Positions 1 through 31,079 of a DNA stretch of 31,079 nucleotides are shown here, piece after piece; the first letter of the stretch is position 1, and each line of letters opens with the position of its first letter. A program made the translations under genes and the position numbers. The notes under the pieces were generated by a model, which saw nothing but the letters and a program-made list of their open reading frames with translations, was not told the DNA's origin and ran no database searches. The stretch comes from Candidatus Bathyarchaeota archaeon (GTDB lineage: Archaea; Thermoproteota; Bathyarchaeia; 40CM-2-53-6): NCBI GenBank assembly GCA_005888755.1, contig VBBQ01000041.1, positions 1 through 31,079 on the forward strand, in the 5' to 3' direction.

Positions 1-502
1 TGTCTGTCAAGGTTGACCATTTCTCTATAATTTCCGGAGATTGAACCGAATTTCTATCTACTTTCTCCGATAAACATGCTCTCCTCCCCCGCGACGCCGA
101 GAAGTCCAGCGTCTAGACGTTCAACAGTAGCAGAGATCCGTTTTCTCGGCTCCCCGGATTGGTTCGCATTTAAGCGGATTAGGAGGGGAATGGAATAGTT
201 CCTCTAGTCCGTGCGCACTTGTAGAGGTGAGTGCATCAAATTGCAAAGATGTTCGGTATGAGGTTCGGAAGAGGTCTTCCGCTCGCTCTAGGGTTCCATT
301 GGATCTCTCTACCATAGTCCAGATTGTCACTATGTTGGACCAGCTGTCATAGAAACCGATCCCTAGCAACCGTTCGAAGAACAGTTCATTTCATTTCTGG
401 GACAGTCTAGAGGAAGGGAGCTTTTGGAGCGAGACCGGAATAGCAAACAACATGCTGTTCCAGACATGATCGCTGGGCCAGAGCCTGAACTGGGCCTCTT
501 TC
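1..502. other. no supported gene in the left end
   Basis: I see no convincing coding sequence here. An 82-codon minus-strand frame (121-369) has no recognisable domain or ribosome site. A TATA-like ATTTAAGCGGATT lies at 168-180 on the plus strand, but it is followed only by a two-codon ATG-GAA-TAG frame. The same 13-mer recurs at 6048-6067 on the minus strand. The segment may hold the end of a gene lying outside the window, or be intergenic. Confidence 0.5.
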
Positions 503-919
503 CTATTTTCTAAGCTGTTTCCCGATCATTATGAGATCAGGTTGTGCGTCGTATCCGATGGCTTTGAAGAACTCAGATGATCGCTCGTTCCACTTGTAAA
601 CCTGAGCGTTCACCTTCTTCGCCCCCTTAGCGACGAGACGCCTCTCGACTTCTCGAACGAGCCCTATTCCTATGCCCTTCCGTTGGTGTTCAGGCCTTAC
701 TGCGAGGTGATAGATCCAGCCTCGTCTTCCGTCCCAGCCACCTATCACGCTGCCCAAGATCTCATCATCTTGTTCAGCGACCAGGAACAGATCTGCATCT
801 CGTTGGAGTTTCAGCTTGACGTCTTCAAGTTCGTCTCCGGGACGAAGGATCAGCCCCGCGGTTTGCCAGAGATCGCGTACCATTGGGTAGTCTTCTATCC
901 TGAATTCCCGGATCTTCAT
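503..919 (-). CDS. GNAT-family N-acetyltransferase
   Basis: This 138-residue protein has the length and layout of a single-domain GNAT enzyme, which moves an acetyl group from acetyl-CoA to an amine. Motif A is clear at about residues 71-86 (HLAVRPEHQRKGIGIG): a beta strand followed by the Q/R-x-x-G-x-G/A pyrophosphate-binding loop. A C-terminal FFKAIGY-type motif B follows. The acceptor substrate cannot be read from the sequence. Its ATG overlaps the TGA of the PadR gene as ATGA (916-919), so the two are co-transcribed and probably translationally coupled. This suggests the acetyltransferase belongs to the same response as the divergent ABC exporter, for example modification of a toxic amine, but that is inference. 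It ends in TAG. Confidence 0.88.
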   Translation of the reverse strand: MKIREFRIEDYPMVRDLWQTAGLILRPGDELEDVKLKLQRDADLFLVAEQDDEILGSVIGGWDGRRGWIYHLAVRPEHQRKGIGIGLVREVERRLVAKGAKKVNAQVYKWNERSSEFFKAIGYDAQPDLIMIGKQLRK

Positions 920-1488
920 TGCTTCCTGAGAGCCCGCTTCGTCCAGTCGAGTTGTCTTTCGAGATTAAGGGCGTATTCTTTCAGCATGAACTGGATTTCT
1001 TTGCGTGGGATCTTATCCTTCTTCGATTCGAGTATTCCGCGGAGAAACGCGAATTGTCCAGTTGTCATGTGTGTGAACATTGTTGGAATATTTTTCGGAT
1101 CGACCAGTTCCATGAGTATAGATCTCATCGCCCCCCAATTTTGACCAGTTTTCATAAACATTTCACTTGATCGCTGTAGGAGTGCGCGTCCTTCGGGGGT
1201 GATATTGTAGATGTGTTGTTGCTTTCCGGTCTTCTTGTGGGATTCTGCTTTGATGTAACCTCCATTTACGAGCTCTTTGAGAATTGGATAGATGGAGCCG
1301 GCTCCGGGCCTCCAGACGCCCTCTGTTTTGCTCTCGATCTCCCGCAGGAGATCGTATCCGTGAGCTGGTTTCTCTGCTATCCGATGCAGAACATAGTGTC
1401 GTAGGAAACCTCTGGGAATTCCTTGTGGGCGTGCAAGAGCGCTGTGAATCGGTGAGCGTAGAATCAAAATTTTCCTAGAACCAGTCAT
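916..1488 (-). CDS. PadR-family transcriptional regulator
   Basis: The 190-residue protein contains the PadR winged helix: a helix with HGYDLLREIE at about residues 43-52, then WRPGAGSIYPILKELV, which is the recognition helix and wing entry typical of the family. A charged C-terminal helical region for dimerisation follows. PadR proteins are usually repressors that release DNA on binding a small hydrophobic ligand, and they often sit beside the ABC or MFS exporter they control. Here the gene is divergent from a DrrAB-like exporter, and a perfect inverted repeat sits in the exporter promoter. The ATG at 1488 has a TATA-like sequence on the minus strand near 1519-1527, suggesting a very short leader. 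About 25 residues precede the domain, so a later start is possible. Confidence 0.9.
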   Translation of the reverse strand: MTGSRKILILRSPIHSALARPQGIPRGFLRHYVLHRIAEKPAHGYDLLREIESKTEGVWRPGAGSIYPILKELVNGGYIKAESHKKTGKQQHIYNITPEGRALLQRSSEMFMKTGQNWGAMRSILMELVDPKNIPTMFTHMTTGQFAFLRGILESKKDKIPRKEIQFMLKEYALNLERQLDWTKRALRKQ

Positions 1489-1558
1489 ACACGCCGCGAT
1501 AGTGTGGGATGCTTTTTGCTAATAAACCCGCTTCATGAAAAGTTGGGTGGAAGAACTC

Positions 1559-1568
1559 TTTATATAAA
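1559..1568 (+). promoter_or_regulatory. archaeal TATA box of the ABC exporter
   Basis: TTTATATAAA is a near-ideal archaeal TATA box. Transcription should begin about 25 bases downstream, near 1588-1590, giving a leader of about 25 bases that includes GAGG at 1601-1604 before the TTG start at 1614. Confidence 0.7.
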
Positions 1569-1571
1569 CCC

Positions 1572-1587
1572 ATATCGGATGCGATAT
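1572..1587. promoter_or_regulatory. inverted repeat, candidate PadR operator
   Basis: ATATCG-GATG-CGATAT is a perfect 6-4-6 palindrome lying between the TATA box and the predicted transcription start of the ABC operon. The outer ATAT-N8-ATAT spacing resembles the dyads bound by PadR dimers. Bound protein here would block RNA polymerase placement. Assignment to this PadR rests on position and symmetry only. Confidence 0.55.
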
Positions 1588-1613
1588 ATCTAATACGATA
1601 GAGGGTTAGAAAG

Positions 1614-2621
1614 TTGCCAGCAGTTCAAGTCGAGAATCTTGTAAAGACGTACGGAGACGGCACTCAAGCTGTCAAAGGAATATCCTTCAAGGTTGATGAT
1701 GGCGAGTTCTTTGGATTTCTTGGACCGAACGGTGCCGGAAAGAGCACCACGATCAAGATCCTTACTACTCTTCTGCGGAAGACATCCGGCTCGGCGAATG
1801 TAGCTGGGCTTGAAATCGAGCATGATGCTCAAAAAGTTCGCAAGCTGATTGGTGTTCAGATGCAAGATACCGTGATCGATGAGGATCTGACTGGTCGAGA
1901 GAACCTGGAACTTCAAGGGCACTTACAGCAGATGCACGGAGAAGAGTTGAAGGAGCGGGTAAACGAGCTGCTCAAGGTCGTTGACTTAGGGGACGCGGCG
2001 GACAAACGGTCAGCCTACTACTCGGGTGGAATGAAAAAGAGGCTCGATCTCGCCTCCACTCTCGTTCACAGACCGAAGATTCTCTTTCTGGACGAGCCTA
2101 CGACCGGCTTGGACCCGCAGTCAAGGGCGCAAGTATGGTCATATCTTAAGGGGTTAAACCAGACTGGAATGACGATATTCATCACAACACAGTATTTGGA
2201 GGAGGTCGACCGGTTGTGCCGCCGACTTGCTATCTTGGACCACGGCGAGATTGTTGCACAAGGCTCGCCCTCGGAGCTAAAGTCGGAGATCGGCGCTGAT
2301 CGTATCACTTTGGCACTTGAGAACGGCAATACGGGAACAGGGTCTCTCAAGGACAAGGCCAAACAAGTGCTCGGCGGCTTAGGAGGAATCACGGAAATTG
2401 TCGATTCTGACGAAGGAATCGTGGTCTACGCGAAGAATGGGGGATTCTTGGTCCCTGACATCGTACGGGCGTTTGACACTGCTGAGATCAAGCTCTCTTC
2501 GATCGGTGTTTCTAGTCCGACCCTTGACGACGTGTTTCTCAAACACACGGGAAGAAGAATCCGGCCCGAGGAGATCGACAAGTCGAGGGCGTCCGGTATG
2601 TTCGGCCGGAGAAGGAGGTAG
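1614..2621 (+). CDS. ABC exporter ATP-binding subunit, DrrA-like
   Basis: The 335-residue protein is the ATPase of a two-gene ABC-2 exporter. Visible motifs are Walker A GPNGAGKST (37-45), a Q-loop in VQMQD (about 81-85), signature YSGGMKKR (136-143), Walker B with D-loop ILFLDEPTTGLD (156-167) and a switch position in TTQYLEEVD. That switch residue is Gln (193) instead of the usual His, as in DrrA-type drug-export ATPases. The C-terminal DDVFLKHTGR is also typical of the DrrA group. The start is TTG at 1614, preceded by GAGG at 1601-1604. The permease follows after a 9-base gap. PadR control and the GNAT partner suggest export of a toxic or signalling compound, whose identity is unknown. Confidence 0.93.
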   Translation: MPAVQVENLVKTYGDGTQAVKGISFKVDDGEFFGFLGPNGAGKSTTIKILTTLLRKTSGSANVAGLEIEHDAQKVRKLIGVQMQDTVIDEDLTGRENLELQGHLQQMHGEELKERVNELLKVVDLGDAADKRSAYYSGGMKKRLDLASTLVHRPKILFLDEPTTGLDPQSRAQVWSYLKGLNQTGMTIFITTQYLEEVDRLCRRLAILDHGEIVAQGSPSELKSEIGADRITLALENGNTGTGSLKDKAKQVLGGLGGITEIVDSDEGIVVYAKNGGFLVPDIVRAFDTAEIKLSSIGVSSPTLDDVFLKHTGRRIRPEEIDKSRASGMFGRRRR

Positions 2622-2630
2622 ACCCGCAAG

Positions 2631-3392
2631 ATGAGTCTCGCCTCTGACTCCTACTACATGTTCCTGCGCTGGATGAAGAAGCTCGTACGAAACCCGATTC
2701 TGCTCTTCTTCTCGCTCTTTCAACCGATAATCTTCCTCGTCCTGTTTACACAACTGTTCAGCTCATTCGGTCTACTCCTAGGAGGAATAAACTACACTAT
2801 ATTCGCCACCGCGGGTATTGTTCTTCAGAATGCTTTTTCGAGCGCGTTCCAGTCTGGCACGGCCGTCGTGGATGATATCAAATCCGGTTTCCTCACCAAG
2901 ATGCTCGCCACTCCCGCCAGTCGCGCCTCCATTCTCCTGGGCCGACTTCTGAGTGATGCGTTCCGGGTCTTTGCGCAATCTCTCATCATACTCGTACTAG
3001 CCTATGGTCTGGGGGTTTTTCCCGTCACAGGCTTCATTGGATACGTTCTGATCCTGTTCACAGTTGCATTCTTCGGCCTAGCTTGGTCAGGAATATCGCT
3101 TGCTCTCGGACTCAGGACCAAGAGCGCTGAGACCGTCTTCGGTATAGCCGGAACCTTGACCTTCCCTCTTCTATTCATGAGTACAGCGCTGATGGACAAG
3201 AGACTGATGCCGGAATGGATGAAGAGTGTGTCCGCGTATAATCCGATTAGCTTTGCAGTGAACGCGATTCGCGATCTAATAATGATCGGATACAATTGGA
3301 ACTCGTTTTTGCTGTCCTTCGGAGTGATATCATTGATTGCAATTCTGACCATGGGCGCAACGATTTACGAGTTCAGAAAAGTAGTCAGCTAA
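2631..3392 (+). CDS. ABC-2 type permease, DrrB-like
   Basis: This 253-residue membrane protein has about six hydrophobic segments. The first follows a short amphipathic N-terminus with RNPILLFFSLFQPIIFL, characteristic of ABC-2 permeases. The segment DDIKSGFLTKMLATPASR after the second helix is the conserved cytoplasmic loop that contacts the ATPase. The AYNPISFAVNAIRDL motif near the end is also typical. It starts with ATG 10 bases after the ATPase stop, with GGAGG (2614-2618) inside the end of the upstream gene. It forms the transmembrane half of the exporter with the preceding ATPase, presumably as a 2+2 complex. The transported molecule cannot be inferred. Confidence 0.92.
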   Translation: MSLASDSYYMFLRWMKKLVRNPILLFFSLFQPIIFLVLFTQLFSSFGLLLGGINYTIFATAGIVLQNAFSSAFQSGTAVVDDIKSGFLTKMLATPASRASILLGRLLSDAFRVFAQSLIILVLAYGLGVFPVTGFIGYVLILFTVAFFGLAWSGISLALGLRTKSAETVFGIAGTLTFPLLFMSTALMDKRLMPEWMKSVSAYNPISFAVNAIRDLIMIGYNWNSFLLSFGVISLIAILTMGATIYEFRKVVS

Positions 3393-3433
3393 ACAGAATC
3401 TCGTGCCCAGGGTCAGCTCCGCGGTGACTCGTC

Positions 3434-3904
3434 CTAGACACTAAAGTCTGCTACGATAGGATCTAGTAGCTTGAGCATTTGCTGGGTCTCCAGTTCGACA
3501 AGCTTGTCCGGGTCTCCTCCACCGGCGATGCTTCTCGCATTTCGTTGAACGGTTGGATCAAGTAGGATTCGAGTGATCTTGTTGAAAGGTGGGACTCCGC
3601 CGACCGGATAGCCTGAGTGTTCCAAGACCTCGTCCGGCTGGGCCAAACGCACATCTTTGACCTTGAGCAGTGTTTTGATTTTCTTGTAGCTGATCCTGTT
3701 TTTCGCAGGGAGTATTGCTAGGATAGGTTTCTTGTCTGAGCCTATGAGGACGATAGATTTGACGATCCTGTCCTCTGGAACTTTTCTCGCAGCTTCTTCG
3801 AGGGTTCTGACTGGTTCGTCGAATTCTATGAAGTGGTGCCAGATGCCTTTGGAGACTAGTGTGGTTCGGAGAGTCTCTGAATAGTTCGGCTTGGTCTGAC
3901 CCAA
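3434..3904 (-). CDS. YbaK/ProX-type aminoacyl-tRNA deacylase domain protein
   Basis: The 156-residue protein matches the YbaK/EbsC/ProX fold, which hydrolyses mischarged tRNAs. Landmarks counted from the chosen start: a Lys in IVKSIVLIG (about 49), which corresponds to the catalytic-region Lys of the family, then LPAKNRISYKKI, the glycine-rich GYPVGGVPPF (about 99-108) and GGGDPDKL near 128. The open frame extends upstream to 4111, but that part lies inside the kinase gene. The TTG at 3904, two bases after the kinase stop, gives the normal family length and is preferred. It is therefore the second gene of a tight minus-strand pair. Which mischarged tRNA it edits cannot be told. Confidence 0.85.
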   Translation of the reverse strand: MGQTKPNYSETLRTTLVSKGIWHHFIEFDEPVRTLEEAARKVPEDRIVKSIVLIGSDKKPILAILPAKNRISYKKIKTLLKVKDVRLAQPDEVLEHSGYPVGGVPPFNKITRILLDPTVQRNARSIAGGGDPDKLVELETQQMLKLLDPIVADFSV

Positions 3905-3906
3905 CT

Positions 3907-4503
3907 TTAGTCTTCCAGTTGTCGGAGTGTGGATAGAAACTCTGTCGCCTCTCTTGGTGATCTCAACCTTACGACTGTCAGGTGCGAGTTCTCTGGTTTG
4001 CTGAGGAGAATGGGGTATTGTCTTCTTCGTCTTCGATAGGTTCTGATTGCCCACAAGAACACGGAATCTCGGGTGAACAGTCCTCGAATGTGCTCTTGAT
4101 TGCCGTTCCACAGCTTCTCATGGGTGCGGATTCTCCTGAGAGTCCGCCTCGTTAGCCTGGCGATGATGGTTCTGAATGGATAGTCGAGCCAGACGACCGT
4201 GTCCGCGTGGCTCCAGACAATGTCGCGTACCTGGTGGTAGTTTCCGTCTGCGACCCAGGAGTCGCCTTGTAATGATTGTTTGACTCGTTCTCGGAAAAGA
4301 TTGTTTGGCGCTTCTATCCAGTTGGGTTCCCAGTGGAGAGCGTCTAGCTCTATGTGTGGAGCGCTGAGGAGTTTGGATGTTTTGAGGGCGAATGTAGTCT
4401 TGCCGGAGCCGATTGTTCCGACGACCGAGATTCGCCGGTGGGAGAGTTGGTGGCTTCTAGGAATCTGCTTAAATCCACTGGAACGCGAGTCGAAGCTGAG
4501 CAC
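3907..4503 (-). CDS. P-loop nucleotide kinase-like protein
   Basis: The 198-residue protein has Walker A GTIGSGKTT (about 29-37) and an LDALHWEPNW segment after the second strand, as in FlaR/adenylate-kinase-like small NTPases. An AD-x-VVWLDYP strand and an Arg-rich lid region (RRTLRRIRTH...RRRRRQ) follow. This is the layout of proteins annotated as topology-modulation or AAA-type kinases, which probably phosphorylate a small molecule; the substrate is unknown. The ATG at 4503 is the only normal start before the P-loop, giving a 28-residue lead-in. The YbaK gene begins two bases after its stop. A divergent gene starts 31 bases upstream at 4535. Confidence 0.82.
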   Translation of the reverse strand: MLSFDSRSSGFKQIPRSHQLSHRRISVVGTIGSGKTTFALKTSKLLSAPHIELDALHWEPNWIEAPNNLFRERVKQSLQGDSWVADGNYHQVRDIVWSHADTVVWLDYPFRTIIARLTRRTLRRIRTHEKLWNGNQEHIRGLFTRDSVFLWAIRTYRRRRRQYPILLSKPENSHLTVVRLRSPREATEFLSTLRQLED

Positions 4504-4534
4504 CTTTCATTTCCATGGAGGAGAGGAATAGAAC

Positions 4535-4882
4535 GTGTCGTCAATCGAGGATCCTCTGCTAAAAGAAGTATTGGCCGCTTTCAAGGAGGACGCAGCTCGG
4601 ATGGCTGACGACCTGCTAAGAACGATTACAACACAGGCTTTGATTGCTGCTTTCGCCCTCTTGCTGGCCATCTCATCGCTTCTCAGACTGCTCTTCTTTG
4701 TATATTTCCAGCCGGGCGGATTCGGCTTCCCGATGCGTCTAGCACTAGACACGTCGGCGGTAGTGGAGACCGCTCTGACGGTTGTCTTGTTCCTGCTTTC
4801 GGTAATCTCCATCTACAGCCTATTAGGCCTACGAAGAAGATATTCCAGACTGCTGGCTATGGCTGAGAAGCTCGGCCGATGA
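4535..4882 (+). CDS. small two-TM membrane protein, unknown function
   Basis: I do not recognise this 115-residue protein. It has a charged amphipathic N-terminal helix (about 1-30) and a first membrane segment at about 35-58 (ALIAAFALLLAISSLLRLLFF). A loop of about 20 residues and a second membrane segment at about 77-98 follow, with a short basic tail. The start is GTG at 4535, supported by a strong ribosome site GGAGGAGAGG at 4517-4526. The next gene begins three bases after its TGA, so the two form an operon. Confidence 0.7.
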   Translation: MSSIEDPLLKEVLAAFKEDAARMADDLLRTITTQALIAAFALLLAISSLLRLLFFVYFQPGGFGFPMRLALDTSAVVETALTVVLFLLSVISIYSLLGLRRRYSRLLAMAEKLGR

Positions 4883-4885
4883 AAA

Positions 4886-5197
4886 GTGCCCCTCTCACCG
4901 GAAACAAGGAAAGAAGCAGAAAAGCGGCTGACAGTACTGAAAATGATAGAAGTTTTCGCGGACAAATGTCCCAAGAGCACGCTGCTGAACGGGCCGTTCG
5001 GGGGAGACGACAAAGCGTTTGACCGGCTACTAGGACCCAGCGGCATCCTCACCAGAACATCACTGATCCTAGCCAGCAGCGACGGTAGAGTTACTCATTA
5101 TTCTAGAACAGACGCTGGCAAGGTCTATCAGCAAGTCCTAGACATGCAACTGAACTTTCTGGACCCTTACACAGGCGGAGAGGTCTGGAAGAAATAA
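4886..5197 (+). CDS. small hypothetical protein, possible winged-helix
   Basis: This 103-residue soluble protein has no family that I recognise. It begins with GTG at 4886, three bases downstream of the two-TM membrane gene, so it is probably translated by coupling. The first 35 residues are helical and charged. The pattern GILTRTSLILASSDGRVTHY followed by SRTDAGKVYQQ resembles the wing and last helix of small winged-helix regulators, where a similar phrase precedes an x-T-x-x-G-K/R turn. I give that only as an alternative. It contains one Cys (28), in DKCPKS. Confidence 0.6.
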   Translation: MPLSPETRKEAEKRLTVLKMIEVFADKCPKSTLLNGPFGGDDKAFDRLLGPSGILTRTSLILASSDGRVTHYSRTDAGKVYQQVLDMQLNFLDPYTGGEVWKK

Positions 5198-5230
5198 CCG
5201 GACAGATCCTTAGAGCAGTGGTTCGAAACT

Positions 5231-5237
5231 CATAAAC
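5231..5237 (+). promoter_or_regulatory. TATA-like box for a leaderless gene
   Basis: CATAAAC lies about 26 bases upstream of the ATG at 5260, and no ribosome site is present between them. The mRNA is therefore probably leaderless, a pattern repeated before several other genes in the window. Confidence 0.4.
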
Positions 5238-5259
5238 GGAATCCGCGGCAGGTCGTTCT

Positions 5260-5694
5260 ATGCCAACTGAACAAGAGGCGATCGCAAACCTCACCGAGAG
5301 CGAAGACAGGTGGCTCCAGCTGTGGAGCTTTCACGTTAGCACGTTGGACCAGAAGGCCAGTATCATCGTCACTCTGGACGGCATATTGCTCGCGCTGACC
5401 GCGTCGTTCTTGGGCACTGCCCTGTCTCATTTGATTCCATTGATCGCGAGCACGCTGTTTGGGGCGAGCACGGTTTTAGTCCTCTTTTCGGCTGGAGCAT
5501 GCACACGCGTCGCGTGGGTAAAATTCTTCTCATCAAAAATGATCGCCGAAGCCGGCAGCATAGGAGGCGCCTATCCGCATATGATAGAGTCCCGAGCTCG
5601 CAAGACCAAGTACCTCCATCTCGCCATCATTCTTCTTCTCGGAGCTCTGATAGGATACGCTGCCACAATACTCATCCTCCTAGCACAGCTATAG
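5260..5694 (+). CDS. three-TM membrane protein, DUF5706/PycTM-like outline
   Basis: The 144-residue protein has an N-terminal acidic, Trp-containing helix (DRWLQLWSFHVSTLDQKAS). Two close membrane segments follow at about 36-55 and 58-80, then a basic linker and a C-terminal membrane segment at about 118-142. The phrase LDQKASIIVTLDGILLAL recalls the D/E-x-K-A start of the first membrane helix in DUF5706-like (PycTM) and SLATT membrane modules, which are effectors of nucleotide-signalled defence. Length and helix layout are compatible. The similarity is by eye only, and no nucleotide cyclase neighbours it. The gene is probably leaderless from ATG 5260. Confidence 0.65.
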   Translation: MPTEQEAIANLTESEDRWLQLWSFHVSTLDQKASIIVTLDGILLALTASFLGTALSHLIPLIASTLFGASTVLVLFSAGACTRVAWVKFFSSKMIAEAGSIGGAYPHMIESRARKTKYLHLAIILLLGALIGYAATILILLAQL

Positions 5695-5762
5695 ATTACC
5701 CAGTTTATGCAATATCGGAGGGAAGAAACCGGGGAGTTTGAAGGACCGTATCCACCTGCCAA

Positions 5763-6029
5763 CTAGGCAGTTGTCAAAGCCAGTGAAGCTAGCGTGCAAT
5801 TGTGAGCGCCGGTTGTTCTACTAGTTGTTCTGGTACTCTGTTGGGTAGTGGTGGACGAGCCGGTACTTGCAGCAAAAGCTGTACCAAGAGCGTAGGCCGT
5901 GGCGCCTGCACCAACGCCGACTAGAAGCATCAAGAGCAGAACTGACCGCAATGATAACCCCCGCCGATCTCTCGGTTGATTTTCACTCTGGAATATTTTC
6001 TGCACCTCTACCGTCCCCTCCTGTCGCAC
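5763..6029 (-). CDS. single-TM Ser/Thr-rich small protein
   Basis: The 88-residue product has a charged N-terminus (about 1-26), one strong membrane segment at about 27-52 (SVLLLMLLVGVGAGATAYALG) and a Ser/Thr-rich extracellular stretch (SSTTTQQSTRTTSRTTG). Its short tail contains a single Cys. This is typical of small archaeal surface proteins that carry O-glycosylation. No function can be assigned. The start shown is GTG at 6029. A second GTG at 6005 is better placed relative to GGAGGGG and would give 80 residues. A competing plus-strand frame across the region looks non-coding. Confidence 0.5.
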   Translation of the reverse strand: MRQEGTVEVQKIFQSENQPRDRRGLSLRSVLLLMLLVGVGAGATAYALGTAFAASTGSSTTTQQSTRTTSRTTGAHNCTLASLALTTA

Positions 6030-6124
6030 CAGATCATGATCATTTTCCTAGGAATCCGCTTAAATCCGGACAACTGATTCTTCGAGAGATTCGCGTTGCA
6101 CGAGGTACCGGGCGTGTCCCGGGA

Positions 6125-6556
6125 TTACGGTAGGGAGGATCGCCATGTTGACCCGCAGAGGTTGCAGTTGTGATAGCCATCAACCGTGTAGCATCGGGCT
6201 ATCTGACCGCAAACTGGGCAACGGTGAATGGGATCATATGCGAGATCTCCCACTTGGCCTGGTGATTCGAGTCGTATCGAATCCTTTTCTCGTGTGGATT
6301 GCGTTTTGAGATACCTCTCCTACCTGATCTGGTTCCTTAGGCCGGACACATAGGCAGGGCTACGCTTGCGCTCGATCTCAGCGAGCAATCTCGCGCTCAT
6401 GGTACTTCTGACCAAGAACGCTGTTCGCTGGGAGTGTGGAAGGCTAGTTATGATGTTGCAAGTGTTTCCCGACGTTTCTCCGGGAGAGGGTCTGAACGCT
6501 GAGGTGAGACTGTGAACAGTCTGTGCTATTCTCGTCCAATCTTCTCTAAATACCAT
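6125..6556 (-). pseudogene. zinc-ribbon protein gene interrupted by in-frame TAG
   Basis: A 78-codon frame runs from ATG 6556 (preceded by AGGTGA) to TAG at 6322-6320. The same frame continues without a break for 64 more codons to TAA at 6127-6125. That downstream part encodes a clear treble-clef/zinc-ribbon: CPVCG, about 16 residues, then CNLCG, followed by a short tail. The region spanning the stop is charged and helical (EIERKR before; ERYLKTQ after), so the two halves look like one 142-residue protein with one nonsense codon. Alternatives are readthrough of the stop, or a separate 42-residue zinc-ribbon protein starting at GTG 6253. TAG ends several intact genes nearby, which argues against a reassigned codon. 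Confidence 0.5.
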
Positions 6557-6717
6557 TTTTCTTTTTCACCTAACAATGTGGACGGTGTTCGGTCAGATTA
6601 TCTTTGAGCCGTCCTGCGCCGGTAGTTATTGTACCATCGTCCAACTGCTATTGGTTGCTGGCGTACGCCGGCACACCGGTTATATGGAACGGATGGCTAT
6701 CGATTCTTGCTTAGAAC

Positions 6718-7536
6718 ATGTTCGAGCTTTTCTTTCGATTTCAGCCGACGACAGGGCACGGGGATCACTACAACCAGTTGACCGAGAAATTTCCAACCGC
6801 AAGGTTCTCACTCTGGTGCAATGGGGGCACGGACGTTCTTGAGATAGAGGCTGCTGGTCTCGGTTCGTTCGAGGAACTGCAGAAGGAGATCACGTCAACC
6901 ACTAATGAACATCTCGATGGGAAGATCATTTCTAAGACATACTGCCAGGACAAGTTCCAGCTGGTGGCCCGGACATGTTGCTGCGGCTCGGACCACAAGA
7001 GGACCCCTATCAGTCCAATCATCAACCGGCACAATTTCATGCGCATACCTCCATTGGTCTTAGTGGGAGGATGGGAATACCATCGTTTGGTGGGTTACGA
7101 TGATAACGATCTGAAGGGACTGCTCAGAGGCTTGGACAAGATCGGCGCGACGGAGGTTTTGCACAAGAAATCCGTGTCCGACGGGATGACAGACGACACG
7201 TTTCTCTTGTCGTTGAGCAGTTTGTTCGGCCAGCTGACTGAGAAGCAGATGAATGCGTTGGTAACTGCGGTGGAGGGAGGGTATTACGAGATCCCGAAAC
7301 GGATTACCGCGGACGATCTAGCTCGAAAGCAAGGGCAGCCTAGGAGTACATTGGAGGAGCATATTCGGAAGGCTGAAAGCAAGATTGTATTGGCTATGGC
7401 GCCCTACATGATGATGTATGCGAGGGTACCGGAGAATCCTCTATTGAACAAAACGAAGGCTGCCGGGGCAACGGTTGGTGCGAGGATGATGAAGCAGGTG
7501 GCTATGCAAATGGCTGCGAAGAGCCGGAACGCATAG
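6718..7536 (+). CDS. HTH_10 (bacterio-opsin activator type) regulator
   Basis: The 272-residue protein ends with the HTH_10 domain seen in archaeal bacterio-opsin activator relatives. It runs from LTEKQMNALVTAVEGGYYEIPKR (about 173-195), through ADDLARKQGQPRSTLEEHIRKAESK to about 222. The tail of about 45 residues is basic. The N-terminal half (about 1-160) is a putative ligand-sensing domain; it contains Cys34, Cys76 and an unusual Cys87-Cys88-Cys89 run followed by Asp/His that could bind metal. A TATA-like GGTTATATGG at 6679-6688 lies about 30 bases before the ATG at 6718, giving a nearly leaderless transcript. The target genes are unknown. The oxidoreductase downstream is on the opposite strand. 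Confidence 0.82.
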   Translation: MFELFFRFQPTTGHGDHYNQLTEKFPTARFSLWCNGGTDVLEIEAAGLGSFEELQKEITSTTNEHLDGKIISKTYCQDKFQLVARTCCCGSDHKRTPISPIINRHNFMRIPPLVLVGGWEYHRLVGYDDNDLKGLLRGLDKIGATEVLHKKSVSDGMTDDTFLLSLSSLFGQLTEKQMNALVTAVEGGYYEIPKRITADDLARKQGQPRSTLEEHIRKAESKIVLAMAPYMMMYARVPENPLLNKTKAAGATVGARMMKQVAMQMAAKSRNA

Positions 7537-7592
7537 CACAATGGAATGAAAGCGGGTCAAAGAGTTGCGGTCTTGAACATACGAGTTAACGT

Positions 7593-8024
7593 TCAGCCGC
7601 TGTCTTGTGTCAAGATCACGACGGGGATTTCCCGCTTGGTCTGACGCTGGTAGTCACTGTATGCCGGGTACATCTTGGTGAGCAACGGCCAGAAGTCGCT
7701 TTTCTCTTCCTCTGACGCCTTTCTTGCAACCATCTTTCTCTTTTCGTCCTTGAGTTGTATCTCTGCATGGGGGTCGTGTCTGAGATTTGTCCACCAGGAG
7801 GGTTCGTTGTCCCTCCCTCCATTCGAGGCGACTATGATGATTCGCTCGCCATCTCTTAGGTAGAGAAGAGGCGTTGTCCTCTTCTTCCCCGTCTTACGCC
7901 CGATGGTTGTCAGAAGAAGGACTGGCGCATTCCGTAACCTACCTCCTACCCTCCCTCTAGAGAGACGGTAGAATGACACATGGGTCCTACTGAAGAGTCG
8001 CTGGCCGTTCATTCGGAACCACAA
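7593..8024 (-). CDS. F420-dependent (Ddn-type) nitroreductase-family oxidoreductase
   Basis: At 143 residues this matches the deazaflavin-dependent nitroreductase family (F420H2-dependent quinone reductases such as Ddn). Diagnostic parts are LLLTTIGRKTGKKRTTPLLYL (about 36-56), the basic strand-loop that holds the F420 phosphate tail, and VASNGGRDNEPSWWTNLRHDP (about 65-85). A C-terminal FWPLLTKMYPAYSDYQ helix follows. It would use F420H2 to reduce quinones or other electrophiles, implying that the host makes F420. The start is uncertain: TTG at 8024 or ATG at 8012. A TATA-like CCATAAAG on the minus strand about 25 bases upstream suggests a leaderless transcript. Confidence 0.9.
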   Translation of the reverse strand: MWFRMNGQRLFSRTHVSFYRLSRGRVGGRLRNAPVLLLTTIGRKTGKKRTTPLLYLRDGERIIIVASNGGRDNEPSWWTNLRHDPHAEIQLKDEKRKMVARKASEEEKSDFWPLLTKMYPAYSDYQRQTKREIPVVILTQDSG

Positions 8025-8119
8025 CCAGGCAACAATTGGTCCACTTTATGGAGCTTTCAAGATGGTTTTTGGCGCCGTGAGACCTGAGCAGCCCCGGGCC
8101 CCGATGAAAAATTCACGGT

Positions 8120-8215
8120 TCAGATTCACTACTGGTTTCAGGACGAGTTCAGGAACAATTTCATTACGAGGTTCAGGACCGATTTCAGTACAAGACCCAG
8201 AACCGATTCTAGTAC
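8120..8215. repeat. degenerate 24-bp tandem repeat
   Basis: Three consecutive 24-base units (8144-8167, 8168-8191, 8192-8215) match each other at 17-18 of 24 positions. A partial fourth unit lies upstream from about 8120. Each unit holds two half-motifs resembling GTTCAGGAC and ATTTCAGTAC. The repeat lies in the roughly 600-base gap between the oxidoreductase and the Ig-like protein. A plus-strand frame reads through it (24 is divisible by three), but nothing else supports coding. Confidence 0.6.
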
Positions 8216-8342
8216 CCGTTTTTCCCGCAGAGTTGGTCAGCGTTTACAGGGCGCGTAATTCATTATGATTATCACGGCTGATGACCCTTCTGCGCCATGA
8301 GAGCTGAGTGGGGACCGCAAGGGGCGCGAGAATTCACTGGTT

Positions 8343-8361
8343 CCCGGTTTCAATAACCGGG
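8343..8361. other. perfect 7-bp hairpin in intergenic region
   Basis: CCCGGTT-TCAAT-AACCGGG forms a perfect 7-bp stem with a 5-base loop. It is followed by GTTCAAG and ATTCAAG half-repeats. No T-run follows, so it is not a classic terminator. The rest of 8216-8570 shows no gene that I can support. Confidence 0.45.
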
Positions 8362-8628
8362 TTCAAGCGCCGGATTCAAGAAAACGTTTCCCGATACTGA
8401 TTCTAAAAGTGAGCTCGTCATCAGTATCCCCACCCATTACTGCCTCAAGAGCTTAGTCTTTCCCAGACCCAATTCCTCGCTCGTCTGGACCACGGTGAGC
8501 CAAATTTGCCATCACCTCTAATCCAACGTAAGAATCATCGAAAGGAAGTCAGTTGAGTAACACAAACGACCAAAACATTTAACCCCACAATCGCTACCCG
8601 TAGCTGTACTGTGCCCTAGGTGTAATTT

Positions 8629-10029
8629 TTGAGAATCTCAATGAAACTGTTTTCCCTGTTCATTCTGTTCACGGGATTGGTCTTCGCGGTTCCACCGGGC
8701 AGTTCGGCGAGTCTGACGCCCCCCGCGCCATCATCAGACTTCACAATGTCCGCCCTTCCAAACGTGCTCACGATTCCGCAAGGCTCAGCCGGGAAAACCA
8801 TAATCCTCCTGACGAGCGTTAACGGTTTTCAAGGAGATGTGACTCTTAGCCCTCCAGTGTCCTGCCTGGCAATTGGCTGCCCAGAGTACACGATAAGCCC
8901 GACAATAGTCCGATTAGCCGCGAATCAGAACACCACAGCCGGCTTCACGATCTACACGTACCCGCAGACACCCCTTGTCACATACAATGTATCTGTGACC
9001 GGCACCAGTGGCAGCCTCTCCCACTCAGCACCCGTCACATTTACGGTCGTGGCCTACGGCCCTCCGGATTTCACAATCTCAGCCAATCCGTCGAACCTAA
9101 CAGTCGTTGCAGGCTCTAACGGCAAGTCCCAGATCATACTGGCCAGCATCAACAGTTTCAATGGAACCATCAAGCTCACAACGTCCCCCGCACCACTCTG
9201 CATCTCATGCCCAGGCTGGAGCATCAGTCCATCCAGCGTCGACCTGCCACCCGGCGGAACCGCTACCTCCATCCTCACCTTCTACACCACAACCGGTACT
9301 CCGCCCACAAAGTGGGTCGTAACAGTGGCCGGAGCGAGCGGCAGCATATCACACAGCGTCGATGTAGCCTTCACCGTTGTTGCGTCCACTCCGGCTCCCG
9401 ACTTTACAATGACTGCCAACCCTAGCAGTCTCAGTATTCCCGCCGGGACCACGGGCAAATCGCTAATTACTCTTACGAGTCTCAACAGTTTCAGTGGGAC
9501 CGTCAACCTTTACACCTCCCCGTCTCCTCTCTGCCCCTCACCTCAATGCGCCACTTGGTCTATCGATCCCGCAAGTGTCAACCTGGTTCCTGATGGAACA
9601 GCCATGGCAACGCTCTCAATCTTTGGTGGAGCCCAAGGAGGCTATGGAAATGTCACCGTCTATGGAAACAGTGGCAGCCTTTCACACTCGGTAATCGTTT
9701 CATTCAAGATCACTCCGTCCCCAGACTTTACAATCACAGTCAGCCCATCCTCCCAAACCGTCAGAAAAGGCTCCATCACAACATTCACGATAAAGGTTAC
9801 AGGAACAAACGGTTTCAACAATACCGTTAATCTGTCCGCGACCATCGCACCCGTCACACGCCATGGTCCCACAACCTCTCTACCCTCCACGGTTCGCCCC
9901 TACTCCACTTCAACCCTAGCTGTTTCAACAGAACGCAGCACACAGCTAGGCACCTACACGATCACTGTGACAGCTACTAGCGGCTCTCTGACACACACCT
10001 CTACAGTGACCGTGACGGTTACAAGTTAG
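8629..10029 (+). CDS. secreted protein with four Ig-like repeats
   Basis: The 466-residue protein has a signal peptide (basic start, hydrophobic LFSLFILFTGLVFAV, small residues near 24-30). Four beta-sandwich repeats follow, each opening with DFT[MI]-x-A/V-x-P and ending GSL[ST]H[ST]-x-x-V-x-F/V-x-V. They begin near residues 37, 147, 258 and 366. Each of the first three has a pair of Cys about 3-6 apart (SCLAIGC, LCISC, LCPSPQC), probably disulphides outside the cell; the fourth lacks them. There is no C-terminal membrane segment or sorting motif, so it is likely released or associated with the S-layer. The start is TTG at 8629, seven bases after AGGTG (8617-8621). A TATA-like CATTTAAC lies at about 8575. 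Confidence 0.82.
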   Translation: MRISMKLFSLFILFTGLVFAVPPGSSASLTPPAPSSDFTMSALPNVLTIPQGSAGKTIILLTSVNGFQGDVTLSPPVSCLAIGCPEYTISPTIVRLAANQNTTAGFTIYTYPQTPLVTYNVSVTGTSGSLSHSAPVTFTVVAYGPPDFTISANPSNLTVVAGSNGKSQIILASINSFNGTIKLTTSPAPLCISCPGWSISPSSVDLPPGGTATSILTFYTTTGTPPTKWVVTVAGASGSISHSVDVAFTVVASTPAPDFTMTANPSSLSIPAGTTGKSLITLTSLNSFSGTVNLYTSPSPLCPSPQCATWSIDPASVNLVPDGTAMATLSIFGGAQGGYGNVTVYGNSGSLSHSVIVSFKITPSPDFTITVSPSSQTVRKGSITTFTIKVTGTNGFNNTVNLSATIAPVTRHGPTTSLPSTVRPYSTSTLAVSTERSTQLGTYTITVTATSGSLTHTSTVTVTVTS

Positions 10030-10566
10030 ACGCATATCCGCCTGAGCCGAGCCAACCGTCGTCCCTAGTCAGACCTAGAATGGGATGCGGTGCCGTGGAA
10101 CCGGCTATTAGAGCGTGAGTACAGCTAGGTACGGCAAGCGATTGTATAGAGTGATTGGCACTTCGTATACAGAGGTGCGGGAGCGTGAGCGAGCCTACGG
10201 ATCGTTATCTCAAAGCTGGAACGGGTTTGGCTCCCTGCTTGGGCGGGACGACTCCACATGCGGAGCCTGCTCGAACGCCAGGAAACCCTGCCGGACTTGT
10301 GTCCCTCTCAGGCGAACCACCTTCATGACGAGAGCTTTTGGATTGGGACGTGAATTTGCATGGTACCGTACAAGTGTGAAGTATGCAGAGACACTTTGAG
10401 CACGCCGGGAGAGTATTGCGGACAACAAATGAAGAGAGTGGCATAGATATCGCCGCCAGCTCAGAAAACCTTCTCCACGGGACCACCGCAACGTTTTCTT
10501 TTACTTGTCCTTCTATTTCTGTCGTGGCAACTCAGGCTCATATGAAATTTAGGAGCATGAAACTGC
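10030..10566. other. 537-base region without a confident gene
   Basis: I find no convincing gene here. One short frame on the plus strand (10360-10446, ATG to TAG, 28 codons) reads YKCEVC near its start, like the first half of a small archaeal zinc finger, but the His ligands are missing. A different plus frame just upstream holds CGAC and CRTC eight residues apart. These may be decayed zinc-finger coding remnants or chance. A TATA-like CATATGAAATTTA at 10539-10551 belongs to the next gene. Confidence 0.4.
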
Positions 10567-11337
10567 ATGTTCACCGTTGAGGAGCGCAATCGTGTCAGAG
10601 ATCTTCTGGTCGAAATGGGCCGGACGGACCGTCGATTGGTCGCAGGCGCATTGGTCGGATCTACTGCGGCAGGCGGTGGGGATCGATGGTCCGACCTTGA
10701 CCTCACCTTTGGGCTAGCTGGCAATGCAACCCTAGACGACGTCTTGGCCGATTGGACAGCCAGTCTCAAAAGCCAGTTCGGAGCTGTTCACCTATTCGAT
10801 CTTCCACATCTGTCGACGATGTACAGAGTCTTCCTGCTGCCCGGCAACCTGCAGGTGGATTTGTCGTTCACTCCAGGGAACAAGTTTCTCGGTCACGGCC
10901 TCAAGTACGACTTGCTCTTCGGGAACCCTCTTGAAAGGGAACAGTCCAAGCCCTTCTCCCCTGAACATGTCTTCGGACTTGCTGTCGTCTATTTACTCCA
11001 TGCTCGTGCCTGCATTGCCCGGGGGAGGATGTGGGAGGCTGAGTACTGTATCAGTGCAGCCCGTGACCAGGCACTATCGCTTGCATGCCATCATCGCGGG
11101 TTGAAGACAAGCTACGGTAGGGGTTTTGATGATTTGCCTCCAGAAACCTTGAAGCCCTTCGCCGAGACCCTTGTGGGTTCGCCTGAAAGACCTCAGCTCC
11201 TAAGGGCACTGAGCAAAACTATCGATGAGCTTCTGCATAATTCACAGGACGTTCATGAGCTTGCATCGAGACTCGAATCGGGGCTACGCGAGCTTGCGTT
11301 GAGTCAATCAGAGGTGGCTGGGGCGCGAAAGAAATAG
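10567..11337 (+). CDS. nucleotidyltransferase of the Pol-beta superfamily
   Basis: The 256-residue protein carries the nucleotidyltransferase signature GS-x10-D-x-D: Gly31-Ser32 in GALVGSTAAGGG, then Asp43 and Asp45 in WSDLDL. A third acidic residue, Asp98, sits in LQVDLSF. These bind the metal-nucleotide and transfer a nucleotidyl group. The C-terminal half (about 130-245) is an all-helical bundle, as in aminoglycoside/lincosamide nucleotidyltransferase-like and HEPN-type proteins. It could modify a small molecule, drug or RNA; sequence alone does not decide. No separate HEPN partner gene follows, so a two-gene MNT/HEPN toxin pair is unlikely. The CATATGAAATTTA TATA region about 25 bases upstream suggests a leaderless ATG at 10567. 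Confidence 0.82.
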   Translation: MFTVEERNRVRDLLVEMGRTDRRLVAGALVGSTAAGGGDRWSDLDLTFGLAGNATLDDVLADWTASLKSQFGAVHLFDLPHLSTMYRVFLLPGNLQVDLSFTPGNKFLGHGLKYDLLFGNPLEREQSKPFSPEHVFGLAVVYLLHARACIARGRMWEAEYCISAARDQALSLACHHRGLKTSYGRGFDDLPPETLKPFAETLVGSPERPQLLRALSKTIDELLHNSQDVHELASRLESGLRELALSQSEVAGARKK

Positions 11338-11406
11338 TCAACCGGATCGATTTGCCGCTATAGTCGAAGTTAGCCTTTTGTAACGGGAATTTGTTCCTTC
11401 GCTGTA

Positions 11407-11805
11407 ATGATCGAACACGTTAACGCGGTAGTGCTTCCTGTGCGCGATGTCGAGAGATGCATGTCGTTCTACCGCGACAAATTGGGATTCAAGCTGAACC
11501 ACAAAGATGACGAAAGCGCTTTCTTGGCTATTGGTGGCAAGGGCGGACTTGTGCTCGGCCTGGTCTCGGTCAATGAAGTCGCCAGGTTGATTTCAGAGGA
11601 ACAAGTTCGACCGCGAGAGGAAACGATCCACCGAACGTATTATGCGGTGTTCGTTGAGGATGTGGACCAGGAGTACGAGGAGCTAAAGCGGAACGGCGTT
11701 CACTTTGTGAAGTCCCCTACGACTCAGCCGTGGGGCCAGCGGATAGCGTACTTCGAGGATCCTGAAGGCAATCTCTGGGAGATCTCTCACTTCCCTAGGC
11801 GGTAG
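11407..11805 (+). CDS. VOC-superfamily (glyoxalase-like) protein
   Basis: The 132-residue protein shows the paired beta-alpha-beta-beta-beta modules of the vicinal oxygen chelate fold. The first is VNAVVLPVRDVERCMSFYRDKLGF (about 5-28). The second is YYAVFVEDVDQEYEELKRNGVHF, ending with the family phrase FEDPEGNLWEI. Likely metal ligands are His4 and the Glu in NLWEI. Members include glyoxalase I, extradiol dioxygenases and antibiotic-binding proteins; the substrate cannot be told here. It stands alone on the plus strand, 69 bases after the nucleotidyltransferase, with no clear ribosome site. Confidence 0.9.
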   Translation: MIEHVNAVVLPVRDVERCMSFYRDKLGFKLNHKDDESAFLAIGGKGGLVLGLVSVNEVARLISEEQVRPREETIHRTYYAVFVEDVDQEYEELKRNGVHFVKSPTTQPWGQRIAYFEDPEGNLWEISHFPRR

Positions 11806-11845
11806 GGACCTTAACGAGATCGGCAGAACAACTACGCATTATGAT

Positions 11846-11870
11846 TAGCGGGACCGGTGGGATTCGCTTG
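11846..11870 (-). repeat. tRNA 3'-end-like direct repeat, copy A
   Basis: On the minus strand this reads GCGAATCCCACCGGTCCCGCTA, which looks like the T-loop to acceptor end of a tRNA. It shares 15 exact bases (plus strand GGGACCGGTGGGATT, 11850-11864), and AGCG just before them with a one-base gap, with copy B at 12782-12809. No D-arm, anticodon arm or 5' acceptor half is present, so it is not a tRNA gene. Confidence 0.45.
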
Positions 11871-11947
11871 GCTGCGCGGTACTTGTGTACCATCCCTCCT
11901 TTTCCACGATATGCGCGAGTCTCCAGGGCTATCGTAGGCCGGTTTTT

Positions 11948-11955
11948 TTTAAATA
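11948..11955 (+). promoter_or_regulatory. TATA box of the exported-protein gene
   Basis: TTTAAATA after a T-run is a good archaeal TATA box. The predicted transcription start near 11978 leaves a leader of about 50 bases carrying GGAGGTGAG (12014-12022) ahead of TTG 12027. Confidence 0.55.
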
Positions 11956-12026
11956 CCCATCCTCAGACGAAACGGGCTTGCTCTGGAGAAGCCTCCGGAT
12001 TACGGGACAGTAGGGAGGTGAGTTGT

Positions 12027-12551
12027 TTGAATAGAAAAGAAGGAGTCGTCGTGACGATCGTAGTACTCGCCGCTTTCACCACCGGGGTCTTTGTATCTGC
12101 TTCAGCATCGCAGGTCCTCAACGTGTTCGTCACAAACTTCCCCAAGACCCATGTTGGACAAGACCCTGCGTCACTCGTCACGCTTCGTTGTCAAGGTTCC
12201 CCCGTGATAGCTCGCCAACTGTTCTGCACCCGATCGCATTCCGATGGAACGCCACCAGAGAATTTCACGGTTCCAGTGGGTACGGTCTTGGTTGTGACCG
12301 ATGTCTCTTGGAGAATAGATGGGGGCAGAGGGTATGCGGGGAACTCGACGATTTTCACCCTTGAGCTTAGACAACAGTTAAGCAACCACAGAAGCTTGGT
12401 TTTCATCTCTTACCAAGTGGCCGACGTGGATGGCGTCGCGTTCAAGGACGAGCATCTGACTACGGGTTTTGTCGTCTCGCCCGGAGTTACGATGGAGGCA
12501 CCATCCGACGCGCTTGCCATACTGTATGGATATCTGGTGAACACTGGATAA
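12027..12551 (+). CDS. exported or membrane-anchored small protein
   Basis: I do not recognise the family. The frame is open from 11841, but the start is set at TTG 12027 because GGAGGTGAG (12014-12022) lies at ideal spacing and a TATA box lies upstream. The codons before it look non-coding and overlap a tRNA-like repeat. The 174-residue product begins with a basic start and a hydrophobic segment (VVVTIVVLAAFTTGVFVSASA), a signal peptide or anchor. A beta-rich extracellular domain of about 140 residues follows, with two Cys (RCQG and LFCTR), probably a disulphide. The phrase VPVGTVLVVTDVSW suggests a jelly-roll or Ig-like sandwich. It lies between the two tRNA-like direct repeats. Confidence 0.65.
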   Translation: MNRKEGVVVTIVVLAAFTTGVFVSASASQVLNVFVTNFPKTHVGQDPASLVTLRCQGSPVIARQLFCTRSHSDGTPPENFTVPVGTVLVVTDVSWRIDGGRGYAGNSTIFTLELRQQLSNHRSLVFISYQVADVDGVAFKDEHLTTGFVVSPGVTMEAPSDALAILYGYLVNTG

Positions 12552-12598
12552 CCCCTGAAATTGCTAGATGTCGTCGTGGAAAAACTGTCACATCCCCC

Positions 12599-12603
12599 TT
12601 TTT
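12599..12603 (+). terminator. T-run terminator candidate
   Basis: A T5 run follows a C-rich stretch about 50 bases after the exported-protein gene. Archaeal termination often occurs at oligo-T, so this may end that transcript. The support is weak. Confidence 0.25.
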
Positions 12604-12781
12604 CCTAAGCCCGATAATTTTGACTATATGCTTTTGTCAACGGTGAGTCAAGGGTTTGATCCGCCTAGCGAGGGAAGGAGCTGGCATGATGTCAAGAGGG
12701 ACAAGAAGTAGATGACTTGCTGAGGCGTACCTTCAAGCTAGTCTACTAGGACGTCGAACGGTACACAAGTGCCGGGTACCT

Positions 12782-12809
12782 CAGCGGGGACCGGTGGGAT
12801 TTGAACTCG
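12782..12809 (-). repeat. tRNA 3'-end-like direct repeat, copy B
   Basis: The minus strand reads GAGTTCAAATCCCACCGGTC followed by CCCGCTG, closely resembling a tRNA from T-loop (TTCAAAT) through the acceptor 3' strand. The T-stem 5' strand (ACGAG) does not pair with CCCAC. No matching 5' acceptor half occurs within about 300 bases, so this is a fragment. Such fragments are the usual scar of integration at a tRNA gene. Confidence 0.5.
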
Positions 12810-12850
12810 TGCGGGAATAGAACGGGGTCTGCTCGCGGACTTGGCTTCGA

Positions 12851-13018
12851 CTAGCGCTTCCTGCCTGGACTAGGCTTGGGACGAATTACGGCGGCGTTCT
12901 GGCCCTTGTCCCACTTGATCTCGACAACATCCCCTTCCTTGATCGTGAACGCTGAGTCTTGAGCCGTTGCAGATGGGATGGTCACATACAGGGTCTGGGC
13001 CTTGCTATGTCTGAACAC
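12851..13018 (-). CDS. AbrB/SpoVT-type DNA-binding protein, small
   Basis: This 55-residue gene reads from GTG 13018 to TAG 12851. The product has the swapped-hairpin AbrB layout: VFRHSKAQTLYVTIPSATA, then the family phrase FTIKEGDVVEIKW, then AAVIRPK and a basic tail. Members are dimeric DNA-binding proteins, often antitoxins or local regulators. GAGG lies five bases before the GTG. The frame stays open and protein-like for about 20 codons upstream, but without a normal start. A TATA-like sequence shared in opposite orientation with the gene at 13082 suggests the two are regulated together. No toxin gene lies next to it on the same strand. Confidence 0.7.
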   Translation of the reverse strand: MFRHSKAQTLYVTIPSATAQDSAFTIKEGDVVEIKWDKGQNAAVIRPKPSPGRKR

Positions 13019-13049
13019 CTTGGCCTCGCCTGCCAGTAATCCTAACGAG

Positions 13050-13058
13050 ACATAAATC
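13050..13058. promoter_or_regulatory. bidirectional TATA-like element
   Basis: ACATAAATC lies about 26 bases before ATG 13082 on the plus strand and, read as GATTTATGT, about 30-35 bases before GTG 13018 on the minus strand. It could serve both divergent genes, giving a leaderless mRNA for the membrane protein. Confidence 0.4.
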
Positions 13059-13081
13059 GGGCGGGGCTCCCCACCGAAGAC

Positions 13082-13876
13082 ATGCCAACCCCGTTGGGAC
13101 TGGCGTTGCTCTTCGCAGAGTCCTTTGTCGTATACTCCCTCCTCCGATACCCTGATGAGAAGTCAACAAAGAAGCTCGCGCAGCGGGTCGACCTTCAGAA
13201 ACATGAGGTTAACCCTCTGCTAACCTTGTTGGCTAGAAAATGGTCGCTCAACGCAGCCTTCCGAGTTACCTGGGTGCTGACAGCTTCGATAATTGCCGCC
13301 GCTGACACGTTCCTGGGAATTACAATAAGCCCGGGAATACCCGCTGTCGCGTTTTTCTTTGGGACTGTACATGTTCTTGCAGCCGCATCGAACATCCAAC
13401 TAGACTATCGGACGAAAAACACGAGTAGAGAAGAGATAGACGCGGAAACATACAAGTTCGCGCGAAGTCTCAGTTCTCTCGATTGGAAGGGACGGTGGAC
13501 CCTCCTCATCGAGAGATACGCCTTCACTTTTGTAGTGACAATAGTCTCTCTGGCCGCCATTTTCCTCTACCTTCTTTCTAGTGCAATAGATCCAACCAGC
13601 GAGTTCTCAAATGTCGGAGCAGTAATATCGAACTTGTCTTCCGTGGAGATAGGCGCGATACTCCTCTTCTTCCCTTCCATATTCTTCGGCAGCATAGCAT
13701 GGTCGCGACGATTGACGAAGTTTTACCGCTCGGGAAAACTGGTTGGACCTGCTGGTCCGGGAGGACAATACATCGAGATCCCGGTTTCGATCGCCGAAGA
13801 AGCGCTGAATATCGCGAAGTCGAAGCAAGCCTCAACAATAAGGCTCCAGCTCAACGCCATACCCTCGACTCCGTAG
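13082..13876 (+). CDS. multi-TM membrane protein, unknown function
   Basis: The 264-residue protein has an N-terminal membrane segment (LALLFAESFVVYSLL). A cytoplasmic stretch of about 35 residues follows, then two membrane segments at about 60-100, a charged loop with NTSREEIDAETYKF, and two further segments near 150-172 and 190-207. The C-terminal soluble region of about 55 residues contains a glycine-rich turn (GPAGPGGQYIEIPVS) and a helix, possibly a small interaction domain. I recognise no family. It is divergent from the AbrB-type gene and probably leaderless from ATG 13082, so control by that AbrB protein is plausible but unproven. Confidence 0.72.
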   Translation: MPTPLGLALLFAESFVVYSLLRYPDEKSTKKLAQRVDLQKHEVNPLLTLLARKWSLNAAFRVTWVLTASIIAAADTFLGITISPGIPAVAFFFGTVHVLAAASNIQLDYRTKNTSREEIDAETYKFARSLSSLDWKGRWTLLIERYAFTFVVTIVSLAAIFLYLLSSAIDPTSEFSNVGAVISNLSSVEIGAILLFFPSIFFGSIAWSRRLTKFYRSGKLVGPAGPGGQYIEIPVSIAEEALNIAKSKQASTIRLQLNAIPSTP

Positions 13877-14042
13877 GCATGTGGGGGACGGGCAAACTCC
13901 AACCAACCTAGCCCAGCTACATGGTAGGGCAAGGCATAGAATATTCCTGAGAGAATATATTCCAACGGGAATGACGGTGATTTCTCCCTTGGGCAAGAGT
14001 CAATAGTCTCCGGCTTTCACTTTTTCCTCCCGGCGATTCTTC

Positions 14043-15800
14043 TTGCTGAGCCTCACTCCTTGGAATATTCTCCGTGCAGCCCTGCTCGCATTCTTCCCTT
14101 GGGCACCGGCGTATCTTTTTGAGAGAGCTGATTTCTGGTTTGCACAAACCAACAATGGGTACTGGTACTACCAGTTTTCCTCGACCAGACTCGAAGCCAA
14201 CCTTGTGTCCTTCGCCCTTGGAGGAATACTTGTCGTGTATCTTCTTCGCCCACGCTGGGCCGTGATCCAAGTCTTCTTGAGCGCTTCACTCATCTATGTT
14301 CTATTCTATCTAGCGTGTCCAACCTACATGGCTGGACCAATTTGGAGATCTGAGTGCTATTCTCTTGGACCCGATGGTCTAGCCGGGGTCCGTCTCTGTG
14401 CGATGATGTTTTCGTTCGGAGCAGTGCCAGCGATAGTCCGAGCATCATACAAGGAGGGCAAACTGAACAAGCGGTTGCGTCCATGGATCGCGATATTCGG
14501 CGCCTTCATCACGTCCATAGTCACGACATGGTTTCCACTGACAGCATGGTTCTCAGGCGTCACCTACCTTTCTCCCCTCGTCCCGTTTCAGGCAGCACTC
14601 CTCTTCGGAGTCGCAGAAATGGCTGCGGGGATGCAGGCCGCCAAAATAAGCAGGTCTATCCTTGTCGCCGCCGCCACTGGCGTCACGTCTGCGCTCCTTC
14701 TATCCGGGTTTCTCTGGCCCCTCCTCTGCCCATCCTGTGACAGGAGCCTACTGTTTCTGATCGTTCCAGCCTGGGGATTTTTCGCTCTTGTTGGCGGTGT
14801 CCTGGAGCTCGGTCTTCCCAGGAAACTTAGCGTTGGCCCCTTGAGACAGTTCAATCCTAGACTGGAAGACATCCGACGGGTTGGACTAGCCGTGGTCCTT
14901 CTCTTCTCCCTGTGGACCCTCGTATCCTTTGACTTCTGGGACCCGAACGTCCTTTACTCCACAAACATCTCTCCTGGGCCCGGACGACTGACACTCGGTG
15001 CCCCCACGTACCCGTACGTCGCAGGCTACTACAACTCGACCCAGTACAGGATCTGCTGCGTTCAGATCGGAGTGAGCTTCACCAAGGTGGACCTGAATGC
15101 GTTAGCTCCGAACAACTTTTTGATGGCTGGTATGGGAGTCCAATCCCCAAACTGTTGTATTGACGGCTGGGATTTTGGGTGGAGAGCAGATCTCTTCATT
15201 TTAGCCAATGGAACGCGAGTCGTTTCCGGCTCGACGTGGGAGACTTGTGATGGAAACGCGAATTGTGGAGGTGTAATGTGGCAACACCTCAGATACCATG
15301 CTCAGCAAACCATCAATCCCGCAAACATCTCGACACCAGTCTACCTCCGAATGATGTGGCAGTACGACCAGCCGAACTGGCACGCCGACTGGTACTACAA
15401 TCACACTGGACAACCATGGACGAAGTTCGGCAGCTTCGTCCCGGACTTCCGGGAAGGCCACTACTTCGATATTGGAGTAGTCGGAGTCGGAAATTATCCC
15501 TTAGCCTACGCCTTCTTCTACCAGTTCGGAGTCGCGAGTAAAACCCCCGTCCCAGGCTGGTCTGTACAACTGCTCTACCCGTCGTTCGTCCATCCTGATG
15601 GATCATGGCGGTTAATGGAGCGTGCTAACATCATCCAGGGATGGCATTCGTACTGGAAGGCAAACTACCGCTGGGGAGGAGAGCCATACAACGGAGTCTC
15701 CGCCCAGGCTAACGCGAGCGACAACACGGTCTCCATAGGTATCCTACAACTAACATACTCTGGAACAGGAACGCTACCAGAGAAGACCGTGCTCTGGTAG
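14043..15800 (+). CDS. multi-TM protein with large extracellular beta domain
   Basis: The 585-residue protein splits into a membrane half (about 1-305, seven or eight hydrophobic segments) and an extracellular half (about 306-585). The ectodomain is rich in Trp, Tyr, Asn and Gly and alternates strand-like segments. It has paired Cys (ICCVQ, NCCIDG, ETCDGNANCGG) and several N-glycosylation sequons. This looks like a concanavalin-type or lectin-like sandwich, and a carbohydrate-binding or sensing role is a guess. The start is TTG at 14043, with no clear ribosome site. A TATA-like GAATATATTCC lies at 13951-13961. A T6 run at 15832 probably ends the transcript. I do not know the family. Confidence 0.72.
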   Translation: MLSLTPWNILRAALLAFFPWAPAYLFERADFWFAQTNNGYWYYQFSSTRLEANLVSFALGGILVVYLLRPRWAVIQVFLSASLIYVLFYLACPTYMAGPIWRSECYSLGPDGLAGVRLCAMMFSFGAVPAIVRASYKEGKLNKRLRPWIAIFGAFITSIVTTWFPLTAWFSGVTYLSPLVPFQAALLFGVAEMAAGMQAAKISRSILVAAATGVTSALLLSGFLWPLLCPSCDRSLLFLIVPAWGFFALVGGVLELGLPRKLSVGPLRQFNPRLEDIRRVGLAVVLLFSLWTLVSFDFWDPNVLYSTNISPGPGRLTLGAPTYPYVAGYYNSTQYRICCVQIGVSFTKVDLNALAPNNFLMAGMGVQSPNCCIDGWDFGWRADLFILANGTRVVSGSTWETCDGNANCGGVMWQHLRYHAQQTINPANISTPVYLRMMWQYDQPNWHADWYYNHTGQPWTKFGSFVPDFREGHYFDIGVVGVGNYPLAYAFFYQFGVASKTPVPGWSVQLLYPSFVHPDGSWRLMERANIIQGWHSYWKANYRWGGEPYNGVSAQANASDNTVSIGILQLTYSGTGTLPEKTVLW

Positions 15801-15831
15801 TACCAAGGACCCTAGACCTCGTCGTGCTTCA

Positions 15832-15837
15832 TTTTTT
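15832..15837 (+). terminator. T-run terminator candidate
   Basis: TTTTTT, 32 bases after the multi-TM/ectodomain gene, fits oligo-T termination in archaea. No stem precedes it. Confidence 0.3.
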
Positions 15838-15891
15838 CTGAAAACAGTTTATGACATCGCCTAACCGGACTCCTTGGGACTCTAGGAGGGG

Positions 15892-16752
15892 TTGCCAACG
15901 GCACGGCTAATCAGCTATGTGAAAAATCAAGTCGAGCAAGGCCAGTCTGGAGGTCATGACTGGTTCACCGTGCATGATATCCGAAGTCTGAAAGGAGTTT
16001 CCAGTGAAAGGGGACTTGTCTATTCTTGGATACAAGGAGTCGATGAGACGGCTACGTCGAACTGTCAATTCGAGTTGTCGCAGCCCACCCCCGCAGAATA
16101 CCCCACCATAGGGCAAGGTCAGATTATTGTAGAATTCGATCCAAAAGACAAATTTCCCTGCACAGGTATTGTTACCTCAAATGGCGAAGGATACCTAATC
16201 GCTCCCGCCCTTAGGCTCGATGTGGGCAAAGGACGTGAAATTGTTCTGATGCTCCTCTCGCCGCCGGCCAGGCCTCACAATGTATCAGTCGAGAAGAATG
16301 TTCTCACCATCCCAGATGGCGAGGCAACAGTAACCGTTACGACTGGGAATGGCGAGGTACGCTGTCAGGGGACTTTCCCAACCCAATCGAAAGAGGCAAA
16401 GATCATCTTGAACAGAAACCCTAGACTCCCGGTTTACAGGGCGGGATTCAACGAGACTGTCAGCAGGCTCAGAGGGCATGCGCAGATGAACGTTGTCTGG
16501 AAACCCGTAGCCAGGAGCTTTGAAGAACTCGTTCTAGTCTTTGACCCGTCTAGTATCTGCTCCTCGAAAGCGAACTCGCTATCCTTTGACAAAATACAAG
16601 CCCATCTCACGGGGCCCGACCCTAAGGGCGCTGGAGACAAGGGCGACTATGTAATAGGAGATGGCATCGGCGTGAGCTATACGATCCGATTATTGTTGCA
16701 TCGCGGCCTTGGAAGACATTCCTCAGATAAGACAAGACTCTACGTAACTTGA
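15892..16752 (+). CDS. soluble hypothetical protein
   Basis: I do not recognise this 286-residue protein. It has no signal peptide or membrane segment, unlike its neighbours. An N-terminal helix (RLISYVKNQVEQG) and a WFTVHDIRSLKG segment could be a small helical or winged-helix part. From about residue 60 it is strand-rich (GQIIVEFDP, GYLIAPALRLDVGKGREIVLMLL, NVLTIPDGEATVTVTTGNGEV), suggesting one or two beta-sandwich modules. Five Cys are scattered. The start is TTG at 15892, but GGAGGGG (15885-15891) sits almost against it, so start usage is uncertain. The next in-frame GTG is at 15919. Confidence 0.65.
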   Translation: MPTARLISYVKNQVEQGQSGGHDWFTVHDIRSLKGVSSERGLVYSWIQGVDETATSNCQFELSQPTPAEYPTIGQGQIIVEFDPKDKFPCTGIVTSNGEGYLIAPALRLDVGKGREIVLMLLSPPARPHNVSVEKNVLTIPDGEATVTVTTGNGEVRCQGTFPTQSKEAKIILNRNPRLPVYRAGFNETVSRLRGHAQMNVVWKPVARSFEELVLVFDPSSICSSKANSLSFDKIQAHLTGPDPKGAGDKGDYVIGDGIGVSYTIRLLLHRGLGRHSSDKTRLYVT

Positions 16753-16952
16753 AGAGATTGGTGATAATCTCGGCCAATTCTAAACGAGACTGACTTTCTA
16801 GGGTCAGTTCAGCCTCCTTCAGCAGAGAAGTAGCGATTGCGTAATGTGTTTGCGACCGCAACTCGAACTTGGTGCAGAATAGGAAAGGCTATGTGACAGT
16901 TTCCCACTGTATTATCTCAACAAACTGACGGATCACAAAGGGGGAGAACACG

Positions 16953-17936
16953 TTGGCTTTGGACGATTACCGGGGCGTGAAAACGATATTGATCTTTCTT
17001 CTTTTCCTATCGGTCCTTTTAACAGTGTATCCGGGCCCGAGCGGGCCTCTCGCAACCGGGAGCTCTTCTCACGAGACTTCCGGTAAACTGGTTTCTCTTC
17101 AGGACCTCACGCCGCCTGTTTGGCCTACTGGAAGCAAGGTAATAGCGATGCAGATCACGTCCAGCTCGATCTACATCAACTGGACACAGGCCTCGGATGA
17201 CTCTGGGACTGTGAATTACAAGGTATACGTGAATGGAGGATGGGATGGAATGTTGCATATGGCCAACAGCTTCGGGATGCAAGGCTTACCCTCGAACAGC
17301 ACATACACTTTCCAGATTGTCGCCATGGACCCCTCCGGCAACTTGGCTACCGGGCCCTCTGCCACTTTTACGACCGCACCCCAGAGCTGCACCGGCTACC
17401 TCGCGTGTATAGTTTTCAAACCAGCTTACTATGGAACGCCTTTCCCCGGTGGAACAGTCACATTTGTGGGCTTCTTCACCAATTCCGGGCAGACTGCGAT
17501 CAAAGTTCTCATAATGAATCTCACCGGGGACTTTGGCTCATACTATGTTCAAGGGTCAGACCTTGCAATCGGGCAAGAGGTGAACAAGAACATCAGCATC
17601 GTCTTGCCGGCAGATGAGTCTCTGGGATCGCATATTGTCAGGTTCTCCGTTTCATGGGACTACCTATACTCTGTCGATGGAAGTTGGCGGCCCGGTCCGA
17701 ACCTCCAGTCAAACAGCACCTTGACCGTGGTGAGTCGTCCTTCAACTCCTTCAACCCCTCCGGGGACAACTAATCCCATACTCAACCCAGCCTGGCTGAC
17801 AGGCTTACTTGGGACTCTAGGAGGATACTGGCCCCTTGTCGTTGGTTCCTATGCGATTCTCGCCTCAGCTGGTTCTATTGCAGTTATCAGGCGAGACCGC
17901 AGAAAAAGAGACGCGCTAGGACAAGCGTTCGACTGA
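16953..17936 (+). CDS. cell-surface fibronectin type III protein
   Basis: The 327-residue protein is exported and tail-anchored. It has an N-terminal hydrophobic segment (ILIFLLFLSVLLTVY, about 12-26). One FN3 domain follows at about 52-142, with the INWTQASDDSG-x-VNYKVYVNG core and the final YTFQIVAMDPSGN strand. A second beta domain (about 155-260) resembles a CARDB-like adhesion module, and a Pro/Ser/Thr linker leads to a C-terminal membrane helix (about 290-312) ending in RRDRRKRD. TTG 16953 is preceded by AGGGGGAG (16939-16946). A TATA-like GTATTATC (16909-16916) lies upstream, with ACAGT-TTCCC-ACTGT (16896-16910) beside it. It probably binds surface polymers or partner cells; the ligand is unknown. 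Confidence 0.82.
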   Translation: MALDDYRGVKTILIFLLFLSVLLTVYPGPSGPLATGSSSHETSGKLVSLQDLTPPVWPTGSKVIAMQITSSSIYINWTQASDDSGTVNYKVYVNGGWDGMLHMANSFGMQGLPSNSTYTFQIVAMDPSGNLATGPSATFTTAPQSCTGYLACIVFKPAYYGTPFPGGTVTFVGFFTNSGQTAIKVLIMNLTGDFGSYYVQGSDLAIGQEVNKNISIVLPADESLGSHIVRFSVSWDYLYSVDGSWRPGPNLQSNSTLTVVSRPSTPSTPPGTTNPILNPAWLTGLLGTLGGYWPLVVGSYAILASAGSIAVIRRDRRKRDALGQAFD

Positions 17937-18003
17937 AGACATCGAATCAGCTCTGCATGCCTAATTTCAGGCGTTTACCCTTTCGACTAGATCACTCGTC
18001 CGC

Positions 18004-19113
18004 TTAAGCCTGCCCTGCTTCATTCTTATCCGGAAAAGTTGGCCACGGTGGCGATTTGACTACTGGGATGAAAGGGGCGGTGGACAACAGCTTCTTCTCG
18101 AATGCTCGATAAAAGATCAATTGAGCGGGAATATTCGCCAGAATCAATGCATAGCTTGGCCACATGACAGTCCAGTCATAGTAGAAAGTGTTCCTCCAAA
18201 GTTCTTGAGCTGAGCTGAGGACGAAGAAGGCTATCGCTAGGATGGAAAGCGTCCAAGACTCAAAGATGACAAGAGGAAGCCACATCATTTTTTGAGGGAC
18301 CATTCTTCCCGCGAGAAAGAGGATTGCCCAAACTACAGGGGTAATCAGGAGATAGACGTTCATGCTGTTGAGGAGAGAGATTGTCCCGGGACACTGGATC
18401 GCTAAACAAAGGAGCTGGTTGGAGTAGAACCCGAGCATAATGGAAAAGATGGCGATTCCTGAGACAGCAGTGGGTATGAAGATCTTTAGTCTGGCCGACC
18501 TCTTTGTATCTTTCAAGGCCCGGGACCATGGAATGGTTCCGACAAACCCCACGAACCAAACCAAAGGTACGAAGTTCTGTAGGAATCGGAAGGCAGACGC
18601 AGAGAAAGCTTCCAGCGGCGACTGCACCCGATCTGTTAACGCTATTGTCTTCGAGGCTTCCGGGATAGGCTGGTCAGGATTCTTGAAACTCCAAGACAAG
18701 ACATAGTCCGCTGGCACCGGTACATGCTTCCCCATTGAATCGAGTTGGTTCCAGGATAATGGGGTCCAACGGCCTCCGCCAGGATCCACGGTCATTACAT
18801 TTGTCGTGTTCTCGTAGCCGTTAATGTCCGGGCCGCAGTCGGACCATGTTTCGTTGTGAATCAAGGATCCAAGCATGTCGCGGACGACGAAGCTGAACCA
18901 GCATCGTCCAGAGAAATGGACAGTGATGCGTTGAGGGGTCGGGTTGTACAGAATTAGCTGGGCATAGACCACCTCGTTAAACTTGTACGAAGACTTCTCA
19001 GTTACCAGGCCCGTTTGGAAAACTGAGCTCGCGGTCTGCGCCTTTACGGGAGAAGGGAGCAATAGCGCCAGAAAGGCAAGTACGGCCAAGAGATGTATGG
19101 CACGGAGTCTCAA
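18004..19113 (-). CDS. membrane protein with N-terminal BsuPI-like domain
   Basis: The 369-residue protein begins with a good signal peptide (HLLAVLAFLALLLPSPVKAQ). A beta domain at about 30-155 follows; its GLVTEKSSYKFNEVVYAQLILYN, FSGRCWFSFVVRD and LDSMGKHVPVPADYVLSWSF segments match the intracellular proteinase inhibitor (BsuPI) fold seen in many exported proteins. Two Cys (in GRCWF and SDCGP) may form a disulphide. Five or six membrane segments occupy about 185-345. The function is unknown; an envelope sensor or transporter accessory is possible. It is convergent with the FN3 gene and divergent from vapBC. The ATG at 19113 has no clear ribosome site. Confidence 0.75.
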   Translation of the reverse strand: MRLRAIHLLAVLAFLALLLPSPVKAQTASSVFQTGLVTEKSSYKFNEVVYAQLILYNPTPQRITVHFSGRCWFSFVVRDMLGSLIHNETWSDCGPDINGYENTTNVMTVDPGGGRWTPLSWNQLDSMGKHVPVPADYVLSWSFKNPDQPIPEASKTIALTDRVQSPLEAFSASAFRFLQNFVPLVWFVGFVGTIPWSRALKDTKRSARLKIFIPTAVSGIAIFSIMLGFYSNQLLCLAIQCPGTISLLNSMNVYLLITPVVWAILFLAGRMVPQKMMWLPLVIFESWTLSILAIAFFVLSSAQELWRNTFYYDWTVMWPSYALILANIPAQLIFYRAFEKKLLSTAPFIPVVKSPPWPTFPDKNEAGQA

Positions 19114-19212
19114 TACAGAGTGCCCAACACAAAACTCAACGGGTCCAAGCCAAAAACATAGAGGTCGGCCTATTATCTCTAGGGATGGGATCTTGCTTGG
19201 CTGATGGAAAGC

Positions 19213-19233
19213 TTAGTATACAGACCAGTATAC
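19213..19233 (+). promoter_or_regulatory. vapB: vapBC promoter with GTATAC inverted repeat
   Basis: AGTATAC at 19215-19221 and again at 19227-19233 flank AGACC, giving GTATAC-N6-GTATAC. Each half is itself palindromic. TTAGTATA also acts as the TATA box, about 25-30 bases before the leaderless ATG at 19244. Such dyads over the core promoter are the usual operators bound by VapBC complexes. Confidence 0.6.
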
Positions 19234-19243
19234 ATATCTGCGT

Positions 19244-19462
19244 ATGGCTAGCAAGAACCTTGCAATTAGAGAGGAGGTATATCGGAAACTATCGGAAGCC
19301 AAGAAGGAAGGGGAAAGCTTCAGCGACGTTATCGAGAAGCTGCTTGAGAGGGGCGGGGACCTGCTACCGTTGTGGGGTGTTCTATCCGACAGTAAGCATT
19401 GGGCTGAAATTGAGGAGAGCGTCTGCGAGACTCGGAAACGAGCGGCGATTCGTCTACGATAG
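19244..19462 (+). CDS. vapB: VapB-type antitoxin
   Basis: The 72-residue protein begins NLAIREEVYRKLSEAKKEGESFSDVIEKLLER. This is the ribbon-helix-helix N-terminus of the archaeal DUF217-type VapB antitoxins (IREEVY-x-KL...SFSDVI). The C-terminal part (about 38-72), including WGVLSDSKHW, wraps around the PIN toxin in this family. It binds its own promoter and neutralises VapC. There is no ribosome site before ATG 19244 and a TATA-like box lies about 28 bases upstream, so the mRNA is leaderless. Its TAG (19460-19462) overlaps the start of the vapC frame. Confidence 0.92.
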   Translation: MASKNLAIREEVYRKLSEAKKEGESFSDVIEKLLERGGDLLPLWGVLSDSKHWAEIEESVCETRKRAAIRLR

Positions 19463-19857
19463 TCTTCGACACGTCAGCGATCATCGACTTCCTCCGGAGA
19501 GGAGAGAAGACCCGGAAGATTATCGAACAGGCGCAGCGAGAGCAAAATAGGATAGCCGCGACGACCATATCGCTCTTCGAGCTGCTCACTCCAATCTATC
19601 ATAAGAGACTTGTGAAGGAAGAGAAGTCGATCCGGGCTTTCGCGAGACAAGCGCTGATGCTTGGTCTCGACTTTGCCTCTGGCGAAGAATCATCGAAGAT
19701 CATGGGTTCACTGTTGAGACTGGGCAGACCTGTCAACGCTCTCGACGTTCTCATCTCCGGAATCGCGGTTGCAAACGGTGCCGACACCATTGTGACATCT
19801 GACGAGGACTTCGAGATAATAGAGAAAGTAGCCAACATCGACGTTCTACTGATCTAG
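19456..19857 (+). CDS. vapC: VapC PIN-domain toxin with ACG at the start position
   Basis: The frame encodes a complete 133-residue PIN ribonuclease: IVFDTSAIIDFL with Asp5, Glu42 in SLFELLT, Asp97 in NALDVLISGIA, and the TSDEDF motif with Asp116. All four metal-binding acids are present. VapC proteins usually begin M-I-V-F-D, but here the codon at that place is ACG (19456-19458). It is followed by ATA, and no ATG, GTG or TTG exists in frame between the upstream TGA and Val53. The first normal start, GTG 19612, would lose Asp5 and Glu42. Either ACG (or ATA) is used by coupling with vapB, or the toxin is silenced. The reading frame is otherwise intact. Confidence 0.8.
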   Translation, partial: TIVFDTSAIIDFLRRGEKTRKIIEQAQREQNRIAATTISLFELLTPIYHKRLVKEEKSIRAFARQALMLGLDFASGEESSKIMGSLLRLGRPVNALDVLISGIAVANGADTIVTSDEDFEIIEKVANIDVLLI

Positions 19858-19902
19858 AATGATGCAGAAGCCATCGTGGGTCAAGTCTGACGCGTAGCCA
19901 AT

Positions 19903-20430
19903 GTGGAACTCCCAGTAACGGCTTCTTCACAACCCTCTCGCGGGAGAAACTTCGAGAAGGCTACCTGGTGCTATTTACTCTGGGACGTGCCTGCGGTTGT
20001 AGTGGTAGTGGCAGGTATAGCCTACGGTGAATCTGTGATATCACTTACTGCCAGAGGGGTTCTCTGGGTAGCGGCTGTTGCGTGGGCTGGAATAGGCTGC
20101 CTGATAAATGGCTAATCCTGCGGGAGGTTCCACTGCAGAATAGATGGAATCCTTTTTCCACTCCTCAGTATTGTAGGCGCGTTGAACGTGCTCTCTGTCA
20201 TCTCGTTCGATTGGAATCTGTTCTGGCTCGCGTTCCTGGTGATTTTGATCGGGAGCTTTGTTCCCGAATGGACCTGGAAAAAATACTCTGACTCACTCGG
20301 CTCGGATGGCTCTCAGAACTTCGCCGTATCCGACAACGGTCAGGCTGACGATGAAGGGGACTTGGCCCTGATCTTCTTGTGCCCGCGGGCTTTCGACGGA
20401 ACCCACCCGCCATCCTTGGTCCGCTTGTAG
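19903..20430 (+). pseudogene. small membrane protein gene broken by in-frame TAA
   Basis: A frame from GTG 19903 gives 70 residues with two membrane segments and ends at TAA 20113-20115 after IGCLING. The same frame continues directly with SCGRFHCRIDGILF and two further hydrophobic segments (LLSIVGALNVLSVI; LFWLAFLVILIGSFV), then EWTWKKY. The junction C-L-x-N-x-x-x-C-G-R-x-H-C resembles a motif I recall from small archaeal and actinobacterial membrane proteins, where an Arg or similar stands at the stop position. So one nonsense change appears to split a four-TM protein of about 130 residues. The frame runs on into the tail of the opposite-strand cupin gene; the natural end is probably near 20300. 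Confidence 0.55.
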
Positions 20431-21311
20431 CTTTCATTGTAGTGTTGTCCAAAGTCGCTGGGGTTGAGCAGGGCGTCTGCTGGGACTAGAGCGCCCCAAC
20501 CTAGTCCTCTCATGAAGATCTCATTGAAATCCGGATTGTAGATTAGATCCTTCGAGTTGTCGGGACGGTCGTGCCACACCTCCATGTCGAGTATACGCAG
20601 GGCTTCTCCCTGATCCGCGATCAGTTGGGAAGCATCATCCGGCCCCGTTGGCTTTCCGATCAGGTCCCCCCGATGGACGGCGATTTCTTTGTCGTTGAAT
20701 CTGAGGGTTCCCAACCCTTCGAGAATCAGATAGTATTCATCGACTTCGCTGTGGCTGTGTAATCGAGCGGACGATTCGCCATTTTCGATCACTTCGACCC
20801 TGAAGGCAGTCCGGCCAGGCCCGAGCAACGGCATGAGGAACCGTGTATAGTATCCTTCCCGTTTCCTCGTTAGCGAACGTTCAGATCCGTCTAGCCTAGT
20901 ATCATCAAAGACGTTCACGACCGGCTTCCTCCAGAGGTTCTCTGAAAGCACCCCGTCCTTCTTCAGGTAAACTTCGTTTGACCAGAAAGATACTAGACGC
21001 AACAAGAAATCCATTCCCTGCTCGCTTAAAGAGGGTATCGTCAGAGTCAGCTCACTGCTGGAGTTCCGGTTCAGGTTTCCTGCTTTCTTGCCAAGCTCGT
21101 CCCAGAGCCAATTGGTAAACGGTACTAGTCTTCCGCCGTGTCCTTCAGGGATCGTCGGCTTCTCAAAGAACAAGGTCCAGGCCAGGTCTATTCTTATTGC
21201 CTTTTCGCGGATGGCTTCCTCGAGTATTAGCTTCATGAGTGGACATGTCGTGTAGGTCTTGAAGAGGGTTTCCTCGTGAGGGCCAGCGAAGCGTGTAACT
21301 ACCCCCCCCAA
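20340..21311 (-). CDS. cupin-domain protein with unknown N-terminal domain
   Basis: The 323-residue protein has a C-terminal cupin barrel at about 165-250. The first cupin motif is ARLHSHSEVDEYYLILEGLG, with two His and Glu/Asp ligands. The second motif begins GDLIGKPTG but lacks the usual His (DDASQ follows), so metal binding may use three residues. The N-terminal region of about 150 residues (FEKPTIPEGHGGRLVPFTNWLWDEL) matches no domain that I know. The start is uncertain: TTG 21311 right after a G-run, or ATG 21236 (MKLILEEAI). It could be a sugar isomerase or dioxygenase-like enzyme; this is undecided. It is divergent from the intein-bearing ATPase. Confidence 0.72.
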   Translation of the reverse strand: MGGVVTRFAGPHEETLFKTYTTCPLMKLILEEAIREKAIRIDLAWTLFFEKPTIPEGHGGRLVPFTNWLWDELGKKAGNLNRNSSSELTLTIPSLSEQGMDFLLRLVSFWSNEVYLKKDGVLSENLWRKPVVNVFDDTRLDGSERSLTRKREGYYTRFLMPLLGPGRTAFRVEVIENGESSARLHSHSEVDEYYLILEGLGTLRFNDKEIAVHRGDLIGKPTGPDDASQLIADQGEALRILDMEVWHDRPDNSKDLIYNPDFNEIFMRGLGWGALVPADALLNPSDFGQHYNESYKRTKDGGWVPSKARGHKKIRAKSPSSSA

Positions 21312-21341
21312 TCGAGGCCATGAGGGATTAGGCGTTTAGCC

Positions 21342-23663
21342 ATGTCAGAATCGGAAGACACTGACATTATTCCAGCGCCAAGCAGTATTGTGCGCGCACC
21401 TTCAGAAATCACTACAGTCGATTCAAGCCTAGCTAAGTCGGCCATCCCAAGCGCGGACAAACTTGCTAAGGTAACCTACTACAAGCTTGACCTGGACACT
21501 ATCCTGGATGGACTGATTCCTGATCCTCTTCCAGAGTCGAGTGGTAAGGACAATGCTATTCACCATTTGAACATCATAATCTTCGGAAAACCAAACACAG
21601 GGAAGTGCCTGACGGGTGATGATGTGGTGCCGACAACCACTGGTTCTATCGTGCGTGTCGGTAATCTTCACCCAGGACTCGAGGTGTTTTCAGTTGATGA
21701 GAACTTCAGGCTGGTCAAGGACAAAATAGTCGCTGTGGCATCCAACGGTGTAAGGGATGTTTTCAGAGTCAGACTCACAGATGGCCGTCAGATCAAGTTA
21801 ACCTCGAACCATCCGTTGCTGACGGCCTATGGCTGGAGGCAGTTGTCTGATCTTCACGAGGGTATGCCGGTTGCTGTTCCGAGATTTCTTCCAGTTCAGG
21901 GTAAGCACCTCAACCATGACGCTGCCAAGGTTCTAGGCTATCTCATCGCGGAGGCCGGTCTTACTGGCTACACTCCAAGGTTCACGAACGTGGATCAGAC
22001 GATTGTCGCTGACATGGGGAGGGCTTTGGCTCCGTTCGGCTTGCAACTGAGCGAGCCGTTCGAGCAAATCAACTATCGAGTGGTGCAGACTACGCCGGGC
22101 CAGCCGTTCAGAACAGATGATCCGCGTCATCAGTCGTATGGATACTACAAGCGATTCGCCGACGAGTTTGGTCTTCAGCGGGTTGACTCACGGGGAAAGA
22201 GAATCCCTCAATCAGTTTTGCGTGCAGACAACGAGTCTCTCGCAATCTTTCTGAGTGCTTTGTTCGCAGGAGACGGGTGGGTGGACGCAAGCGGTACCAT
22301 AGGCTATGGGACCATCTCTCCCGTTCTGGCGCATCAAGTTCAACACTGCCTTCTCAGATTCGGGATACTGAGCAGGCTTCGTAGGGGCGAGCGAGCTCTA
22401 GCATTAGACCGCAAGCACCGGACCGTCTCGTACGAGGTATGGGTCCCGTTAGAATATCGACAGAAATTCGAACAACACATCGCATTGCCTCAACGAAGGA
22501 TCTTGGACGGCGCGGACGCGGTGTTACGGCATGAGTCTCGGCAGGTCCGTAGATGGAGCCAGGATGACTTTCCGCTTCCAATCGCATATTTGAGATCAAG
22601 ACGCGATCGGCCCGGTGCCTGGTCTGGCGGAACATTTGCGAGTATGAAGGAAGCTCAGGAGTTCGCCAGGAAATACGAGCGTCCTTACGCCCTGAAAATC
22701 GCTGAGGGCGAATGTTTCTGGCCCCGAATCAAATCCATCGAATACATCGGCCCCGCTGAGACTCTTGATGTCCAAGTCGAAAAGACGGGAAACCTGGTCG
22801 TCAACGACATTTTTGTCCACAATACGACTCTGGCTGAGTCGCTTTCTCAAGCGTTAGCGCGTAGGTATGGTCAGGAGAATGTGAAGGCCCTTCGATCGAC
22901 TAGAGACCTTCCGGCATTGTTTGAGAACATGGACAATTTGTTCAAGCGGTTCCGTAAGCCTCCGAGGGCGGTGTTGTTGTTTGCGGACGATATGACGAAG
23001 GCGTTGAAGAAGCTCTCTGGGACTGTCGCTGTGAAAGACTCGAATGGACAGTTGCAGAAGATGAGGAAGATCGACTACTGGCTGGACAAATGGTACGATA
23101 TCAGGGGTGAGCTCTTCAAGCGCGGCATGCGACATGGTCTGGTAATAATGGTCGCCGCCCTCCACCGGTTCTATGGGGGAGATATCGACTTACGAGCTGA
23201 CGCAGACCTGCTGTTGGTCAGGAGCACGGGGACGCCTGGGACGTTTGATGCGAACAAGGTCGAGCGTATGCTTGGCCCAGTCGTCTACTACGCCATGCGC
23301 CAGCACGAAGTTGACGCTCTACGAGACAGGAAAGAACTCGCATGGACGGCATACGTAGCAAAAACAGGCTCAGGAGTCTTCCGCGTACCACGACCACCAG
23401 TCTCAAAGAAATGGATCATGCGAAACGTGGGACCTAGAGAGACGTCCGAGGAAACCGCTGTCGAACTGGTCGAGCCGATCAAGAAATCAGACCTAAACGG
23501 GCCTAGCAAAAAATCAGTAGCTGAAGAAAAACCAATAGTTCAGCTCAAACCACATCGAGGCAAATGGGGTCGGCGCTTTGTTATCGGCACTGGGGTCTTG
23601 GTGATACTTTACTTAGCTTGGGAGTACATTCTGCCCCTCCTCGCTCTTTGGGTCCATATCTAG
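21342..23663 (+). CDS. intein-containing, tail-anchored P-loop ATPase
   Basis: The 773-residue precursor is split by an intein at residues 89-494, leaving a 367-residue host protein. The host has a linker-like N-terminus, then NIIIFGKPNTGK joined after splicing to TTLAESLSQAL (Walker A). Walker B is at AVLLFADDM (precursor 543-551). The segment GLVIMVAALHRFYGGD may hold a sensor residue, and a charged C-terminal linker leads to one membrane helix (about 746-768) at the very end. It is probably a membrane-tethered NTPase with its catalytic domain in the cytoplasm. The outline recalls Zot-like or virus/plasmid DNA-packaging ATPases, but I cannot name the family. ATG 21342 is the only start after the upstream stop. 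Confidence 0.8.
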   Translation: MSESEDTDIIPAPSSIVRAPSEITTVDSSLAKSAIPSADKLAKVTYYKLDLDTILDGLIPDPLPESSGKDNAIHHLNIIIFGKPNTGKCLTGDDVVPTTTGSIVRVGNLHPGLEVFSVDENFRLVKDKIVAVASNGVRDVFRVRLTDGRQIKLTSNHPLLTAYGWRQLSDLHEGMPVAVPRFLPVQGKHLNHDAAKVLGYLIAEAGLTGYTPRFTNVDQTIVADMGRALAPFGLQLSEPFEQINYRVVQTTPGQPFRTDDPRHQSYGYYKRFADEFGLQRVDSRGKRIPQSVLRADNESLAIFLSALFAGDGWVDASGTIGYGTISPVLAHQVQHCLLRFGILSRLRRGERALALDRKHRTVSYEVWVPLEYRQKFEQHIALPQRRILDGADAVLRHESRQVRRWSQDDFPLPIAYLRSRRDRPGAWSGGTFASMKEAQEFARKYERPYALKIAEGECFWPRIKSIEYIGPAETLDVQVEKTGNLVVNDIFVHNTTLAESLSQALARRYGQENVKALRSTRDLPALFENMDNLFKRFRKPPRAVLLFADDMTKALKKLSGTVAVKDSNGQLQKMRKIDYWLDKWYDIRGELFKRGMRHGLVIMVAALHRFYGGDIDLRADADLLLVRSTGTPGTFDANKVERMLGPVVYYAMRQHEVDALRDRKELAWTAYVAKTGSGVFRVPRPPVSKKWIMRNVGPRETSEETAVELVEPIKKSDLNGPSKKSVAEEKPIVQLKPHRGKWGRRFVIGTGVLVILYLAWEYILPLLALWVHI
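21606..22823 (+). mobile_element. intein with LAGLIDADG homing endonuclease
   Basis: The 406-residue intein begins with Cys89 (CLTGDDVV, block A) and ends VHN (His493-Asn494), with Thr495 as the +1 extein residue. Block B is TSNHPLL (about 153-159) with the Thr and His needed for the N-S shift. Two LAGLIDADG helices are visible, LGYLIAEAG (about 197-205) and FLSALFAGDGW (about 302-312), with acidic residues Glu and Asp in the catalytic positions. The endonuclease may thus be active. The C-terminal block NLVVNDIFVHN is normal. Insertion lies between Lys and Thr of the Walker A motif, a well-known intein hotspot. Splicing is required to rebuild the nucleotide-binding loop. Confidence 0.92.
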
Positions 23664-23693
23664 TAGTCAACGGATCTTTGGATTCCGATAAGC

Positions 23694-23780
23694 TTACCTT
23701 ATTTCAATAAGGCCCCCACAGTTTCCACACTTCATCAGGTCGCTCTTGTTTCTAGCTCCACAGAACTTGCAGAATATCAT
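23694..23780 (-). CDS. 28-residue zinc-ribbon peptide
   Basis: A short frame from ATG 23780 encodes MIFCKFCGARNKSDLMKCGN followed by CGG and a short tail. The two CxxC knuckles are 12 residues apart, a zinc-ribbon like those that begin many archaeal membrane proteins. Here it ends at TAA after 28 residues. It lies 46 bases downstream of the broken DUF4386-like membrane gene, same strand. It may be a true microprotein or the remaining head of a longer gene. The frame is open upstream to 23912, but that part overlaps the membrane gene. Confidence 0.4.
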   Translation of the reverse strand: MIFCKFCGARNKSDLMKCGNCGGLIEIR

Positions 23781-23826
23781 TTGTGGAACTGTTCCGGCGG
23801 CAAGCGCAGCCTGAGGTCGAGAGTAC

Positions 23827-24534
23827 TTATCGTGCGTCCATGGTTGCAGTCTTGCGATCGGAACGGTAGAGGTACACCGAACTTGCCAAGACCCAAAGAA
23901 CGAGGAGCCCAAGGTATCCGAACCTCAAACCGGGAACGACGACTCCAAAGGCGATAAGGAGCAGACCAGCACACTCGACGGTGATGAATGCAAGTCCTAC
24001 GTATGTGAGCCAGTTCGGGAAGATCTTGCTCTTCCACATTGACCCGCTAAAAAGCCCGATGGAGAGGGGTGCACCGACAAATAGGGCAAAGAATGCCTCC
24101 CCCTCCGCTTCCAACACTTGCTCGGAGACGAGGGTTGCCGCCTTGTCAACCGCGGTCACGGTCTAGTTGTTGTAAATACCTGCTAGGGTGGCCCTCGCAT
24201 CCAACGCGATCAGGTTCACGACGACAGGGACGATAATCGCAATTATTGAAAAAACCACTGCAGCTGCGGTCAGGACACTGACTCTTCTCGGAAGAGCGGC
24301 ACGTAGTGAAAGGACGAAGAATACAGCGAAGATCCCGGAAAACGTACTCACCACCCCGAAGAGGATGGCCGCTCTACCGTCGTAGTTCGCGAGACTCTCT
24401 GCCGCGGTCTCGGCATGGTCAGGTATTAAGAATCTGGCGATGTATGAGACTGCAAAAAGCGCTCCGAATAGCGCCCCGAGCCTCGACACCTGATCCTTCT
24501 TCTGACGCGCTGTTGCTGTTGCTGTTTTCAACAT
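23827..24534 (-). pseudogene. six-TM DUF4386-like membrane protein gene broken by in-frame TAG
   Basis: From ATG 24534 (or TTG 24552) the frame encodes four membrane segments up to ATLAGIYNN, then TAG at 24165-24163. The same frame resumes with T-V-T-A-V-D-K-A and two more membrane segments (FFALFVGAPLSIGLF; LLLIAFGVVVPGL), plus FGYLGLLVLWVLASSVYLY, ending at TGA or similar by 23827. Together this is about 235 residues with the helix order and EGEAFFALFVGAPLSIGL phrase of DUF4386-type proteins. The stop falls in an external loop. A GTG at 24159 two codons after the stop could restart translation, so a split two-polypeptide protein is an alternative to a dead gene. Confidence 0.55.
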
Positions 24535-24552
24535 ACTCTGACCCGCTGCCAA

Positions 24553-25121
24553 GCAGAAGGTCCTTCGCCTGCTTGACCTTGGGGTCAGGCGAGGACGTTG
24601 CGCACGGTAAATATGACTTGTTGTTTTCTAACATTTCTTGTGTGCCAACTTGAGTTAAATCTGATAGGTTTTGCTAGCTAGTCCTTAAGCTAGTTGGCGA
24701 TTCTTCCAGCTTATGTCTTAAACGTTCAATTCCCTTTCTATTCTCAACTTGAAGATCCTTGTCTTTCTACAAGGAACCGTCCTGATCGAGAGTAGAATTC
24801 TTGGAGAGACGAGAGAGGACAATTGCCATGGCGACGGAAGAAGGAATACTTTCGTCTATGGGAGAGCGTGTTGACGCCGACCCGCTGATTCGGAATCCCA
24901 CAAAGAATTCTGTCAGAAAGGACAGCTTGCCCTGCCACAGCCGCACCAGTGGGTCCGAGATGAATCCGGGCTCTGCCAACTACCGGTCCACCTCGTTGTT
25001 GTGGATGCACTCGATAACCTGATTTTTACCACGAACCTAGATATGCCTGTTAGCCCGAAAAGTTCACGCTTCGGTTGTGTATCCCGGTTTAGGATAGTTG
25101 CATAATACCTTCCAACTCGGG
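24553..25121. other. 569-base region without a confident gene
   Basis: No gene is supported here. Both strands hold 70-88 codon frames at 24744-25022, and neither has a ribosome site or recognisable domain. GCTAGT occurs twice 12 bases apart near 24677-24694. A minus-strand TATA-like CATATTTACC near 24608-24617 fits the promoter of the broken membrane gene. The right end is the 3' side of the glutamate synthase operon. Confidence 0.45.
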
Positions 25122-27695
25122 CTAGGCTAGTTCTTGCAGTGTTATGGGTTCGATTTTTCGATAAATCTGGCGTGGGTCCAACGACCGTTCTTGGACGGTC
25201 AAGAGATCCTTCTTTACCGATATTCCGAACAGCTTCTCGTTTTCTTCTAGGAAGGGTCGAATCAGTTCCCAATCCTTCATTGTGAAGTCCGCGAGTCGTC
25301 CTCCGTTCAGCTGTTCGCTCGAAACCTTTCGGTATGGATCTCGGATGAATATCGCTCCGCCAGAGGCTAGAGAGAATAGGTTGCTTCCTGGATACGGGTA
25401 TTCGTGTTCCACGAATCGTCCGTCAAACGAGGGTCTCAGCCCGTTCACAACAACGAACCCGCCGCCATTGTAAGGATCTCCGGCCATGAATGATTCCGCA
25501 AGGTAGTCAAGGCATGTTCCGTTGATCACGACTCTTGGTCTGCCTACTGCGTTGATTAGTGGGCGCCCCGCCGCGTTGCCAAGAACGAAGACGTCGCCCC
25601 CCTTCGCCGCATACATGAATGCCTGGCCAACGTCACCGTGAACCACTAGTTTTCCATACTTGAGAATCTGCGCGGCCTGGTCCTGGGCAGCACCATGAAC
25701 CGTGATCTCACAACCATCAATACCAGACGCGACGTAATCTCCAACATCTCCGTAACAGTCGATCTTCAAATCGTTCGTTCGTGCGCCGAGCCCGCTCCCA
25801 ATGAATCGGTGGCCGCGTAGGTTGTAGAGTAGAATATTCTTCCAGCCTTCTCTATATGCATCGACTACGAACCTCGCAGTGCTTTCTTGTCCCTCAGCCG
25901 GAAACTCTAGAGCATCAACAACTAGCACCTGCTCGTCAAACCCTGGATGGATTAATCGAGATCGATTCTTCCAATCCAGCCGAGTGTACAAGTCGTAATT
26001 TGACAATGAAATAGAAGAGAAGACGTCGTTCAGTGCTTCGTGGTATAGTTGTAGTAGTGAGCTTCGTTTCTTTCTTCCAGTATCGTAGATTCTGTCGTAT
26101 AGTAGTGAGAGTGATTTTATCGCGAATTGTCGGGACTCTTGTCCCTTCATAGCCAGCCGTTTCAGTTCCTCCAGAATCTCTCCCACATACTGGAAGCCAG
26201 CATCCCTCAACGCGGGACGAACATACTCATAGAATCCCCACGGGTCCCGCGCACCGGGACCCCTCTGCAACTGTATCGCAATACTCGCGTTCAACGAGAC
26301 ACTAGAACCCACCTGAGGCAACCAGTCCTGCGCCGGAAGTTCTATCGATTTTCCAAACTTGTCAGCACACTCCAACACCTTCCCACTCTCCCCATCCTTC
26401 ACAGTAAAGAGAAACGCTCCACCATCTGTGAAGCTTCCACCCCTCGCATTCCAGTAAGTATCCGCAAATCTACTTGGTATTTTCTGATCTTCCTGCAACT
26501 TTCCTAGCACAGCATTGATCGCCTGTCTCTCTGAGGCGATAATCCCGATCTTGACCGGCCCTTCTTGAAGAGCAAACACCTGCGGCCTCAGCATCGACGT
26601 GTCCGTAATCCCTAGCAACTGCCAAGCGTTCTTCTCCACGTCATTCCTAGCGACAATGAAGAACCACGGACCGTCAGGGGACCCATGAATATGCGTCGAC
26701 TGTATCAGTCGATAGATCCTCTTCTTCTCCACCGACAACATCTCAAAATCTCTTTCAGTTGTCGGTGCCAGAGCTTCGATCAGATACTCCAGTGGGTATT
26801 TGTAGACGCGGCTGAGAAGGTCGAATAGTAACACAGAGACCTCCGTATCAGTCAAGAATAACGGGTGAATGTTTCGCTGGGCCAAGTACTCCATTATCGA
26901 ATGATAATTCGCAAAATCACCATTGTGCACCAACGCCTCATGCAAACCTACGAACGGATGCGCACCACCTGGATGCCAGACCCGTCCCTTCGTCGGATAC
27001 CGATGATGACCAATCCAAACATGCGCCTTGAAATCCTCTAACCGGTAATACCGTACAACGTCATCCCCAAAACCCACCAGCTTCAAAACAATCATGTTTT
27101 TCCCATGGCTGACGACGAAGGCCTTCTTCTCGCCCAGCGACGAGTAATACTGCTGATTCAGTCGGTAAGAGTTCTGGTAGAGAAATTCATCTTCTACTTC
27201 GTTTTCCTCGAGTCCTTCTAGACCGTTCTTACGAGCAAAATCAGCAAGAACGTCCCTCTTGACCCGGACAGAGTACCGATAAACCTCAGGTGGTTCGACC
27301 TCCAGACCTGGAATCGAACGATAATCATCAACAGCGTTCACCCTCGCCTCATAGTCGACCACAAAGAAAGGCCGGACATGTTCGTCTTCAACCTGTTTCC
27401 TGACCGATTTATTGAGATAGGCAACCTGTAGGATGTAATCCTCTTTCAGAATCTTCTCAGAGACCCCCAGCTGTTCGGGTACCAATCCGACAGCCGCAAT
27501 CCCTCCACCCTTCCCGTTTCCCCTGTTCCGCATCTGGACAAGAGACTGGAGCAGATATTTTCCTTCAAGTGGGACGTTGCATGCGAGACCGACGACTCCG
27601 CATCCTCCTTCTGCTTCTTGCTTACCCATTTCCACCTTGTCTACATGTAGAGATTTTCTCGAATCAATAATCGGTTGTCCAGACAATTCTCTCAC
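25122..27695 (-). CDS. glutamate synthase: fused glutaminase and GXGXG subunit
   Basis: The 857-residue protein joins domain 1 and domain 3 of glutamate synthase without the FMN domain between them. The N-terminal class II amidotransferase has nucleophile Cys32 (GGCGVVGLACN), a GHHRYPTKGRVWHPGGAHPF segment, HNGDFANY and a TDTEV motif. It releases ammonia from glutamine. Cys32 must become N-terminal by cleaving a propeptide of 31 residues, or nine if ATG 27629 is the start. A helical stretch (about 490-580) leads to the GXGXG beta-helix (about 620-760; GDVGDYVASGIDGCEITVHG and repeats). The GTG start overlaps the TGA of the preceding gltS-like gene as GTGA. It is the last gene of a three-gene operon. 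Confidence 0.9.
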   Translation of the reverse strand: MRELSGQPIIDSRKSLHVDKVEMGKQEAEGGCGVVGLACNVPLEGKYLLQSLVQMRNRGNGKGGGIAAVGLVPEQLGVSEKILKEDYILQVAYLNKSVRKQVEDEHVRPFFVVDYEARVNAVDDYRSIPGLEVEPPEVYRYSVRVKRDVLADFARKNGLEGLEENEVEDEFLYQNSYRLNQQYYSSLGEKKAFVVSHGKNMIVLKLVGFGDDVVRYYRLEDFKAHVWIGHHRYPTKGRVWHPGGAHPFVGLHEALVHNGDFANYHSIMEYLAQRNIHPLFLTDTEVSVLLFDLLSRVYKYPLEYLIEALAPTTERDFEMLSVEKKRIYRLIQSTHIHGSPDGPWFFIVARNDVEKNAWQLLGITDTSMLRPQVFALQEGPVKIGIIASERQAINAVLGKLQEDQKIPSRFADTYWNARGGSFTDGGAFLFTVKDGESGKVLECADKFGKSIELPAQDWLPQVGSSVSLNASIAIQLQRGPGARDPWGFYEYVRPALRDAGFQYVGEILEELKRLAMKGQESRQFAIKSLSLLYDRIYDTGRKKRSSLLQLYHEALNDVFSSISLSNYDLYTRLDWKNRSRLIHPGFDEQVLVVDALEFPAEGQESTARFVVDAYREGWKNILLYNLRGHRFIGSGLGARTNDLKIDCYGDVGDYVASGIDGCEITVHGAAQDQAAQILKYGKLVVHGDVGQAFMYAAKGGDVFVLGNAAGRPLINAVGRPRVVINGTCLDYLAESFMAGDPYNGGGFVVVNGLRPSFDGRFVEHEYPYPGSNLFSLASGGAIFIRDPYRKVSSEQLNGGRLADFTMKDWELIRPFLEENEKLFGISVKKDLLTVQERSLDPRQIYRKIEPITLQELA

Positions 27696-28972
27696 TTGTA
27701 CCTCACCAGCAGATCCCGTCTTCCCCGCAGATCGCGAACACTCTCCAGCCCGAACCCAGCAAGTATCGATCTCAACCGCTTCGACCAGGCAGTGAACAGA
27801 TTGACAATCCTAGTCTCGCCCCACTCAGGATCGATAAACCGTGATAATTCCGGATCCGTCGTAGTAATTCCGACCTGGCATCCACGTCCCCTCTCACAGT
27901 TCCCACAATGAGTACAACCAACAGCTACCGCCTCCGCGGTCGCAACCACACAACCATCAGCACCTAGCGCAATCGCTTTCGCGATATCATCGGCTGTCCT
28001 TATGCCACCGCTAGCTATCAAGACAACGTCGTCCCGGACCCCTTCCGATACTAGATAATCGTGGACCTTTGGGATCGCATACTCAATCGGCATTGCAATG
28101 TTCTTCTTCGCAATCTCCGGTGCCGCTCCCGTTCCCCCATAGCCACCGTCGATATGGATGATGTTGGCTCCAGCATAGTAGCTTCCAATCGCCACCATAT
28201 CCACATCCGTCGGCGTGGACACTTTCACCGAGACCAATGCACGTGGATTCACGGTCTTGATCCAGTCAACATGCTTCTTGTGATCCTCCACCGAATACAC
28301 ACTATGAAACGGAAAAGGCGAGTAAAGACTAGTAAACATCGAAGACTCCCGCATCTTGGCAACCTCCGACGTCACCTTATCGGCTAACAAATGCCCGCCG
28401 AGACCCGGCTTCGCGCCCTGCGCGTACTTGAACTCGACAATCGGCGCGTACTGTATCGTCTCCTCTCTGACCCCGAACATACCCGTCGCCACCTGCGTAA
28501 TCACATGATCCCGATACGGAACAATCTCGTCAGGATAACCACCCTCACCAGTAGACATGAAAGTGTCCAGCCTCTTCGCAGCCCTCGCCCGCGCAAGCAT
28601 GAAGTTGAGAGAGATCGAACCAAAAGACATACCACCACCATAGATCGGCAACGGAATCGTGATCTTCTTGCCATCTTCTCTCTTGTTCAACGGGATCGAA
28701 AGATCCACACTCTCCTGATCGATCCTCGCAAAGCCATTGTTCTTCCATCCCAGAACATCAAAACCACCCCCAGAATTCCCAGTCCTGTACTCTAGACCAT
28801 TTTTCGGCAGATCCCCCGTCAACGCCATCTCATAAGTCGCCAGTATCAGTTCCGCGGTCCAGCGCTTGTTCCCCAGCCCCTCCGGCAGACCATGACGGAG
28901 ACTAGGAAGGACCTCTATCCCGTGATGGATTCTTTCCGAGTGTTTTTCGACAATTAGTTCTAGGTTGCCCAT
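27692..28972 (-). CDS. gltB: glutamate synthase FMN/Fe-S (GltS domain) subunit
   Basis: This 426-residue protein is the alpha/beta-barrel synthase domain that converts 2-oxoglutarate and ammonia to glutamate on FMN. Family phrases include YGGGMSFGSIS, VEFKYAQGAKPGLGGHL, PFPFHSVYSVEDH, HIDGGYGGTGAAP and LIASGGIRTADDIAKAIALGAD. The Fe-S cluster loop CTHCGNC-ERGRG-C (Cys353, 356, 359, 365) is intact, so the canonical cluster can form. It works with the fused glutaminase/GXGXG protein encoded immediately downstream. Its ATG at 28972 lies 13 bases inside the end of the upstream paralogue. Bacterial GltB has these domains in one chain; archaea often split them. Confidence 0.93.
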   Translation of the reverse strand: MGNLELIVEKHSERIHHGIEVLPSLRHGLPEGLGNKRWTAELILATYEMALTGDLPKNGLEYRTGNSGGGFDVLGWKNNGFARIDQESVDLSIPLNKREDGKKITIPLPIYGGGMSFGSISLNFMLARARAAKRLDTFMSTGEGGYPDEIVPYRDHVITQVATGMFGVREETIQYAPIVEFKYAQGAKPGLGGHLLADKVTSEVAKMRESSMFTSLYSPFPFHSVYSVEDHKKHVDWIKTVNPRALVSVKVSTPTDVDMVAIGSYYAGANIIHIDGGYGGTGAAPEIAKKNIAMPIEYAIPKVHDYLVSEGVRDDVVLIASGGIRTADDIAKAIALGADGCVVATAEAVAVGCTHCGNCERGRGCQVGITTTDPELSRFIDPEWGETRIVNLFTAWSKRLRSILAGFGLESVRDLRGRRDLLVRYK

Positions 28973-30351
28973 GCTATCCCCTTGAACGACTGCTCCCGTA
29001 GCTCCGCGTCCATCATTGATCTTCCGATATCTCCGCGCAACCGTCTGACGTCCCGCATGCCCATAGCGCTGAGAATCTCGATCAATTGATCATGCCAAAC
29101 GCCGAAGAGGTTCACAAGGCGTTGCGCCCCCCACTCGGGATCGATTTTTCTCGGTTTCATCTGACAGTTTGCCCTGTCTCGGGTTTCCCCTCGGAATTCT
29201 GATTGCAAAGCCACCAGTATGGTTGTATCGATACCGACTAGATCCGCGCCACAGATGATCGCCTTCGGAACGTGCTCCGCAAGGGTTATTCCACCGCTCG
29301 CGATGATCGTGACTTGGTCCCGGAGACCTTCTTTCACCAGTTGCTGGTGGACTTCTTTCAGTGATGCTGAGATATGCTTCGGTTCCTTAGAGTAATCCTG
29401 ACCGTGATAGTCCCCGTACAAGTGCAATCCATGCACTCCCTGGCGTGTCAGTTTGCACGCAACCATTCCAGCGTCCTCCCGGAGGGGTACTCTTGCTATA
29501 ACTATCGAGGATGGAAGCGCGCCTGCCAGCTTCTCGAACAAATCCGACTTCTCAGCATCATACTCCACTATAGCCGAAGGCCTTTCTACTAGCTCCTGAA
29601 TGCTCTCCTCGTCACCAACTGGGATGAGACTCGCTGGGCCGAAATCGAAAGGTGTTCTCTGTCGAGAGACATAGAATGTCCCAAGCTTCTCTGCCGCAAT
29701 TCCAACAGCCGCTCGAACATCCCCACTTCCCGCAGGTAGCTTGTCGAAGATTATCGGGACAGGAATCGTTATTGTAGGAGAAGACCGGTCGATCTTGGAA
29801 AAGTCGACACTAGTCGGTTTTCTTCCAACATCAACACTGGTCGAGATGTACTCCCGCCCGTAAACACCATCCCTAGTAGGACGGACGATCTCTGACATGT
29901 CAGTCCAGATACCATCAAAGCCCTCCCCACCAAACGCGCCCTTGTACCCCATTCCCTTGACCGGGATCTTTCCGGTTGACGCCTCATTCCATATCGTGAA
30001 CACCGCCTCAGGGGTCCAGAACGAATCGCCCAGCCTCTTGTAACTGTCAGAATGTTTCACCGTCATAATGTGCGGATACTCCTGAACACACCTCATGCAC
30101 CCGACACACTTGTGCTTCAACGGCTTGAACCCGCCAAACCGTCCACCGAAAACCCCGTAGATGCAAGGTCGGCTGAGAACAACTTCCTTGTTGAGCTTGA
30201 ACTGGAAAGCCTCACGCACCAACATCGCAGCAAGCCGCACCTTACGCGCGCTCACGTCAAACTTGTTCGGAATCTGATAGACATGCGGAGTCGGTTTCGT
30301 CTCTATCCTGAAACGCTCGTACTTCGAGGGCTTCACGGTTTCTGGGTCCAA
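28960..30351 (-). CDS. divergent GltS-like paralogue with ferredoxin-like Cys motif
   Basis: The product (about 463 residues) is a second, divergent GltS-type FMN barrel: GGEGFDGIWTDMSEIVRPTR, TITIPVPIIFDKLP, then IIASGGITLAEHVPKAIICGADLVGIDT and a C-terminal DPEWGAQRLVNLFGVW shared with the canonical subunit. The canonical Cys-rich cluster loop is missing; a single Cys (ANCQM) remains. Instead, near residue 84 (numbered from TTG 30357) it has CVGCMRCVQEYP, a ferredoxin-type motif whose fourth Cys is Tyr; Cys65 (RPCIYG) might replace it. TTG 30351 is preferred since GTGAGG lies seven bases upstream; TTG 30357 is possible. It may receive electrons from ferredoxin or act as a structural partner, since no GltD is present. 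It is the first gene of the operon. Confidence 0.8.
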   Translation of the reverse strand: MDPETVKPSKYERFRIETKPTPHVYQIPNKFDVSARKVRLAAMLVREAFQFKLNKEVVLSRPCIYGVFGGRFGGFKPLKHKCVGCMRCVQEYPHIMTVKHSDSYKRLGDSFWTPEAVFTIWNEASTGKIPVKGMGYKGAFGGEGFDGIWTDMSEIVRPTRDGVYGREYISTSVDVGRKPTSVDFSKIDRSSPTITIPVPIIFDKLPAGSGDVRAAVGIAAEKLGTFYVSRQRTPFDFGPASLIPVGDEESIQELVERPSAIVEYDAEKSDLFEKLAGALPSSIVIARVPLREDAGMVACKLTRQGVHGLHLYGDYHGQDYSKEPKHISASLKEVHQQLVKEGLRDQVTIIASGGITLAEHVPKAIICGADLVGIDTTILVALQSEFRGETRDRANCQMKPRKIDPEWGAQRLVNLFGVWHDQLIEILSAMGMRDVRRLRGDIGRSMMDAELREQSFKGIAWAT

Positions 30352-30408
30352 TACCAAGCCTCACTTTAGCCCTCTACAAACGCACAGGAAGAGGCAAATC
30401 CACAGAAC

Positions 30409-30418
30409 AAATATAAGC
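30409..30418 (-). promoter_or_regulatory. TATA box of the glutamate synthase operon
   Basis: Read on the minus strand, GCTTATATTT is a good archaeal TATA box. Transcription should start near 30387, leaving a leader of about 35 bases with GTGAGG before TTG 30351. Confidence 0.6.
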
Positions 30419-30568
30419 TCTCGCCGGGTTGAGCCAAACATTTGTCCAGAAATTGCGGCTGAAAGCTGAGTTGCAAGGTTTGCCGACAGAAGAGGAGGTC
30501 TGCATGCTTCCGGAGGTTTTCACCCAGTCGCAAGACCCTTACGTCAGAGTGCGAGAATAACTATCGTC

Positions 30569-30967
30569 TTGCGCAAACCACTGATCCTGATCCTCCTTCT
30601 CATAGTCCCTACTGCGTTTGGTGCACTGGCCACCTTGGCCAGCCTACCGTACAAGGCAACGGTCACCTTTGTTTCTTGGGGGTCTCCAGCGTGCATGGGG
30701 GCAACGGAGACGACGTGGTACGGCTTTCCCGTTCCGTGGTTCTTTACCGGACATAACGAATTTTTAAGCGGAGATTGTTTGGTTCTGCTTCTCGGACCTT
30801 TTAGTGGGATCGCTGCAGGCGCCTTTCTCCTTGATGTTCTGATCTACATGGCAGCGTACTATGCCCCAATTCTAGCGTACGTTGGGATACGAAGGCCCGT
30901 CTTCACAAGAATGCGTTTGAGTTCCCGCGCCATGAAAAAGAGGACTGTTCGCGAAGTTCCAAATTGA
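30569..30967 (+). CDS. small membrane protein, unknown function
   Basis: The 132-residue protein has a signal-like or anchoring N-terminal hydrophobic segment (LILILLLIVPTAFGALATLA). An external loop with two Cys (PACMGATETTWYG and GDCLVL) and aromatic residues follows. A second hydrophobic stretch (about 70-105) may cross the membrane twice, and the basic tail ends RAMKKRTVREV. No family is recognised. The start is TTG at 30569 without a clear ribosome site. It is divergent from the glutamate synthase operon, with 211 bases between, which hold that operon's TATA box and nothing else I can name. Confidence 0.6.
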   Translation: MRKPLILILLLIVPTAFGALATLASLPYKATVTFVSWGSPACMGATETTWYGFPVPWFFTGHNEFLSGDCLVLLLGPFSGIAAGAFLLDVLIYMAAYYAPILAYVGIRRPVFTRMRLSSRAMKKRTVREVPN

Positions 30968-31030
30968 ATCTTAGATGCTCGACTGAGCTTGCCAATTCAT
31001 AAGTAGGCATTCGCTGGGAGTACCATTTGT

Positions 31031-31079
31031 ATGGAGAGCATCTACGTTGAGCTCCAAGAGATGCCCGTCCTACGCGTCA
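31031..31079 (+). CDS. start of a gene cut by the window end
   Basis: ATG 31031 opens a frame of 16 codons that runs off the end (MESIYVELQEMPVLRV). A TATA-like TTCATAAGT lies about 28 bases before it, and no ribosome site is seen, so it looks like another leaderless gene. The first residues resemble the N-terminus of GyrI-like effector-binding proteins, but 16 residues are too few to decide. Confidence 0.4.
   Translation, partial: MESIYVELQEMPVLRV

Follow-up and report, generated by a model that had tools for sequence, protein, structure and literature searches.

Three overlapping genes, here called DIV, CAN and GXG, lie on the reverse strand of the window (the whole stretch of 31,079 nucleotides that was analysed), which comes from a soil Bathyarchaeia lineage. 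The open reading frames were present where an earlier note on this DNA had placed them, with overlaps of 13 bp (DIV/CAN) and 4 bp (CAN/fusion gene). The same note had taken these overlaps as a sign of fixed stoichiometry, which was not borne out, and they suggest translational coupling only. An accident of assembly or annotation was rejected because the DIV-CAN-GXG order is kept in related genomes and in 68 of the 80 best loci among at least 540 that were found by scanning 84,980 species genomes for DIV relatives. The genome of the window (95% complete) contains one strong Glu_synthase barrel, CAN, and one weak barrel, DIV, and no others.

Table 1. Genes and predicted functional sites of the DIV-CAN-GXG cassette
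Feature	Position in window	Strand	Basis
DIV, pseudo-FMN barrel subunit with N-terminal ferredoxin-like domain, 465 aa, TTG start	28960..30357	-	
DIV C65...C84-x2-C87-x2-C90, predicted [4Fe-4S] ligand set (cluster II of 2[4Fe-4S] ferredoxin)	30088..30165	-	cysteine conservation
DIV residues 129-181 (GKIPVKG..DMSEIVRPTRDG.GREYISTSVDVGRKP), most conserved segment, likely partner interface	29815..29973	-	nearly half of the invariant columns
CAN, catalytic FMN/2-oxoglutarate barrel, 426 aa, ATG start, short form without ferredoxin domain	27692..28972	-	
CAN Q185-GAKPG...R208, 2-oxoglutarate/FMN loop, missing from DIV	28349..28420	-	
CAN C353, C356, C359, C365, cluster loop, four cysteines (GltB: three)	27878..27916	-	
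GXG, class II glutaminase fused directly to GXGXG beta-helix, 857 aa, GTG start	25122..27695	-	
GXG Cys32, predicted N-terminal glutaminase nucleophile after propeptide removal	27600..27602	-	E29-G-G-C32-G near-invariant
GXGXG beta-helix, GXG residues 633-793	25317..25799	-	PF01493, 39 bits (cut-off 32.5)

Predicted catalytic and glutaminase subunits

Judged by its active-site motifs, CAN is a glutamate-synthase-type catalytic FMN barrel. It matched PF01645 with 311.7 bits, its PDB matches were GltS alpha chains (E 3e-50), and comparison of its residues with those of GltB showed that GEGG, QGAKPG...R and the cysteine loop are retained. The lysine and arginine of the QGAKPG...R loop bind 2-oxoglutarate in the Synechocystis and Azospirillum structures. 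DIV matched PF01645 weakly, with 43.9 bits and only over its C-terminal third, and the tandem of a canonical GltS and a divergent GltS-like protein described earlier is thus present. In GXG the GATase_6 domain scored 26.6 bits, just below the cut-off of 27, and nothing FMN-type lies between it and the GXGXG domain, in agreement with the earlier description of a glutaminase-GXGXG fusion that skips the FMN domain. The E29-G-G-C32-G motif was near-invariant in 23 homologues, in which it follows a leader of variable length, and by analogy with known GltS and PurF enzymes removal of this propeptide would expose Cys32.

DIV as a decayed paralogue of CAN

By sequence comparison, DIV is a paralogue of CAN without the active site. 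The DIV profile matched the CAN profile with an E value of 2e-48, and in a 57-row tree, which also held standard archaeal-type proteins, GlxD and the GltB FMN domain, DIV formed one clade (100/100), CAN formed another (100/100), and the two were sisters (98/94). The DIV and CAN subtrees largely mirror each other, therefore the pair has travelled as a unit. DIV lacks the block bearing the QGAKPG...R loop and the GEGG glutamate, and it also lacks the barrel cluster loop; G355, G356, G370 and D372 were invariant in 25 diverse DIVs and R289 nearly so. The monomer model is a full (alpha/beta)8 barrel (pLDDT 81.7, pTM 0.84), and its best PDB matches were GltS FMN domains (Z 22-23, 295-306 residues, rmsd 3.4-3.9 A). 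Residues 129-181 are the likely partner interface because they are the most conserved segment of DIV, yet blocks 131-170 have some of the lowest pLDDT values of the monomer model; we infer that this segment folds against a partner, probably CAN.

The earlier note was right that DIV has no cluster loop of the usual kind, but it had missed a separate ferredoxin-like CxxCxxC site, with which DIV would not be free of cofactor. C84, C87 and C90 were invariant, and C65 nearly invariant, in the 25 diverse DIVs, which came from archaea and bacteria. In a two-cluster ferredoxin, one cluster is ligated by cysteine 4 of motif 1 together with cysteines 1-3 of motif 2, and the other four cysteines ligate the second. 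Two subtypes were recognised. Subtype A, which includes ANME-1, Methanocella and Syntrophorhabdaceae among others, combines a DIV that has two ferredoxin motifs and usually a cysteine-rich loop on the barrel with a CAN that retains its own ferredoxin domain at the N-terminus. Subtype B comprises the window, Anaerolineales, marine group II/III, Thermus relatives, Parachlamydia and Acidobacteria; here CAN is short, and of the ferredoxin cysteines DIV retains only cysteine 4 of motif 1 and cysteines 1-3 of motif 2. The CxxCxxC motif was found in every subtype B locus readable at that site. The DIV N-terminus thus has two complete four-cysteine ligand sets in subtype A and one in subtype B. That one whole set was lost and the other kept is hard to explain unless DIV still binds one cluster, and a [4Fe-4S] cluster on C65, C84, C87 and C90 is predicted. 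A third form, type C, was found at two loci (L179 and L180), where DIV and CAN are fused, the DIV half has no ferredoxin cysteines, and the CAN loop has three cysteines, as in GltB, rather than four. The absence of the ferredoxin cysteines at these loci means that DIV must do more than carry electrons.

Distribution and gene linkage

Among the best 80 of the loci, CAN lay beside DIV in 77. Most of those short of the full cassette were cut by contig ends, and of the three without CAN two were contig ends and one (L108) was a real lone DIV; no GXG was nearby at L112 and L102. The expectation that DIV always accompanies CAN and the fusion gene therefore held for most of these loci and failed at L108. 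In even samples of 151 Bathyarchaeia, 201 genomes from the phylum of an Anaerolineales genome and 145 from the phylum of a marine Euryarchaeota genome, CAN was adjacent in 14/14, 6/6 and 12/12, respectively, of the DIVs with enough contig. DIV and CAN were fused in four lineages, namely Terriglobia (L095), Latescibacterota (L102), L179 and L180, the last two being one genome from each of the two phylum samples. The fusions were aligned with DIV rows only; when separate CAN rows were included, MAFFT shifted the DIV C-termini onto CAN. Two further candidate fusions (L067 and L088) were dropped as overlapping ORFs in different frames. The close linkage of DIV and CAN, together with their fusions, supports the heteromeric synthase core that had been suggested for this operon.

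The Bathyarchaeia with DIV were the window's family (f1) and, from another family of the same order, a single genome (G025); the remaining genomes of the class that were examined had separate GATase, ferredoxin+FMN and GXGXG genes or no match. The cassette is widespread in archaea and bacteria, and its carriers include named strains, Calidithermus roseus and Thermalbibacter longus, which stand apart from the MAGs, whose binning errors may have inflated the list of phyla. A search of plasmids for DIV returned weak partial matches only.

Electron donor and nitrogen context

That no GltD accompanies these genes, as had been noted for the window, extends to the whole genome: Fer4_20, the GltD N-terminal domain, was found neither in it nor in any genome of the same genus. 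Fer4_20 was present in most other genomes of the order and somewhere in 22 of 35 other DIV genomes, and a GltD-like ORF lay near one cassette (L105) of the best 80 of at least 540. Given the lack of a GltD domain in the genus and the single GltD-like gene near these cassettes, the simplest inference is that a low-potential donor such as ferredoxin supplies the electrons from outside. Ferredoxin is a plausible candidate, and our confidence in the identity of the donor is low.

The glnA gene was found in 10 of the best 80 of at least 540 loci and AmtB adjoins the ANME-1 cassette, which points to ammonia assimilation. None of the 21 genomes of family f1, of which six are at least 92% complete, has glutamine synthetase (PF00120), but it was present in 17/17 other genomes of the same order that were searched. 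Seventeen of 34 other DIV genomes likewise had no match; sixteen of these 17 belong to subtype B, including a chromosome-level Anaerolineales record (G166, CP075367.1), and 10 of 11 subtype A genomes had a match (one weak). The absence of glutamine synthetase from f1 and from half of the other DIV genomes, among them the majority of the other subtype B hosts, is odd for an enzyme of the GS-GOGAT pathway. Genes of the glutamate dehydrogenase type are present in the genome of the window, and it is our guess that hosts without glutamine synthetase live on scavenged glutamine or peptides.

Discussion

The cassette probably encodes a heteromeric glutamate synthase, likely fed by ferredoxin, in which a pseudo-FMN barrel would be the electron-entry and scaffold subunit, and we hold this reading with somewhat better than even confidence. 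The complex, the cluster, the electron path, the donor and the product are all predicted from sequence. DIV, CAN and GXG would form one enzyme, in which the glutaminase half of GXG would free ammonia from glutamine at Cys32. The ammonia would reach the FMN site of CAN and add to 2-oxoglutarate, and the resulting imine would be reduced to glutamate. DIV may have arisen as a second copy of the FMN barrel which gave up its active site for a purely non-catalytic role; through its ferredoxin-like domain it would accept electrons from a soluble donor of low potential, probably ferredoxin, and hand them on to the cluster loop and FMN of CAN, and its barrel would support the complex. The ferredoxin-type ligand set of DIV offers a physical site for such electron entry. 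That DIV belongs to a glutamate-synthase-type complex is predicted with high confidence, and its role in electron entry with moderate confidence. Counting against this explanation are the cysteine loss at L179 and L180, the absences of glutamine synthetase, the lone DIV at L108 and the poor fit of the fused DIV-CAN model, which is of moderate quality (pLDDT 74.8, pTM 0.53) and gave an rmsd of 12-13 A on GltS over both domains. Since this model has no rigid superposition on GltS, the relative placement of DIV is tentative.

The central domain of GltS has itself been described as a duplicated FMN domain that was partly deleted and lost beta/alpha units (PMC5011417), and the electron chain and ammonia tunnel of canonical GltS have been reviewed (PMC8097209). 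DIV could also be mainly structural and correspond to the GltB central domain in unfused form: it would hold the glutaminase and the FMN barrel in position and give the ammonia tunnel its shape, with its cluster a stabilising remnant. The DIV-CAN fusions run in the order central-FMN, the two type C lineages retain DIV without ferredoxin cysteines, and the DIV half of L180 scored 36.1 bits against PF04898, the central-domain family, above the cut-off (DIV of the window, 12.9 bits), all of which would suit this alternative. However, the GltB central-domain profile matched DIV weakly (61.6%) and standard archaeal-type FMN proteins at 98.4%, and DIV is sister to CAN, so that common descent with the central domain is unsupported. 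Moreover, the DIV model resembles the GltS FMN domain and not the truncated central domain, and the four DIV cysteines are retained across archaea and bacteria. We consider a mainly structural DIV unlikely. Direct orthology of DIV and the GltB central domain found no support in profiles, tree or model match, but the analogy stands: evolution seems to have taken the same step again in DIV, this time leaving the product as a separate protein.

It is considerably less probable that DIV is still a flavoenzyme which binds a second FMN through its phosphate-binding GG and GxD and either acts on a substrate of its own or divides electrons between two routes. The invariant glycines and aspartate, the nearly invariant R289 and the FAD/Fe-S oxidase, FlpD and MetF-MetV electron-transfer genes that adjoin subtype A cassettes are consistent with such an activity, but DIV is without the loop through which GltS contacts flavin and 2-oxoglutarate, and no second-substrate signature was seen in it. 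Slightly less probable still is that the cassette encodes N-methylglutamate synthase or another amine-transfer relative, which likewise have separate glutaminase, GXGXG and FMN subunits (L197), since GlxD groups outside DIV+CAN with the L051 branch (100/99; a single GlxD sequence stood for the GlxD/MgsC branch) and has neither the cysteine loop nor a DIV partner, and the glnA and AmtB genes point to ammonia assimilation.

As compared with known systems, the proposed heteromeric synthase resembles the archaeal-type GltS of relatives in the same order, which has separate GATase, ferredoxin+FMN and GXGXG genes that are homologous to parts of the cassette, and in which the loop with four cysteines and the GGHL substrate loop of CAN recur. 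The archaeal-type enzyme has a single FMN protein with an N-terminal ferredoxin domain, whereas here the FMN protein is duplicated with one copy apparently dead, GATase and GXGXG are fused, and the CAN of the window's subtype has lost the ferredoxin domain while the predicted non-catalytic DIV bears a ferredoxin-like one. The bacterial NADPH-GltS (GltB+GltD, e.g. Azospirillum brasilense) has the same catalytic barrel, glutaminase and beta-helix and also a decayed second FMN-type barrel, but here the decayed barrel is a separate subunit with cysteines, no GltD was found, and the cluster loop has four cysteines instead of three. The plant and cyanobacterial ferredoxin-GltS (1OFD) has no NAD(P)H subunit, like the ferredoxin dependence predicted here, but it is one polypeptide of ~1,500 residues with only a [3Fe-4S] cluster, in contrast to three subunits and an extra predicted [4Fe-4S]. 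Both single-chain GltB and Fd-GltS run GATase-central-FMN-GXGXG, which is here divided among three genes. N-methylglutamate synthase and GlxBCD are likewise three-part GltS relatives, and they differ from the cassette in having no DIV, no cluster loop and different neighbours. No earlier description of a two-barrel glutamate synthase was found in the open-access literature (most subscription journals lie outside this scope), and a three-gene split glutamate synthase with a pseudo-barrel subunit is apparently undescribed.

More tentatively, and with clearly less than even confidence, the cassette may represent a third GltS architecture with a pseudo-barrel electron-entry subunit, whose duplication was independent of that of the GltB central domain; the window's subtype would commonly work in hosts that lack glutamine synthetase, where it would use ferredoxin to convert scavenged glutamine instead of forming half of GS-GOGAT. 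Glutamate synthase is the core of ammonia assimilation, and an apparently undescribed three-subunit form would change the genome-based reading of nitrogen metabolism in many uncultured archaea and bacteria, because DIV scores weakly in family libraries. The cassette may also show, in living form, a duplicated catalytic barrel decaying into a helper, a step inferred for the GltB central domain. The carriers among named strains, C. roseus and T. longus, make the cassette testable.

The catalytic glutamate-synthase barrel (CAN) of the window carries four cysteines in a loop where GltB, the large subunit of bacterial NADPH glutamate synthase, has three, and the same four-cysteine loop was found in the sampled standard archaeal-type FMN proteins (L046-L051). 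From this difference in the sequences, the cluster in CAN and in these proteins may be of the [4Fe-4S] type instead of [3Fe-4S]. In two fusions of DIV, the predicted non-catalytic paralogue, with CAN, the DIV half lacks the ferredoxin cysteines and the loop of the CAN half has three cysteines; these fusions resemble GltB in its central-FMN segment. One Methanophagales contig encodes DIV by itself, without CAN or the glutaminase-GXGXG fusion, and is the sole clear break in the linkage of DIV with CAN.

Genes found upstream at three loci (L103, L121 and L102) are possible electron partners replacing the small subunit GltD.

Features considered in this section
Feature	Locus	Coordinates	Strand	Remark
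CAN cysteine loop	window	27878-27916		
773-aa ORF	window	21342-23663	+	apparent P-loop ATPase, read by eye
AmtB, glnA, FAD/4Fe-4S oxidase	L103	1242-6849		ahead of subtype A cassette (both ferredoxin motifs in DIV), ANME-1
MetF and MetV-like genes	L121	5406-7002		ahead of subtype A cassette, Syntrophorhabdaceae
FlpD gene	L102	1229-1699		ahead of Latescibacterota DIV-CAN fusion
DIV-CAN fusion	L179	7255-10080		
DIV-CAN fusion	L180	1128-3650		
Lone DIV	L108	342-1760		

Glutamine synthetase (PF00120) was not found in any of the 21 genomes of the window's family, including its own, nor in 17 of the 34 other DIV-bearing genomes (G152-G185), nearly all of the latter 17 being of the window's subtype. 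The glutaminase half is intact despite the missing glutamine synthetase in these hosts.

The window's ORF of 773 aa resembles a P-loop ATPase whose Walker A motif is split by an intein-like insert (GKPNTGK-CLTGD...VHN-TTLAE, as read by eye).
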